This document shows positions 1 to 64,000 of a stretch of 64,000 bases of DNA, piece after piece. The notes below the pieces were generated by a model. It saw only the letters and a program-made list of their open reading frames with translations. It ran no database searches and was not told the DNA's origin. How positions within the stretch are numbered: the stretch's first letter is position 1; each line of letters starts with the position of its first letter. The stretch covers positions 383,583 through 447,582 of the forward strand of contig NZ_KB900536.1 of the NCBI RefSeq assembly GCF_000378965.1, in the 5' to 3' direction. This DNA is from Thioalkalivibrio thiocyanodenitrificans ARhD 1. GTDB lineage: Bacteria > Pseudomonadota > Gammaproteobacteria > Ectothiorhodospirales > Ectothiorhodospiraceae. A program made the position numbers and the translations under genes.

Positions 1-1
1 G

Positions 2-523
2 CATCCCACCCTCATTCCGCATCGCCGCCTGATCGCCAATGTGGACGGAGTGATGAACGCCGTGCTGGTGATGGGTGATGCCGTGGGTCCGACGCTCTAC
101 TACGGTGCCGGTGCCGGCGCCGAGCCCACCGCTTCCGCCGTGGTGGCGGACCTGGTGGACGTGGTGCGGGCGCTCACGTCCGATCCGGAGAACCGGGTAC
201 CGCACCTGGCCTTCCAGGCGGATGCGCTGTCCGACACGGCCGTGCTGTCCATGGAAGAGGTACAAACGGCGTTCTACCTGCGTCTGCGGGTACAGGACAG
301 GCCCGGCGTGCTGGCGGATATCACCCGCATCCTGGGCGATCAGGACATCAGTCTGGAGGCTGTACTGCAGCGCGAGCCCGACGAGGCCGCCGCCGAGGCC
401 AGTGTCATTCTGCTCACGCACAAGGTGCGCGAGGGCAACATGAACAAGGCCATCGAGGCCATCCAGCGGCTGGAGACCGTGATCGCCCCGGTGATCCGCA
501 TCCGGCTGGAGAGCCTGAAGTAA
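2..523 (+). CDS. hom: Homoserine dehydrogenase, C-terminal part (truncated by window start)
   Basis: The open frame runs in from the window edge, so the NAD(P)-binding and most of the catalytic part lie outside. The visible 173 residues begin with the end of the catalytic domain (GVMNAVLVMGDAVGPTLYYG, a typical homoserine dehydrogenase stretch). They finish with an ACT domain (FYLRLRVQDRPGVLADITRI), the regulatory fold that commonly mediates threonine feedback in monofunctional enzymes. The enzyme reduces aspartate semialdehyde to homoserine in threonine, methionine and isoleucine synthesis. thrC follows on the same strand about 150 bases later, so the two are probably a threonine operon interrupted only by a hairpin-forming repeat. 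Identification is confident; the start is not visible. Confidence 0.93.
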   Translation, partial: HPTLIPHRRLIANVDGVMNAVLVMGDAVGPTLYYGAGAGAEPTASAVVADLVDVVRALTSDPENRVPHLAFQADALSDTAVLSMEEVQTAFYLRLRVQDRPGVLADITRILGDQDISLEAVLQREPDEAAAEASVILLTHKVREGNMNKAIEAIQRLETVIAPVIRIRLESLK

Positions 524-535
524 ACCCTAAACCTC

Positions 536-623
536 GACGCGAAGGCGCAAAGACGCGGAGGTTCGCAAAGAGTGCCTTTTGAAGTGATTTCAAGCTCTCT
601 TTGCGTCATTGCGTCTTCGCGTC
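536..623. repeat. Inverted repeat built from 8-nt units between hom and thrC
   Basis: The left arm is a run of units of the form CGCRAAGR (538-571) and the right arm is three units of the form TCTTTGCG, TCATTGCG, TCTTCGCG (598-621). The arms are complementary, for example CGCAAAGAG at 564-572 with CTCTTTGCG at 597-605, and could form a long hairpin in RNA. It begins 12 bases after the hom stop. A short T-rich stretch follows, so partial termination or 3' stabilisation is possible; no function is shown. Confidence 0.75.
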
Positions 624-675
624 AAATCTTTTGACTTTCAGCCTCGAAAGCTGAATCAGATACGAGTACATCAAG

Positions 676-1815
676 ATGCCATTTCGAACCCGCTACACCG
701 GTCTGATCGACCGTTACCGTGACCGGCTGCCGGTGCACGACGATACCCGCATCATCAGCCTCGGCGAGGGCAACACGCCGCTGATCCGCCTGAACAACAT
801 TCCGCGCATCGTCGGCAGGGAAGTGGATATCTACGTGAAGTACGAGGGGCTGAACCCCACAGGTTCATTCAAGGATCGCGGCATGACCATGGCCGTGACC
901 AAGGCGGTGGAGGAGGGTTCAAAGGCCATCATCTGCGCCTCCACGGGCAATACGTCCGCGGCCGCCGCCGCTTATGCGGCCCGTGCCGGCATCGCCGCTT
1001 TCGTTATCATTCCGGACGGCAAGATCGCCATGGGCAAGCTGGCCCAGGCCATGATGCACGGCTCGGTGGTCATCCAGATCAAGGGCAACTTCGATGACGG
1101 CATGCGCCTCGTGAAGGAAGTGGCCAGCGAGGCACCGGTGACCATCGTCAACTCCATCAATCCCTATCGGCTCCAGGGCCAGAAAACCGCCGCCTTCGAG
1201 ATCACGGAGGAACTGGGGCGCGCGCCGGACTATCACTGTCTGCCGGTGGGCAACGCCGGAAACATTACCGCGCACTGGATCGGCTATTGCGAGTACAGTT
1301 CCGCCTCCGGCGATCATGTCACCGAGGCCTGCACCTTCTGCAAGGGACATTGTGCGTACGCGGGTGGCGCCATCGTGGGAAACCGTCCGAAGATGGTGGG
1401 GTACCAGGCCGCCGGCAGCGCACCCTTCATGCGCGGCGAGATGGTGGACAACCCCGATACGGTGGCCACTGCCATCCGTATCGGGCATCCCCAGTCATGG
1501 GATTCCGCCTGGAAGGTGAAGGAGGAATCCGGCGGCTGGTTCGATGAATGCACGGACGCCGAGATCCTCGCGGCGCAGAAACTGCTGGCCGAAAAGGAGG
1601 GGGTGTTCTGCGAACCGGCCTCCGCCGCTTCCCTTGCCGGCGCGTTGCGGGACGTGCAGAACGACAGGATCCCCGAGGGCTCCAGCATCGTCTGCACCCT
1701 CACCGGCCACGGGCTCAAGGATCCCGACACCGCCATCGCCCAGAGCACCCGCCCGCTGATCAACGTCGAGGCCACTCTGGATCAGGTGAAGCGGGCGATT
1801 CTGGATAACATGTAA
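676..1815 (+). CDS. thrC: Threonine synthase with Cys-rich insertion
   Basis: This PLP enzyme converts O-phosphohomoserine to threonine. The PLP lysine is K66 in PTGSFKDRGM, and the phosphate-binding GNAGNI loop is at 192-197. The length of 379 residues is somewhat above the roughly 350 of the short ThrC class. The extra material lies right after ITAHWIGY: residues 205-238 hold four cysteines (C205, C219, C222, C226) spaced C-x13-C-x2-C-x3-C, where homologues I know have a short charged loop. This looks like a metal-binding or redox-active knuckle, but that is inference. The gene follows hom on the same strand, consistent with a threonine operon. Confidence 0.95.
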   Translation: MPFRTRYTGLIDRYRDRLPVHDDTRIISLGEGNTPLIRLNNIPRIVGREVDIYVKYEGLNPTGSFKDRGMTMAVTKAVEEGSKAIICASTGNTSAAAAAYAARAGIAAFVIIPDGKIAMGKLAQAMMHGSVVIQIKGNFDDGMRLVKEVASEAPVTIVNSINPYRLQGQKTAAFEITEELGRAPDYHCLPVGNAGNITAHWIGYCEYSSASGDHVTEACTFCKGHCAYAGGAIVGNRPKMVGYQAAGSAPFMRGEMVDNPDTVATAIRIGHPQSWDSAWKVKEESGGWFDECTDAEILAAQKLLAEKEGVFCEPASAASLAGALRDVQNDRIPEGSSIVCTLTGHGLKDPDTAIAQSTRPLINVEATLDQVKRAILDNM

Positions 1816-1817
1816 TC

Positions 1818-1939
1818 GAAGTGGGAAGTGTGAATTGGGAAGTGAGAAGTGAAACCCGGGGCGGTGCCAATCGCTCATTCATCGATTGTTCGGATATCCC
1901 TTCTCGTTCGCACTTCTCAATTCCCACTTCTCACTTCCA
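1818..1939. repeat. Heptad inverted repeat at the convergent ends of thrC and the DUF815 gene
   Basis: Five consecutive 7-nt units of the form GAAGTGN or GAATTGG run from 1818 to 1852. The complementary arm, units of the form ACTTCTC, AATTCCC, ACTTCTC, runs from about 1912 to 1939. The left arm starts 3 bases after the thrC stop, and the right arm includes the last codons of the opposing ATPase gene. The left arm is nearly the same as the element at 31841-31875. It could act as a bidirectional terminator, but there is no clear T-run. Confidence 0.8.
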
Positions 1940-2789
1940 GCCCCTTCCGCCCCGCCCGGTCCTTCGCGAACTGCCAGGCCACGCGTCCGCTGCGTGAGCC
2001 CCGGCCCAGGGCATAACGCAGGGCCTCGGCGCGGCTTTCCTCTGTCATGGTGCCGCCGAGCCTGACGAGCCAGTGGTCCACCACGGCGAGGTACTGGTCC
2101 TGCGTGAAGGGATGGAAGGCGAGCCAGAGGCCGAAGCGCTCTGACAGGGAGATCTTTTCCTCCACCGCCTCGCCCGGGTGAATCTCGTCGTCCACCCGTT
2201 TCACCTCCAGGTTGTCCATCATCTTCTCCGGCATCAGATGGCGCCGGTTGGAGGTGGCGTGGATGAGCACATTCTCGGGCGTCCCTTCCAATGAGCCGTC
2301 GAGCATCGCCTTGAGCGCCTTGTAGCCCGGATCGCTGGCCTCGAAGGACAGGTCGTCGGCCAGCAGGATGAAGCGCTCGGGCCGTCCGGCAAGCGGCTTC
2401 GCGATATCCGGCAGGTGTGTCAGATCCTGTCCGTCCACCTGGATGATGCGCAGGCCGTCCTCGCTGAACTCGTTGAGCAGCGCGCGCATCAGCGAGGATT
2501 TGCCCGTGCCCCGGGCGCCCCACAGCAGCACGTTGTTGGCGGGCAGGTGTTTCAGGAACTGCCGGGTGTTGCGCACCAGCAGCGTCTTCTGGCGCTCGAT
2601 GTGGAGCAGGTCGTCGAGGGACAGTGGCGCGATCCCGTGCACCGGGCTCAGGTGCCCGTCGCGGTGCCAACGGTGGGCCGGGGCGGTCCAGTCCGGGTCC
2701 GGCGCCGGCGCAGGCAGCAGCCGCTCGGCCCGGTCCATGAGCCGGGAGAACTGTGCCAGCACGGCTTTTAGTTCGGTGTCCTGGGGCAT
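1917..2789 (-). CDS. DUF815-family AAA+ ATPase
   Basis: The protein (290 residues from the chosen start) matches the DUF815 family of P-loop ATPases, whose cellular role is not well defined. A Walker A motif is visible as LLWGARGTGKSSLMRAL in the middle, with a Walker B-like stretch ILLADDLSFE and a downstream ATSNRRHL segment typical of the family. I chose the ATG at 2789 (MPQDTELKAV) instead of the upstream in-frame ATG at 2855, because homology begins there. The last codons lie inside the 1818-1939 repeat, so the C-terminal tail LEVRSGN is repeat-derived. It stands alone, convergent with thrC and divergent from the uvrA-like gene. Confidence 0.85.
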   Translation of the reverse strand: MPQDTELKAVLAQFSRLMDRAERLLPAPAPDPDWTAPAHRWHRDGHLSPVHGIAPLSLDDLLHIERQKTLLVRNTRQFLKHLPANNVLLWGARGTGKSSLMRALLNEFSEDGLRIIQVDGQDLTHLPDIAKPLAGRPERFILLADDLSFEASDPGYKALKAMLDGSLEGTPENVLIHATSNRRHLMPEKMMDNLEVKRVDDEIHPGEAVEEKISLSERFGLWLAFHPFTQDQYLAVVDHWLVRLGGTMTEESRAEALRYALGRGSRSGRVAWQFAKDRAGRKGLEVRSGN

Positions 2790-2942
2790 GGTGGATGTCC
2801 GGTTAATGCATTTCTGCAAGCATCGGGGAGAGTTGCTTGAAAAGTCAAAATCCAAAGTCTCTGCGCCCCTGCGGCAAGCTTATAGGGTTTATGGACACAG
2901 CTCCCATCGCATCGGTTAATCTGTGCCGTCCCGCAAGCCGCC

Positions 2943-5900
2943 ATGAAGCACATGTCCCAGGACCGTATCCGCATCTTCGGTGCCCGCCAGAACAATCTCA
3001 AGGGCCTCGATATCGAGCTGCCGCTCAACGAATTGATCGTGGTCACCGGCGTGTCGGGGTCCGGCAAGTCCTCGCTCGCCTTCGATACGGTGTATGCGGA
3101 GGGGCAGCGCCGCTATGTGGAGACCTTCTCGCCCTACGCCCGGCAGTTCCTGGACCGCATGGACAAGCCGGCGGTGGATCGCATCGAGGGCGTGCTGCCG
3201 GCCATCGCCATTGACCAGACCAACCCGGTGCGCACCTCCCGCTCCACCGTGGGTACCATGACGGAGCTGAACGATCACCTGAAGCTGCTCTATGCCCGGG
3301 GTGCGCACCTGCACTGCCGGGGCTGCGGCGCGCGGGTGAGGCGGGATACGCCCGAGTCGATCGCCGGCGAGTGGCTCACCCGGGACGGGACGGGGCAAAC
3401 GCGCGTCATGGTGGTCTTTCCGGTGTCCGTGCCGGAGAACTTCACAGTCGAGGAAGTGAAGGGGCACCTGAGGGCCCAGGGTTACGAGCGTCTCCACCTG
3501 GATCTGGCGTCGCGACTTGAGGTGATCCAGGACCGGTTGCGGGCGCAGCCCGCCAATCGTGGGCGCCTGGTGGAGGCCCTCGAGGCGGCCCTGCACCATG
3601 GCCAGGGACGCGTGCGGGTCTACCCCCTGGGCGAGGACCGCGAGCCCCACGCGCCCATAGACTATTCCGCGGATCTGCACTGCGCCGCCTGCGACCTGCA
3701 TTACAGCGAGCCCACTCCCAACCACTTCTCCTTCAATTCCCCCATCGGCGCCTGCGAGGCCTGCCGGGGGTTCGGGCGTACCATGGGCATCGATCTAAAC
3801 CTGGTGATCCCGGACGGCCGCGTGAGTCTGGGGGACGGGGCGGTGAAGCCCTGGCAGACCGATGCCTACTACGAGTGTCAGGCGGAGCTGAAGACCTTCG
3901 CCCGCAAGCGGGGCATTCCACTGGACGTTCCCTGGGACGAGCTGACCGACGAACAGCGGGAATGGGTGATCGAGGGGGAGGGGGATTTTGATGAGGGTGT
4001 CTGGTACGGCGTCCGGCGCTTCTTCGACTGGCTGGAGACCCGGAGCTACAAGATGCACATCCGGGTGCTGCTGTCGCGCTACCGCAGCTATGAGCCCTGC
4101 AAGGCCTGCCATGGCGCGAGGCTCAGGCCCGACTCCCTGCTGTGGCGCCTGGGCACGAAGCCCGATGCGGATGCCGTGCTGTCACCCACCGCGCGCTTCC
4201 TGCCCGCGGGGGTCTCCTGGTCTCGGGATCTGCTCCAGTCATTGCCGGGCCTGTGCCTGCATGATCTCATGCAGGTGCCCCTGGAGCGCTGCAAGCAGTT
4301 CTTCGATGGACTGCATCTGCCCAAGCCACTGGACGAGGCCACGGACCTGCTGCTGTCCGAGATCCGCGCGCGGCTGAACTATCTCTGCGAAGTGGGGCTT
4401 CGTTATCTGACCCTGGACCGCCAGTCCCGCACCCTGTCCGGCGGCGAGGTGCAGCGGATCAACCTGACCACTGCGCTGGGCACCTCGCTTGTGAACACCC
4501 TGTTCGTGCTGGACGAGCCCTCCATCGGCCTGCACCCGAGAGACATGGATCGGGTGGTGGGCGTGATGCGCCGGCTGCGGGATGCGGGCAACTCCCTGCT
4601 GGTGGTGGAACACGATCCCCAGGTGATGCGCGCCGCCGATCGCATCCTCGACATGGGGCCGGGTCCGGGTGAGCGGGGCGGGGAGGTGGTGTTCTTCGGC
4701 ACGCCGGCGCAGATCCTGCGTTCCCGCAGGTCCCTCACGGGGCAGTATCTGACTGGCCGCAGACAGGTGGCCCCGTCCTCCGCCAGCCAGCCTCCGGACC
4801 GGGACACGGCGTGGCTGGAACTGCGCGGTGCCGCCGAGCACAACCTCAAGGGCATCCATGCGCGCTTCCCCCTGGGGCGTCTGGTGTGCGTCACCGGCGT
4901 GTCCGGCTCGGGCAAGTCCACCCTGATCCAGGATCTGCTGTATCCGGCGCTGGCCAGGCTCAAGGGTCGCCCGGAGTATCCGTCCGGGGCCTTCGAGTCC
5001 TTGTCCGGTCACGAGTCCCTGGACGCGGTGGTGATGGTGGACCAGTCCCCCATCGGCCGCACCGCCCGTTCCTGCCCGGCCAGCTACGTGGGCGCCCTTG
5101 ATGCCATCCGCAAGCTGTTCGCCGAGGAGCCCCTGGCAAAGGAACGGAGCTACACCGCCGGGACCTTCAGCTTCAACTCCGGCAACGGCCGCTGTCCGGT
5201 GTGCACAGGCTCCGGCTTCGAGCATGTGGAGATGCAGTTCCTCTCGGATGTCTACCTGCGCTGCGGCGAATGTGACGGCAGGCGCTACCGGCCCGAGGTG
5301 CTCCAGGTCAAGGCCCTGGGGGCGCAGGGTCACGCCGCGGATCTGTCGGCGGTGCTGGAGATGACCGTCTCCCAGGCCCTGGCATTCTTCGCCCATGTTC
5401 CCGAGGTGCTGCAGAGTCTGGAGCCGTTGGCGGCCGTGGGTCTGGAATACCTGCGCCTGGGCCAGCCGGTTCCGACGCTCTCCGGCGGCGAGGCCCAGCG
5501 CCTGAAGCTGGCCGGACACCTGGCGGCGCGTCAGCGGGGAAAGGGCCGGGGCACCACACTGTTCCTGCTGGACGAGCCCACCACGGGCCTGCATTTCGAG
5601 GACATCGCCCGGCTGCTCAAGGCCCTGCGCCGACTGCAGGCGGAGGGGCACTCCCTGATCGTCATCGAGCACAACCTGGACGTGATCCGCGCCGCCGACT
5701 GGCTCATGGACCTGGGCCCCGAGGGGGGCGACGGGGGCGGCGAGATCGTCTGCGAGGGCGCCCCCGCGCAGGTGATGAAACATCCCCGCTCCCATACCGG
5801 TGCCGCCCTGCGCGCGGACGCGCAAGGACTCGTCGCGGAAACCGCCGCGCCTGCCTACAGGACTTCACGGGCCCTGCCCGCGGAGATCCGCATCAGCAAC

Positions 5901-8450
5901 GCCCGGGAGCACAACCTCAAGGGCGTGGACATCCGGGTGCCCCGGGACCGCTTCACGGCGATCACCGGCGTGTCCGGCTCCGGCAAGAGCACCGTGGCCT
6001 TCGACATCCTGTTCAACGAGGGTCAGCGCCGCTACCTGGAGTCGCTGAATGCCTACGCCCGCTCCCTGGTGCAGCCGGCCTCCCGGCCTGAGGTGGACGC
6101 GGTCACCGGCATCCCCCCCACCGTGGCCATCGAGCAGCGCACCAGCCGGGGCGGACACAAGAGCACCGTGGGCACGCTCACCGAGGTGCACCACTTCCTG
6201 CGCCTGCTGTACGTGAAGCTGGGGACCCAGTACTGCCCGGACTGCGACGTGGCCATCGAGCCTCAGACCCCAGAGGCAATCCTGGCCGCGCTGCTCAAAC
6301 AGTGGAAAGGCAGGGAGGTGCAGGTGCTGGCGCCCCTCGTCTCGGCGCGCAAGGGCTATTACACGGATCTTGCCCGCTGGGCCCGTGCCCGGGGTTTTGA
6401 ACACCTGCGCGTGGATGGCGAACTGATCCCCACCAACCCCTGGCCGCGCCTGGATCGCTACCGGGAACACGACATCGAACTACCGGTGGCGAGCCTTAAG
6501 ATTACGCCAATGGCCGAGGCAGAGCTGCGTCAGGCCATTGCCCGGGGACTGGATCTGGGCAAGGGCATGATCCGGGTGGCAACCGTCGCAGGCCGTGCCG
6601 CCGAGAGACTCTATTCCACGGAACGGGCCTGTCCCTCCTGTGCCCGGTCCTTCGACGTGCCCGATCCGCGCCTGTTCTCCTACAACGCCCGCCACGGTTG
6701 GTGCATTACCTGCTTCGGCACCGGCGTGGTGTTGAAGGGCTTCGACGAGGTCCACAGTGGCGAGGAAGGGGAATGGCTGGAAGAGGGCGAGACGCGCCAG
6801 ACCTGTCCTGCCTGCCATGGCCAGCGCCTGCGGCCCGAGGCCCTGGCCGTGCGCTTCCGGGAGCGCTCCATCGGCGAGCTCTCGGCCCTGCCGGTGAAGG
6901 TGGCGCGCGGCTGGTTCGAGAAGCTGAAACCGAAGGCGCGTGAATCTGCCATCGCCCGGGACATCCTGCCGGAGATCCGCGGCCGGCTCGCCTTCCTGGA
7001 ACAGGTGGGGCTGGGTTATCTGAGTCTGGATCGCGGCGCTCCGACGCTGTCCGGCGGCGAGGCCCAGCGCATCCGCCTGGCGGCCCAACTGGGCACCAAC
7101 CTCCAGGGGGTCTGCTACATCCTGGACGAGCCCACCATCGGCCTGCACCCCCGGGACAACCGCATGCTGCTGGATACCCTGCATCGCCTGCAGGCCAAGG
7201 GCAACACCGTGGTGGTGGTGGAGCACGACGAGGAAACCATCCGCAGCGCCGAGCACGTGATTGATCTGGGCCCCGGTGCCGGGGAGCGGGGCGGACGGCT
7301 GGTGGCCCAGGGCAGTGTGAAGCAGCTGATGAACACGCCCGAGTCCCTGACCGGGCAGTTCCTGGCGCACCCTCTGAAACACCCGCTCATGGCGCGCCGC
7401 CCTACCCGGGCAGGGCAGGAGCCGGCCCTGCGCATCCGGGGAGCCCGGCTCAACAACCTGCGCGACGTGGACGTGTCCATTCCCCTCAACCGCCTGGTAT
7501 GCGTCACCGGCGTATCCGGCTCCGGCAAGTCCACCCTTGTGCGGGAGGTGCTCTACCGGAACCTTTCCGGGCGGGTGGGCAGGCGGGGCCGCAAGCCGGC
7601 CCTGACGGGCTGTGACGCCCTGGAAGGCTGGCAGGACCTGGAACGGGTGCTGGAGGTGGACCAGACCCCCATCGGGCGCACGCCGCGATCCTGCCCCGCC
7701 ACCTACGTGGGCGTGTTCGACCGCATCCGCAGGCTGTTCGCCGAGACCCCCGAGGCACGACTGAGGGGCTGGAACGCCTCGCGTTTTTCCTTCAACACCA
7801 GTGGCGGGCGCTGTGACGTCTGTGAAGGGCAGGGTGTGCGGCGCATCGAGATGAGCTTCCTGCCCGACGTGGTGGTGCCCTGCGAGGCCTGCGGCGGCGG
7901 GCGCTACGGCCGGGAAACGCTGGAAGCGCGCTACCGGGAATGTTCCGTCGCGGACGTCTTGCAGATGAGCGTGGACGAGGCTGTGCCCTTTTTCACCGCC
8001 CACCCGGCCATCCACCACACCCTGCAGTTGCTCCAGAACGTGGGCCTCGGTTACCTGCGCCTGGGCCAGCCCAGCCCGACCCTGTCCGGTGGTGAGGCCC
8101 AGCGAATGAAGCTGGTGACCGAGCTTGCCAGGGTGCGCCCGGATGTGCGAGGGCGCCGCAAGGAACCCAAGGGAAGTCTCTACGTCCTCGACGAACCCAC
8201 CGTTGGTCTGCACATGGCCGACGTGGTCAGGCTGATCCGCGTGCTGCACCACCTGGTGGAGGCGGGGCACTCGGTGGTCGTCATTGAGCATAATCTTGAC
8301 GTGATCGCCGAGGCCGATTGGATCGTGGACATGGGCCCCGGGGGGGGTGACGGGGGCGGCCGCGTTGTGGCGCAGGGAGCGCCTGAGCGCATGGTGCGGC
8401 GAAAGTCGGCCACCGGTCGTGTCCTGCAGACGTTTCTTGCCGACCGTTGA
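2943..8450 (+). CDS. Double-length UvrA-type ATPase (tandem fusion)
   Basis: At 1835 residues this is about twice the normal UvrA (about 940). Four Walker A motifs of the form GVSGSGKS occur near residues 38, 650, 1010 and 1520, and four ABC signatures LSGGE(V/A)QR are present, so one chain contains the ATPase set of a UvrA dimer. CxxC pairs of UvrA-type zinc modules are visible in both halves (for example CRGCGARV and CPDCDVAI, then the CPVC/CGEC and CDVC/CEAC pairs). UvrA recognises bulky DNA lesions and loads UvrB. Double-length paralogues are known in several proteobacteria, usually beside a standard uvrA elsewhere, and some have been linked to drug or antibiotic resistance. A start at the internal ATG (2952, MSQDRI) is also possible. 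It appears monocistronic. Confidence 0.93.
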
Positions 8451-8610
8451 TGACCGCGTTGCAGGCATCCCCGGACGTTGGAATCAGGAAAGACGGGGGC
8501 CTCACGGGTCCGGCCACTCCCGAGGCCGGCATTCTGCGGATCGGTCCATCGTCTGGCCCGGCCGAACGTGATATGGTTTTCACTTGAACACGGATCCGTG
8601 AGAGAGCCCC

Positions 8611-9048
8611 ATGAACCACGACGCCAATCAGAGCAGCGACCCCGATCGGGCGGTGGCGTTCATGTCCCATGACCACGAGGAAGCCCGGCATCTTCTGGAG
8701 CGGATCGTGGAGAGCCTCGCGTCCAGCACGGGCGGCGAGAGCCCGGACCTTCGCAAGGATCTCCGGGATTTCATCGAGCACACGCGCGCGCATTTCAACC
8801 GGGAAGAATCCCTGATGCGGGAGATCGACTTTCCGCCATTGCCTGTCCACAAGCAGGAACACGACGCGCGTCTGGAGGAACTGGTCAGCTGCCTTGACGA
8901 TCTGGACGCGGGCGCTGTGAGCCTGGACGAGGTGCGGGAGCTCTTCATGGGCCGGTTCCTGCCCTGGTATCGCCGCCATTGCGCCACGATGGATGTCGCC
9001 ACGGAGAAATTCGCCAAGGCACATATTGAAACCAAGGATGACGGTTGA
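8611..9048 (+). CDS. Hemerythrin domain protein
   Basis: This 145-residue protein has the spaced ligands of a di-iron hemerythrin four-helix bundle: H22, H61 and E65 (HFNREE), H80 and H84 (HKQEH), H123 and D128. Bacterial hemerythrins bind O2 or NO, or serve in iron storage and Fe-S repair. It is convergent with nsrR, which senses nitric oxide, so a role in NO or oxygen handling is plausible though not shown. I see no NsrR-like palindrome just upstream. The start has an AGAG Shine-Dalgarno-like stretch 8-10 bases upstream (gagagcccc before ATG). Confidence 0.88.
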   Translation: MNHDANQSSDPDRAVAFMSHDHEEARHLLERIVESLASSTGGESPDLRKDLRDFIEHTRAHFNREESLMREIDFPPLPVHKQEHDARLEELVSCLDDLDAGAVSLDEVRELFMGRFLPWYRRHCATMDVATEKFAKAHIETKDDG

Positions 9049-9112
9049 AGGATCGGGGATGAACGCCTGATCTGCCCGCTGACCGGGAGGGGACCCATTC
9101 AACGGTCCACCT

Positions 9113-9547
9113 TCACCTCTTGGTGATCAGCGTCCCCGCCAGTTTGCTCTCCCGGTTCCGGACCAGGTCGGCCAGGGTGACCCGGTCCAGTGTGTCCATG
9201 AATGCGTCCCGGGCATCGTTGAGCACGTTCTTCAGGCGGCAGTCCGGCAGGATGACGCACAATGAAGGCGCGCTGCAGTTGATGATCTCCAGGTTCTCTT
9301 CCATGTCCCGGACCACATCACCCACGCGTGTCTCTTCGGCGGGTCTTGCGAGGCGCATCCCGCCGCTTTTGCCACGGAACGTCCGGATATGGCCCAGTCC
9401 GGCCAGTTCATGGACGACCTTGACCAGGTGGTGGCGGGAGATCTGGTAGGCCTCGGCGATGTCCGAGATCCGGCTCAACCGGTCCGGGTTGACCGCGAGG
9501 TAGATCAGGACGCGCAGGGCAAAGTCAGTACGGCGGGTGATCTGCAT
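9113..9547 (-). CDS. nsrR: Nitric-oxide-sensing repressor NsrR (Rrf2 family)
   Basis: The 144-residue protein has an N-terminal winged helix (MQITRRTDFALRVLIYLA) and the three cluster cysteines C91, C97 and C103 in NCSAPSLCVILPDCRL, the NsrR arrangement for an Fe-S cluster that reacts with NO. NsrR represses NO detoxification genes. The cysteine spacing and the N-terminal sequence separate it from IscR, which is also in this window at 56116. The neighbouring hemerythrin gene, convergent and 64 bases away, fits NO or oxygen handling. Its upstream region is about 200 bases and contains a palindrome at 9655-9688 that could be a regulatory site. Confidence 0.93.
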   Translation of the reverse strand: MQITRRTDFALRVLIYLAVNPDRLSRISDIAEAYQISRHHLVKVVHELAGLGHIRTFRGKSGGMRLARPAEETRVGDVVRDMEENLEIINCSAPSLCVILPDCRLKNVLNDARDAFMDTLDRVTLADLVRNRESKLAGTLITKR

Positions 9548-9654
9548 GTGGGGTTACCAGGGGCAGGGGGGCCATACTCACCGAGCAGGCGTCGGCGGTC
9601 CCCGGTGCGGATAGCGTGGTCATGATGATCGACTCGAAACCTGTGGCATAACAT

Positions 9655-9688
9655 TCAGTAAACCATGTAATCCCCTCGGGTTTACTGA
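9655..9688. promoter_or_regulatory. Perfect 10-bp inverted repeat upstream of nsrR
   Basis: TCAGTAAACC (9655-9664) and GGTTTACTGA (9679-9688) are perfect complements separated by 14 bases. The site lies about 107 bases upstream of the nsrR start and 57 bases beyond the ettA stop. There is no T-run in either direction, so a terminator is less likely than an operator. It does not match the E. coli NsrR consensus that I know. Confidence 0.4.
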
Positions 9689-9744
9689 CCGGGATCAACC
9701 AATTCCCTGCCCCTGCGTCCTCGCTTCGGCCGACGAATCCCCAA

Positions 9745-11412
9745 TCAATGCTGCAGCCGCCGGTACTTCATGCGGTGGGGGGTGTCCGCGTCGCTGCCCA
9801 GTCGCTTGTGGCGATCGGCCTCGTACTCAGTGTAGTTTCCGTCGAAGAACACCACGCTGCCGTCATCCTCGAAGGCCAGGATATGGGTGGCGATGCGGTC
9901 CAGGAACCAGCGGTCATGGGAGATCACCACCGCGGAACCCGGGAAGTCCAGCAGAGCCTCTTCCAGGGCGCGCAGTGTCTCCACGTCCAGATCGTTGGTG
10001 GGCTCGTCCAGCAGCAGCAGGTTGCCGCCGCTCTGCAGCAGCTTGGCCAGATGAACCCGGTTGCGTTCACCCCCGGAGAGCTCCTTCATGAGTTTCTGCT
10101 GGTCGGAGCCCTTGAAGTTGAAGCGGCCCACATAGGCCCGCGAGGGCATCTGGAAGTTGCCCACCTGGATGATGTCCTGGCCGTTGGAGATCTCCTCCCA
10201 GACCGATTTCTCGGCGGCGAGCGCATCGCGGCTCTGGTCCACATAAGCCACCTGTACCGTCTCGCCCACGCGGATGTCGCCGCTGTCCGGCTGCTCCTGC
10301 CCCACGATCATGCGGAACAGGGTGGATTTGCCGGCACCGTTGGGGCCGATGATCCCGAGGATGCCGCCCCGGGGGATGCTGAACGAGAGGTCTTCGTAGA
10401 GCACGCGGTCACCGTAGGACTTGGTGATGCCGTCCATTTCCACCACCACGTCACCCAGGCGAGGGCCCGGCGGGATGTAGATTTCCTTGGTTTCGCTGCG
10501 CTTCTGGTAGTCCGGCGACGACAGTTCCTCAAAGCGTTTGAGGCGCGCCTTGCTCTTGGTGCCGCGCCCCTTGGGATTGGAACGCACCCATTCCAGCTCC
10601 GCCTCCATGTTCTTGCGCCGGGCGCTTTCCTGCTTCTCCTCCATTTCCAGGCGCTTCTCCTTCTGCTCCAGCCAGGAGGAGTAGTTGCCTTCCCAGGGGA
10701 TGCCGTGACCGCGGTCCAACTCCAGAATCCAGCCGGCCACGTTGTCCAGGAAGTAACGGTCATGGGTCACCGCCACCACGGTACCCGGGAACTCCTGCAG
10801 GAATCGCTCCAGCCAGGCCACCGACTCGGCGTCCAGATGGTTGGTGGGCTCGTCCAGGATCAGCATGTCCGGGTTGGACAGCAGCAGTTTGCACAGCGCC
10901 ACGCGGCGGCGCTCACCGCCGGAGAGCGTGCTGACGTCCGCCTCCCAGGGCGGCAGGCGCAGCGCATCGGCCGCCACCTCGAGCTTTCGCTCCAGGTCCC
11001 AGGCGCCGGCGGCGTCGATCTTGTCCTGCAACTCCGCCTGCTCGGCCAACAGGGCGTCGAAGTCCGCGTCCGGGTTGGCGAACGCCTCGGCGATGGCGTT
11101 GAAGCGGTCCACCAGGGCCTTGGTCTCGCCGACGCCTTCCTCCACGTTGCCGCGCACGTCCTTGTCGCTGTCGAGTTGCGGCTCCTGGGGCAGGAAACCG
11201 ATCCGTATGCCGGGCTGAGGACGGGCTTCGCCCACGTACTCCTTGTCGACGCCGGCCATGATGCGCAGCAGGGTGGATTTGCCGGCGCCGTTGTAACCCA
11301 GCACGCCGATCTTGGCGCCGGGGAAGAAGTTCAGGGAGATGTCCTTGAGGATTTCCTTCTTGGGCGGGACGACCTTGCCCACACCGCTCATGGTGTAGAT
11401 GTATTGAGCCAT
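9745..11412 (-). CDS. ettA: Energy-dependent translational throttle protein EttA (ABC-F ATPase)
   Basis: From [19 protein letters not shown] the protein is 555 residues, the same length as E. coli EttA. It has two ABC cassettes: Walker [10 protein letters not shown] and GPNGAGKST, signatures [11 protein letters not shown] and [11 protein letters not shown], and Walker [12 protein letters not shown] and [11 protein letters not shown]. The charged inter-domain linker ([22 protein letters not shown]) is the P-site tRNA interaction motif of ABC-F factors. EttA binds the ribosomal E site and links translation to ATP/ADP ratio. The frame stays open upstream to 12933, but that extension is only a lack of stops and overlaps a real gene on the other strand; homology fixes the start at 11412. 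Confidence 0.97.
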
Positions 11413-11562
11413 GGATACCTTGAGAGAATCGGGAACGATTGTGAATTGATGGACTCGTAATGGACGGGCATTATCCGGCAAAGGTCCCGCTGCTTTCCAG
11501 TCGGGCTCCCCCTGCCGGGCGGACAAACAAGAAAAAATAGCAACTTCCAGAGGATATCCAGC

Positions 11563-12474
11563 ATGTACCGACATATCTGCAAGACATCCCTTCTGGCCCT
11601 GACGGGCGCCGCGTTTCTCACAGTCGCGGCTGTCCAGGCCGCCGAGCGGGTGGAACTGGAAAGGGACGGCCTGACGCACATCGCTCACCTGGAGATGGCT
11701 TCGGGCAAGTCCCTGGAGGATGGCGTGATCCTGATGCTCCACGGTACCATGGCCCACGGGCGCATGGAGATCATGGAGAGTCTGCAGGGGCTCATGGCGG
11801 AGCGGGGCTATAACAGCCTCTCCATCAACCTGAGCCTGGGCATCGATGCCCGGGAGGGCATGGTCGACTGCGCAATCGATCACGTGCATCGCCACGAGGA
11901 CGCGCTGGCGGAACTGGATATGTGGATGGGGTGGCTGAACGAACAGGGTGCGGGCAGGGTGGCCCTCATGGCCCATTCCCGGGGTGGTGCCCAGATGGCG
12001 TGGTATGCGGCAGAACACAAGCCGCAGGGCGTGGAACACGCGGTGCTCATCGCTCCGGCAACCGCCGATCATGCTGCCACCGCCCGGGCGTATGAGGAGC
12101 GCTATGGTGCGCCGCTGGCACGGGTCTACGAGCAGGCTGCGGAACTCATGCGCATGGGCCAGCCGGACACCCTCATCGAGGACATCGGGTTTCTGTACTG
12201 CGAGGGTGCCAACGCCAGTGCGGCGGCTGTGGCCTCCTACTATGCGGATAACCCTGATTTCGACACGCCCGCGCTGCTGCCCGGGATGGACATGCAGGTA
12301 CTTGTGATCGCCGGCAGCGAGGACGCTACCGTGGCCGATCTTCCTGAACGAATGGCGGAGCTGAAGGGCGAAGCCCACATCCAATATGGGGTTGTAGACG
12401 GGGCCGAGCACTTTTTCCGTGACTTCTTCGCCGACGATGTGGCCGATCTGGCGGCCGAATTCATCGGCTGGTAA
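11563..12474 (+). CDS. Secreted alpha/beta hydrolase
   Basis: The 303-residue protein starts with a signal peptide ([20 protein letters not shown], cleavage near AAERVE). An alpha/beta-hydrolase core follows, with the oxyanion-loop LHGT, a nucleophile elbow AHSRGG (Ser), a candidate acid in AGSEDATV and a candidate histidine in GAEHFFRDF. This gives a complete Ser-Asp-His set for an exported esterase or hydrolase of unknown substrate. It is divergent from ettA with about 150 bases between and is followed by a 480-base gene-free stretch. Confidence 0.8.
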
Positions 12475-12958
12475 TCCGGTCCTGACAAGACGGATCATCG
12501 AACACTCGAGGCCCTGGGCAGGGGCACAGTGCAGGGTCGAATGAGCGATTCCCGCTGAAGTGGCCCCCGCGTTTCCCGTGTGCCTCGCATCGTTGGCAGT
12601 GCACTGTTGCGGGTCTGAACATGAACACACATGGTGTGTGAGAATGTGCCGGTGCCGACCGGATGTCCCGAGTTGTTCGGTCTGACCGCACTCAACCGTT
12701 CCATGGCCCTGTGCTATGGTGGAAACGAGCGCACTGCACACGCTCAACGGTGGCGCCCACATGCGGTAGTCCGTGCACGTCCGGTTTCGGACCTGCACAC
12801 CATGAGGCGGCTCAACAGCCGTTGTTGCCGTTGTGCAATCACGCCGATCGGCTGATCGGCCGGCAGCTCCGGTGCGGGCCGGGCGCAAGGCTGCCACCCA
12901 CGACCGGAACGAACGGTCGCACCGGTGGACCACTCATTGATATAGCGGAGGGGTTGGC
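12475..12958. other. Gene-free stretch of about 480 bases
   Basis: Short open frames occur on both strands (for example 12631-12855), but none has a convincing ribosome binding site or recognisable protein. A small palindrome ACACAC/GTGTGT lies at about 12628-12643 and another around GCCGATCGGC near 12842. It probably holds the promoter of the hydrolase/OsmC-selD unit; I cannot place the hexamers. Confidence 0.4.
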
Positions 12959-14173
12959 ATGGCGGGCCAGCGGATCGATTTTCCCGGAGCGGACGAACAC
13001 ACACTGGCGGCGAGGCTGGATACGCCGCCGGGAGAACCGCGGGCCTGGGCGCTTTTCGCGCATTGTTTCACCTGCGGAAAGGATATCCGCGCGGCGAGTC
13101 GAATCGCGGCCGCGCTGACCGAGCGCGGCATCGCCACCCTGCGCTTCGATTTTACGGGGCTCGGGGCGAGTGAGGGAGAATTCGCCAATACCGGTTTCAG
13201 TTCCAATGTCGCGGACCTTCTGGCCGCGGCGCGTTTCATGCGCGAAAGCGGACGCCCGGTCTCCATTCTCATCGGGCACAGCCTCGGGGGCACGGCGGTC
13301 CTGGCCGCCGCCGGCGAGTTGCCGGAGTGCGCCGCGGTCGGGGTGATCGGTGCCCCGTTCGATCCGGAGCACGTGCTCGATCATTTTTCGGACAAGCTGG
13401 AGGTCATCGAATCCGAGGGGGAGGCCACCGTCACATTGGCTGGACGCCAGTTCCGGATCCGCCGTCAGTTCCTGGAAGATGCGCGCGACCAGAACCAGGC
13501 CAGGCACATTCGTCAGCTGCAGCGTCCCCTGCTGGTCATGCATTCCCCTGTGGATGCCGTGGTGGACGTGGACAATGCCCGGCGAATCTTCGAGCATGCC
13601 AGGCACCCAAAGAGCTACGTCTCACTGGACGATGCGGACCATCTGCTCAGCAAGCCCGAGGATGCGGAGTACGCGGCCGGGGTGATCGCCGCGTGGGCGG
13701 CCCGTTACCTGCCGGACCGGGACGATCCGGCCGATGAGGCCGGCGGGGATGGTGGCGTGACGGTGGAGGAACTAACGCCGGACGGCCTTGCACAACAGGT
13801 GCGGGTGGGCCGTCACCGGCTGTTTGCCGACGAGCCGGAGAGTGCCGGCGGTGCTGACATGGGTCCGGGCCCTTACGACTACCTGCTGGCCGGACTCGGG
13901 GCATGCACCTCCATGACGCTGCGCATGTACGCCCGGCGCAAGGGGCTGGACCTGACCCGTGTGCAGGTGAGCCTGACGCACGACAGGATTCACGCCAGGG
14001 ATTGCGAGGCGTGCGAGACGCAAACCGGCCGGCTCGACCTGATCACCCGGCGCATCATCCTGGAAGGCGAACTCTCTGATGCGGAGCGCAAGCGGTTGCT
14101 GGAGATTGCCGACAAGTGCCCGGTGCATCGCACGCTCCACGGTGAGGTCGAGATCCGGACGCTCCCCGGTTGA
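12959..14173 (+). CDS. Bifunctional alpha/beta hydrolase / OsmC-family protein
   Basis: The protein (404 residues) fuses two modules. Residues 1 to about 255 form an alpha/beta hydrolase with nucleophile elbow GHSLGG, an acid in MHSPVDAVVD and histidine in DDADHLL. The C-terminal part, from about 265, is an OsmC domain with the redox cysteine in GLGACTSMTLRMYARRKG and the second in DKCPVHRTL. OsmC proteins reduce organic hydroperoxides with cysteine thiols. This fusion is a known family. It lies 51 bases upstream of the SelD fusion gene on the same strand, so co-transcription is likely, and it may handle peroxides or activated thiol/selenol esters; that link is inference. The ribosome binding site GCGGAGGGG precedes the ATG. 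Confidence 0.9.
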   Translation: MAGQRIDFPGADEHTLAARLDTPPGEPRAWALFAHCFTCGKDIRAASRIAAALTERGIATLRFDFTGLGASEGEFANTGFSSNVADLLAAARFMRESGRPVSILIGHSLGGTAVLAAAGELPECAAVGVIGAPFDPEHVLDHFSDKLEVIESEGEATVTLAGRQFRIRRQFLEDARDQNQARHIRQLQRPLLVMHSPVDAVVDVDNARRIFEHARHPKSYVSLDDADHLLSKPEDAEYAAGVIAAWAARYLPDRDDPADEAGGDGGVTVEELTPDGLAQQVRVGRHRLFADEPESAGGADMGPGPYDYLLAGLGACTSMTLRMYARRKGLDLTRVQVSLTHDRIHARDCEACETQTGRLDLITRRIILEGELSDAERKRLLEIADKCPVHRTLHGEVEIRTLPG

Positions 14174-14224
14174 GGTTGCTCGGGCCTGAATCCACGCATT
14201 ACCTGTAACCAGAGAGAATTGTCC

Positions 14225-16495
14225 ATGCAGAAACCGGACCGGCCGGTTCTAAGGGATATAGTGCTGATCGGGGGAGGCCACAGCCATGTGGGGGTCCTCA
14301 AGCGTTTCGGCATGAAGCCGGTGCCCGGCGTGCGTCTGACGGTGATCTGTCGGGATACCCACACGCCGTATTCCGGCATGCTGCCGGGGTACGTGGCCGG
14401 ACACTACGATTTCGACGACATCCATATCGATCTGAGCCGGCTGGCGGAGTTCGCCGGCGCCCGTTTCTACCGGGATGAGGCCGTGGGCCTGGACCGGTCC
14501 GCACGGACCGTGCTTTGCCGGGAAAGACCGCCCGTGCCCTACGACAAGCTGTCCATCAATATCGGATCCACGCCGCAACTGGGGCACGTGACAGGTGCGC
14601 ACGAGCACGTGGTCCCCGTAAAGCCCATTCACCGCTTCAATGACCGCTGGCAGGCATTGCTGCACCGGGTGAAGGAACACCCCGGCAGGAGACGCATCGC
14701 AGTGGTTGGCGCGGGCGCCGGCGGCGTCGAACTGGCGCTGGCGATGCAGTACCGGCTGCGCAGGGAGCTTTCCGCCCAGGGGCGTGACCCCGGGGAACTG
14801 GAGTTCCATCTGTTCAGCCGAAGTGCCGACATTCTGCCCACGCACAATGCCCGTGTGCGCGGGGTGTTCGAGCAGGTCCTGGCCGAGCGGGGTGTGGTCC
14901 TGCATACGGCCGCGGAGGTGGAGCAGGTGGGTGACGGATGCCTGCGCACCGTCGAATCCGGTACCTTCGACGCCGATGAGGTCGTCTGGATCACGCGGGC
15001 GGGCGGGGCGCGCTGGCTTGGGGATACCGGGCTCGAACTGGATGACGACGGCTTCATTCGGGTCACCGATACCTTGCAGACCGTCACGGATCCAGAGATT
15101 TTTGCCGCGGGGGATATTGCCTCGATGGTCAACCATCCGCGGGAGAAGGCCGGTGTGTTTGCCGTGCGTCAGGCTCGGCCGCTGGCGGACAACCTGAGGC
15201 GCGCGGTCACCGGGCGGGCACTGCGGCCCTATCGGCCCCAGCGTCACTGGCTTGCCCTGATCAGCACCGGAGAACGGTACGCGGTGGCGTCCCGCGGCCC
15301 CATCGGATTCAAGGGGGCGTGGGTGTGGCGCTGGAAGGACCGGATCGATCGCCGGTTCATGGCCCGGTTCAATGATCTCCCGCCCATGGACACCGACAGG
15401 GACGATGCATGGCATTCGGTGCGGCTGGACGGGGAGGAGGCGGTGCAGGCCATCTCCGCGGTGGCCATGCGCTGCGGGGGTTGCGGCGCGAAGGTGGGCG
15501 CATCCGTACTGTCCCGCACCCTTGGCCTGCTCACGCCGGTGGATCGTGACGATGTGCTCGTGGGTCTCCACGCGCCGGATGATGCCGCCGTGCTGCGCGT
15601 GCCGGAGGGCAAGGCCCTGGTGCAGACCGTGGACTTCTTCCGTGCGTTCATCGAAGACCCGTACCTGTTCGGCAAGATCGCGGCCAATCATGCCCTGGGC
15701 GATGTGTTTGCCATGGGCGCGGAGGCACAGTCGGCCACGGCGATTGCCACCGTGCCCACGGGGCTGGAGTCCAAGATAGAGGACGTAGTGCTCCAGATGA
15801 TGTCGGGGGCCATCGAAATCCTCAACGATGCGAACTGCGCGCTGGTGGGCGGCCACACCGGGGAGGGCCGGGAACTGGCCCTGGGGTTTGCCGTGAACGG
15901 GCTGGTCGACGAGGACGCCCTCCTGCGCAAGGGGGGGATGCGCGCGGGTGACGTGTTGCTGCTCACCAAACCCATCGGGACAGGCACGTTGTTCGCCGCG
16001 CACGCGAGGCTGGCCGCCCGGGGCCGCTGGATCGATTCCGCCCTCGCCTCCATGATCCAGTCAAACCGGCAGGCTGCCGCGTGTCTGCGAGAACACGGCG
16101 CCACGGCGTGTACGGACATCACCGGATTCGGGTTGCTGGGACATCTGGTCGAGATGACGCGGCCGTCCGGCGTTGACGCCGAACTGGATCTCACCGCGCT
16201 GCCGCTCCTGGAGGGCGCGCAGGAGACCGTGGCCCGGGGGATCATGAGTTCCCTGCAGCCCGCCAACGTGCGTCTGAGCCGGGCGCTTCGCAACCAGGCG
16301 GACATGGCGGACCATCCCCGTTACCCGCTGGTGTTCGATCCCCAGACCGCAGGCGGCCTGCTGGCCAGTGTGCCCGCGGATCGGGCGGAAGCCTGCGTGC
16401 AGGCGTTGCGGGCGCTGGGGTATTCCGACGCGGCCGTCATTGGCCGGGTGCTCGCCCGGAGCGATGCCCTGGAACCCATCGTCCTCAATCCATGA
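14225..16495 (+). CDS. selD: Selenophosphate synthetase fused to FAD/NAD-dependent oxidoreductase (SelD; SenC role)
   Basis: The 756-residue protein starts with a pyridine-nucleotide-disulfide oxidoreductase-like domain (FAD motif LIGGGHSHVGVL near residue 12, second dinucleotide fold VVGAGAGGVELALA near 165). It continues after about residue 410 as selenide, water dikinase. The catalytic pair C420 and K423 (GGCGAKVG) corresponds to Cys17 and Lys20 of E. coli SelD, so it uses Cys, not selenocysteine. SelD makes selenophosphate from selenide and ATP, and the N-terminal domain may supply reduced selenium. I preferred ATG 14225 over TTG 14219, because AGAGAG lies 8 bases before the ATG. With senB and senA next door this is the SenC component; use in tRNA selenation or selenoproteins is also possible. 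Confidence 0.94.
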   Translation: MQKPDRPVLRDIVLIGGGHSHVGVLKRFGMKPVPGVRLTVICRDTHTPYSGMLPGYVAGHYDFDDIHIDLSRLAEFAGARFYRDEAVGLDRSARTVLCRERPPVPYDKLSINIGSTPQLGHVTGAHEHVVPVKPIHRFNDRWQALLHRVKEHPGRRRIAVVGAGAGGVELALAMQYRLRRELSAQGRDPGELEFHLFSRSADILPTHNARVRGVFEQVLAERGVVLHTAAEVEQVGDGCLRTVESGTFDADEVVWITRAGGARWLGDTGLELDDDGFIRVTDTLQTVTDPEIFAAGDIASMVNHPREKAGVFAVRQARPLADNLRRAVTGRALRPYRPQRHWLALISTGERYAVASRGPIGFKGAWVWRWKDRIDRRFMARFNDLPPMDTDRDDAWHSVRLDGEEAVQAISAVAMRCGGCGAKVGASVLSRTLGLLTPVDRDDVLVGLHAPDDAAVLRVPEGKALVQTVDFFRAFIEDPYLFGKIAANHALGDVFAMGAEAQSATAIATVPTGLESKIEDVVLQMMSGAIEILNDANCALVGGHTGEGRELALGFAVNGLVDEDALLRKGGMRAGDVLLLTKPIGTGTLFAAHARLAARGRWIDSALASMIQSNRQAAACLREHGATACTDITGFGLLGHLVEMTRPSGVDAELDLTALPLLEGAQETVARGIMSSLQPANVRLSRALRNQADMADHPRYPLVFDPQTAGGLLASVPADRAEACVQALRALGYSDAAVIGRVLARSDALEPIVLNP

Positions 16496-16503
16496 CCGGC
16501 ACG

Positions 16504-17457
16504 TCAGGACAAATGCCCGACCACGTTCTCAAGCGCAGCCTTCTCCTCCTCCGGCCGAAAGGCGGGGGCACGGGCCTCGCAGCTCCGGCGCAGGGACTCC
16601 ACATAGTCCGGATCGCCCTCGGCGCGCAGCAGGCGTTTCCGCAGTGCCGCCGTGTCACCCACCGGATAATATCCCGGGTAGTCTTCGCCCAGCAGGCCGA
16701 TATTGCCCGGGATGTCGGAGGCGATGACGGGCAGGCCCGCCACGCACGCTTCGGAGACCACGTTGGCGCCGCCCTCCATGATGGAACTTATCACCATGAG
16801 CCGCGCCCGGGCCATCAGGCGGCGTACCTGCCAGTGAGGCACTTCGCCGCGCCAGACGAAGCGCGGATTGATGCGGGTTTCCTGCAGCGCGGCGGCTTCC
16901 CATTCGCTGTCATGGGCGCGGCCCATGAGAACGATCCGCAGCCGCGAACCCGCCGGCAGATCACGCACGGCATAGGCCGGACGCAGCGAATCCTTTTCCT
17001 CGCGAAGATGTCCGGCCACACAGACATCGAAGCGGGATCTGACCGGGGGCAGGCGCCGGGGCAGGGGATCGGCGGACTGCAGGACGGTATGCAACCGGGT
17101 ACGGAAACGGGCCGGAATGTCTTCATGGACCCGGTCATGGAGGCCGATCAGGGCGTCCGCCCGATCCATGCTTGCCAGAGTGGTCTCGGCGTGGGAATAC
17201 TGGAACCGGTAAATGTCCGTTCCCGTCAGCACGACGATCAGCGGCCGGTGCGGATGGCGGTCACGGAAGGCACGGACGGCGTCCGCGCTGCGCCATGCAT
17301 GCAATGCGATCATCATCCCGGCATCGCGCCCGTCATAGGTCGTGGAGACGCGGACCCGATGACCGAGATCGCGCAGGAACTTCGCCCAGCGGGTGGCCGT
17401 GGCCCGGTTGCCCGAGCGTGTGCCGGGCCTGGCCGGCGTGATCAGTGCGATGTCCAT
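16504..17457 (-). CDS. senB: Selenosugar synthase SenB (glycosyltransferase-like, TIGR04348 type)
   Basis: This 317-residue GT-B glycosyltransferase-like protein begins MDIALITPARPGTRSGNRATA and ends with the donor-binding stretch SSIMEGGANVVSEACVAGLPVIAS. I recognise it as the TIGR04348 family, characterised as SenB, which uses selenophosphate and a UDP-sugar to make a selenosugar for selenoneine synthesis. Its neighbours support this: SelD ends 8 bases away, convergent, and the SenA homologue starts 36 bases away, divergent. An ordinary glycosyltransferase would not usually sit between these genes. The start at ATG 17457 matches the family N-terminus; the frame continues upstream to 17913 only by chance, across the senA start. 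Confidence 0.88.
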   Translation of the reverse strand: MDIALITPARPGTRSGNRATATRWAKFLRDLGHRVRVSTTYDGRDAGMMIALHAWRSADAVRAFRDRHPHRPLIVVLTGTDIYRFQYSHAETTLASMDRADALIGLHDRVHEDIPARFRTRLHTVLQSADPLPRRLPPVRSRFDVCVAGHLREEKDSLRPAYAVRDLPAGSRLRIVLMGRAHDSEWEAAALQETRINPRFVWRGEVPHWQVRRLMARARLMVISSIMEGGANVVSEACVAGLPVIASDIPGNIGLLGEDYPGYYPVGDTAALRKRLLRAEGDPDYVESLRRSCEARAPAFRPEEEKAALENVVGHLS

Positions 17458-17493
17458 GTGACTGTTGCCATTCGACCGGGGGTTTGAATTCCA

Positions 17494-18816
17494 ATGGATG
17501 TGCCTGCCACCCATCGCGTGCCTGCAGATCACCTCATCGAGATGCTGGGCGATGCCCGGAAGCGGACGCTCGCCCTGACCCGGGATCTGACCGGCGAGCA
17601 GGCGCTCGGGCCCAAGCTTAACATTGTGAATCCTCCCCTGTGGGAAGTGGGCCACGTGGGCTTCTTTCACGATCACTTCGCCCTGCGGACGCTTTACGGC
17701 CTGGACTACCGGCATCCCGATGCCGAAGCGCTCTACGATTCCGGCGGCATAGAGCATGATGCGCGCTGGGGTCTGCCGCTGCCGGACTGGGAAGACACGC
17801 TCGATTATCTGCGCACGGTCCAGGATGCCATGATTGAACGGCTGCCCGACGGGCTGGCCAGCGAGGCGCAGAGTTACGTCTACCAGCTCACCACCTTCCA
17901 CGAAGACATGCACGGAGAGGCCTTTGCCTATACACGGCAGACGCTCGCGTACCCTCCTCCGGACATGGGTTCAATTTCGGGCGTGTCGCCGGCTCAACAC
18001 GCCGGTCCCCTGGACGGTGACGTACACATCCCGGGCTGCATCCATGAGCTGGGTTCCGACGAGACCGTGCCCTTTCGATTTGACAACGAAAAGGGAGTCC
18101 ATGCGGTGGATGTGCCGGCCTTCAGCATCGCCAGAGCACCGGTCACCAACGAGGCGTTTCGTGCCTTCGTGGAGGACGGGGGTTACCGGCGCCGTGAGTT
18201 CTGGAGCGAGGAGGGCTGGGCGTGGCGCAGCCGGGCGGGGCTCGACGCCCCGGTGTACTGGCACCATGCCGACGGGCACTGGCAGGTGCGCTGGTTTGAC
18301 CGCTGGCTGACCCTGCCGCCCTGCCAGCCCGTGAGCCATGTCAGCGCTTACGAAGCCGATGCCTATTGCCGTTGGGCGGGCCGCCGGCTGCCCACCGAGG
18401 CCGAGTGGGAGGTCGCGGCCAGCCGGGTACCGGCCGGCGACGGCCGGGGGCTGCTGCCCGGCAAGCGGCGCTTTCCCTGGGGCGACACCATGGCTGGCCG
18501 GGTACCGGCCAATCTGGACGGTGACCGGCTCGGATGCGTGGACGTCGCTGCCTTCCCCGAGGGCGACAGCCCCCTGGGATGCCGGCAGATGCTGGGCAAC
18601 GTCTGGCAATGGACAGCCTCCGTCTTCGGGCCGTTTCCCGGCTTCAAGGCCGATCTCTACGCGGACTACTCCGCCCCGTGGTTCGCGGAGCAGCGGCGGG
18701 TATTGCGCGGCGGCGGATGGGCAACCCGGAGCCGGTTGATTCACAACGGCCATCGCAATTTCTTCACCCCGGATCGCAACGACATCATCGCCGGTTTTCG
18801 CACCTGTGCCCTCTGA
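17494..18816 (+). CDS. senA: Selenoneine synthase SenA (EgtB-like non-heme iron enzyme)
   Basis: The 440-residue protein has an N-terminal DinB-like bundle with an iron facial triad candidate H54, H136 and H140 (HEDMH followed by GE), and a C-terminal formylglycine-generating-enzyme-like domain (from about 175, ending LGNVWQWTASVF, RVLRGGGW and GFRTCAL). This is the EgtB/OvoA/SenA architecture, enzymes that form a C-S or C-Se bond on the hercynine imidazole with O2. Adjacency to SenB and SelD points to SenA rather than EgtB: EgtB clusters usually carry egtD or egtA/egtC, and none is here. Hercynine would have to come from an egtD elsewhere or from uptake. The start at ATG 17494 has GGGGG about 10 bases upstream. 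Confidence 0.85.
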   Translation: MDVPATHRVPADHLIEMLGDARKRTLALTRDLTGEQALGPKLNIVNPPLWEVGHVGFFHDHFALRTLYGLDYRHPDAEALYDSGGIEHDARWGLPLPDWEDTLDYLRTVQDAMIERLPDGLASEAQSYVYQLTTFHEDMHGEAFAYTRQTLAYPPPDMGSISGVSPAQHAGPLDGDVHIPGCIHELGSDETVPFRFDNEKGVHAVDVPAFSIARAPVTNEAFRAFVEDGGYRRREFWSEEGWAWRSRAGLDAPVYWHHADGHWQVRWFDRWLTLPPCQPVSHVSAYEADAYCRWAGRRLPTEAEWEVAASRVPAGDGRGLLPGKRRFPWGDTMAGRVPANLDGDRLGCVDVAAFPEGDSPLGCRQMLGNVWQWTASVFGPFPGFKADLYADYSAPWFAEQRRVLRGGGWATRSRLIHNGHRNFFTPDRNDIIAGFRTCAL

Positions 18817-18878
18817 TCGGGGCGCCCCGACGTCGCCGGAGCCGGCGGCTGCCGGCAGTGTGCGGGCGGGCCCTGGCG

Positions 18879-18907
18879 TTGTCGGGGGCGCGTGGCGATG
18901 GTAAGAT
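18879..18907 (+). promoter_or_regulatory. Promoter of tRNA-Val
   Basis: A -35-like TTGTCG (18879-18884) and -10-like TAAGAT (18902-18907) are separated by 17 bases. Transcription would start about 8 bases before the mature tRNA 5' end. Confidence 0.5.
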
Positions 18908-18922
18908 CCCGGGTTCCAACGC

Positions 18923-18999
18923 AGGCGCGTAGCTCAGCTGGTTAGAGCACCACCTTGACATGGTGGGGGTCGTTGGTTCGAGTCCAATCGCGCCTACCA
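18923..18999 (+). tRNA. tRNA-Val (anticodon GAC)
   Basis: The 77-base cloverleaf has a perfect 7-bp acceptor stem (AGGCGCG with CGCGCCT) and an encoded 3' CCA. The anticodon stem CCACC/GGTGG encloses TTGACAT, giving anticodon GAC for valine GUC/GUU codons. The T arm contains GGTTCGAGTCC. The interior closely resembles the E. coli valine GAC tRNA. thrS begins 134 bases downstream. Confidence 0.97.
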
Positions 19000-19132
19000 G
19001 GACTGCAGTGCGGGCTGCAAGCGACAGTCATCCGGAACAGAAACCGCTCCGGTACGGCTGATCGACTTGCAGCCTTTCTTTGCCAAACAAGCAGCGCACG
19101 ACCCTTCGTACCGGCCGGCGCAGGAGACAGAC

Positions 19133-21064
19133 ATGCCCCTGATTACCCTCCCCGACGGAAGTGAACGGCGCTTCGATGGTCCCGTGACGGTGCGCGACGT
19201 GGCGGCGGATATCGGCCCCGGGCTCGCCAAGGCCGCCCTGGCCGGGCGCTTGGACGGGCGTCTGGTGGATACCAGCCACCGTATTGAGGACGATGCCGAG
19301 CTTGCCATCGTCACCGCCCGCGACCCGGAGGGCCTGGAGATCATCCGTCACTCGACGGCGCACCTGCTGGCCCAGGCGGTGAAGGACCTGTTTCCCTCGG
19401 CCCAGGTGACCATCGGGCCGGTGATCGAGGACGGTTTTTACTATGACTTCGCCTTCGAGCGCCCCTTCCATCCGGAAGACCTCGAGAAGATCGAGGCGCG
19501 CATGAAGGCGCTGGCGAAGGAGGACCTGCCCGTGGCGCGCTCGGTCATGGACCGGGACGAGGCCGTGGACTTCTTCCGGGGGCAGGGCGAGGAGTACAAG
19601 GCCCGCATCATCGAGGACATCCCCGCGGGAGAGACCATTTCCCTCTACCGGCAGGGAGATTTCATCGATCTGTGCCGCGGCCCCCACGTGCCCAGTACCG
19701 GCAAGCTCAAGGCCTTCAAGCTGACCAAGGTGGCCGGCGCCTACTGGCGCGGCGATTCCGCCAACGAAATGCTCCAGCGCATCTACGGCACCGCCTGGCC
19801 CGACAAGCAGCAGCTGGAGGATTACCTCCATCGCCTGGCCGAGGCGGAGCGCCGGGACCACCGGCGTATCGGCACGGAGCTGAACCTGTTCTCCATCCAG
19901 GATGAGGCCGGCGGCGGGCTGGTGTTCTGGCACCCGAAGGGTGCGCGCATCCGTCGGGTGATCGAGGATTTCTGGTTCGACATGCATGAGCGGGCCGGTT
20001 ACCAGTTCCTCTACACCCCGCACATCGCCAACCTGGACCTGTGGAAGACCTCGGGGCATGCGGACTTCTACGCGGAGTCCATGTACGAGCCGATGGAGGA
20101 CGACACCCAGGCGTTCCAGCTCAAGCCCATGAACTGCCCGTTCCACGTGCTGGTGTACAAGGACCGGCTGCATTCCTACCGGGACCTGCCGCTGCGCTGG
20201 GCGGAGATGGGCACGGTATACCGCCGGGAGATGTCCGGCGCCCTCCACGGTCTCATGCGCGTTCGGGGGTTCACCCAGGACGACGCCCATGTCTTCTGCC
20301 GGGAGGACCAGATCGAGGACGAGATCCTGCGCATTCTCGATCTGACGCTGGATGTGCTCCGGGCCTTCGGTTTCGACGACTACGAGGTCAATCTCTCCAC
20401 CCGCCCGGACAAGGCGGTGGGTTCCGAGAAGATCTGGACGCACGCCACCGCAGCCCTCAGGGCGGCGCTGGAAAAGAAGGGCCTGGATTACTCGGTGGAC
20501 GAGGGCGGCGGTGCCTTCTACGGCCCCAAGATTGACATCAAGATCCGGGATGCCATCGGCCGGGAATGGCAGTGTTCCACGGTGCAGCTGGACTTCAACC
20601 TGCCGGAGCGGTTCGGGATGGAGTACGTGGCGGAGGACAACAGCCGGCACCGCCCCATCATGATCCACCGGGCCCTGCTGGGCTCCGTGGAACGTTTCTT
20701 CGGGGTGCTCATCGAGCACTATGCCGGTCTGTTCCCATTATGGCTGGCCCCTGTGCAGGTGCAGGTGCTGACCATCACCGATCGGCAGGACGATTATGCC
20801 CGGGAAGTGGCCGAAAGCCTGCGCAATCGGGGCCTGCGGGTGGAGACGGACTTGAGAAACGAGAAAATTGGCTTTAAAATCCGCGAGCATACGCTACAAC
20901 GCGTCCCTTATCTGCTGGTCCTGGGTGACCGGGAGATGGAGACGAAAACCGTGGCCGTGCGCACGCGAGCCGGCGAGGACCTGGGAAGCATGGATCTGGA
21001 CGATCTTGCCCGGCGCCTCTCCGGTGAGATCGCGAGCCGCGGCCGCTCTCATTTGGAGGATTAA
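19133..21064 (+). CDS. thrS: Threonyl-tRNA synthetase
   Basis: This 643-residue class II synthetase charges tRNA-Thr. It begins [14 protein letters not shown], aligning with the E. coli start, and has the TGS domain, the editing domain ([11 protein letters not shown] and the later [11 protein letters not shown]), the catalytic core ([19 protein letters not shown]) and the anticodon-binding domain. I moved the start from an upstream in-frame ATG at 19067 to 19133, which is preceded by AGGAGA and matches the family. It heads thrS-infC-rpmI-rplT-pheS-pheT-ihfA, the usual gammaproteobacterial translation operon. Confidence 0.98.
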
Positions 21065-21067
21065 CGT

Positions 21068-21583
21068 ATCAGCGCTGGAAAAGAGACTCGTCTCAACGAA
21101 CAGATCACCTGCCCCGAGGTCCGTCTGATCGACACGACCGGGGAGAACGTGGGGGTCGTGTCCATCGAAGAGGCATTGCGAATCGCCGAAGAGGCTGAAC
21201 TGGACCTGGTGGAGATCTCGCCGAACGCGGAACCGCCGGTCTGCCGGGTCATGGACTACGGCAAGTTCAGGTTCGAGTTGAGCAAGAAGGCCCAGCAGGC
21301 GAAGAAGAACCAGAAGCAGATACAGATCAAGGAAGTGAAGTTCCGGCCCGGGACCGATGAGGGTGACTACCAGGTCAAGCTTCGCAACCTGAACCGGTTC
21401 ATCAACGACGGCGACAAGGCCAAGGTCACCATCCGTTTCCGGGGTCGCGAGATGCGCCACCAGGAATTGGGCGCCAAGCTGCTGGAACGCATCGAGGCCG
21501 ATCTGAGCGAGATCGCCACCGTCGAGCAGCGGCCCAAGATGGAAGGGCGCCAGATGGTGATGGTGTTTACACCGAAGAAATGA
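21068..21583 (+). CDS. infC: Translation initiation factor IF-3, probable AUC start codon
   Basis: IF-3 prevents subunit joining and proofreads initiator tRNA and start codon. The first in-frame ATG/GTG-type codons lie well inside the conserved N-terminal domain, so a start there (about 21149) would remove [19 protein letters not shown], which family members have. Upstream in the same frame an ATC at 21068 lies 7 bases after a strong GGAGGA and 3 bases after the thrS stop, giving 171 residues. E. coli infC starts with the equally rare AUU, used for autoregulation because IF-3 discriminates against it. The AUC here fits the same logic. The C-terminal domain ([12 protein letters not shown]) is intact. 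Confidence 0.93.
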
Positions 21584-21678
21584 ATGACACAGCCCACGTT
21601 CGGCGCCAGGGCGGCCGACGGGGGATACAGCGACCAAGGCGGGGCATTGCTCCGGCCTTTTGATTCAGGAGAGCAAAC

Positions 21679-21876
21679 ATGCCCAAGCAGAAGACCAACC
21701 GGGGAGCCGCCAAGCGGTTCAAACCCACCGGTTCGGGCGGGTTCAAGCGAGCCCAGTCCCACCGGCGGCACATCCTTACCAAGAAGAGCACCAAGCGCAA
21801 GCGTCACCTTCGCTCCACCGGCATGATTGCCGAGAGCGACAAGGCATCCGTGCGCCAGATGCTGCCTCACGCATAA
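21679..21876 (+). CDS. rpmI: 50S ribosomal protein L35
   Basis: This 65-residue basic protein ([20 protein letters not shown]) is full length for bL35. CAGGAGAG lies 6 to 8 bases before the ATG. It is 95 bases after infC. In E. coli this interval and the upstream leader form a pseudoknot repressed by L20; I cannot judge whether such a fold exists here. Confidence 0.97.
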
Positions 21877-21888
21877 GGAGACACCGCC

Positions 21889-23378
<1,490 letters not shown>

Positions 23379-23390
23379 TCTTAAAGATCG

Positions 23391-23515
23391 AATGGACAGG
23401 ATGGACAGGATTTTTTCATGATTAACATAATCGTTTAAATAATTAATGTAATTATTTGTTTTAATTATATTTAGATCCTGTGAATCCTGCGAAATCCTGT
23501 TCATTATGTCCATTG
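23391..23515. repeat. Inverted repeat of about 9-nt units with AT-rich loop, between pheS and pheT
   Basis: The left arm holds two ATGGACAGG units (from 23392). The right arm contains complementary ATCCTG-type units ending in TGTCCATT near 23515. The roughly 60-base centre (about 23413-23475) is strikingly AT-rich and itself partly self-complementary, very unlike the surrounding GC-rich sequence. It starts 12 bases after the pheS stop and ends about 22 bases before the pheT start, so it splits an otherwise tight operon. Confidence 0.7.
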
Positions 23516-23537
23516 GTTTACCAAAAGAGCGACAAGC

Positions 23538-25910
23538 ATGAGAATCAGCAATCAGTGGCTTCTGGAGTGGGTGGACCACGGGCTGACGCCCGGGGAACTG
23601 GGGCATCGGCTCACCATGGCGGGTCTGGAGCTGGACAGCATCCAGCCGGCCGCACCGGATTTTTCCGGGGTGGTGGTGGGTCTCGTGCGCCAGGTGGCGC
23701 CGCACCCGGATGCGGACAAGCTGCGGGTCTGTCAGGTGGACGACGGTTCCGGCCAGCCTGTGCAGGTGGTGTGCGGGGCACCCAACGTGGCCGAGGGCAT
23801 GCATGTGCCTTTTGCCCGGGTGGACGCGATGCTGCCCGGGGATTTCAGAATCAGGAAAGCCAGGCTGCGCGGCGTGGAATCCTTCGGCATGCTGTGTTCC
23901 GCGAAGGAACTGGGCCTGGCCGAGTCCAGCGAGGGTCTCATGCCCCTGCCGGCGGATCTGATCCCGGGCACCGATGTGCGCGAGGCCCTGAGTCTCGATG
24001 ACCTCGTGCTGGAGGTGGACCTCACGCCCAACCGGGCCGACTGCCTGAGCATGGCGGGGGTTGCCCGAGAGGTGGCGGCGCTCACCGACAGGCCCCTGAG
24101 GGTGTCCGGCATCGCGCCGGTCAGCGCCGTGGTGGATGACCGGGTACCGGTCAGCATCGAGGCGGCGGCGGACTGTCCCGTGTATGCGGGCCGCGTGGTG
24201 CGCGGTGTGGATCCGGGGGCCGAGACACCGCTCTGGATGCGGGAAAGGCTGCGCCGGGCCGGCATCCGCAGCCTCGGTCCCCTGGTGGATGTGACCAACT
24301 ACGTGATGCTGGAACTGGGCCAGCCCATGCACGCCTTCGATCTGGCGCGCCTGGACGGCGGGATCGTGGTCCGGCGCGCGCGGGATGATGAGAATCTCGT
24401 GCTGCTGGACGGGCAGGAGATCAACCTGACCGGCTCGGATCTGGTTATCGCCGACGAGAACAAGGTCCTGGCGCTCGCCGGCATCATGGGAGGCGAGGTC
24501 AGCGGCGTCGGGCAGGACACCCGGGATGTGTTTCTGGAAAGCGCCCACTTCACGCCCATGGCCATTGCCGGCCGCGCCCGTCAGCACGGCCTGCATACGG
24601 ACTCCTCCCATCGTTTCGAGCGGGGGGTGGATCCGGCGCTGCCCACCCGGGCCCTTCAGCGTGTCACGGAACTGCTGTGCGGGATTGCCGGCGGCGAACC
24701 CGGGCCGGTGGTGGAAGCCACGGGTGCCGCGCCCCGGGAGGCCGCGCCCATCATGCTGCGGGCGACGCGCATCGCCCGCGTGCTGGGTGCCGTCATCGAC
24801 GAGACCGAGGTCACCCGCTTGTTGTCGGCCCTTGGCTGTCACGTGGAACCCATGGCCGGTGCGTGGCGGGTCACGCCGCCGGGTTTTCGCTTCGATCTGG
24901 CCATCGAAGCGGACCTGATCGAGGAGGTGGCCCGGGTGCACGGCTATGATCGGTTGCCCGCCACGGTGCCCCCGTTGAGTCCGGAACTCGGGCGCATGGA
25001 TGAGGCCCGGGTGCCGATGGCACGCATGCGCCACCTGATGGCGGATCTGGGGTACCAGGAGGCTGTGACCTACAGCTTCGTGGATCCCGAATGGGAACGG
25101 CTGTTCGCCCCGGATCACCGCCCGCTGGCACTGGCCAACCCCATCTCATCGGAACTGGCGGTGATGCGTTCCAGCCTCTGGCCGGGGCTGGTCAGGGCGC
25201 TCCGGCACAATCTCAATCGCCAGCAGGAGCGGGTGAGATTATTTGAAACGGGTCTGAGGTTCGTATCTCAAGGCAATGAATTAAAACAGGAATCTATGAT
25301 CGCGGCAGTCGCCTGCGGACCGCTTCGGCCGCTGCAATGGGGGGAGCGGGCACGGGATCTGGATTTCTTTGATCTCAAGGGGGACCTGGAGAATCTGCTG
25401 GGCTTTGCGGACGGGGAGGTGCATTTCCAGGCGTCCGTTCATCATCCGGCATTGCATCCCGGTCAGTCGGCTGCCGTATCCCTGAACGGTGTACCCTGCG
25501 GCTGGATCGGTGCGCTCCACCCCGAACTGCTCGATCGCCTGGACCTGGATCGGGCGGTGTTTGTCATGGAGGTGAACCTGGAGGTGATTACCCGGGGTTC
25601 GGTGACAAAATTCTTTGAACAGTCCCGATTCCCGGCAATCAGGCGTGATCTTGCCATTGTGGTCGATGCGGACTGCCCGGCTGAGCGGGTGCTGTCCAGC
25701 ATCCGGAAACTGGGGATTCCGTCCCTGCGGGAACTGGTTGTATTTGACGTATATACGGGCCAAGGCGTACCCGTTGGTCGAAAAAGTCTCGCTTTGGGAT
25801 TGATTTTACAGGAGTTGTCACGCACTCTTACTGATGAGGAAGTGGATGAAGTCATTGAGGGAATCATCAGACAACTCGAACAGGATGTAGGGGCTACTCT
25901 AAGGGCGTGA
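23538..25910 (+). CDS. pheT: Phenylalanyl-tRNA synthetase beta subunit
   Basis: The 790-residue PheT has the N-terminal tRNA-binding (OB) domain (about 40-150, [21 protein letters not shown]), the B3/B4 editing domains, B5 and the catalytic-like core, and the C-terminal ferredoxin-fold anticodon-binding domain ([15 protein letters not shown] onwards). It completes the PheRS heterotetramer. It is separated from pheS by the AT-rich repeat. The last 150 codons are noticeably lower in GC than the rest, and the ihfA start follows 4 bases after the stop. Confidence 0.97.
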
Positions 25911-25914
25911 AAGC

Positions 25915-26214
25915 ATGGCGCTGACCAAAGCGGAAATGGCCGAAAAACTCTTCGACGAGTTGGGCCTCAACAAGCGTGAAGCCAAGGAACTGGTGGAGAT
26001 GTTCTTCGAGGAGGTTCGAAGCGCGCTGGAGAATGGAGATCAGGTGAAGTTGTCCGGTTTCGGCAATTTCACCCTGCGCGACAAGAATCAGCGGCCAGGC
26101 CGCAATCCAAAGACCGGAGAGGAAATTCCCATCTCGGCGCGCCGGGTGGTGACTTTCCGCCCGGGACAAAAACTCAAAGCGCGGGTCGAAGCCTATGTTG
26201 GAAGCGGGGAATAA
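25915..26214 (+). CDS. ihfA: Integration host factor subunit alpha
   Basis: This 99-residue HU/IHF-family protein ([25 protein letters not shown]) has the DNA-bending arm with the conserved [12 protein letters not shown] prolines. IHF is a heterodimer with IhfB that bends DNA at specific sites. Its place after pheST is conserved in gammaproteobacteria. It overlaps the next gene by 20 bases, suggesting translational coupling. Confidence 0.97.
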
Positions 26215-26551
26215 CAGCGAGCTGCCGGCCATACCCGGCAAGCGCTATTTCACCATCGGCGAGGTCAGCGAGCTGTGTGGCGTGAAGCCCCACGTGCTGC
26301 GCTACTGGGAACAGGAGTTTCCCTCCCTGAAGCCGGTCAAGCGGCGCGGAAACCGCCGCTACTACCAGCGCCATGACGTGATCCTGATCCGGCAGATCCG
26401 AAGTCTGCTCTACGAGCAGGGTTACACCATCGGCGGTGCACGGCAGAAGCTGGCGGGTCAGGAGGCCCGCGAAGACACCAGCCAGAGCCAGCAGATCATG
26501 CGCCAGATGCGTATGGAACTGGAAGAGATCCTGCAGTTGCTCAAGCGGTAG
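26195..26551 (+). CDS. MerR-family transcriptional regulator
   Basis: The 118-residue protein has a MerR winged helix ([42 protein letters not shown]) and a short C-terminal coiled coil ending [11 protein letters not shown], with no metal-binding cysteine cluster. A MerR protein following ihfA is widespread in gammaproteobacteria, and its target is not known to me. The frame starts inside ihfA; the ATG at 26195 is plausible, and homology begins at about residue 17. Confidence 0.9.
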
Positions 26552-26650
26552 GAGTGGCGTTTCCGGGGCGTGGGCGCAGCGGCAACCCATCAGCTTCCCG
26601 GTATCCGGCGATCCGGTGCGGACGGTTCGGCCCGCGGGTCGCCCGGCAGC

Positions 26651-26679
26651 TTTCCTTCCGCGACAGGATCGGCTATCCT
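26651..26679 (+). promoter_or_regulatory. Candidate promoter of tRNA-Pro
   Basis: A weak -35-like TTTCCT (26651-26656) and a -10-like TATCCT (26674-26679) with 17-base spacing lie 10 bases before the tRNA. The match is modest. Confidence 0.35.
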
Positions 26680-26689
26680 TCGCAACCCT

Positions 26690-26766
<77 letters not shown>

Positions 26767-27031
26767 GACACTTGAAAGACGGTCGACGATATTCGAGGAA
26801 GTATCCCCATGGACGGGGCAGTCCGCCGCCACCACTTTTCTGCCCGATCCCTACGCTCCGGTTTCTCAGGCACGCAATCGTGCGTGCCGCATGTGCCTCC
26901 CGCGAAGCCGATACGCCCGAAGATACGTCCAGGGTACCCGCTGGCCCGTGCCCGGCACCCCGGTGTTTGCCGGCCCTGACACAATCCGGGTAGGATCGGC
27001 GCTTGCCCGTGCAGTCAGGGGAGTTCAACCG

Positions 27032-27217
27032 ATGGGATTTCTGAGAAGCAGGATTGTGATCTGGGCGATCATGATCGCGGGCGCGCTGGTCATTACGGTT
27101 TCACCGATCCTCGGCGTTCTGATACTCGTGGTGGGTGTCGTGGCCTGGGGGTTCGATATATACGACACTTCCGTGTCCGCCCGGGCGGCGCGATCCAGGT
27201 CCGATGACGAAGGTTGA
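27032..27217 (+). CDS. Small two-segment membrane protein, unknown function
   Basis: A 61-residue protein with two hydrophobic stretches (about 8-24 and 27-43) and a short basic then acidic tail (ARAARSRSDDEG). GGGGAG lies 8 bases before the ATG. I do not recognise the family. It sits alone between tRNA-Pro and psiE, with about 265 and 213 empty bases on either side. Confidence 0.6.
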   Translation: MGFLRSRIVIWAIMIAGALVITVSPILGVLILVVGVVAWGFDIYDTSVSARAARSRSDDEG

Positions 27218-27430
27218 GACCGGCCGGAGGCTTCGTCTTTATCCGCCCGCGTCAGGACCGGCGGGCCCACTCGTTCCCATCGGTTAACGCCGCCGCCATA
27301 CCGCACGCAGAGACCCGTTCCGCCAGATGAACCCTGACGGAGTCGGTCTCGTTGCTTTCCCGCCCCAGGCTGTCGGGAGCGGGTACAATGACCGCCATGC
27401 ACCGCTCCGGTCCCGCGAGGAGGGCCTCCC

Positions 27431-27856
27431 ATGCCCACGACCGTCCGTACAGCAGGCCTCAGGTCACTGAAGCTGATGGAGTACGCAGCACTTGCGACCA
27501 TAGCGGTCGCCACGGGAATTGCCATCATCCAGGAGGTCCTGGTGATGGTCGAGCGACTGGAGGTGCGCCTGGCGGACCTGCTGCTGCTGTTTATCTACCT
27601 GGAAGTACTTGCCATGGTGGGTGTGTATCTCCGGTCCGGGCAACTGCCGGTGCGCATGCCGATCTATATCGCGATCGTGGCCCTGGCCCGATATCTGATC
27701 CTGGACATGAAGGGTATGGATTTCTGGCAGGTGGTGGGTGTGACGCTGGGTGTGCTGTTGCTGGCCATTGCGGTCCTTGTGATCCGCTACGGGCATGTTC
27801 GCTTTCCCTATGAAGGCTACTCGGCGGACGAACCGACGGATCGGCGCGGCGGCTGA
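27431..27856 (+). CDS. PsiE-family membrane protein
   Basis: This 141-residue protein with four predicted membrane segments matches the PsiE (phosphate-starvation-inducible E) family: an EYAALATIAVATGIAIIQEVLVM start and conserved ALARYLILDMKGMDFWQ near residue 84-100. The family's function is unknown despite the name. The next gene starts 5 bases after the stop. Confidence 0.85.
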   Translation: MPTTVRTAGLRSLKLMEYAALATIAVATGIAIIQEVLVMVERLEVRLADLLLLFIYLEVLAMVGVYLRSGQLPVRMPIYIAIVALARYLILDMKGMDFWQVVGVTLGVLLLAIAVLVIRYGHVRFPYEGYSADEPTDRRGG

Positions 27857-27861
27857 GCGCC

Positions 27862-28890
27862 ATGCCGGAACGCGCACCTTCGGTGCTGTACCTGGTGGTT
27901 CCCGGCCTGCTCGACCGGGTTGCCGGATGGCAGGCGGATTTTGGTGACGTGGGGCATTACCCGGCGCTTGAATGGCTGCTTGCCCGGGCTGATGCGGGAC
28001 AGGAGCAGGGCGCCGGCGTGGAGGCGGTGCTGTGTGCGTTGTTCGGTGTCCACGGCCCCGTGCCGGCCGGGGCACTGAGGCGCCTGGCCCTGACAGGCCG
28101 GCGGGACCCCGGGCGATGGATGTGCATGGATCCGGTGCATCTGGAAGCGGGCATGAAGGACCTGGTGCTGACCGATCCGGGGCAATTGCATCTCCAGACA
28201 GAGGAAGCCCGGGCGCTGGTGGGCCGGATCAATGCATATCTTGCGGACGACGCGTTGCAGGTCGAAGCCACCACCGCGGATTGCTGGCATCTGTGTCTGC
28301 CTGAATCCATGCCGACACCCGACACGGTCAGCCTGTCCCGGGTATCGGGCCGCCCGATCAATGCCTTTCTGCCCGCTGGCGGGGATGCCCGGTTCTGGCA
28401 TCGGCGACTCAATGAATTGCAGATGCTCCTGTTCGACGCGCCCGAGAACCGGGCCCGGGAAGCGCGGGGCCTGCCCACGGTGAACAGCGTATGGCCCTGG
28501 GGTGCCGGCGGGCTTCCCGGGACGGTGCACGCGCCGTTCTCCCGGATCTACTGCGACGACCCGCTGGTCGCGGGGCTTGCCTGGTGTGCTGACCTGTCGG
28601 CCGCGCCCCTGCCGGACACCGCCGAACCGGTATTGGCCGGAAGCGGCACCCGTCTGGTTTGTCTGGATACGTTGTCCGGCGATGTGGCCCGCGATGACCT
28701 GGAAGCATGGCAGGCCGGCATGGAAGGTCTCGAGGCCGCCTGGTTTGCGCCCTTGCGCCGGGCCCTGGGTTCGTCCGCCCTGAGGCATCTGAGGGTATAC
28801 AGCACCTGCGGGCCCGTGTTCGATCTCGTGCCCGGCGCGCGCTGGCGCCTGTGGCGGCGGGTACGGCCGTTGGCGGCGTTTGCGCCATGA
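27862..28890 (+). CDS. RpfE-type conserved protein upstream of recJ
   Basis: The 342-residue protein (PSVLYLVVPGLLDRVAGWQ, LPTVNSVWPWGAGGLPG, ARGLPTVNS) belongs to a family named after Xanthomonas RpfE and found next to recJ in many beta- and gammaproteobacteria. The LVVPGL and NSVWPWGAGG stretches recall phosphoglycerate-mutase/phosphatase-like folds, but the biochemical activity is not established. Its stop overlaps the recJ start by 4 bases (ATGA), so the two are translationally coupled. Confidence 0.8.
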   Translation: MPERAPSVLYLVVPGLLDRVAGWQADFGDVGHYPALEWLLARADAGQEQGAGVEAVLCALFGVHGPVPAGALRRLALTGRRDPGRWMCMDPVHLEAGMKDLVLTDPGQLHLQTEEARALVGRINAYLADDALQVEATTADCWHLCLPESMPTPDTVSLSRVSGRPINAFLPAGGDARFWHRRLNELQMLLFDAPENRAREARGLPTVNSVWPWGAGGLPGTVHAPFSRIYCDDPLVAGLAWCADLSAAPLPDTAEPVLAGSGTRLVCLDTLSGDVARDDLEAWQAGMEGLEAAWFAPLRRALGSSALRHLRVYSTCGPVFDLVPGARWRLWRRVRPLAAFAP

Positions 28891-30635
28891 AGGCCCCGAG
28901 AAGCATCAGGCGGAGAACGCTGCCCGCCGGCGTCGTGCTGCCCGAAGATGTACTGGGCCGCGTACTTGCCCTGCGCGGAGTCGTGGATCCGGCACAGTGC
29001 GAGTACGGATTGGCGGGACTGGCGGCCCCGCAGCTGCTCTCCGGCATCGACCGGGCCGTGGATTGCCTGGAACGGGCGTTGCGCCGGGACGAGCGCATTG
29101 TGGTGGTGGGTGATTTCGACGCCGACGGGGCCACCAGCACCGCCGTCGCCCTTCGGGCCCTGACCGCGATGGGTGCGCGGGATGTGCATTTTCGGGTGCC
29201 CAATCGTTTCGAATACGGCTACGGTCTGACATCCGGGATCGTCTCGGTACTCGCGCCTCTGAATGCGCGGGTGCTGGTGACCGTGGACAACGGGGTCTCG
29301 AGCCTGGACGGCGTGGCCGCGGCACGCGCCGCCGGCATGTCGGTGGTGGTGACGGACCATCACCTGCCGGGCGCCGTGCTGCCGGAGGCGGACGCCATGG
29401 TCAATCCGAATCTCCCCGGCGATCCCTTCCCCAGCAAGCATCTGGCCGGGGTGGGGGTGATCTTCTACGTGATGCTCGCCCTGCGCGCGCGCCTGCGCGA
29501 AACCGGCTGGTTCGCGCACCGGGGCATCGCCGAACCCAACCTGGCGGACCTGCTGGACCTGGTGGCCCTGGGGACCGTGGCCGACGTGGTGCCCCTGGAT
29601 CACAACAACCGCATCCTGGTGGAACAGGGTCTGCGCCGTATCCGTGCGGGGGCCACCGTCCCGGGCATTGCCGCTTTGCTGGAGGTGGCCAATCGCAGTC
29701 CCGGGAGCACGGTGGCCGCGGACCTGGGTTTCGCCGCCGGACCCCGGCTCAACGCGGCGGGCCGGCTGGACGACATGGCGCTGGGCATCCGTTGCCTGCT
29801 GAGTGACGACCCGATCGAGGCCCGTGCCCTGGCGGCCGCCCTGGACGAGCTCAATCGGGACCGGCGCGAGATCGAGGCGCAGATGCAGGCCGAGGCGCTG
29901 GCGATCCTGGCCCATCAGCCGGTGGACGACTGGGGCCAACGGCACGGGATCTGTCTGTACGAACCCGGGTGGCACCAGGGCGTCATCGGCATCCTGGCCG
30001 CACGCATCAAGGAACGCCTGCACCGCCCGGTGATCGCCTTTGCGGATGCGGATGACGGGCAGGTGAAGGGTTCCGCCCGGTCCATACCCGGGCTCCATAT
30101 CCGCGACGCCCTGGACGCGGTGGCCGCGCGCAATCCGGGGCTTGTCACCCGATTCGGCGGCCATGCCATGGCGGCGGGTCTGAGCCTGCCGCTTGCCCAC
30201 CTGGAGGCCTTCGGCGAGGCCTTCGACCGGATCGTGGCAGAGCAAGTGGCACCGGAGGATCTGGAGGGGGTGATCCATAGCGATGGTGAACTGGCTGCTC
30301 ACCAGATCAACCTGGAAACCGCCGCTCGACTGCGGGATGCGGGGCCCTGGGGACAGGGGTTTCCGGCGCCGGTGTTCGACGGCGAGTTCCGCGTGCTGGA
30401 GCGGCGCGTACTTGGCGAGCGGCACCTTCGCCTGCAATTGCGCGCTGCACCCGATGCACCGCCCGTCACGGGCATCGCCTTCAACGTGGACTGGAACGAC
30501 TGGCCGGAGGATCGCGACCGTGTGCGGCTTGCCTACCGCCTTGAGGTCAACGAATTCCACGGCCTCGTCAGTGTGCAACTCATGATCGAGCATGTAGAGG
30601 CGATTCAAGATTCAATATTCAAGATTCAAGGGTGA
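28887..30635 (+). CDS. recJ: Single-stranded-DNA-specific exonuclease RecJ
   Basis: The 582-residue 5'-3' exonuclease has DHH motifs: I VVVGDFDADGATST (near 70), II, III VTDHHLPG (near 155), IV LVALGTVADVVPL, and the DHHA1 part FGGHAMAAGLSL. It acts in recombination, base-excision and mismatch repair. The start is the ATG overlapping the rpfE-like stop. The C-terminal end is odd: after LIEHVEA the last ten residues IQDSIFKIQG are encoded by the heptad repeat at 30602-30672, so the natural 3' end has been overwritten or extended by a repeat. Confidence 0.95.
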   Translation: MKAPRSIRRRTLPAGVVLPEDVLGRVLALRGVVDPAQCEYGLAGLAAPQLLSGIDRAVDCLERALRRDERIVVVGDFDADGATSTAVALRALTAMGARDVHFRVPNRFEYGYGLTSGIVSVLAPLNARVLVTVDNGVSSLDGVAAARAAGMSVVVTDHHLPGAVLPEADAMVNPNLPGDPFPSKHLAGVGVIFYVMLALRARLRETGWFAHRGIAEPNLADLLDLVALGTVADVVPLDHNNRILVEQGLRRIRAGATVPGIAALLEVANRSPGSTVAADLGFAAGPRLNAAGRLDDMALGIRCLLSDDPIEARALAAALDELNRDRREIEAQMQAEALAILAHQPVDDWGQRHGICLYEPGWHQGVIGILAARIKERLHRPVIAFADADDGQVKGSARSIPGLHIRDALDAVAARNPGLVTRFGGHAMAAGLSLPLAHLEAFGEAFDRIVAEQVAPEDLEGVIHSDGELAAHQINLETAARLRDAGPWGQGFPAPVFDGEFRVLERRVLGERHLRLQLRAAPDAPPVTGIAFNVDWNDWPEDRDRVRLAYRLEVNEFHGLVSVQLMIEHVEAIQDSIFKIQG

Positions 30636-30672
30636 TGCGGTTCGGTGTCCTTGAATTTTGAATTTTGAATTG
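30602..30672. repeat. Heptad inverted repeat overlapping the recJ 3' end
   Basis: Four 7-nt units of the form GATTCAA (one TATTCAA) run from 30602 to 30629. The complementary arm of three units CTTGAAT/TTTGAAT runs from 30650 to 30670. The recJ stop (30633-30635) lies in the loop. The hairpin falls in the recJ-prfB gap. Confidence 0.85.
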
Positions 30673-30743
30673 CCTCCCGCGCCTTATTCGCGGGAGGCAC
30701 TTGGTGTACAATTTCACGCTTTTCCGAGCCGGAACCCGCATTC

Positions 30744-31839
30744 ATGGAACTCAATCCGCTTTATACCCAGATCGACGATCTGCAAGGCCGCGTGGATGCC
30801 TTGAGGGGGTATCTTTGACTACGATGCCAAGCGTGAACGCCTGGAGGAAGTGAGCCGGGAACTGGAAGACCCCAACATCTGGAACAATCCCGAGAAGGCC
30901 CAGGAACTGGGCCGTGAGCGCGCCCGCCTGGAAGAGGTGGTGCTGCTGATCTCCCGCATGGACGAGGCGCTGGGAGACGCCAGGGATCTTCTGGATCTGG
31001 CGGCCGGCGAGGACGATGCGGAGACCGTGGGCGCGGTGGAGGCCGATCTGGCCGGGTTCGAGAACGACGTGGCGCAGCTGGAATTCCGGCGCATGTTCGC
31101 CGGCGAGATGGACGAGGCCAACGCCTACGTGGACATCCAGGCCGGTTCCGGCGGCACCGAGGCCCAGGACTGGGCCAACATGCTGTTGCGCATGTACCTG
31201 CGCTGGGGCGAACGGCGCGGTTTCAAGACCGAGCTGATGGAGGTCTCCGACGGCGAGGTGGCCGGCATCAAGAGCGCGACCATCAAGTTCGAGGGACCGT
31301 ATGCCTACGGTTGGTTGCGCACGGAGACCGGCGTGCACCGGCTTGTGCGCAAGTCCCCCTTCGATTCGGGCAACCGCCGCCACACGTCGTTCGCCGCGGT
31401 GTTTGTCTCCCCAGAGGTGGATGACAGCATCGAGATCGAGATCAACCCGGCGGATCTGCGGGTGGATACCTACCGGGCCAGCGGTGCCGGCGGACAGCAC
31501 GTGAACCGAACGGAATCCGCCATCCGCATCACGCACATGCCCAGCGGCGTGGTGGTAGCCTGCCAGGCGGACCGTTCCCAGCACAAGAACCGGGACACGG
31601 CCATGAAGCAGCTCAAGGCCAAACTCTACGAGATCGAGATCCAGAAGCAGAATGCCGAGAAGCAGGCCCTCGAAGATACCAAGTCCGACATCGGCTGGGG
31701 CAGCCAGATCCGTTCCTACGTGCTGGACCAGTCCCGCATCAAGGATCTGCGCACCGGCGTGGAGGTGGGCAATACCCAGGCGGTGCTGGACGGGGATCTG
31801 GATCAGTTCATTGAGGCATCGCTGAAGAGCGGACTGTAA
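30744..31839 (+). CDS. prfB: Peptide chain release factor 2 (programmed +1 frameshift)
   Basis: RF2 ends translation at UGA and UAA. The gene is in two frames: codons 1-24 from ATG 30744 end at CTT, followed by in-frame TGA at 30816-30818. A +1 shift at CTTTGAC continues in the frame to 31839 for 365 residues in total. The SD-like AGGGGG just before the slip site is the expected stimulator. This is the classical autoregulation: abundant RF2 terminates at the UGA, scarce RF2 allows shifting. The SPF tripeptide (VRKSPFDSG) and GGQ ([13 protein letters not shown]) are present. A heptad repeat starts two bases after the stop and lysS follows. Confidence 0.98.
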
Positions 31840-31840
31840 T

Positions 31841-31875
31841 GAAGTGGGAAGGGTGAATTGGGAAGTGGGAAGTAC
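31841..31875. repeat. Heptad repeat between prfB and lysS (single arm)
   Basis: Five 7-nt units of the form GAAGTGG, GAAGGGT, GAATTGG, GAAGTGG, GAAGTAC begin two bases after the prfB stop. This is nearly the same as the left arm at 1818-1852, but there is no complementary arm nearby. Confidence 0.75.
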
Positions 31876-31889
31876 TTGAAGCGGGCAGA

Positions 31890-33392
31890 ATGATGATTGA
31901 AAAAGAGCAGGGCCAGGACGAGCACAAGCTGATTGCGCAGCGGCGGGAGAAACTCGCGAAGCTGCGGGAGCGGGGACTTGCGTTTCCCAACGACTTCCGG
32001 CGCAACGTCATGGCCGGCGAGCTGCATGCCGAATACGATGACAAGCCCGGAGCGTTCTTCGAGGAGAACACGATTCGCGTGGCCGTGGCCGGGCGTATGA
32101 TGGCCAAGCGCGTCATGGGCAAGGCGAGTTTCACACAGATCCTGGACATGTCCGGACGTATCCAGTTGTTCGTGCAGCGCGACAGTCTGCCGGAGGGGGC
32201 CTACTCGGATTTCAAGACCTGGGACGTGGGCGACATCCTCGGTGCCGAGGGCAGCCTGTTCAAGACGAAGACCGGTGAGCTCACCGTGCAGGTGGACACG
32301 CTGCGCCTGCTGACCAAGTCCGTGCGTCCCCTGCCCGAGAAGTTTCACGGGCTGTCCGATACCGAGACCCGCTACCGGCAGCGTTACGTGGATCTGATCA
32401 TGAACGAGCCGGTCAGGGAGACCTTCCGTGTCCGTACCCGTGTCATTCAGTATGTCCGCAGTTTCCTGGATCAGCGGGGATTTCTCGAGGTCGAGACGCC
32501 CATGATGCAGGCGATTCCGGGCGGTGCGGCCGCGCGGCCCTTCGCCACCCATCACCATGCCCTGGACATGCAGCTCTTCCTGCGCATCGCGCCCGAACTG
32601 TATCTCAAGCGCCTGGTAGTGGGAGGATTCGAGCGCGTCTACGAGATCAACCGCAACTTTCGCAACGAGGGTCTGTCCACCCGGCACAATCCGGAATTCA
32701 CCATGGTGGAGTTCTACGAGGCCTACGCCACCTACCATGATCTGATGGACCTGACCGAAGACCTGTTGCGCGGCCTGACCCTGGACGTGCTCGGCACCAC
32801 GGTGGTCGCGTACCAGGGTGAATCCTACGACTTCGAACGGCCGTTCACGCGCATGACGGTCAGGGAGTCGATCCTGCACCACAATCCCGACGTGAGCGAG
32901 GCGGACCTGGACGACCCGGAACGTGCGCGGGCCGTGGCCACGGGTCTGGGGATACCGCTGAAGGACAGCTACGGTTTGGGCAAGGTGTGGATCGAGATCT
33001 TCGAGAAAACGGTGGAGGACAACCTCAAGCAGCCGACGTTCATCACTGCCTATCCCACCGAGGTTTCACCGCTCGCCCGGCGCAACGACGAGGACCCCTT
33101 CGTTACCGATCGCTTCGAGTTCTTCGTGGGTGGACGCGAGATCGCCAACGGCTTCTCGGAGTTGAACGACTACGAGGACCAGGCGGAGCGATTTCGCAGG
33201 CAGGTGCAGGAGAAGGAGGCGGGCGACGAGGAGGCCATGCACTTCGACGCCGACTATCTGCGCGCCCTGGAACACGGCATGCCCCCCACCGCCGGCGAAG
33301 GCATTGGCATCGACCGCCTGGTGATGCTGCTCACCGACAGCCCGTCCATCCGGGACGTGCTGCTCTTTCCGCATATGCGGCCGGAAAGCTGA
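31890..33392 (+). CDS. lysS: Lysyl-tRNA synthetase, class II
   Basis: The 500-residue enzyme has an N-terminal OB-fold anticodon domain (about 60-160), motif 2 ([24 protein letters not shown]) and motif 3 ([28 protein letters not shown]). It charges tRNA-Lys. prfB-lysS is the standard enterobacterial order. The start may be either of two adjacent ATGs (31890 or 31893). A large heptad hairpin follows the stop. Confidence 0.98.
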
Positions 33393-33398
33393 AAGAGG

Positions 33399-33511
33399 GT
33401 TCAAAGTTCAAGGTTCAATGTTCAAAGGGCCTGCATGTGAAGCGCCAAGGTATCGTAGCGCAGCAGTTTCTTTGAACTTTGAACATTGAGCCTTGAACCT
33501 CAAGCTTCAAA
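33399..33511. repeat. Heptad inverted repeat after lysS
   Basis: Four consecutive units GTTCAAN (33399-33426) are complementary to TTTGAAC, TTTGAAC, ATTGAGC, CTTGAAC (33471-33498), separated by a 44-base loop; degenerate units continue to 33511. This is the clearest example of the 7-nt-period element in the window. It lies between the convergent ends of lysS and the small gene at 33522-33677. Confidence 0.88.
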
Positions 33512-33521
33512 TCGGCCTTCA

Positions 33522-33677
33522 TCAGACCAGCCGCAGCCACCCTGCCACCAACAGCACGGTCATGATCCCGCCGACGATGTAGAGGATATTGGACAAGCGC
33601 TTGTTGTTGGGGCGGCTGAAGAACGCCGCCCAGAACACGAGCAGGACCAGGACGACCAGGAAGAACAGGAAGCGCAT
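33522..33677 (-). CDS. 51-residue membrane protein coupled to ygfZ
   Basis: This short gene encodes MRFLFFLVVLVLLVFWAAFF and continues to 51 residues, with two hydrophobic segments (about 3-20 and 31-47) around a basic loop SRPNNKRLSN. The ATG shares one base with the ygfZ stop (TGATG), so it is likely translated by coupling. Similar short membrane proteins are often annotated as hypothetical. The stop is 11 bases from the lysS-side repeat. Confidence 0.65.
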   Translation of the reverse strand: MRFLFFLVVLVLLVFWAAFFSRPNNKRLSNILYIVGGIMTVLLVAGWLRLV

Positions 33678-34741
33678 CAGGACGCCGCTGCCATGTCGAA
33701 GGGGTAGGGCAGTGTCTCCAGTGTTACGTCAGGACCGCCGTCTCCCGCCAGGCGCAGCCCGCCCGCCTCGGCGGCCGCGATCTGCAGCACGGCCAGCGCG
33801 GCCACGTTGCCGTCCGGGTGCAGCTGGGCATCGACGATCTGACCGGCGGCCTGGGGTTCCCCTTTGTCATCCGTGGCGGCACCCAGGATCTCGGTGCCCG
33901 GTGTCGGGGGATCGTCCGTGTCGATGGAGATGCGATACATGCGGCGCTTGAGTTTGCCCAGATAATGCATGCGGGCCACCACCTCCTGACCGGGGTAACA
34001 TCCCTTCTTGAAGCTCACGCCGCCGATCAGCTGCATATTGGCCATCTGCGGCACGAAGGCCTCACTGGTGGCGGGCGTGACGGTGGGAATGCCGGCCAGG
34101 ATGTCCAGCAGGGCCCACGGCCCGGCGCCCACCGGGGCACAGCGCACGTTGAGTTTCTCGTAGAGGCGCATCATGGGTTCCAGCTCGCCGTAGCATTCGA
34201 AGCGAGGGTGCGGTCCCGGAACCCGAACGGCGGTGATGTCTCCCGGGTGTATGATTGCGTCCTCCGATTCGGGCGCCGCGCCCAGGGCCGCCTTGAGTTC
34301 GTCAACCGCATGCGGGCCGGAGAGGCCAAGACGCACCAGCGCGTCGTCGGCATCCTCCAGCGTGACCCGGCTGCGCAGCACGAACATGTGCAGCCGCTTG
34401 AGCGTCGGCTCCACCAGGGCGCGATGCAATCGCAGGTAATAGCTCTCGCCCCGCATGAACAGGCGGAAGTTCGCCAGCATCCGGCCCTTGGGTGTGCAGT
34501 AGCTGTTCATCTGGCTGGTACCGCTGTCCACGCGCAGCACGTCGTTGCTGAACTGGCCCTGAAGGAATGCGGCGGCCTCGTCGCCGTGGGCCGCGATCAG
34601 GCCCGTGTGGGACAGATCGCAGATCACGTCACCGCTGGTGACCACCCGCCGTTCCCGCTCGGCGTTGCCGTAGTGGGCCACCAGACCGTCGTCGAACTCG
34701 GCACCGGCATCGGTGAGAAAGGCTTTCCACTCGGGTTTCAT
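33677..34741 (-). CDS. ygfZ: Folate-dependent Fe-S protein YgfZ (GcvT-like)
   Basis: The 354-residue protein has the folate-binding GcvT-like fold (LSHTGLIAAHGDEAAAFLQGQFSNDV) and the family signature KGCYPGQEVVAR with its cysteine. YgfZ helps maintain enzymes with Fe-S clusters and is thought to use tetrahydrofolate. AGGAGA precedes the ATG at 34741; the longer frame to 35107 is not coding. It is divergent from sdhC, and its partner sdhE lies far away at 52675 here, unlike in E. coli, where ygfZ neighbours ygfX-sdhE. Confidence 0.94.
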   Translation of the reverse strand: MKPEWKAFLTDAGAEFDDGLVAHYGNAERERRVVTSGDVICDLSHTGLIAAHGDEAAAFLQGQFSNDVLRVDSGTSQMNSYCTPKGRMLANFRLFMRGESYYLRLHRALVEPTLKRLHMFVLRSRVTLEDADDALVRLGLSGPHAVDELKAALGAAPESEDAIIHPGDITAVRVPGPHPRFECYGELEPMMRLYEKLNVRCAPVGAGPWALLDILAGIPTVTPATSEAFVPQMANMQLIGGVSFKKGCYPGQEVVARMHYLGKLKRRMYRISIDTDDPPTPGTEILGAATDDKGEPQAAGQIVDAQLHPDGNVAALAVLQIAAAEAGGLRLAGDGGPDVTLETLPYPFDMAAAS

Positions 34742-34775
34742 GGTATCTCCTGGAGGGGAACGATCATCCGGGCAT

Positions 34776-34836
34776 ATTAGACCAAAGGGCGAAATTGGTG
34801 TCAGTAGCTGACATGGGGGAACTAAGACGTTAACCT
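34776..34836. promoter_or_regulatory. Divergent promoters of ygfZ and sdhC with back-to-back -35 boxes
   Basis: On the minus strand CTGACA (34804-34799) and TCTAAT (34781-34776) are 17 bases apart, toward ygfZ. On the plus strand CTGACA (34808-34813) and TAACCT (34831-34836) are also 17 bases apart, toward sdhC. The two -35 boxes form the palindrome TGTCAG-TAG-CTGACA, which could also be a binding site. Confidence 0.5.
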
Positions 34837-34926
34837 TGGGGTGGACAAGGACAAAGACGATGCTGGTGTCCCGTTGCCTGGTCTGATGTCGCCTGCCGGC
34901 CCATAAAAACCATAGGAGTGCCCCGC

Positions 34927-35307
34927 ATGCGCCGAGACGGTCGGCCTGTGTTTCTGAATCTGCTCCAGATTCGACTCCCGATCCCCGGGGTGGTTTCCAT
35001 CGCGCATCGAGTTTCCGGCGTCCTGCTCTTCCTTGCCATCCCCGTGTTCCTGCTGCTCTTTCAGCGCTCCATGCAGGGCGAGGCCGGCTTCGCCCAGACC
35101 CTGACATGGCTGCAGAACCCCCTGGTCATGCTCATGACCCTGGTGGTGGTGTGGAGCCTGCTGCACCACTGGCTGGCGGGGATCCGCTACCTGTTCATTG
35201 ATCTGGATATCGGCGTCGAGCGTATGGCGGCGCGGCGCACGGCCTGGGTGGTGCTCCTCCTGGCCCCGGTGCTCACCCTGATCCTGCTGGGGGTCCTATG
35301 GCTATAA
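34927..35307 (+). CDS. sdhC: Succinate dehydrogenase cytochrome b556 subunit
   Basis: SdhC is a heme b and quinone-binding membrane anchor of complex II. The 126-residue protein has three membrane helices, the RPVFLNLLQIRLPIPGVVSIAHRVSGVLLF signature with the quinone-site serine and arginine, and the heme-ligand histidine region (SLLHHWLAGIRYL). I chose ATG 34927, which has ATAGGAG at good spacing, over GTG 34918, which is too close to it. It starts sdhCDA, divergent from ygfZ. Confidence 0.93.
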   Translation: MRRDGRPVFLNLLQIRLPIPGVVSIAHRVSGVLLFLAIPVFLLLFQRSMQGEAGFAQTLTWLQNPLVMLMTLVVVWSLLHHWLAGIRYLFIDLDIGVERMAARRTAWVVLLLAPVLTLILLGVLWL

Positions 35308-35651
35308 GAGGGGGGATGAGCGGCATGGGGCCCTGGCTGTGGCAGCGCCTCACGGCGCTCTATCTGGGCGTGTATATCCTGGTCCTGCTCCTGGCTCTGG
35401 TGTTCAGCGGCGGTCCGGACGCGGCGGCCTGGCGGGGCTGGATGAGCCACCCCCTGGTGCTGCTGGCCACGGCGCTGTTTCTGGGCGCGTGGCTGCTGCA
35501 TGCCTGGATCGGGCTCCGGGATGTGGTGGTCGACTATGTTCACCCCTTTGCCAGCCGCGTTGCGGTACTGACCACGGTGGGGCTGTTTCTGCTGCTCTGC
35601 GGGATCTGGGGCATCTACATACTCTTTCAGGCGGCATCCTCATGGGCGTAA
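35298..35651 (+). CDS. sdhD: Succinate dehydrogenase hydrophobic anchor subunit
   Basis: The 117-residue protein has three membrane segments, with the LTALYLGVYILVLLLAL first helix and the HAWIGLRDVVVDYVH heme/quinone segment typical of SdhD. The frame overlaps sdhC by 10 bases; a start at ATG 35316 or 35325, with GAGGGGG just upstream, is equally likely. It overlaps sdhA by 10 bases. Confidence 0.9.
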   Translation: MAIRGGMSGMGPWLWQRLTALYLGVYILVLLLALVFSGGPDAAAWRGWMSHPLVLLATALFLGAWLLHAWIGLRDVVVDYVHPFASRVAVLTTVGLFLLLCGIWGIYILFQAASSWA

Positions 35652-37405
35652 CGGTACGCAGGTTCGACGCACTCATCATCGGCGCCGGCGGGGCGGGTCT
35701 GCGTGCGGCACTGCAGCTGGCCAATGCGGAGGCCAGTGTGGCGGTGGTCTCCAAGGTCTTTCCCACCCGTTCCCACACGGTGGCGGCCCAGGGGGGCGTG
35801 AATGCGGCGCTGGCCAACGTCCTGCCGGACAGCTGGCACTGGCACATGTTCGATACGGTCAAGGGGAGCGACTACCTGGGCGACCAGGACGCCATCGAGT
35901 ACATGTGCCGGGCCGCGCCCAAGGTGGTCTACGAGCTGGAACACTTCGGCGTGCCGTTCTCGCGCCTGGACAACGGCAACATCTACCAGCGGGCCTTCGG
36001 CGGCCAGAGCCAGAATTTCGGCAAGGAGCAGGCAGCCCGGACATGCGCCGCCGCCGACCGTACCGGCCATGCCATCCTGCACAGCCTGTACCAGCAGAAC
36101 ATCCGTGCCAAGACCCATTTCTTCGACGAGTTCTTTGCCGTTGATCTGCTCCAGGACGAGTCGGGCCATGTGCTCGGTGCGCTGGCATTCGAGATCCTCA
36201 CGGGTGAACCCATCGTTATCGAGGCCAAGACGACGCTGCTGGCCACGGGCGGCGTGGGACAGCTCTACCGTACCTGCACCAACGCGCTCATCAACACCGG
36301 CGACGGCATGGCCATGGCGCTTCGCGCCGGCATCCCCCTGCAGGACATGGAGTTCTTCCAGTTCCATCCCACCGGCATCGCCGGGCGCGGCATGCTGATC
36401 ACGGAAGGGGTGCGCGGCGAGGGCGGCTATCTGCTCAACCGGGACGGTGAGCGCTTCATGGAGCGCTATGCCCCGAATGCCAAGGATCTGGCCAGCCGGG
36501 ATGTGGTGAGCCGGGCCATCTACACCGAGGTCAAGGAAGGCCGCGGGTGCGGCAAGGACAAGGACCACGTTCTCCTGCAGCTCTCCCACCTGGGTGCCGA
36601 AAAGATCAAGCAGCGCTTGCCGGGTATCCGCGACACCTGCATCACGTTCCTGGGTCTCGATCCCATCGATCACCCGATTCCCATCTACCCGACCGCCCAC
36701 TACATCATGGGCGGCATCCCCACCGATCGCTTTGGCCAGGTGGTGACGCCCTTGAAGGATACCCCCGAGGACCCGGTGCCGGGGCTCTACGCGGCAGGGG
36801 AGGCGGCCTGTGTCTCGGTGCACGGGGCCAACCGTCTGGGGGGTAACTCGCTGCTGGACATCCTGGTGTTCGGTCGGGCCGCTGCCAACCATATCATCGA
36901 TTTCCTCAGGGATAATCGTTACCACCGACCCCTGTATCAGCCGTCCGTGGATGCCGCACTGGAGCGGCTGCATCGCTGGGACCGCAAGGGTGACGGCGAG
37001 CATGTGGACCAATTGCGCCAGGAGCTTCGCAAGGTGATGGAGGACCACTGCGGCGTTTTCCGCACCGAGGAAGTCATGGCCGAGGGGGTGGAGAAGGTCA
37101 AGGCCATCGCCGCACGGGTGGAAGATGCGGTGCTCCGGGATCACAGCAAGGTCTTCAACACCGCCCGCGTGGAGGCCATGGAGCTGGAGAACCTGGTGGA
37201 CTGTGCGTTGGCCACGGTCCAGTCGGCGCTGGGCCGCAAGGAGAGTCGCGGAGCACATTCCCGCATCGACTACCCGGATCGGGACGATACCCAATGGCTC
37301 AAGCACACGCTCTACTTCAGGAACTCCGACAGTCTGGACTACAAGCCGGTGCGCACAAAGCCCATGACGGTGGAAAGCTTTCCGCCCAAGGTGCGGACCT
37401 ACTGA
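35642..37405 (+). CDS. sdhA: Succinate dehydrogenase flavoprotein subunit
   Basis: SdhA oxidises succinate to fumarate with covalent FAD. The 587-residue protein has the FAD-binding start (FDALIIGAGGAGLRAALQLA), the flavinylation histidine in RSHTVAAQGGVNAAL, the active-site stretches FQFHPTGIAGRGMLITEGVRGEGG and HYIMGGIPT, and the C-terminal HTLYFRNSDSLDYKPVRTKPMTVESFPPK. The start is the ATG overlapping the sdhD end; the frame upstream is noncoding. sdhB does not follow as it normally does; it lies 14.6 kb downstream at 51970. Confidence 0.97.
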   Translation: MGVTVRRFDALIIGAGGAGLRAALQLANAEASVAVVSKVFPTRSHTVAAQGGVNAALANVLPDSWHWHMFDTVKGSDYLGDQDAIEYMCRAAPKVVYELEHFGVPFSRLDNGNIYQRAFGGQSQNFGKEQAARTCAAADRTGHAILHSLYQQNIRAKTHFFDEFFAVDLLQDESGHVLGALAFEILTGEPIVIEAKTTLLATGGVGQLYRTCTNALINTGDGMAMALRAGIPLQDMEFFQFHPTGIAGRGMLITEGVRGEGGYLLNRDGERFMERYAPNAKDLASRDVVSRAIYTEVKEGRGCGKDKDHVLLQLSHLGAEKIKQRLPGIRDTCITFLGLDPIDHPIPIYPTAHYIMGGIPTDRFGQVVTPLKDTPEDPVPGLYAAGEAACVSVHGANRLGGNSLLDILVFGRAAANHIIDFLRDNRYHRPLYQPSVDAALERLHRWDRKGDGEHVDQLRQELRKVMEDHCGVFRTEEVMAEGVEKVKAIAARVEDAVLRDHSKVFNTARVEAMELENLVDCALATVQSALGRKESRGAHSRIDYPDRDDTQWLKHTLYFRNSDSLDYKPVRTKPMTVESFPPKVRTY

Positions 37406-37461
37406 TCGGGGCCCGCATGTGATGCGCCGCCTCCATTCCAGTCCCCCGAGGTGAGCCCGTC

Positions 37462-38352
37462 ATGAGCGGGCTTATGGACCGCGTCGATGTTCTGCAGAAG
37501 GTCCTGTGCGTCCTGCCCGTGGGCGTGTGGATCACGGATGACCAGGGGGTGATCCGCTACGGGAACCGGGTGGGACAGGAGATCTGGCAGGGAGCTCGTT
37601 ACGTGGGCATGGATCAGTTCCACGAGTACAAGGGCTGGTGGCTGTCCACCGGGGAGCTGATCCGGGCAGAGGAGTGGGCTGCGGCCCGTGCCCTGTCCCG
37701 TGGGGAGACCTCCATTGACGAAGAGATCGAGATCGAGTGTTTCGACGGCACCCGAAAGATCATCCTGAACTCCGCGATGCCGATACGAGGCGAAGACGGC
37801 AGGATCGAGGGCGCCATCATCGTCAACATCGATATCACCCGGCGCAAGCGCATGGAGATGCGCCTTCGGGAGATCTCCGAGCACGACTACCTGACCAACA
37901 CCTACAACCGGCGCCAGATGTACAGGCTGCTGAGCGTCGAGTTCGATCGTTCGAAGCGTTACGGAACGCCGGTCAGCGTCATGATGTTCGACGTGGACAA
38001 CTTCAAGGCCATCAACGACACGTACGGGCACATCGCCGGCGATACGATCCTGACACGCATGGTGGACGTGATACGGGCACACCTGCGGAGTTCGGATCAT
38101 TTCATCCGGTTCGGTGGAGAGGAATTCGTGGTCATCCTCCCCGGCATTGATGTGCCGGAGGGTGTCCAACTGGCGGAGCGCATGCGCAGGCTGGTGAAGA
38201 GCATCGATTTCGATTTCACCTCGGGCGTGACCTGCAGCTTCGGGGTGTGCGGACGTCACGAGGATGACGATATCGATGCCTTGATCCGGCGTGTGGATCG
38301 TCTGCTGTACCGGGCGAAGGACGGGGGGCGGGACCGCGTCGTGGCCGGCTGA
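37462..38352 (+). CDS. PAS-GGDEF diguanylate cyclase
   Basis: The 296-residue protein has an N-terminal PAS-like domain (about 10-125, CVLPVGVWITDDQGVIRYGN, then GRIEGAIIVNIDITRRKRMEMRLREI) and a GGDEF domain (about 140-296) with the active site in FIRFGGEEFVVILPG, the GGEEF form, which is active in most family members. It probably makes cyclic di-GMP in response to a signal sensed by the PAS domain. No transmembrane segment is evident, so it is cytoplasmic. It is the first gene of the block that separates sdhA from sdhB. Confidence 0.9.
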   Translation: MSGLMDRVDVLQKVLCVLPVGVWITDDQGVIRYGNRVGQEIWQGARYVGMDQFHEYKGWWLSTGELIRAEEWAAARALSRGETSIDEEIEIECFDGTRKIILNSAMPIRGEDGRIEGAIIVNIDITRRKRMEMRLREISEHDYLTNTYNRRQMYRLLSVEFDRSKRYGTPVSVMMFDVDNFKAINDTYGHIAGDTILTRMVDVIRAHLRSSDHFIRFGGEEFVVILPGIDVPEGVQLAERMRRLVKSIDFDFTSGVTCSFGVCGRHEDDDIDALIRRVDRLLYRAKDGGRDRVVAG

Positions 38353-38548
38353 GCGGGTATGGTACGCACCCCCGGCCCGGGGGAGACGCAGGGCAATCAA
38401 CGGGTATACTTGCCTTCATTTTTCACCGCCCGATGGCCGAGAGCACCGTCACCACCCGTCTTTGCGACCCGGTGACCCGGCGCTTCCCGGGTTGCGTTGT
38501 GCCCGTGCGGTCGGCCTGACGTAATGCCGTTCGCGCCGGCACCGCCTT

Positions 38549-39748
38549 GTGGGCCGTGTGCCAGAACTGGAGATTCCCTTGCCCATCACCCACCTGCTTA
38601 CCATCCAGTACTGCACCGTCCTGGTGATGGCGGCACTGTATGCGCCGCAGCCGCTGCTGCCCGTGCTCTCGGAGGCCTTCCAGGTGGGCGAGGCACGCGC
38701 ATCCCTGTTGATCACCGTGACCCTGCTGCCTCTGGCGCTCGCCCCCATCGCCTACGGTTTTCTGTTGCAGCGTGTCTCGGCCAGGCGGTTGCTGATGGTC
38801 TCCATCTGGGTTCTGGCGATCAGTCAGGCAGCGGTCTTCCTGGTGGACCGTTTCGACCTGTTTCTCGTGCTTCGCCTGATCCAGGGGTTGGCCATCCCGG
38901 CCATGCTCACGGGACTGATGACCTACCTGGGGGCCAGCGCGGGACCCGGACGGATCCCCCAGGTGATGGCCATGTATGTGGCCTCCACGGTGATGGGGGG
39001 GTTCCTGGGCCGGGCGCTTTCCGGCGCCATTTCGGCCGGCTTCGGCTGGCGCTGGTCATTTCTCGCCTTTGCGATGGCCACGGTACTGGGCGCGCTGCTG
39101 CTGCAGCGCCTGAAGTCCGATCCGGCGGTCAGTTTTCAGCGGGTCGATCCGGGCGCGGCTCTGGCGGTGCTGCGCAGGCCCCAGTTTCTTCGTCTGTACG
39201 GCGTGGTGTTCTGTGCATTCGGGGCATTCGCCTCCCTGCTCAACTTCCTTCCCTTCCGGCTCACGGAACTGGGCCTTGGACTCAGCGAGCGAGGCATCGG
39301 GCTGATGTATTCGGGTTACCTGATGGGGGTGGTGGTCTCGCTGGTATCGCTGCATCTGGCCAGCCGGATAGGCGGGGCCATGAATACCATGCTGGTGGGT
39401 GTCCTGGTGCTCATGTTGGCCCTGGTGTTTTTCGCCATGGGGTCCCTTTGGGTGATCTTTGCCGGGATGTTCGTCCTGTGCGCCGGCATGTTCCTGATCC
39501 ACTCCCTGGCGCCCGGCGTGCTCAACCAGCGCACCGGCGAGCAGCGGGGTGTGGTCAACGGGCTCTACATTGCCTTTTACTATGCGGGGGGGACGACGGG
39601 TTCGTTCCTGCCGGGGTTTATCTACCACGGTTTCGGCTGGCATGCCTATCTGGCAAGCCTCGCGGTGGTGGTGGCCGTGGGTGGCTGGCTGCTCCGGGGA
39701 CTGCGACCCGCCCGGAAGGCGCCGAAAGTCCCGGCGGGGCGGCCATGA
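38549..39748 (+). CDS. Major facilitator superfamily permease
   Basis: About 400 residues with twelve hydrophobic segments, an MFS motif-like loop GFLLQRVSARRLLMV between TM2 and TM3, and HSLAPGVLNQRTGEQRGVVNGLY. It resembles the YnfM-type or multidrug/sugar efflux group, with no obvious substrate. The N-terminal start is uncertain: GTG 38549 or 38558 precedes PELEIPLPITHLLT. A GGCCCGGG-type palindrome lies in the preceding 200-base gap. Confidence 0.85.
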   Translation: MGRVPELEIPLPITHLLTIQYCTVLVMAALYAPQPLLPVLSEAFQVGEARASLLITVTLLPLALAPIAYGFLLQRVSARRLLMVSIWVLAISQAAVFLVDRFDLFLVLRLIQGLAIPAMLTGLMTYLGASAGPGRIPQVMAMYVASTVMGGFLGRALSGAISAGFGWRWSFLAFAMATVLGALLLQRLKSDPAVSFQRVDPGAALAVLRRPQFLRLYGVVFCAFGAFASLLNFLPFRLTELGLGLSERGIGLMYSGYLMGVVVSLVSLHLASRIGGAMNTMLVGVLVLMLALVFFAMGSLWVIFAGMFVLCAGMFLIHSLAPGVLNQRTGEQRGVVNGLYIAFYYAGGTTGSFLPGFIYHGFGWHAYLASLAVVVAVGGWLLRGLRPARKAPKVPAGRP

Positions 39749-39925
39749 GTCGTCCGGCTTGTGCTATGGTTAAACTGTTGTTCAAGGAGGCTCTTCGGCA
39801 AGGATGTTATGGTATAACGCACATGATTCCGCCTGATCGGCCGCCGACCTGTGGATCGGCGGCGTCGGCATCGTGTCTGGGGCCATTTACCCGGAGCGCC
39901 AGACAATAATAACGGAGAGGTAAAC

Positions 39926-40966
39926 ATGTCATCGGTCAAGTCTCGTTTCTTCAGTACGCTTGTCGCGCTCGGCTGCACAGTGGCTCTCACCATGGCGGCC
40001 ATCCAGCCGGCCGAGGCGCAACGACAAACCATTCGATTCGCCACCTCCAATGTGGGTTCCTACGGTTATGCCGTCGGCAGCGTGATGTCCGACGTGCTGC
40101 AGCGGAACCTGGGCAGCGACTTCGCGGTGGTCGTGCAGCCCTATCCCTCCACCTCGGGCGCCATGATCTCGGTGATGAACGGGGAAGGGGAATTCGGGTA
40201 CACCGCCGACGTGGGCATGCGCAGCCTGTACGACGGAGGTCGTCCCTATGACGATTTCACGCCGCGGCGCGGGATGCTCGTGCACAGCCTTTACGTCTAT
40301 CCCATGGAGACCTTCATGCTGGTGGCGGACCGGCGCAAGGATGAGTTCAGCTCCTATGCGGATTTCGACGGCAAGCCCGTCTTCTTCACGCCCGCAGGCT
40401 TCATGAACTGGCTCAACATGCGGCGCATCTTCGCCGCGCTCGGCTACGAGTTCAATCATGTGGAGATCGACAGCTCCACCGTGGCCGACGCGTTCGAGGC
40501 CGGTACCATCGACGGCTCCGCCGGTTACACCACCGCCGGGGCATCGCTGCCCACCTACTGGCGCGAGGCCGAGCTGCGAGCCAATCTAGCCGCCATCAAC
40601 CTCACCGAAGAGGAGATGGACAAGCTCCGTGCCGCCGGCCTGGGTCCCGTGGAAGTGGATCCCTCCAAGGCCTTCAGCCAGGAGCTGGGCGTTGATCGCA
40701 TCTGGGGCGTACCCATCTACTTTGCCTATAATGTCCGTGCGGATTTCGATGCGGACGTGATGAAGCGGATCCTGGATATCCTCCACGAGAACGTGGATGT
40801 GCTCGTGGAAGGTGACCCGGGATTCGGTCCGCTGGCGGCCGATTTCGTCGGCACCCAGGCGGCCGGTGTGGCGGCCAATCCGGACATCCCGGTGCATCCG
40901 GGATTGGCGGCATTCCTCAAGGAACACGGTCAGTGGAACGACAGCTGGACAATTGCCGGTCAGTAA
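39926..40966 (+). CDS. TAXI-family TRAP transporter solute-binding protein
   Basis: The 346-residue protein has a signal peptide (STLVALGCTVALTMAAIQPAEA) and the TAXI-type fold (IRFATSNVGSYGYAVGSVMSDVLQRNLG). It binds an organic acid ligand in the periplasm and delivers it to the TRAP permease encoded next. GGAGAGG precedes the ATG. An intrinsic terminator about 22 bases after the stop should make the binding protein more abundant than the permease. The upstream 177 bases carry a palindrome (GCCGCCGA/TCGGCGGC near 39840-39862). Confidence 0.92.
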   Translation: MSSVKSRFFSTLVALGCTVALTMAAIQPAEAQRQTIRFATSNVGSYGYAVGSVMSDVLQRNLGSDFAVVVQPYPSTSGAMISVMNGEGEFGYTADVGMRSLYDGGRPYDDFTPRRGMLVHSLYVYPMETFMLVADRRKDEFSSYADFDGKPVFFTPAGFMNWLNMRRIFAALGYEFNHVEIDSSTVADAFEAGTIDGSAGYTTAGASLPTYWREAELRANLAAINLTEEEMDKLRAAGLGPVEVDPSKAFSQELGVDRIWGVPIYFAYNVRADFDADVMKRILDILHENVDVLVEGDPGFGPLAADFVGTQAAGVAANPDIPVHPGLAAFLKEHGQWNDSWTIAGQ

Positions 40967-40988
40967 CAGGTAGTTGATGAAGCGCCAC

Positions 40989-41024
40989 AGGGCGGGAAGC
41001 GATTACACGTTCCCGCCCTTTTTT
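40989..41024 (+). terminator. Intrinsic terminator between TAXI binding protein and TRAP permease
   Basis: AGGGCGGGAA (40989-40998) and TTCCCGCCCT (41010-41019) are perfect complements followed by TTTTT (41020-41024). It lies in the space before the permease start, so it is probably a partial terminator setting the binding protein to permease ratio. Confidence 0.85.
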
Positions 41025-41054
41025 CGTTCGCTTAAGGGATTCTGGGGGCTGCCT

Positions 41055-43022
41055 GTGTCCTTCCTCAAGAGCATCCTGACACTCCGAAACCTGACCTTCG
41101 TGGCGGGTGCGATCCTGTTCTTCACCCTGCTGCACTACTTCTTCACGGGTGCCGGCGGGCAGCGTTACCTGGCTGTGCGCCTGGTGCCGCTTGCGTTGAT
41201 CATTCAGATCCTGGTCCTTTATCAGGACCGTTTCCTGTATCCCCGCCTGCCTGCGCTGCTGAACCACGTCATCGTGATTGCGTACCTGGGTGTCGCCCTG
41301 TACGTCATGTACTACTTCACGGTCAATTACGAGGATATCGCCATCTGGCGGCAGGCGCGTTATACGCAGCACGACTTTATCGTCGGCGTGCTGGTGTTCC
41401 TGCTGGTCATGGAACTCTCGCGCATCATTCATCCCATACTTTTCTGGGTGAACGTGGTGCTGGTGTTCTATGCGCTTTGGGGGCAGCTCAGCCCTATCGA
41501 CTTCTTCTGGCATCCGGGCGTCGATCTGAACCGCCTGATCACCTCCAGCACGGTGGAGTTCTCCACCGGAGTGTATGGACGCTACGCGCAGCTTGCCCTG
41601 ACCCTCATCGCGGCCTTCCTGCTGCTCGCAGCAGCGGCCAGCGGTTTCGGCGCGCAGCGGGCGCTTGTGGACGTGATGCGGCGCCTCGCGGGGCGTTCCC
41701 GTCATACCATTCCGCAGACAGCGGTGCTGGCGTCCGTCTCCGTGGGCATGGTGAGCGGCTCGGGCTCGGCCAACACTGCGGTGACCGGCAGTTTCACCAT
41801 TCCCCTGATGAAACGCTACGGGGTGCCGGGCACCTTTGCCGGGGCGGTGGAGACGGCCGCATCCATGGGTGGGCTGATCATGCCGCCGCTCATGGCGGTG
41901 GCGGGCTTCCTCATGGCCGAGTTCCTGGGCGTGCCCTATTGGGACGTGGTGGTGCGCGGCTTTGCCGTGGCCTTCGTGTACTTCGTGTCCCTGATCCTGG
42001 CCGTCTACCTGCTCAGTGTCCGGTTGCTGCCCAACACGTCCATCCAGATCCCGACCGTGCCGCTCTACTGCTGGACGCGCACCGTCATCTTCTTCGGCGG
42101 GATCATCTACCTGATCCTGCTCATGAGTACCTTCGGTTACGGGGCGTTGCGCGCGGCCCTGTACACGGCCGCTGCCGTCCTGTCCGTGCTGGTACTGACC
42201 TGGCTGTATTTCAAGTACGTGCTCAAGGATCCGGCGGTGGCGAAGGAGAGTCTGCTGGGCAATCTGCGTGTTGTTATCGAGACCCACGCGGAGATGACGT
42301 CCTATCTGACCCTGCTGATGGCCACCCTGGGGATCATGATCGGCCTGTTCACGGTGACCGGGTTCATCACCCGCATGGGTTCACTGCTGTTGCAACTCGG
42401 CGAGTTCCACATCATCGCCACCATTATCATGGCGTGGATCTTCGGCTGGCTGGTGGGCACGGGGCTTCCGCCCACCGCGACCTACATCATTGTCGCGGTG
42501 ATCATCGTGCCACCGCTCAGGGCCCTCGGTATCGACCCATGGGTTGCACACTTCTTCGCGTTCCTGCTGGCGATCTGGGGCGAGTTGTCACCGCCCACTT
42601 CGCTCACGGCAGCGGTGGCCGCGAAGATTGCCGAGGCCTCGTTCATGCGAACGATGTGGGAGGCACTCAAGATCTGCCTGCCCATCACGGTCATGTCCTT
42701 CGCCATCTTCGTCCGCTCGGACATGGTGGTGAATCCCGGATGGGCCCAGATCACTGATACGTTGCTGGTGGCAGCCGGTACGGCGGGGGTGACCTATGCG
42801 GTATTCGGCCGCTTCTTTGCACGCCCGCTTGCCAGGTGGCTCATGAGCCTGGTGTTCCTGATCCTGGCGGTGCCGGTGATCTTCCATCCGGACGACAACG
42901 TGGCCATCGTGATCTCGGCGATACTCGTGCCGTTGATCATTGTCGGCGTGGGGCGGCATCGCAGGATTGCGCCGCCGCCTGAAGTGGCCGAACCCACCGA
43001 GACTGCGGAGAGCAGGGCATGA
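41055..43022 (+). CDS. TRAP transporter fused 4TM/12TM permease
   Basis: This large membrane protein (655 residues from GTG 41055) has more than 15 hydrophobic segments and fuses the small and large TRAP subunits, as is usual for TAXI-TRAP systems. It carries the signature stretch VGMVSGSGSANTAVTGSFTIPLM. It imports a substrate with sodium or proton motive force. The frame is open from ATG 40977, but the first 26 codons then coincide with the 40989-41024 terminator, so I prefer the GTG at 41055 (VSFLKSILTLRN) with GGGGG about 6 bases upstream. Its stop overlaps the dehydrogenase start by 4 bases. Confidence 0.88.
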   Translation: MSFLKSILTLRNLTFVAGAILFFTLLHYFFTGAGGQRYLAVRLVPLALIIQILVLYQDRFLYPRLPALLNHVIVIAYLGVALYVMYYFTVNYEDIAIWRQARYTQHDFIVGVLVFLLVMELSRIIHPILFWVNVVLVFYALWGQLSPIDFFWHPGVDLNRLITSSTVEFSTGVYGRYAQLALTLIAAFLLLAAAASGFGAQRALVDVMRRLAGRSRHTIPQTAVLASVSVGMVSGSGSANTAVTGSFTIPLMKRYGVPGTFAGAVETAASMGGLIMPPLMAVAGFLMAEFLGVPYWDVVVRGFAVAFVYFVSLILAVYLLSVRLLPNTSIQIPTVPLYCWTRTVIFFGGIIYLILLMSTFGYGALRAALYTAAAVLSVLVLTWLYFKYVLKDPAVAKESLLGNLRVVIETHAEMTSYLTLLMATLGIMIGLFTVTGFITRMGSLLLQLGEFHIIATIIMAWIFGWLVGTGLPPTATYIIVAVIIVPPLRALGIDPWVAHFFAFLLAIWGELSPPTSLTAAVAAKIAEASFMRTMWEALKICLPITVMSFAIFVRSDMVVNPGWAQITDTLLVAAGTAGVTYAVFGRFFARPLARWLMSLVFLILAVPVIFHPDDNVAIVISAILVPLIIVGVGRHRRIAPPPEVAEPTETAESRA

Positions 43023-43984
43023 AGATCGTGATCCCCGATGATTACCAGGATGGCGTGAGATCCCTGGAGTGCTTTTCCCGCCTGTCCGGGCACGAGGTGA
43101 CGATCTACAACGATACGGTACGGGATTTCGATCAGCTCGAGGAGCGCTTCAGGGACGCCGAGGCGCTGGTGCTGATCCGCGAGCGCACCCCCATTACCGA
43201 CGCGTTGCTCGAGCGCCTGCCCCGATTGCGCCTGATCAGTCAGACAGGCAAGGGCATCGCCCATGTGGACCTGGATGCCTGTACACGGCGAGGCATTGCC
43301 GTGGCCACGGGAACGGGTGCGCCGTTCGCCGCCGCAGAGCTCACATGGGGGCTGGTACTGTCCGCCATGCGCCACATCCCGGACGAGGTGGCCGCCATGA
43401 AGGCGGGGCGCTGGCAGACCAGGGTGGGCACCGGCCTGCGGGGGCGCACCCTGGGAATTTTCGGCTACGGGAAGATCGGCAGCCTGGTGGCCGAGTACGG
43501 CCGGGTCTTCGGGATGCGTGTGCTGGTCTGGGGGCGGGAAGGGAGTCTGGAGCGTGCCACCGCGGCCGGGTTCGATACCGCGGACAGCCAGGATGATCTG
43601 TTCGAGCGATCCGACGTGCTCAGTCTGCACCTGACCTTGAACCCGGGCACCCGGGGAATCGTGACGGCTGCCCATCTGGGGGCCATGAAGCCGTCGGCGC
43701 TCCTGGTCAATACCAGCCGGGCCGAACTCATCGTCCCGGGTGCCCTGGTCGACGCGCTCAAGGCGGGACGCCCGGGCATGGCGGCGTTGGACGTCTACGA
43801 GGACGAGCCGGTGCGGGATCATCCGCTGCTGCATCTGAACAACGCCCTGTGTACGCCCCATGTGGGGTTCGTGGAACGCGATGGTTACGAACTCTACTTC
43901 GGTGCTGCATTCGACAACCTGCTGGCCTTCGCGGAGGGGTCGCCACGCAATCTGGCCAACCCCGAAGTGGCCGGACAGTCCTGA
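43019..43984 (+). CDS. D-2-hydroxyacid dehydrogenase
   Basis: The 321-residue protein has the NAD Rossmann motif GIFGYGKIGS, the catalytic arginine in LVNTSRAELIV, the glutamate in DVYEDEPV and the catalytic histidine in CTPHVGFVERDGYELYF. It interconverts a 2-hydroxyacid and 2-oxoacid with NAD(P)H. The start ATG overlaps the TRAP permease stop (ATGA), so it likely acts on the imported compound. The substrate is not evident from sequence. Confidence 0.92.
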   Translation: MKIVIPDDYQDGVRSLECFSRLSGHEVTIYNDTVRDFDQLEERFRDAEALVLIRERTPITDALLERLPRLRLISQTGKGIAHVDLDACTRRGIAVATGTGAPFAAAELTWGLVLSAMRHIPDEVAAMKAGRWQTRVGTGLRGRTLGIFGYGKIGSLVAEYGRVFGMRVLVWGREGSLERATAAGFDTADSQDDLFERSDVLSLHLTLNPGTRGIVTAAHLGAMKPSALLVNTSRAELIVPGALVDALKAGRPGMAALDVYEDEPVRDHPLLHLNNALCTPHVGFVERDGYELYFGAAFDNLLAFAEGSPRNLANPEVAGQS

Positions 43985-44027
43985 GCCGGGAAGGCTGTCA
44001 GCCGCCCCAACGAAGCTGGAGAGATAC

Positions 44028-44432
44028 ATGAAACGCAAGCTCAATCCCGAGGGCCTGGCCACCCGTCGCGAGGTCCTGGGGGACGCCTATGTGGATCGGG
44101 CCCTGGATAACGCCGATGCGTTTGCCTGGCCCATGCAGGAGCTGGTCACCGATTTCTGCTGGGACGGCATCTGGAACCGGCCTGGCCTGCCGCGCAAAAC
44201 CCGCAGCCTGATCAACCTGTCCATGCTCACGGCGCTCAACAGACCGCATGAACTCAAGGTGCACATCATCGGCGCACTGCGCAACGGCTGTTCGCCGGAG
44301 GAGATCCGCGAGGTGCTCCTGCAGGCGGCCGTGTATTGTGGTGTACCGGCGGGCGTAGACGCCTTTCGCGTAGCCCGGGAGGCCCTGTCCGAGGCAGGTG
44401 TGACGGTCGGGGAGGATGCCGGGTCCCCATGA
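44028..44432 (+). CDS. Carboxymuconolactone decarboxylase family protein
   Basis: This 134-residue protein has the CMD core ELKVHIIGALRNGCSPEEIREVLLQAAVYCGVPAG, close in pattern to PcaC-like 4-carboxymuconolactone decarboxylases but also to AhpD-like relatives; it lacks a typical CxxC pair. GGAGAG precedes the ATG. It is 43 bases after the dehydrogenase and overlaps the next gene by 4 bases. Its position suggests a role in breakdown of an aromatic-derived or cyclic acid. Confidence 0.87.
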   Translation: MKRKLNPEGLATRREVLGDAYVDRALDNADAFAWPMQELVTDFCWDGIWNRPGLPRKTRSLINLSMLTALNRPHELKVHIIGALRNGCSPEEIREVLLQAAVYCGVPAGVDAFRVAREALSEAGVTVGEDAGSP

Positions 44433-44818
44433 TCCGTCTCCGGTCCATTGACCACCTGGTCCTCACGGTGGCGGATATCGATGTCTCCTGCACCTTTTAC
44501 GAGCAGGTGCTGGGCATGGAGGTGATCACCTTCGGTCAGGGGCGCAAAGCCCTGAAGTTCGGTCATCAGAAGATCAACCTTCACCAGGCGGGCCGGGAGT
44601 TCGAACCCAAGGCGCAGCGGCCGGTTCCGGGCTCGGCGGACCTGTGCCTGATTGCCGATACGGCGGTCGCGGATGTCATCACCCATCTTCAGGCCTGCGG
44701 CATCCCTATACTGGAAGGTCCCGTGGAAAGGACGGGAGCCACGGGGCCGATCATCTCGGTGTATTTCCGTGATCCGGACGGGAATCTCATCGAGATCGCC
44801 AATCCGGCCGCTGCCTGA
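44429..44818 (+). CDS. VOC-family (glyoxalase/dioxygenase-like) protein
   Basis: The 129-residue protein has the vicinal-oxygen-chelate fold: RLRSIDHLVLTVADIDVSCTFYEQVLGM at the start and VYFRDPDGNLIEIANP at the end. H8, H54 (NLHQ) and E122 are candidates for metal ligands. VOC proteins include glyoxalases, epimerases and extradiol dioxygenases; the activity here is unknown. The ATGA overlap with the CMD gene places it in the same operon as the TRAP transporter. Confidence 0.88.
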   Translation: MIRLRSIDHLVLTVADIDVSCTFYEQVLGMEVITFGQGRKALKFGHQKINLHQAGREFEPKAQRPVPGSADLCLIADTAVADVITHLQACGIPILEGPVERTGATGPIISVYFRDPDGNLIEIANPAAA

Positions 44819-44982
44819 GATCGGCGCACGGACATGATAGTATGATGATCGGGCAATGGTATGGCCGGTCTGAGTGGCTGCCGATGGTGTCAACGGGGCC
44901 TTGTATACGGGCAAGGGTCCGGCGGCCATGACCGGGTATTTCCCGCTACCCGCCTTTCGGAGAAACCGGCAGGGGAGGTCAG

Positions 44983-45834
44983 ATGTCGGTTCGATCCACC
45001 CAACATAAACGGACTTATCCCCGCGTACTGCTGGCGGAGCCCAACCGCATCAGCCAGCGGCTGTTCGTGCGCATGCTTGCCCGCTTGGGGTACGAGGTCT
45101 GCCTCGCCGACGATTGCGAAGAGGCGTTGCGAATCTATCAGCACCGCGCCGCCGAGTTCAGCCTGGTGATCCTTGACCTGAAGGCGCCGTTCGACGGCGG
45201 CATCGATCTGCTGCGCCGGTGGCCCCGGGATGCAAATGCCCGTCATGTTCCCCTGATTGCCCTGGGCGATGACCCGGCAGCCAGGGCCCGGGAAGCCTGT
45301 CTCGACGCAGGCGCGGACCTGTATCTGGCGGAAGCCCTTCGGGATGAGCGACTCACCCATGCGGTGATGTCGCTCGCGGGCCTGCCGGGCGGCGCCGGAG
45401 CGTCCGTCCGGGATGGGGCGGCGGCAGGGCCTGTGCTCGCCGGGCCATTGGATGAAAAGATCTTCCGGTCCTTGCTGGACCTGAGTCCTGAACCCTCTTT
45501 CATCCGGGAACTGATGGACGATTTCCATCGCGAAGGGACGGGCCACTTCACCCGTCTGCAGGAGGCCCTGAGGGAGCGGGACGTCACCGGCTGGCGTGAG
45601 GCCCTTCACGGCCTGAGGGGTTCCGCGGTGGGTCTGGGCGCGGCCCTGCTGGCGCAGCTGTGCGGCCGGCTGGAAGCCTTCTCTGAAGACGCAATTCGAG
45701 CGGGCGAGGGCTACTCGGAGTACGCCTATCTCCTGGAAGTCTTCAACAGCACGGCCGATGCCATGCAGGCCATGATACTGGAGCGGTTTCAGCTCACGGA
45801 ACCGGATCAGGGCGCCCGCGGGTCCGGTGTCTGA
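44983..45834 (+). CDS. Receiver-HPt protein with degenerate receiver domain
   Basis: The 283-residue protein has a receiver-like domain (about 12-130) and an HPt domain (about 160-260) with the histidine in ALHGLRGSAVGLGA. The phospho-acceptor aspartate is in SLVILDLKAP, but the conserved acidic pair at the first strand is reduced (LLAEPNR) and the usual lysine near the fifth strand is replaced (YLAEAL). Phosphorylation of the receiver may be altered or absent, whereas HPt looks intact. The arrangement resembles C-terminal parts of hybrid kinases without a kinase domain. It ends convergent with the DsrE-like gene, 21 bases apart. Confidence 0.8.
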   Translation: MSVRSTQHKRTYPRVLLAEPNRISQRLFVRMLARLGYEVCLADDCEEALRIYQHRAAEFSLVILDLKAPFDGGIDLLRRWPRDANARHVPLIALGDDPAARAREACLDAGADLYLAEALRDERLTHAVMSLAGLPGGAGASVRDGAAAGPVLAGPLDEKIFRSLLDLSPEPSFIRELMDDFHREGTGHFTRLQEALRERDVTGWREALHGLRGSAVGLGAALLAQLCGRLEAFSEDAIRAGEGYSEYAYLLEVFNSTADAMQAMILERFQLTEPDQGARGSGV

Positions 45835-45855
45835 CCGGGATCCCGCGGTATCGCG

Positions 45856-46362
45856 CTACCACGTATCGATGATCTGCCCGGCGTCGGCTCCCGGTGGACG
45901 CAGGCGAATGACCCGGTAACCCAGGGCGCGGAAATCGTTGATTCTCGCCGGTCCCGATTCGACCACCTGGACGTAGTCCGGAAAGGCCTCCGGCGGGATA
46001 TCCCGCCAGCTGGCGTAGGTGGCGCATACGGCCACTTCCACATCCCGGTCCCTGACCAGACCCTCGATGGCATCATGGAGCTGTGCCCGGGCGTCTCTTT
46101 GCGGGCGCGAGAGGGCAAATTGCTCGTTGCCATGGCTCACCACCGCGATGCCGATCCCCGGATGATGTTCCCGCAGGATATCGATGTATCCCAGAATCCG
46201 GGGCAGCAGTGTCTGCAGGGCCTCGTGATCGTTCTCCACAAGCTCGAACACGACGCCGGGCGGCGGCGTGTCCCGGTCAATCAAAGCCTGCACGGCCGAT
46301 TCGCCGGCGCTGGCCCAGGCGGTGACCACGGCGAGCAGTACGATCGCCAGTCGCGCCATCAT
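45856..46362 (-). CDS. Exported DsrE-like protein
   Basis: The 168-residue protein has a signal peptide (LAIVLLAVVTAWASAGES) and a DsrE-like fold core (GVVFELVENDHEALQTLLPRI, IAVVSHGNEQFAL, VAVCATYASWRDIP) with a cysteine in AVCATYAS where DsrE-type proteins often carry sulfur. Periplasmic DsrE-like proteins occur in sulfur oxidisers and may carry sulfane sulfur; here this is inference. Its start overlaps the HlyD gene stop by 4 bases, so it belongs to the ABC efflux operon. Confidence 0.72.
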   Translation of the reverse strand: MMARLAIVLLAVVTAWASAGESAVQALIDRDTPPPGVVFELVENDHEALQTLLPRILGYIDILREHHPGIGIAVVSHGNEQFALSRPQRDARAQLHDAIEGLVRDRDVEVAVCATYASWRDIPPEAFPDYVQVVESGPARINDFRALGYRVIRLRPPGADAGQIIDTW

Positions 46363-47576
46363 TCCCCCCGGACGCGCAGGCGCACGCCCTCGCTGATCTC
46401 CCTGTCAGGATGCACCACCACCCGATCGCCCTCGCGCAGGCCATTCAGGACCTGGGTGTACAGCGCGCCCCGGCGGCCGATCTCCACCCTGGCAAGCTGT
46501 GCGCGGCCGTCCGCGATGCGGAACGCGGCCCAGTCCCCCTGGTGGCGGAACAGGGCACTGGTGGGAACCCGCAGGACATCCTCGGCCTCCCAGAGCACGA
46601 ACCGGGCGTTGACCCGGTAGCCGTCGCCCAGGCGCTGCCATAACAGCGGCTCGGAGGTAATGTCGGCAATTACCCAGACCCGCTGCTCCTCCACGCCCAG
46701 GGCGGAGATCTTGGTGAAGCCCCTGGGTTCCACCCGTCTGACCCTGCCCTCCAGCGCTTGCGGTTCACCCCAGCGCTCGAAGATCACCCGCATGCCGGGT
46801 TCGAGGCGCACCGCATCGGAGGACAGCACGTCCACCGCGACTTCCAGCCGGGTCGGGTCGCCGATTTCCAGGATGGGATCGCCTGCCTGTACCACGCGTG
46901 CGCTTTCGAAAGGTCGGTGCAGGACGCGCCCCGGCACCGGGGCCGTCAGCTCGAGCACGCCGGAGGCCTCCGGATCCTGTTCTCCTGCGTAGGCCAGGGC
47001 GGCGCGTGTGGCTTCCAGCTGCGCCCGGGCGGTCTCCAGCCGGAAGGCGGCGGAACGGGCCAGGGCTTCCGTCTGGCGGGCCTCCGCGGCGGCCCGCTCG
47101 ACGTCGCTCGGCGATATCACCTCCCGCGCCTCCAGACCTTCGAGCCTTGTCAGTTCGTCGCGGGCAAAGCGCGCCCGCGCCTCGGCGGCCGAAAGCTCCT
47201 CGCGCGCCGTTTCCAGGCCCGATTCGGCGGCCGCCACCCGGGCCCGGCTCTCCTGGATGCTGCGCACATCCAGCGGAGGGGCTGCCAGGGCGTCCAGGGT
47301 CGCCAGCACCTGTCCCGCCGTCACCTCGTCCCCGGCCTCCAGCGTGATGCGCCGGGCGTGGGAGGCGAGGGGTGCAGAGACGGTGTAGCGGTCCATGACC
47401 CGCGTGCGGCCCTCGTCCTCGACCGTGATGGCGAGATGCCCGCGGGACACGGTGTCCATGTCCACCAGCACCGGCGCGGGCCGATAACCCAGCACAAGGA
47501 GGCCCGCGGCGAGGAGGACCACGATGGTGGTGATCAGTCTTCTACGCAATCTGGACGCCATGGGCGGTCCGGTCAT
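46359..47576 (-). CDS. HlyD-family periplasmic adaptor (membrane fusion protein)
   Basis: The adaptor (405 residues) has one N-terminal membrane anchor (LITTIVVLLAAGLLVLGY), a barrel-lipoyl region (VTAGQVLATLDAL), a long coiled coil (SRARVAAAESGLETAREELSAAEARARF) and membrane-proximal repeats. It would link the ABC permease at 47676 to an outer membrane channel. The ATG may be 47576 or 47561 (MASRLRRR). It follows the permease 100 bases after its stop and overlaps the DsrE-like gene. Confidence 0.88.
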   Translation of the reverse strand: MTGPPMASRLRRRLITTIVVLLAAGLLVLGYRPAPVLVDMDTVSRGHLAITVEDEGRTRVMDRYTVSAPLASHARRITLEAGDEVTAGQVLATLDALAAPPLDVRSIQESRARVAAAESGLETAREELSAAEARARFARDELTRLEGLEAREVISPSDVERAAAEARQTEALARSAAFRLETARAQLEATRAALAYAGEQDPEASGVLELTAPVPGRVLHRPFESARVVQAGDPILEIGDPTRLEVAVDVLSSDAVRLEPGMRVIFERWGEPQALEGRVRRVEPRGFTKISALGVEEQRVWVIADITSEPLLWQRLGDGYRVNARFVLWEAEDVLRVPTSALFRHQGDWAAFRIADGRAQLARVEIGRRGALYTQVLNGLREGDRVVVHPDREISEGVRLRVRGE

Positions 47577-47675
47577 TGAGTTCGATACAAGGTACGGCAC
47601 AAGATAACAGATAGGGGACCAGTCGCGCCGTGCTCCGGTGCCGCTGACGCTCTCCACCCGACGGGTTCACGCCCG

Positions 47676-50039
47676 CTACTCCCGGGATTTCAATACCTCG
47701 ACCAGGTCGAGGCGGTTGAGCCGACGCATGACCACAAGCGACGAGATGGCCGTGGCGAACAGCACGACGGTGGCGGCGAAGGTAAAGACATGGACGGGTA
47801 CGAAGAGCGGGATGCGGTAGAGTTCCGAATCTACGGTGGCGATGATCACGGCGACCAGCCCCATGCCGACCAGGTAGCCCAGGGGCAGTGCGGCCAGGGT
47901 GAGCAAGATCAGTTCGCCGATCAGGATGAAACTGATCTCCCCTCGGGTGAACCCCAGTACGCGCAGGCTGGCCAGCTCGCGGGAGCGTTCCGTGAGCGCG
48001 ATGCGTGCACTGTTGTACACCACGCCGAAGGCGATGCTGCCCGCCAGCAGCGTGGTAAAGAACGTGTAGGTGAGCATGATGTCGGCCATGGAGTCCCAGA
48101 AGTTCTGGATGGCGGTGAGCCGGTCGGTCACGGCCGCCACCCGGGGCACGTCCTTGAGGGTCCGGACCACCTCTGGGTGGGCATCGGAAGTGACCGAGAG
48201 CCACACCCCGGAGATGGACGTGCCTTCACGCATCAGCCGGTTCAATGCCTCCATGTCCATGTAGGCGGATACGCCGGTGAATTCCCGCACCACTCCGGCA
48301 ACGTGCACTTCATGGGTTTCACGGCGGCCTTCGAGAAACTCCACCGTGACCCGGTCGCCGGGGCGGGCATCCAGGTGTTCGGCCAGGAAATCGTTCAGTA
48401 CCAGTCCCTCGGAGGGAATGGCGACGACGCGCAGTTCGTCGTCCAGCACACGGCGCAGTCGTGTTCCCGGTTCCATGCCCTGGATGGCGGTGCGATAGCT
48501 GGCGGTGCCCCGCCTGAGGGTGGCGCCCGTGGCGCGGAACGGTTCCGCGAGGTCCACGCCGGGCATGGCGGCCAGTTCGTACAGGGCCCGGCGCGATGTG
48601 GGTTCCACGAAGGTGACGGTCAGATCGTCGCGCTGGGCCTGACCGTACTGCACCTGGATGAGATAGCTGATGGCGCTCTCCTGAAAATTGCCCAGCATCA
48701 GGATGCCGCAGGCGAAGGCGATGCCCGTGACTGTCAGCAGTGCCTTCAGGGGACGGCGTTCCAGGTTGCGCAGGATCATCCGGCTGGGCTGGGAGAACAG
48801 GCGCTGCAGGCCCAGGCGCTCCACCACCGTGGGCCGGAACACCGGGGCGGGTTCGGGGCGCATGCCTTCCGCCGGGGGCAGGGCGATGGCCCGGCGCAGG
48901 GCGGAGAAGGTGCCCAGCAGGCCGGCGGCGGCCGTGACCACTGTGCCGATCGCCAGCGAGCGGGGGCTGAGCTGGAACTCCAGGTAGGGAAAACGGAAGA
49001 ATTCCTGGTAAAGGGCGGCCAGCATCTGCCCGAGCCAGAGCCCCGCCGCGGTGCCGATCGCCAGGCCCAGCACGATGATCACGAGGACCATCTGGGCGTA
49101 GTGCATCCCGACGGTCCAGTTGCCGTACCCGAAGGCCTTGAGGATGGCCACCTGGTCGCGCTGAGTGTTGATCAGCCGGCTGAGCACCACGTTCAGCAGG
49201 AATGCCGCCACGCCCAGGAAGATGGCCGGGAACACGGTGGCCATGACGCGCAACTGCTCCAGTTCAATCTCCAGGTAGCGATGCGAGAGCTGATCGTTGC
49301 GGTCGATCGCGCCCTGCCCCCCGTAGGGGGCCAGCAGGAGATCCAGCCGGTCGATGACGTCCTGGCTGCGCGCGTCCCGGGTCAGGGTCAGGACCAGATC
49401 GTTGAAGGCCCCGTCCATGTCGAAGGCGTGGGCCAGCTGCGTGCGGCTCATCCACAGGATCCCCAGGCGCTCGAAGTCCGGAAACAGCTCCCCCGGCGCC
49501 ACGTGGTAGATGAACTCGGGGGACAAGGCGATGCCGACGATTTCCAGATTCTGGCGCCGGCCGTTGATCACCGCACCGATCCGGTCCCCGGGGCGAAAGG
49601 CGTGGGCCTGGGCGAAGGACTCGTGGACCACCACCTCCCCGGCGCGCACGGGATCCGGGAGGCGTCCCTCGCGCAGGAAGAGGCGGTTCAGTTCCGCGTT
49701 GCGCCCGTCGGGGAGCGAGACCAGGATGCCGCGCGCCGGATCTCCGAAATCGGGAATGTCCAGGTTGGCCCCGGAGACCACCCGGGTCTCCAGGTGCTGC
49801 ACGCCCGGGATGGCCTCGACGCGCTCGCGCAGGGATTCGGGGGCGCGCTTGAGGGAGGCGAACACGTGGGCAAAGCGGTACTCCTTGTAATAGGCGTCCT
49901 GGGTGACGGTCAGCGTGTCCAGCGAGATGAACGACATCACCAGGGTCGCCATGCCGCCGGCGATCACCACGGAGATGGCGATCACCTGCCCGCGCATCTG
50001 CCACAGTTCCCGGAGGAGCTTGAGGTAGAGCGACCTCAC
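47676..50039 (-). CDS. ABC transporter permease, FtsX/MacB-type
   Basis: The 787-residue permease has two FtsX-like cores and large periplasmic domains between hydrophobic segments; conserved stretches include [21 protein letters not shown] and [23 protein letters not shown]. It belongs to the DevC/LolCE/MacB-like group and exports substrates or lipids powered by the ATPase at 50036-50761, whose stop overlaps its start by 4 bases (ATGA). The substrate is unknown. Confidence 0.9.
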
Positions 50040-50761
50040 CAGCTCAGATCCCGGGGAGATTTCTTCACCTCGGGGCTGTAGATCTCATGGATCCTGCCGT
50101 CCGCCAGGTGGATCACCCGGTCGGCCATCCCGGCGATGCCGGCGTTATGAGTGATCACGGCGGTGGTCGTGCCCAGTTCCCGGTTGACCCGGTCCAGCGC
50201 CTCCAGCACCACCACGCCGGTCTTTGAATCCAGCGCCCCGGTGGGCTCGTCACACAGCAGGACCGCCGGGCGCTTGGCGACTGCCCGGGCGATGGCCACC
50301 CGTTGCTGTTCGCCTCCGGAGAGTTGGGCGGGAAAATGGTCCATGCGGTTCTCCAGGCCCACCATGGCCAGGGCCTCTTCGGGTGTCATGGGATTCCGGG
50401 CGATCTCGGTGACGATGGCCACGTTCTCCCGGGCGGTGAGGCTGGGGATGAGGTTGTAGAACTGGAAGACGAAGCCCACGAACTCGCGCCGGAACCCTGT
50501 GAGTTCCCGGTCGCCGGCCCGCACCAGGTCCTGGCCCCGGCAGATCACCTCGCCGCCGCTGGGGGCGTCCAGGCCGCCAAGGATGTTGAGCAGCGTGGAC
50601 TTGCCGCTGCCCGACGGGCCCAGCATGACCACGAACTCACCTTCGTAGAGGTCCAGGTCCACACCGCGCAGTGCGTGCACCTCCACCTCGCCCATGCGGT
50701 AGACCTTGGTAAGCCCCCGGGCGCGGAAGACCACATTTCGATCGGGGGACGGTTCATCCAT
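50036..50761 (-). CDS. ABC transporter ATP-binding protein (LolD/MacB class)
   Basis: The 241-residue ATPase has Walker [17 protein letters not shown], signature [19 protein letters not shown] and Walker [16 protein letters not shown], and the [16 protein letters not shown] segment typical of LolD/MacB-type exporters. It is first in the operon ATPase-permease-adaptor-DsrE, four genes on the minus strand that overlap or closely follow one another. Confidence 0.93.
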
Positions 50762-50784
50762 GACGTCGACCCCGTCTCAGACTT

Positions 50785-51438
50785 TCAGGCGCGTTCGCGT
50801 TCGGATGCGCCATCCCGCCCGGGCGTGTCGCCCTCGCCGGATGTCTCTTGATCGCCATCCGCTGCGGGCTCCGTGCCCTCCCGGGGAGCGTCCGGCGAGG
50901 GGCTGCCGTTGGTGGCGGACTGTTCGTCACGGCGGGTGGTAATGGGGCGCTCGGGGGCTTCTTCCATTTCCAGATCCCGGGGGATGTACGGCGCATCACC
51001 GAGCATGTCCTCCGAATCCGTGCCGGACGCGGCAGCGTCCTGGCCCGTGCGCCCGGCGGTCTTCTCAGCGGAGTCCACTTCCGGTGGGCGCTCGGAACCG
51101 GCAACCGGGCGTTTCTCTCCCTCCAGCAGGGCGCCGGCACTTTCCGGCAGCAGCGGCCGGCCGGGGGTATCGGTCAGGTCACCGTAGCTCTCGCGCAGGT
51201 GATCGTAGAGTTCCCGGTAGGAACCGGCCATGCTCGTGAACAGCGTCGCGGTCTTCTCGAAATGCCTGCTCACGGACTGGCGGTAGTCGGTCATGGCCTG
51301 CCGGTTCTCGTCCAGTTCCTTCTGCAACGCATCCACCTGCCGCTTGCCGGGTGCGGTGTGACGGCCTGAGTAGAAGCCGATGATGGCGGCGGCTGCCACG
51401 GCCATTATGATCAGGATCCAGGCGGCGGTAGGGGACAT
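50785..51438 (-). CDS. YhcB (ZapG)-type cell-envelope protein
   Basis: The 217-residue protein has a single N-terminal membrane segment (AAWILIIMAVAAAAIIGFYSG) and a short coiled-coil-like region (KRQVDALQKELDENRQAMTDYRQSVSRHFEKTATLF), as in the YhcB family that links cell-envelope synthesis and division. The C-terminal half (about 120 on) is a low-complexity acidic linker rich in E, D, G and P, much longer than in the E. coli protein. The start ATG 51438 is preceded by GGAG. It lies 23 bases from the ABC ATPase gene on the same strand. Confidence 0.83.
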   Translation of the reverse strand: MSPTAAWILIIMAVAAAAIIGFYSGRHTAPGKRQVDALQKELDENRQAMTDYRQSVSRHFEKTATLFTSMAGSYRELYDHLRESYGDLTDTPGRPLLPESAGALLEGEKRPVAGSERPPEVDSAEKTAGRTGQDAAASGTDSEDMLGDAPYIPRDLEMEEAPERPITTRRDEQSATNGSPSPDAPREGTEPAADGDQETSGEGDTPGRDGASERERA

Positions 51439-51969
51439 AGCAACTCCATATGAAGATTGATCGGTGATTCGGATGATGATGCGAGTGTGACCCACGGACG
51501 GGGCTATCTCAAGACGGTCCCGCGGCCATGCCGCGTGATCCGCGCCCATCCCCGTATGCGGGTGCATGAAGTGCCGGACCGGTCACAAGATCCGTGACAG
51601 CGCATCCGGGACTGTTAGAATGGCCATGTATCAGCACATTGCCCCGTTGCACGAAACGGCACCTTATGACTGACCCGATCGCCGCCGACTTGTTCCGGCC
51701 GATCCTGACAGAAAGGCGGGCGTTCCTTGAGCAGCACTCGGGGACGGCCCACGATGCCGCCCTGGCACCACCGGACAGCGGTGAGTGTGGTGAATGCGCG
51801 GGATATGGGAACATGATCCCTCCGGGACGCCTGAAGCCGGATCCGGGCGCGACGCTCCGCCCGACCAGCACGAAGCGGGCTGAGGCATCCGCAGCCGCAG
51901 GCAGGTAGTCCGGAACCCTTGTACGTATGCACGACCCTGGAGCCCATCAGCAGCCCGGAGACAATGCCC
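51439..51969. other. Gene-poor stretch between yhcB and sdhB
   Basis: About 530 bases with no confident gene. A weak frame (ATG 51667 to 51908, 80 residues, MTDPIAADLFRPILTERRA onward) has three cysteines, low-complexity ends and no good ribosome site; another frame runs on the minus strand, and I support neither. The region should hold the sdhB promoter, because sdhB here has no sdhA before it. Confidence 0.4.
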
Positions 51970-52671
51970 ATGCGTTTTTCCATCTACCGTTATAACCCCG
52001 AGACCGATACCGAGCCCTACATGCAGGACTTCGAGTTGCCGGATGACGAGGTGGAGCCGGGCATGATGCTGCTGGAGGCCCTGTTGAAGCTCAAGCGCCG
52101 GGACGAGACCCTGGGCTTCCGGCGTTCCTGCGGCGAGGGCGTGTGCGGTTCGGACGGCATGAACATCAACGGCACCAATGGCCTGGCCTGCGTCACGCCT
52201 GTCGCCGGCCTCAAGCAACCCATCACCCTCAGGCCCTTCCCGGGAATGCCGGTGATCCGGGACCTGATCGTGGACATGGAGAACTTCTACAACCAGTACC
52301 GGGAGGCCAGGCCCTACCTGGTGGTGAACGACCCGATTCCCGAAGTGGAGCGCAAGCAGTCTCCGCAGGACCGTGAAAAGCTCGACGGGTTGTATGAATG
52401 CATCCTGTGCGGCTGTTGTTCCGCATCCTGTCCGTCGTATTGGTGGAATCCGGACAGATTCCTGGGGCCGGCCGCGCTGCTGCAGGCCGCCCGATTCATT
52501 CTGGATACCAGGGACCAGGCCACGGCAGAGCGTCTTGAGCAGCTGGACGACGCCTACAAGCTCTATCGCTGCCACACCATCATGAACTGCGTGCAGGTCT
52601 GCCCCAAGGGCCTCAACCCCACCAGGGCCATCGGGGAGATCAGGAAGCACATGCTCAAGCGTTCCATGTAG
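51970..52671 (+). CDS. sdhB: Succinate dehydrogenase iron-sulfur subunit
   Basis: The 233-residue subunit has the [2Fe-2S] loop cysteines in RSCGEGVCGSDG and GTNGLAC, and the C-terminal [4Fe-4S]/[3Fe-4S] cysteine groups CILCGCCSASCP and CVQVCPKG. It transfers electrons from SdhA to quinone. The upstream ATG at 51964 is 3 bases after GGAG, so I chose ATG 51970, with better spacing. It is displaced from sdhCDA by 14.6 kb and instead heads sdhB-sdhE-ygfX. Confidence 0.95.
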   Translation: MRFSIYRYNPETDTEPYMQDFELPDDEVEPGMMLLEALLKLKRRDETLGFRRSCGEGVCGSDGMNINGTNGLACVTPVAGLKQPITLRPFPGMPVIRDLIVDMENFYNQYREARPYLVVNDPIPEVERKQSPQDREKLDGLYECILCGCCSASCPSYWWNPDRFLGPAALLQAARFILDTRDQATAERLEQLDDAYKLYRCHTIMNCVQVCPKGLNPTRAIGEIRKHMLKRSM

Positions 52672-52674
52672 CTC

Positions 52675-52950
52675 ATGGCCGCAGCGGATTCCGCCAACAC
52701 CGAGGAGGTCGCGCGCCGGCTGCGCTGGAGCTGTCGGCGGGGCATGCTGGAACTGGACCTTCTGCTGGAGGGTTTTCTGAGGCACGGCATTGCCGGTCTC
52801 GACGTTCGCGGACAGGAGGCCTTCGAGCGGCTCCTCGCCTATCCCGACACCACCCTGCTGCAACTGCTCCTGGGGCAGATGCAGTCCAGCGACAGGGAAG
52901 TCGCCCATGTGGTCGAACTCATTCGCGACAGCACTAGACGTTCGTCCTGA
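52675..52950 (+). CDS. sdhE: FAD assembly factor SdhE
   Basis: The 91-residue protein has the conserved RRLRWSCRRGMLELDLLLEGF start, including the RGMLELD motif (RGxxE) that promotes covalent FAD attachment to SdhA. It begins 3 bases after the sdhB stop. The genetic pairing with sdhB instead of sdhA is unusual, as the target SdhA is encoded 15 kb upstream. Confidence 0.93.
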   Translation: MAAADSANTEEVARRLRWSCRRGMLELDLLLEGFLRHGIAGLDVRGQEAFERLLAYPDTTLLQLLLGQMQSSDREVAHVVELIRDSTRRSS

Positions 52951-53500
52951 GGCTTCCCGCCGGGTGGCCTGGCTGCTGTTGGGCATCCATGGGCTGGCTC
53001 TCGCCGGCCTGATGGGCGTGTCACCCCTGGCCGGTTTCCTGGCCCTGCCGTTGACGGGCGTTTCCCTCGTGCTGCATCTGCGCCGGGCCGGTTGGCTGGG
53101 CGGGCGGTTCGGTGTGGCTCGCCTGCGCGTGGAGCCGGACGGCACATGGCGTGTGATGGACTCCGGCGGGCAGTGGACGCGGGTACGCGTGTCACCCGCA
53201 AGCTTCTGCGCCGGTGGATGGTGCCTGCTGCACCTGCAGGGCAGGCAGGGCCGCCACGTGCTGGTGCTGGCCGCCGACAGTGCCGATGCGGACTCCCTGA
53301 GACGCCTGCGCAGCCGTCTGCTGGGGGTCGATGCGGACTCGCTCGTTCCGGACGCCAGCCCCGGGGGGCGTCTGAAGCGTTTTCGGGTACCGGGGCGCCG
53401 GAACGGCCGCGAGGCACCGTCCCCGGTTTTCGGTCAGGAACGCCTGGAAGCACTGCCCGGCGAGACCCGGCGGATCGGGCATCGGCGGCGTCGTGGATGA
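52907..53500 (+). CDS. YgfX-family inner-membrane protein
   Basis: The protein (about 197 residues from ATG 52907) has two membrane segments (WLLLGIHGLALAGLMGVSPL and the next, GFLALPLTGVSLVLH) followed by a soluble domain with LLHLQGRQGRHVLVLAADSADADSLRRLRSRLLG, matching the E. coli YgfX/CptA pattern. YgfX with SdhE has been described as a toxin-antitoxin-like pair, although its role in metabolism is debated. The frame overlaps the sdhE end by 44 bases. The C-terminal 50 residues are basic and not family-like. Confidence 0.75.
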   Translation: MWSNSFATALDVRPEASRRVAWLLLGIHGLALAGLMGVSPLAGFLALPLTGVSLVLHLRRAGWLGGRFGVARLRVEPDGTWRVMDSGGQWTRVRVSPASFCAGGWCLLHLQGRQGRHVLVLAADSADADSLRRLRSRLLGVDADSLVPDASPGGRLKRFRVPGRRNGREAPSPVFGQERLEALPGETRRIGHRRRRG

Positions 53501-53556
53501 GTGCCGGATACTGGAGGCAGAATCCACGACGCAGGGAAGGATCCGTTCATTTCATT

Positions 53557-55776
<2,220 letters not shown>

Positions 55777-56017
55777 TCCCGCGTTCCGTCGTCTCCCCCC
55801 ATGGTGCCCGGTCCCGGCCCGTGCACAGCGCGATGTCCATCTCCGTGATCTGCCTACCCCTTTTTCCCAATGTGTAAGCCGCTTTAAATAACAATAATTA
55901 CAAATAGATACGAGTGATTTCCCTGAGCTTTATCGAGACCGGATCCAGACCTGTTTCCGACTGACTCCCCACACGCATCCGCCCGGGGAACATCCGGGAT
56001 GAGCGCAGGTCGAATTC
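55777..56017. other. Intergenic stretch upstream of iscR
   Basis: About 240 bases without a gene. An AT-rich island (55883-55912, with TTTAAATAACAATAATTAC) stands out against the GC-rich surroundings and may be a promoter upstream element. No tRNA or riboswitch is recognised. Confidence 0.4.
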
Positions 56018-56076
56018 TTGACCAGCGCAGTCAACTTTTGTATATAATGGCGCAAAGTCCGACGAATTCAGTCGGA
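56018..56076 (+). promoter_or_regulatory. iscR promoter with two IscR-type palindromes
   Basis: TTGACC (56018-56023) and TATAAT (56043-56048) form a promoter with a long 19-base spacer. The first palindrome TTGAC-N7-GTCAA (56018-56034) overlaps the -35. The second, TCCGAC-N7-GTCGGA (56058-56076), lies downstream of the -10 and fits the type 1 IscR pattern with GAC and GTC half-sites and an AT-rich centre. The centres are 41 bases apart, about four helical turns. Confidence 0.65.
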
Positions 56077-56115
56077 AATGGATCCCTGACCAACCCAACC
56101 GAAAAGGGGTGGATT

Positions 56116-56592
56116 ATGAAACTCTCGACCAAAGGACGTTACGCTGTCACGGCGATGATGGACCTGGCCATTCATGACAAGATCGGCCCGGTGACACTGG
56201 CGGATATCTCTCAGTGCCAGGGCATTTCCCTGTCCTATCTGGAGCAGCTGTTCGCCAAGCTGCGCAAGCAGGGACTGGTGGAAGGCGTCCGGGGTCCGGG
56301 CGGGGGCTACCGGCTGGCGCGCCCCTCCGACCAGATCACCGTGGCGAGCATCATTACTGCCGTGGATGAAAGCGTGGACATCACCCGGTGTCGCGGCCAT
56401 GAAGACTGTCAGGATGGCGAGCGCTGCCTGACCCACGAGCTGTGGGATGATCTCAGCAACCGCCTGTACGAGTTCCTGGACGGCATCACCCTGGACCAGT
56501 TCGCCAACCGGCCCGAGGTCCAGGCGGTGGCCAAGCGGCAGGACCGCGACGTCAACCGTCATCATTTCATCTTCCGTCGCACAGCGGCGTAA
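56116..56592 (+). CDS. iscR: Iron-sulfur cluster regulator IscR
   Basis: The 158-residue Rrf2 protein has a winged helix ([18 protein letters not shown]) and the [2Fe-2S] ligands C92, C98, C104 and H107 in [17 protein letters not shown]. Holo-IscR represses the isc operon, and apo-IscR activates other genes. The palindromes upstream indicate autoregulation. The start ATG is preceded by AAAGGGG. iscS follows 10 bases after the stop. Confidence 0.96.
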
Positions 56593-56602
56593 GGAGATGG
56601 CG

Positions 56603-57823
56603 ATGCCCCTGAAGTTACCCATCTATCTGGATTATTCGGCGACGACGCCTGTTGACGAGCGAGTAGCGGAGCAGATGTTGCGTTATCTGACGCGGGATGG
56701 GTTGTTTGGCAATCCGGCGTCGCGTTCGCATGCCTTTGGCTGGGATGCGGAGAAGGCGGTGGAGGGTGCGCGTGCCCAGGTGGCCGAGTTGGTGGGTGCG
56801 GACCCGCGCGAGATTGTCTGGACCAGTGGAGCGACCGAGGCGGACAACCTGGCGATCAAGGGTGCGGCGCATTTCTACCAGAAGAAGGGCCGTCATATTG
56901 TCACGGTCAAGACCGAGCACAAGGCGGTGCTCGATACGTGTCGTCAGTTGGAGCGCGAGGGGTTCGAGGTGACGTATCTGGATGTAGGCCCTGACGGGTT
57001 GCTGGATCTGGAGGTATTGAGGTCTGCGCTTCGAGACGACACGGTGCTGCTCTCAGTGATGCATGTAAACAACGAGATCGGCGTGATTCAGGACATTGAG
57101 GCGATCGGAGCGATTGCGCGCGAGCGCAAGGTGTTGTTTCACGTGGATGCGGCGCAGTCCACGGGCAAGGTGGCGATTGATCTGTCGAGGTTGCCGGTGG
57201 ATCTGATGAGTTTTTCGGCGCACAAGAGTTATGGTCCGAAGGGTATCGGTGCGTTGTACGTGCGCAGGAAGCCGCGTGTGCGCATTGAGGCGCAGATGCA
57301 CGGAGGCGGTCACGAGCGCGGCATGCGTTCGGGCACGCTTGCGCCGCACCAGATTGTGGGCATGGGCGAGGCGTTTCGCATTGCGCGCGAGGAGATGGGA
57401 TCGGAGTCCGAGCGCATTCGCATGCTTCGGGACCGTTTGTGGTCGGGTCTCTCGGACATGGAGGAGGTATATCTCAACGGTGATCTGGAGCGTCGCATTG
57501 CGGGCAATCTGAATGTGTCGTTCAATTTTGTCGAGGGCGAGAGTCTGATCATGGCGTTGAAGGACATTGCGGTGAGTTCGGGTTCGGCGTGCACGAGTGC
57601 GAGTCTTGAGCCGAGTTATGTGCTGCGAGCGCTGGGTCGGGATGACGAGTTGGCGCACAGTTCGATCCGTTTCACCCTGGGGCGTTACACGACGGTCGAG
57701 GAGGTGGACTACACGGTGGATCTGGTCAAGCATGCGGTGGCGAAGTTGCGCGAGCTCTCGCCGTTGTGGGAGATGTACCAGGAGGGTGTGGATCTCAAGA
57801 GCATTGAATGGGCGGCGCACTGA
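56603..57823 (+). CDS. iscS: Cysteine desulfurase IscS
   Basis: This 406-residue PLP enzyme removes sulfur from cysteine for Fe-S clusters, thiolated tRNA and, in selenium metabolism, selenium transfer. The PLP lysine is in [12 protein letters not shown], and the catalytic cysteine in [21 protein letters not shown]. The E. coli protein is 404 residues. I chose ATG 56603, 6 bases after AAGGAG, over ATG 56597. Codons are unusual compared with neighbours (many TTG, GCG, CGT, GGT), and this leaves a long antisense frame. Confidence 0.96.
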
Positions 57824-57830
57824 TGCGCTG

Positions 57831-57875
57831 TGGCAAGTTTCAAGGAACTTTCTTGCCACTTGAGACTTGCCATTG
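57831..57875. repeat. Heptad inverted repeat after iscS
   Basis: Units TGGCAAG and TTCAAGG (57832-57845) are complementary to TTGCCAC, TTGAGAC, TTGCCAT (57853-57873). It begins just after the iscS stop and shares the motif TGGCAAG with the element after iscU. Confidence 0.75.
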
Positions 57876-57894
57876 GTAGATAAAGATCATTCGT

Positions 57895-57914
57895 CCTCCC
57901 CTGTTGCGGGGAGG
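57895..57914. other. GC-rich hairpin in the iscS-iscU gap
   Basis: CCTCCCC (57895-57901) and GGGGAGG (57908-57914) can form a stable 7-bp stem with a 6-base loop, 28 bases upstream of the iscU ATG. There is no T-run, so it may mark an mRNA processing or stabilising site. Confidence 0.45.
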
Positions 57915-57941
57915 GCACAAGGAAAGACCTGGAGGTAATGT

Positions 57942-58352
57942 ATGGCATACAGTGACAAGGTACTGGAGCATTATGAGAATCCGCGCAATGTGGGTGCCAT
58001 GGACAAGGCGGACCCGTCGGTGGGCACCGGTATGGTGGGTGCGCCGGCGTGCGGGGATGTGATGAAGCTTCAGATCAAGGTCAATGATCAGGGAGTGATC
58101 GAGGATGCGAAGTTCAAGACCTATGGATGCGGTTCGGCGATTGCCAGTTCGAGTCTGCTCACGGAGTGGGTGAAGGGCAAGACGCTGGAGGAGGCCGGTG
58201 AGATCAAGAACACGCAGATTGCCGAGGAGCTGGCGTTGCCGCCGGTGAAGATTCACTGTTCGGTGCTGGCCGAGGACGCCATCAAGGCGGCCATCGCGGA
58301 CTTCAGAAAGAAGTCCGACAACGAGGAAGGTGAGGAGCGGCAGATCGCCTGA
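57942..58352 (+). CDS. iscU: Iron-sulfur cluster scaffold IscU
   Basis: The 136-residue scaffold has the cluster ligands C37 with D39, C63 and C106, and the chaperone-recognition motif LPPVK (99-103), through which HscA normally binds. The C-terminal tail (SDNEEGEERQIA) is slightly longer than usual. GGAGG lies 6-10 bases before the ATG. iscA, hscB, hscA and fdx, which usually follow, are absent; a terminator follows instead. Keeping LPPVK implies that HscA/HscB are encoded elsewhere. Confidence 0.97.
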   Translation: MAYSDKVLEHYENPRNVGAMDKADPSVGTGMVGAPACGDVMKLQIKVNDQGVIEDAKFKTYGCGSAIASSSLLTEWVKGKTLEEAGEIKNTQIAEELALPPVKIHCSVLAEDAIKAAIADFRKKSDNEEGEERQIA

Positions 58353-58353
58353 T

Positions 58354-58413
58354 CAAGTGCAGTGGCGAGTTTCCAGTCTCAAGTGGCAAGGAATATTCCT
58401 TGCCATTTTTTTT
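58354..58413 (+). terminator. Terminator of iscRSU, fused to a heptad repeat
   Basis: The perfect palindrome TGGCAAGGAATATTCCTTGCCA (two 11-base halves, 58384-58405) is followed by eight T (58406-58413). It is preceded by heptads of the form AGTNNNN at 58361, 58368, 58375 and 58382, starting 9 bases after the iscU stop. The repeat thus ends as a canonical intrinsic terminator. Confidence 0.85.
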
Positions 58414-58554
58414 GCCTCAGGATAGAGGGTGGTCTGTGAACAGTAACCGGCAGCGGGCCGCAAGGACGCGCGGGAAGGCTTCTGTTGAAAAGACTCTTGC
58501 GACCTTCTCGCCTTGTGGTCCCGTTCATGACGCCTGTTCACGGCCGGATTCTTT

Positions 58555-60543
58555 TCAGGACAGCCCGCGAAGCCGGGTCCGCAGAATCCGGAACATGTCG
58601 GGATCCGGGTCCGGGCCGTAGCGCAGGACCTCGTAGGTGCGGGTGAAGCGCGCCACGGCCTCATGCAGTTCCGGGCGCTCCCGTGCCACCCGGTTAGCGA
58701 AATCCCGGGGGCCTTCATGGGGCAGGGGGGGTGTGCCCAGCCTTGCCATGCGTTTCGTGAACTGCCGATACATCCGGGCCAGAGGGTCCCGTTCGGGACG
58801 CCTGTTGTGCCAGAGAAAGGCCAGGGCAAACATCATGGCCACCAGCACCAGCAGGCCCGCCATGAGGGCCACGGTGCCGCGCCAGTCCAGGCCTCCGAGG
58901 CCCAGTCTTCCCAGCAGTTCCCGCTGGCGCTCGGGCCCAAAGCCCAGCACCCAGCCGTTCCAGTAATAGGCAGTCGTTTCCCGCCAGTACTCCCACTGTA
59001 TCCTGAGGGCTGCCAGGCCGCTGAGACCGTCGCTTCGGCGCAGAAAGACCGGCAGGTTCTCCTCGTGACTCAGGGCGGCGCGGATGCCCAGTTCGATGCG
59101 CTCGGGTGCCACCGCGCCGGTGGGGTCTACCCGTACCCAGCCACGGTCCTCCAGCCAGACCTCCGCCCAGGCGTGGGCGTCGGATTGCCGCACCAGCAGA
59201 TACCCCCCCGCCCGATTCCATTCGCCGCCCTGGTAGCCGGTGACCACCCGTGCGGGGATGCCCGCGGCACGCATGAGAAACACGAAACTCCCCGCATAGT
59301 GTTCGCAGAACCCCGCCCGGGTATCGAACAGGAATCCGTCCACCGGGTCGGCGGGAAGGCGAGGCGGCGAGAGCGTGTAATGGAATGGCTCCTCATTGAA
59401 ATACCGCATGGCCTGTTCCACGATGCCTTCCGGGGGGGGGCCGTTCTCAGCCCATTGCGCCGCCAGCTTACGGGCACGTGGACCCGCGGTATCGGGAATG
59501 TGCAGCGCCTGACGGCGGCGCTCCGCGCTCAGATCCACCTCCAGGGCGGCCCCGGGGACCGCGTTCAGGTCGTACGTCTGCACACGCCGAACCGGGCGCG
59601 GGCTGAACAGCACGTAATCCGCGTTGAGCCGCATGCCTTTCGGTGCGGATGCCGGGGGGTCCAGCGCCAGAAGCCAGCGGTGGCGGTGGGGTTCCAGCCG
59701 CACCGAATACTGGATCCCGACCACGGCATCCGACGGGTCCGGATCAGTCGCCGGCGTGAATGCCTGTCCGGCGCGCCAGGTACGGCCGTCGTAGTCGCTG
59801 AATACCGGCCCGCGCCAGTAGCGCAAGGCCGCCGGAGGCGGGCCGTCGGGGAAGCGCGCGCGCAGGGCCGGGGCGTCGGAGTGGAGCAGGTCACTGATGG
59901 ATCCCGGGGACATGCTGTCGGACAGCCCTGTTCGCGCAGTGGGTTCGTCCTGGGGTATGCCCCACAGGGGCCCGGGAAGGCGCGGAAACAGGAGGAACAG
60001 GATCAGCATCACCGGCAGTGCCTGCACCAGCATGAGGCCCGCAAGACCGGCCTGCTCGCGAAGGCCCGGGGGCGGTCCGGGTGCATTGACACGGATCAGC
60101 ACCATGGTGGTGAGCAGCATGGCCGCCACCAGGTAGGCGACCATCGGGATCTCCTGACTGTAAAGGAAATGGGTCACTACCACGAAGTAGCCGAGAAACA
60201 CGGTCAGCATGGCGTCCCGCTGATTGCGGGTCTCGAGCATTTTGAATCCCGTCATGATCAGGAGCAGCGAGACGCCCGCATCGCGTCCCAGAACGGTGCC
60301 GTGGGTGGCGATCACGCCGGCCGTGGCCATGAACGCCAGCACCGCCAACAGCCAGCGCCCGGGCAGGGGGACGCGATGCCTGACAGCCAGAAAACGCCAT
60401 GCAACCGCCAGCAGGGCGAGACCCACCACCCAGGTCGGTTGGGTCAGAAAGTGGGGCGCCAGCAGGACGATCAGGGCGGCCACAAGCCAGTGCACGGGCC
60501 CTTCGCCCACGCCGGGTTCCGTCGTGTGGCTGATCAGGCTCAC
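58555..60543 (-). CDS. TgpA-type transglutaminase-like membrane protein (DUF3488)
   Basis: The 662-residue protein has N-terminal membrane helices (about 15-200), a periplasmic transglutaminase-like domain with catalytic candidates Cys in TRAGFCEHYAGSF, His in SDAHAWAEVW and Asp in VRVDPTG, one C-terminal membrane helix and a cytoplasmic tail. Such proteins process or cross-link envelope proteins and are encoded with MoxR and DUF58 genes. The start is GTG 60543, overlapping the DUF58 stop by 4 bases (GTGA), not the upstream ATG at 60645. Confidence 0.9.
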   Translation of the reverse strand: MSLISHTTEPGVGEGPVHWLVAALIVLLAPHFLTQPTWVVGLALLAVAWRFLAVRHRVPLPGRWLLAVLAFMATAGVIATHGTVLGRDAGVSLLLIMTGFKMLETRNQRDAMLTVFLGYFVVVTHFLYSQEIPMVAYLVAAMLLTTMVLIRVNAPGPPPGLREQAGLAGLMLVQALPVMLILFLLFPRLPGPLWGIPQDEPTARTGLSDSMSPGSISDLLHSDAPALRARFPDGPPPAALRYWRGPVFSDYDGRTWRAGQAFTPATDPDPSDAVVGIQYSVRLEPHRHRWLLALDPPASAPKGMRLNADYVLFSPRPVRRVQTYDLNAVPGAALEVDLSAERRRQALHIPDTAGPRARKLAAQWAENGPPPEGIVEQAMRYFNEEPFHYTLSPPRLPADPVDGFLFDTRAGFCEHYAGSFVFLMRAAGIPARVVTGYQGGEWNRAGGYLLVRQSDAHAWAEVWLEDRGWVRVDPTGAVAPERIELGIRAALSHEENLPVFLRRSDGLSGLAALRIQWEYWRETTAYYWNGWVLGFGPERQRELLGRLGLGGLDWRGTVALMAGLLVLVAMMFALAFLWHNRRPERDPLARMYRQFTKRMARLGTPPLPHEGPRDFANRVARERPELHEAVARFTRTYEVLRYGPDPDPDMFRILRTRLRGLS

Positions 60544-61508
60544 CGCGGTTGTCCGAAATGGGCCAGCGCCGAGAGACAGCGGGTGCGGTGCTCCGCCCCC
60601 CGGTTGGGTTCGAATGCCAGACCCGGCAGGCGCAGGCCGTAACACAGACCCCGTTCATGGGCCTTGAGCACCTGGTAACACAGCATGGAAAGGCGTGTTT
60701 CCGCATCTGCGGTCGGCAGGGCGTCCCAGTCCAGCCAGGCGTTGCCGCCGCGCTGCTCCTCGAAGTTTCGCGTGTACAGGTCGCCGGTGCGGGCGAGTGC
60801 CTTCCAGTCCACGTGCCGGGGAGAATCCCCGGGTTGGTATTCACGCAGGCCCGCGAACTCGTCGCCCCCGAATGATTCGGTGATCCCCGTGCCTTCGTCG
60901 CCACCCGGCCGGAGAGGGTCGGCATTCACCGGTACGGGCCTGGGATAGACCGTGACGGCCTCATCGAATTCGATCCATGACCAGGCTCTGAACAGGCCCA
61001 GCGGATAGACGGTGGATATGCTGAAACGGCCGGGGCGCAGGTGACCCCGGCGTTCGGCGGGCAGACTCAGCCGGGCGATGGTCCCGCTGCGGGCCTCCAC
61101 GGCGACGGGTTCACCGCCCGACGGGCCCCGATACAGCGTCAGGGCGCGGCGTGGCACGTGGCCGGGGTTCTCGATGCGGTACAGGCAGTGCGCCGACTCA
61201 CCCGCGAACACCGGTTTCGCGGGCAGGCGGATCACCCGCAGGCCCAGGAGGTTGCGGTGCGTATGCCAGATGCCGTTGGCGCCCAGGCCCACAAGGAGGA
61301 AGGTGAGCAGAAAGGCCATACTGTTGGTGTAATTGACGGCCCCCAGCAGCATGATGACAAGCATCATTCCGTACACGTAACCCGCGCGGGTCGGAAGGAT
61401 ATAGATCCGCCTGCGGTGCAGGGTCACCTCGCGCCCGGCCGGATGCTCCCGGCGGGTCAGCCAGCGAATGGCGGGTTCGAGCATCTGCGCGGAGGAGTGC
61501 CACTGCAT
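60540..61508 (-). CDS. DUF58 domain protein
   Basis: The 322-residue protein has two membrane segments near residues 45-90 and the DUF58 core (GDEFAGLREYQPGDSPRHVDWKALARTGDLYTRNFEEQ). DUF58 proteins work with MoxR ATPases and transglutaminases, perhaps as von Willebrand-type adaptors. It lies 15 bases downstream of the MoxR gene on the minus strand and overlaps the TgpA-type gene. Confidence 0.9.
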   Translation of the reverse strand: MQWHSSAQMLEPAIRWLTRREHPAGREVTLHRRRIYILPTRAGYVYGMMLVIMLLGAVNYTNSMAFLLTFLLVGLGANGIWHTHRNLLGLRVIRLPAKPVFAGESAHCLYRIENPGHVPRRALTLYRGPSGGEPVAVEARSGTIARLSLPAERRGHLRPGRFSISTVYPLGLFRAWSWIEFDEAVTVYPRPVPVNADPLRPGGDEGTGITESFGGDEFAGLREYQPGDSPRHVDWKALARTGDLYTRNFEEQRGGNAWLDWDALPTADAETRLSMLCYQVLKAHERGLCYGLRLPGLAFEPNRGAEHRTRCLSALAHFGQPR

Positions 61509-61523
61509 GAATCGTTCTTCGCC

Positions 61524-62534
61524 TCACGGAATGGCCACCGCCTCGATGAGCTGGCGTGTGAGCCGGTCAGGGCTCATACCGGTCCCTTCCGCGGGCGCGA
61601 GCCGGTGACCGGCCACCGGCGGCAGGATGGTCTGGAGGTCCTCGGGGATGACGTGGTCGCGGCCGTCCAGGGCGGCCCATGCCCGGGCGGCGGCAAGCAG
61701 TCCCAGGGCGGCCCTGGGGGACAGGCCCCGGGCATAGTGATGCGGATCGCGGGTATGGGCGATCAGACGCTGCAGGTAGTCGACCAGTGCCTCGGAGACA
61801 TGCAGCTGATCCACCTGATGCTGCAAGGCGAGCAGGGCCTCGGCATCCAGCAGGGCGGGCAGCTCTGCGATCAGGTCGCGACGGTCCCGGCCCTGCAGCA
61901 ATGCTCGTTCGGCGGCGGCATCGGGGTACCCGAGATGAATGCGCATGAGAAATCGATCCAGCTGGGATTCAGGCAGCGGAAAGGTGCCCGCCTGTTCGCG
62001 GGGATTCTGGGTGGCGATCACGAAGAAGGGATCGGGCAGCGATCGGGTCACGCCTTCCACCGTCACCTGCTGTTCCTCCATGGCCTCCAGCAGGGCACTC
62101 TGGGACTTGGGCGGTGCGCGGTTGATCTCGTCGGCCAGCAGCATCTGGGTGAATACCGGGCCCGGGTGGAACTCGAATCCCTTGCCTCCCCCGTTGAACA
62201 CCGATACCCCCACGATGTCCGCGGGCAGCAGGTCACTGGTGAACTGGATGCGCTGGAACTGGAGTCCCAGAGTGCGGGCCAGCGCATGGGCCAGTGTGGT
62301 CTTGCCGACACCCGGATGATCCTCCAGCAACAGATGTCCCCGGGCCAGCAGGCACGCCAGGGCCAGCCTGATCGGGCGCGGCTTGCCCAGGATGACGCTG
62401 CCCACCTGGTCCATGACCTGCTGAAAGAGCGACGGGCTTCCGGAAACTTGGGGCAGGGGCAAAAGAGGCATGGGTTGTTCCGGTTTGCGGCCGCCGACGG
62501 CCGGTGCAGACAGGGGAATTCCAGTGATGTTCAT
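61524..62534 (-). CDS. MoxR-family AAA+ ATPase
   Basis: The protein (336 residues) has Walker A EDHPGVGKTTLAHALA, Walker B LLADEINRAPPKSQ, sensor FVIATQNPREQAGTFPLPESQLDRF and the MoxR-type lid. It is a chaperone-like ATPase acting with DUF58 proteins. The start is either ATG 62534 or the downstream MPLLPLPQ; homology begins around residue 30. It heads MoxR-DUF58-TgpA on the minus strand. Confidence 0.92.
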   Translation of the reverse strand: MNITGIPLSAPAVGGRKPEQPMPLLPLPQVSGSPSLFQQVMDQVGSVILGKPRPIRLALACLLARGHLLLEDHPGVGKTTLAHALARTLGLQFQRIQFTSDLLPADIVGVSVFNGGGKGFEFHPGPVFTQMLLADEINRAPPKSQSALLEAMEEQQVTVEGVTRSLPDPFFVIATQNPREQAGTFPLPESQLDRFLMRIHLGYPDAAAERALLQGRDRRDLIAELPALLDAEALLALQHQVDQLHVSEALVDYLQRLIAHTRDPHHYARGLSPRAALGLLAAARAWAALDGRDHVIPEDLQTILPPVAGHRLAPAEGTGMSPDRLTRQLIEAVAIP

Positions 62535-62633
62535 TGAAGATACCAGCGGGGTCCCCCTGCGGCAAACACGGACATCATGGGGTTATGGAGCGCGGCAATG
62601 GCCCCGGAGCATTGCGCGGCATGAAGCCCCGTT

Positions 62634-63236
62634 TCAGTCCCGAAGTCGCTTCATCCAGAAGGTCATGGACTTGGGCGATTCCCGGTCTTCGTCCAGATCC
62701 TGCCAGGAAAAACTGGCCTTGAGGGCCGGCTGGCGGCGGTAGCCGCGTTTCTCCCAGAAGCGGTCCAGGGGCTGGTAGCCGGTGGAGCGGCGGGGATGGT
62801 CAAGGGGGCGGTCCACGGCGCAGAAGCAGGTAAGATCGAACCGGCCCAGGGAGCGTGCATGATCTTCCCGCTCATGAAAGAAACGCACTCCGAGGCCGCG
62901 ACCCCGGTATTCCGGGAGCAGCACGGATTCCCCGAAATAGAAGATGCGATCCACATCCATGGCTTGCTCGCGAAAGGGTGCGATCACGTTGTACGTTTCG
63001 TCCGCCAGCGGCAGACCCGTGGAGGCGCCGACGATGCGCGCTCCGTCGAATACCAGCACCATGACACTGTCGGCCGAGTCAGTGTAGGTTCTCAGGTAGC
63101 GTTCCTCATAGGCGGCGTCGCCATCGTAGAGGTAGGGGAATTCACGAAACACGGTGATGCGCAGGCGGGCCAGCTCCGGCAGGTACCCGGATACCTGTGC
63201 TCCGGTGAATCGCTTGACGGAGAGTGTCCGGCTCAT
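62634..63236 (-). CDS. GNAT-family N-acetyltransferase
   Basis: The 200-residue protein has the acetyl-CoA-binding pattern FYFGESVLLPEYRGRGLGVRFFHEREDHARSLG (motif RGRGLG) in a GNAT fold. The ATG at 63236 (MSRTLSVKRF) matches the fold start; the upstream ATG at 63287 adds a non-conserved segment. The substrate is not evident. It is 100 bases upstream of the MoxR gene in the same direction and may be a separate unit. Confidence 0.8.
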   Translation of the reverse strand: MSRTLSVKRFTGAQVSGYLPELARLRITVFREFPYLYDGDAAYEERYLRTYTDSADSVMVLVFDGARIVGASTGLPLADETYNVIAPFREQAMDVDRIFYFGESVLLPEYRGRGLGVRFFHEREDHARSLGRFDLTCFCAVDRPLDHPRRSTGYQPLDRFWEKRGYRRQPALKASFSWQDLDEDRESPKSMTFWMKRLRD

Positions 63237-63369
63237 GGGTGTCGGGGAGGATGCGCGCGGGATGAAAAGCGGGGCCAAGTGTGGCAAGTTTGCCGGGAGG
63301 TTTCAACGTCACACGTGATTTCACGGGGCACGCGCCTGTGTCCGCGACCATTGCCGGAGGGCACGACGC

Positions 63370-64000
63370 TTGGTCACCTCGCACGCCCGACTTTCGTGGG
63401 AAGAATCCGGTGCCGGGATGACGCTGCGCCTGGGCGGGCGGCTGGATGCCCACACCGTGTCCGATATCTGGAACGAAGCGCTCAACGGTCTGGGTGCGCA
63501 CGCCGGGCGCCCGGTGTGCATCGATACGGGCGCCGTGGAGTACTGTGACGGCGCCGGTGTCGCGCTGCTGATGGATCTGTTGCGTCAGCCGCGGTTGCCC
63601 GAGGCCGGCGTGAGTCTGGGCGAAACGCCGGAGGCCGTGCAACGCATGCTTGCGCCGTTTCAGGCCGGGGATTTTGCCGACAGGCTCGAGGCATCGCGCC
63701 CCGTACGCCCGGGGCTGCGCCGGCTTCTGGCCAATGGTCTCTATGAACTGGGCCTTCACCTCTACCAGCAGGTGACCTTCATCGGCGAGGCCACCACCGC
63801 GCTGTTCCATGCGGCGCGTCATCCCAGGCAGGTTCGCTGGCGCGATGCCCTGGATATCGCCCAGGAAGCGGGTGCCAATGCGCTGCCCATCGTCATGCTC
63901 ATCGCTTTCCTCATGGGGGTGATCCTGGCCTATCAGTCGGCGGTGGCGATGCGCCAGTTCGGCGCCGAGATCTTCGTGGCCAATCTGGTGGCCCTGTCGC
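63370..64000 (+). CDS. MlaE-type ABC permease with N-terminal STAS domain (truncated by window end)
   Basis: The partial protein begins with a STAS domain (about 12-85, LGGRLDAHTVSDIWNE, VCIDTGAVEYCDGAGVALLMDLL) and continues as an MlaE permease (VTFIGEATTALFHAARHPRQVRWRDALDIAQEAGANALPIVMLIAFLMGVILAYQ). MlaE-type permeases move phospholipids between the membranes. There is no good ATG at the domain start; TTG 63370 lies 9 bases after GGAGG, whereas ATG 63418 would cut into the STAS domain. The C-terminal end lies outside the window. Divergent from the GNAT gene. Confidence 0.85.
   Translation, partial: MVTSHARLSWEESGAGMTLRLGGRLDAHTVSDIWNEALNGLGAHAGRPVCIDTGAVEYCDGAGVALLMDLLRQPRLPEAGVSLGETPEAVQRMLAPFQAGDFADRLEASRPVRPGLRRLLANGLYELGLHLYQQVTFIGEATTALFHAARHPRQVRWRDALDIAQEAGANALPIVMLIAFLMGVILAYQSAVAMRQFGAEIFVANLVALS

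Follow-up and report, generated by a model that had tools for sequence, protein, structure and literature searches.

We identified a set of three genes at 14219-18816 of the window, the 64,000-nucleotide stretch of Thioalkalivibrio thiocyanodenitrificans ARhD 1 DNA analysed here, and this set is very likely a selenoneine biosynthesis locus. It consists of an oxidoreductase-SelD fusion (+), SenB (-) and SenA (+) (Table 1). An earlier note on this DNA had read SelD, SenB and SenA, lying side by side, as the core set that makes selenoneine; all three are present above the curated cut-offs, and the comparisons described below support this reading at the level of sequence. The gene identities and residues are thus predicted, and the chemistry is transferred by analogy from the characterised enzymes of Variovorax paradoxus. 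The layout and the gene set are of a known kind, and the unusual part is genomic, namely the co-occurrence with SelA and the single SelD.

In the proposed pathway, the fused oxidoreductase-SelD would use reduced selenium and ATP to form selenophosphate, from which SenB would make a selenosugar with a UDP-sugar. SenA, an iron enzyme, would couple the selenosugar to hercynine, and the resulting selenoxide would fall apart and then be reduced to selenoneine. Hercynine would be supplied by EgtD at an ergothioneine cluster elsewhere in the genome, and the SelD of the sen locus would, in addition, provide SelA with selenophosphate for selenocysteine.

Table 1. Features of the predicted selenoneine locus and of the selenocysteine island (window positions unless marked as genome)
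Feature	Position	Strand	Basis
Alpha/beta hydrolase-OsmC fusion	12959-14173	+	PF12146 and PF02566, above cut-off
Oxidoreductase (TIGR03169)-SelD fusion, predicted selenophosphate synthase in the SenC role	14219-16495	+	Curated models
SenB, predicted selenosugar synthase (GT-B)	16504-17457	-	TIGR04348
senB/senA start-codon gap, divergent genes	17458-17493	.	36 bp, read directly
SenA, predicted selenoneine synthase (DinB_2 + FGE-sulfatase domains)	17494-18816	+	NF041186
Selenocysteine island: fdhG-UGA, fdhE, selA, selB, tRNA-Sec	genome C1:1075825-1084968 (L208, L071)

Gene identities and layout

The profile search of the three proteins that the earlier note had called for gave 497.6 bits for SenA with NF041186 (cut-off 420), 416.3 bits for SenB with TIGR04348 (cut-off 300) and 302.7 bits for SelD with TIGR00476 (cut-off 125). 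The fusion protein also scored 524 bits with TIGR03169 (cut-off 310), and its identification as fusion_not_SelD (TIGR04369) was rejected at 482 bits against a cut-off of 700. Its listed start is a TTG, and an ATG lies two codons further in. The open frame of SenB extends over 16504-17913 (-); because the family match begins only at residue 155, the start codon likely lies at 17455-17457. The SelD and SenB genes converge, with their stop codons 8 bp apart. The scan of the locus found two promoter-like sites against 1.0 expected and two terminator-like sites against 3.0 expected.

The strands given earlier, selD forward, senB reverse and senA forward, were confirmed. To place this arrangement, relative loci were collected by a SenB alignment scan of a named genome collection, from which the best 80 of 581 confirmed candidates were taken; together with 22 loci from a class search these made 102, and merging of six duplicates left 96 distinct loci. 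Anchor distances of -140 for the window and for one relative arose from SenB open frames that extend too far, and these two values were excluded. Among the matches listed, a SenA-family neighbour was found in 72 of the 96 loci and a SelD neighbour in 74, the latter fused in 71 cases. The senA gene lies upstream of senB on the opposite strand in 70 of these 72 loci, both exceptions being OvsA loci. Of the 74 SelD genes, again among the matches listed, 60 are convergent with SenB, 13 are upstream and share the strand of SenA, and one shares that of SenB. Since 70/72 and 60/74 relatives match it, the interleaved opposite-strand order is ordinary for sen loci. SenB itself exceeded the cut-off in 23 of 369 genomes of the sampled class; three further members of the organism's family that were sampled lack it.

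All four distinct matches of SenB in the PDB comparison were SenB-type chains, and the protein passed the SenB-specific model, which goes against a grouping with unrelated GT-B enzymes, the outcome that the earlier note had named as evidence against its reading. According to excerpts of PMC10891094, V. paradoxus SenB uses N20, T23 and E231 for the sugar donor, H58, R61, T83, T85 and R155 for the selenophosphate pocket, K158 for Se-P cleavage and E239 for ribose. In an alignment with the crystal sequence, the window SenB has the equivalents of N20, T23, H58, R61, T83, T85, R155, K158, E231 and E239, and these ten residues are invariant across 23 aligned SenBs. The sen cluster of V. paradoxus DSM 30034 (SenA, SenB, SenC) has the same three enzymes, with agreement in the SenB residues, the SenA histidines and the Y/N/F residues of SenA described below. 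It differs from the window in that the window SelD is fused to an oxidoreductase. The window SenB is 39% identical to the SenB of G107 (L018/L048), whose SenA groups with V. paradoxus SenA. In L048, which was compared in place of the V. paradoxus locus itself, SelD is unfused and lies on the SenB strand, whereas the window SelD converges on SenB.

The hydrolase-OsmC fusion upstream, which the earlier note had counted as a possible extra member, is unlinked in relatives. Full-length relatives were found in six of the 26 SenB-positive genomes searched, at the sen locus in the window's genome only; in the five others the relative was on a different contig than SenB/SenA, except in G044, where SenB is about 160 kb away. 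Among the matches listed for the 96 loci, the same neighbourhood occurred only in L072, a MAG with a 95%-identical SenB. We judge from these gene positions that the fusion is a neighbour and would not be a conserved pathway member.

SenA, OvsA and EgtB

The Fe-type histidines H54, H136 and H140, which the earlier note had listed for SenA, are present in the window protein and likewise in all 77 SenA-type rows compared. The comparison with solved structures raised an alternative that the earlier note had not named, namely OvsA, the enzyme that forms ovoselenol from histidine. In that case the SenA-like protein would put selenium onto histidine, not hercynine, towards ovoselenol. In the PDB comparison its best match was indeed OvsA (325.6 bits), followed by EgtB (260.8) and V. 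paradoxus SenA (231.5). The SenA model does not decide the matter: of 18 OvsA-clade proteins scored (L158-L174, L176), 16 exceed its cut-off of 420 bits, among them the OvsA of Vreelandella (Halomonas) utahensis (L166) at 427.2 bits, and the other two, at 419.1 and 410.8 bits, are just below it, as is L075 at 411.1 bits. Because most OvsA-clade proteins scored pass the cut-off, the NCBIfam SenA equivalog model fails to separate selenoneine synthases from ovoselenol synthases.

The two deposited OvsA sequences, 8u41 and 8ux5, differ at three aligned positions, with M/Q/A in the former and Y/N/F in the latter. Since 8u41 matches V. utahensis locus L074, with zero branch length between them in the quick tree, and carries M/Q/A, we take 8ux5 to be an engineered form. 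M/Q/A was found in 21 of the 22 OvsA rows, the remaining one having gaps. Of the 77 SenA rows, 73 have Y at the first position; the second is N in 63 or T in 11, and the third is Y in 43 or F in 31. In EgtB rows the three are Y, N and mostly F. The window SenA has Y392/N422/F423, as does V. paradoxus SenA, and not the M/Q/A of OvsA. As Y/N/F is the EgtB pattern too, it speaks for hercynine and not for selenium. Of 22 discriminating columns picked for separating SenA rows from OvsA rows, which include these positions, 21 hold the SenA-type residue in the window protein, and A285 is of neither type. V. paradoxus SenA has the SenA type at only 12 of its 20 lettered columns and the OvsA type at 2, and the columns therefore fit the window's wider group better than the proven enzyme.

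Two trees were made from these proteins. The quick tree contained 123 rows; the EgtB candidate L199 was omitted, with stops in the region read. EgtB fell outside the Sen/Ovs group (SH-aLRT 95), OvsA formed a group of 22 rows (SH-aLRT 100), and the window SenA and V. paradoxus SenA were in a SenA group of 77 rows (SH-aLRT 84). In this tree, joining of the window protein and its twin in L072 to OvsA was not rejected by the AU test (p 0.40). The careful tree used 56 of the 123 rows with eight EgtBs, and the genome's own EgtB-like protein was left out. Here the window SenA was in a ten-row subclade with Aquisalimonas and Halomonas (100/100), and OvsA (ten rows, 100/100) was nested in a different SenA group (100/98); joining of the window protein to OvsA was rejected, modestly (p 0.035). 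V. paradoxus SenA was on a long branch, and the deeper order, including the place of that branch, was without resolution. In the quick tree, the SenAs of L127 and L139, MAGs labelled Planctomycetota and Acidobacteria, were nested among proteobacterial ones, by horizontal transfer or binning error.

The genome and the locus layout bear on the OvsA alternative as well. The V. utahensis ovoselenol locus (OvsA PDB 8u41) shares with the window SenB, the SelD fusion and a paralogous selenoxide synthase, but its OvsA has M/Q/A at the three positions where the window SenA has Y/N/F. In L074 and L075 SenB and OvsA are on one strand, whereas SenB and SenA are divergent in the window. The partner methyltransferase of OvsA (TIGR04345, OvoA-C-terminal type) adjoins OvsA in the Halomonas locus L075 (292.7 bits), but the best match in the window's genome reached 34.6 bits against a cut-off of 170, and EgtD is present there. 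From the residues, the careful tree and the absence of this methyltransferase above the cut-off in the genome, we reject an OvsA identity, which we regard as very improbable even with the PDB match, the permissive SenA cut-off and the quick-tree AU test in its favour. Still more improbable, to the point of being nearly dismissed, is a role as a second EgtB, with ergothioneine made from a sulfur donor. The enzyme belongs to the same superfamily and scored 313.9 bits with the EgtB model, but this is below the cut-off of 360 while the SenA cut-off is exceeded, and the eight EgtBs were set apart at 100/100 in the careful tree; an EgtB identity was rejected on these cut-offs and the tree. In addition, the gene adjoins SenB and SelD, and an EgtB-like gene already lies beside EgtC/EgtD in the genome. 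The window SenA is separate in the trees, and the grouping with EgtB or OvoA that the earlier note had considered damaging to its reading was not found.

There is also a small chance that the SenB/SenA/SelD set makes another selenium metabolite on another histidine-like acceptor. The window SenA is far from V. paradoxus SenA in sequence and retains a segment missing from it, residues 314-367 (about 54), opposite which four V. paradoxus residues align, and no enzyme of the window's SenA subclade was met in the literature examined. This alternative is, however, unlikely, as the Fe-type histidines and Y/N/F are the same as in V. paradoxus SenA, and EgtD lies within the flanks of six of the 12 relatives that share its subclade, among the matches listed. 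Selenoneine remains the preferred product.

Among the matches listed, 24 of the 96 SenB loci had SenB without a SenA in the flanks, and a new product from such SenB-SelD loci was considered. L080, L114 and L138 were left out of this follow-up, with SenB near the upstream contig end. In all 21 remaining loci a SenA-family match was found outside the flanks, 19 above the cut-off, one at 419.1 bits and one partial at a contig end, and the new product was rejected. In the tree, 16 of the 21 have OvsA-type genes only, three SenA-type and one both; the partial one was left unplaced. Since the genome with both types carries them on the senB contig, at a distance of about 12 kb, "SenA-less" here means merely not within about 8 kb. 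This genome is that of the symbiont G370, in which the OvsA-type and SenA-type genes are about 1.2 kb apart on opposite strands (C4:76968-80756; L176, L154; within L216), and it may make both selenoneine and ovoselenol. In Marinobacter L091 (4793-7799), whose OvsA gene is outside the flanks, a phosphonate-type ABC transporter is divergent from senB. Its binding protein scored 432 bits with TIGR04553, "putative selenate" (cut-off 250), which suggests that a system for selenium uptake is linked with senB-selD; L128 and L095 have ORFs of sizes similar to this transporter set. In Rhodospirillaceae L104 (3083-7982), with SenA also outside the flanks, senB is near an amidohydrolase, a molybdenum hydroxylase and an AllG-like protein, and L130 has similar ORF sizes.

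Hercynine supply and the last step

The earlier note had found egtD outside the window, which stands, and the profile search of the rest of the genome located EgtD at C1:1397347-1398258 (350.4 bits; cut-off 290.9). The genome thus holds a predicted source of hercynine, the lack of which had been named as a reason to doubt the pathway. EgtC is beside EgtD (229.1 bits; cut-off 218.65), together with the EgtB-like gene, which is below both the EgtB cut-off (273.7 against 360) and the SenA cut-off (281.8 against 420). In the quick tree, the EgtB-like protein of this ergothioneine cluster (L070 3315-6367) shared a long branch with an Aquisalimonas protein. Among the matches listed, 22 of the 96 SenB loci have EgtD in the flanks, and all 22 have a SenA-type neighbour; it was absent from the 24 loci whose flanks lack a SenA-family gene and from the three with an OvsA-type gene (L074, L075, L093). 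Because flank lengths differ and the loci are related, this co-occurrence is support and not a test. According to excerpts of PMC10702425 and PMC10903977, the selenoxide breaks down spontaneously before the final reduction, and the absence of an EgtE-type lyase would therefore be no gap.

A single SelD and a selenocysteine island

The catalytic pair of SelD is present at C422/K425 counted from the TTG, which is the C420/K423 of the earlier note counted from the ATG. The CGGC motif contains C419 and C422 (TTG count), and both cysteines were found in 70 of 70 fused SelDs compared, including that of the window. Ndh-SelD fusions described in excerpts of PMC2398784, PMC2432076 and PMC4561486 likewise have an N-terminal NADH-dehydrogenase-like domain and a CxxC in the SelD active site, and the CxxC that PMC2398784 gives for fused SelDs matches the window protein. 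In the oxidoreductase half, the glycine-rich nucleotide-binding motifs are conserved across the 70 fused proteins, and the cysteines only partly (C44 in 42/70, C100 in 56/70). As C44 and C100 are not fully conserved, a cysteine-based mechanism inside this half appears less likely. An earlier genomic study proposed that the Ndh-like domain reduces a selenium compound for SelD (PMC2432076, in excerpt), and this is probably the putative role of the oxidoreductase half here.

This fusion is the only SelD above the cut-off in the genome. Apart from the sen locus, the genome contains a selenocysteine island, in which FdhE (275 bits), SelA (572), SelB (446) and tRNA-Sec are consecutive, just after a formate dehydrogenase (1468 bits). 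The reading frame of the latter contains a single UGA (genome position 1076404), and its sequence context is the expected one, which we take to be that of E. coli FdnG. No selD was found in the island stretch. The best match to SelU in the genome scored 21.1 bits against a cut-off of 219.75. Since the sen-locus fusion is the sole SelD found, it should also feed SelA, and from the gene content we infer that it would be shared between selenoneine and selenocysteine. Excerpts of PMC11448449 describe, in general terms, selenophosphate as serving selenocysteine, selenouridine and selenoneine alike.

Such a combination was rare among the genomes compared. SelA was detected in only one of the 23 SenB-positive genomes, that of the window, three of the other 22 being less than 90% complete. 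In the fetched flanks of the 23 genomes, SelD was fused in 17 (the window's included), unfused in one and absent in five. In excerpts of PMC4561486, a 2015 survey of 223 reference genomes, 26% had SelD and 18% the Sec trait, SelA and/or YbbB occurred in 93% of SelD species, and the extended-SelD genomes all had selenoproteins and the Sec machinery. Unlike these, 22 of the 23 SenB-positive genomes here had no detected SelA, a rough comparison with different samples, related genomes, no class base rate and SelU searched in the window's genome alone. The result suggests that most of the sen-locus SelDs here work without a selenocysteine pathway and that the window's genome is the exception.

We tentatively propose, stopping a little short of calling it probable, that the selenoneine and selenocysteine traits are usually separate in this class and that the window's genome is a rare case in which one sen-locus fused SelD was recruited for both. 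The selD-less island would then depend on the sen locus, and selenophosphate would be divided between an antioxidant and a respiratory enzyme. In the selenoneine and ovoselenol literature, covered through titles and the starts of abstracts, with most subscription journals and the two founding papers outside the scope, no report of this lineage's locus or of a two-trait genome was found.

Because selenoneine-type and ovoselenol-type enzymes both pass the present public SenA cut-off, tallies of proteins annotated as SenA need to be backed by a check of residues such as that made here. The predicted locus adds a selenoneine locus with a fused SelD outside the beta-proteobacteria, the source of the characterised enzymes, and the genome would offer a natural test of how one selenophosphate supply splits between a small molecule and selenoproteins.
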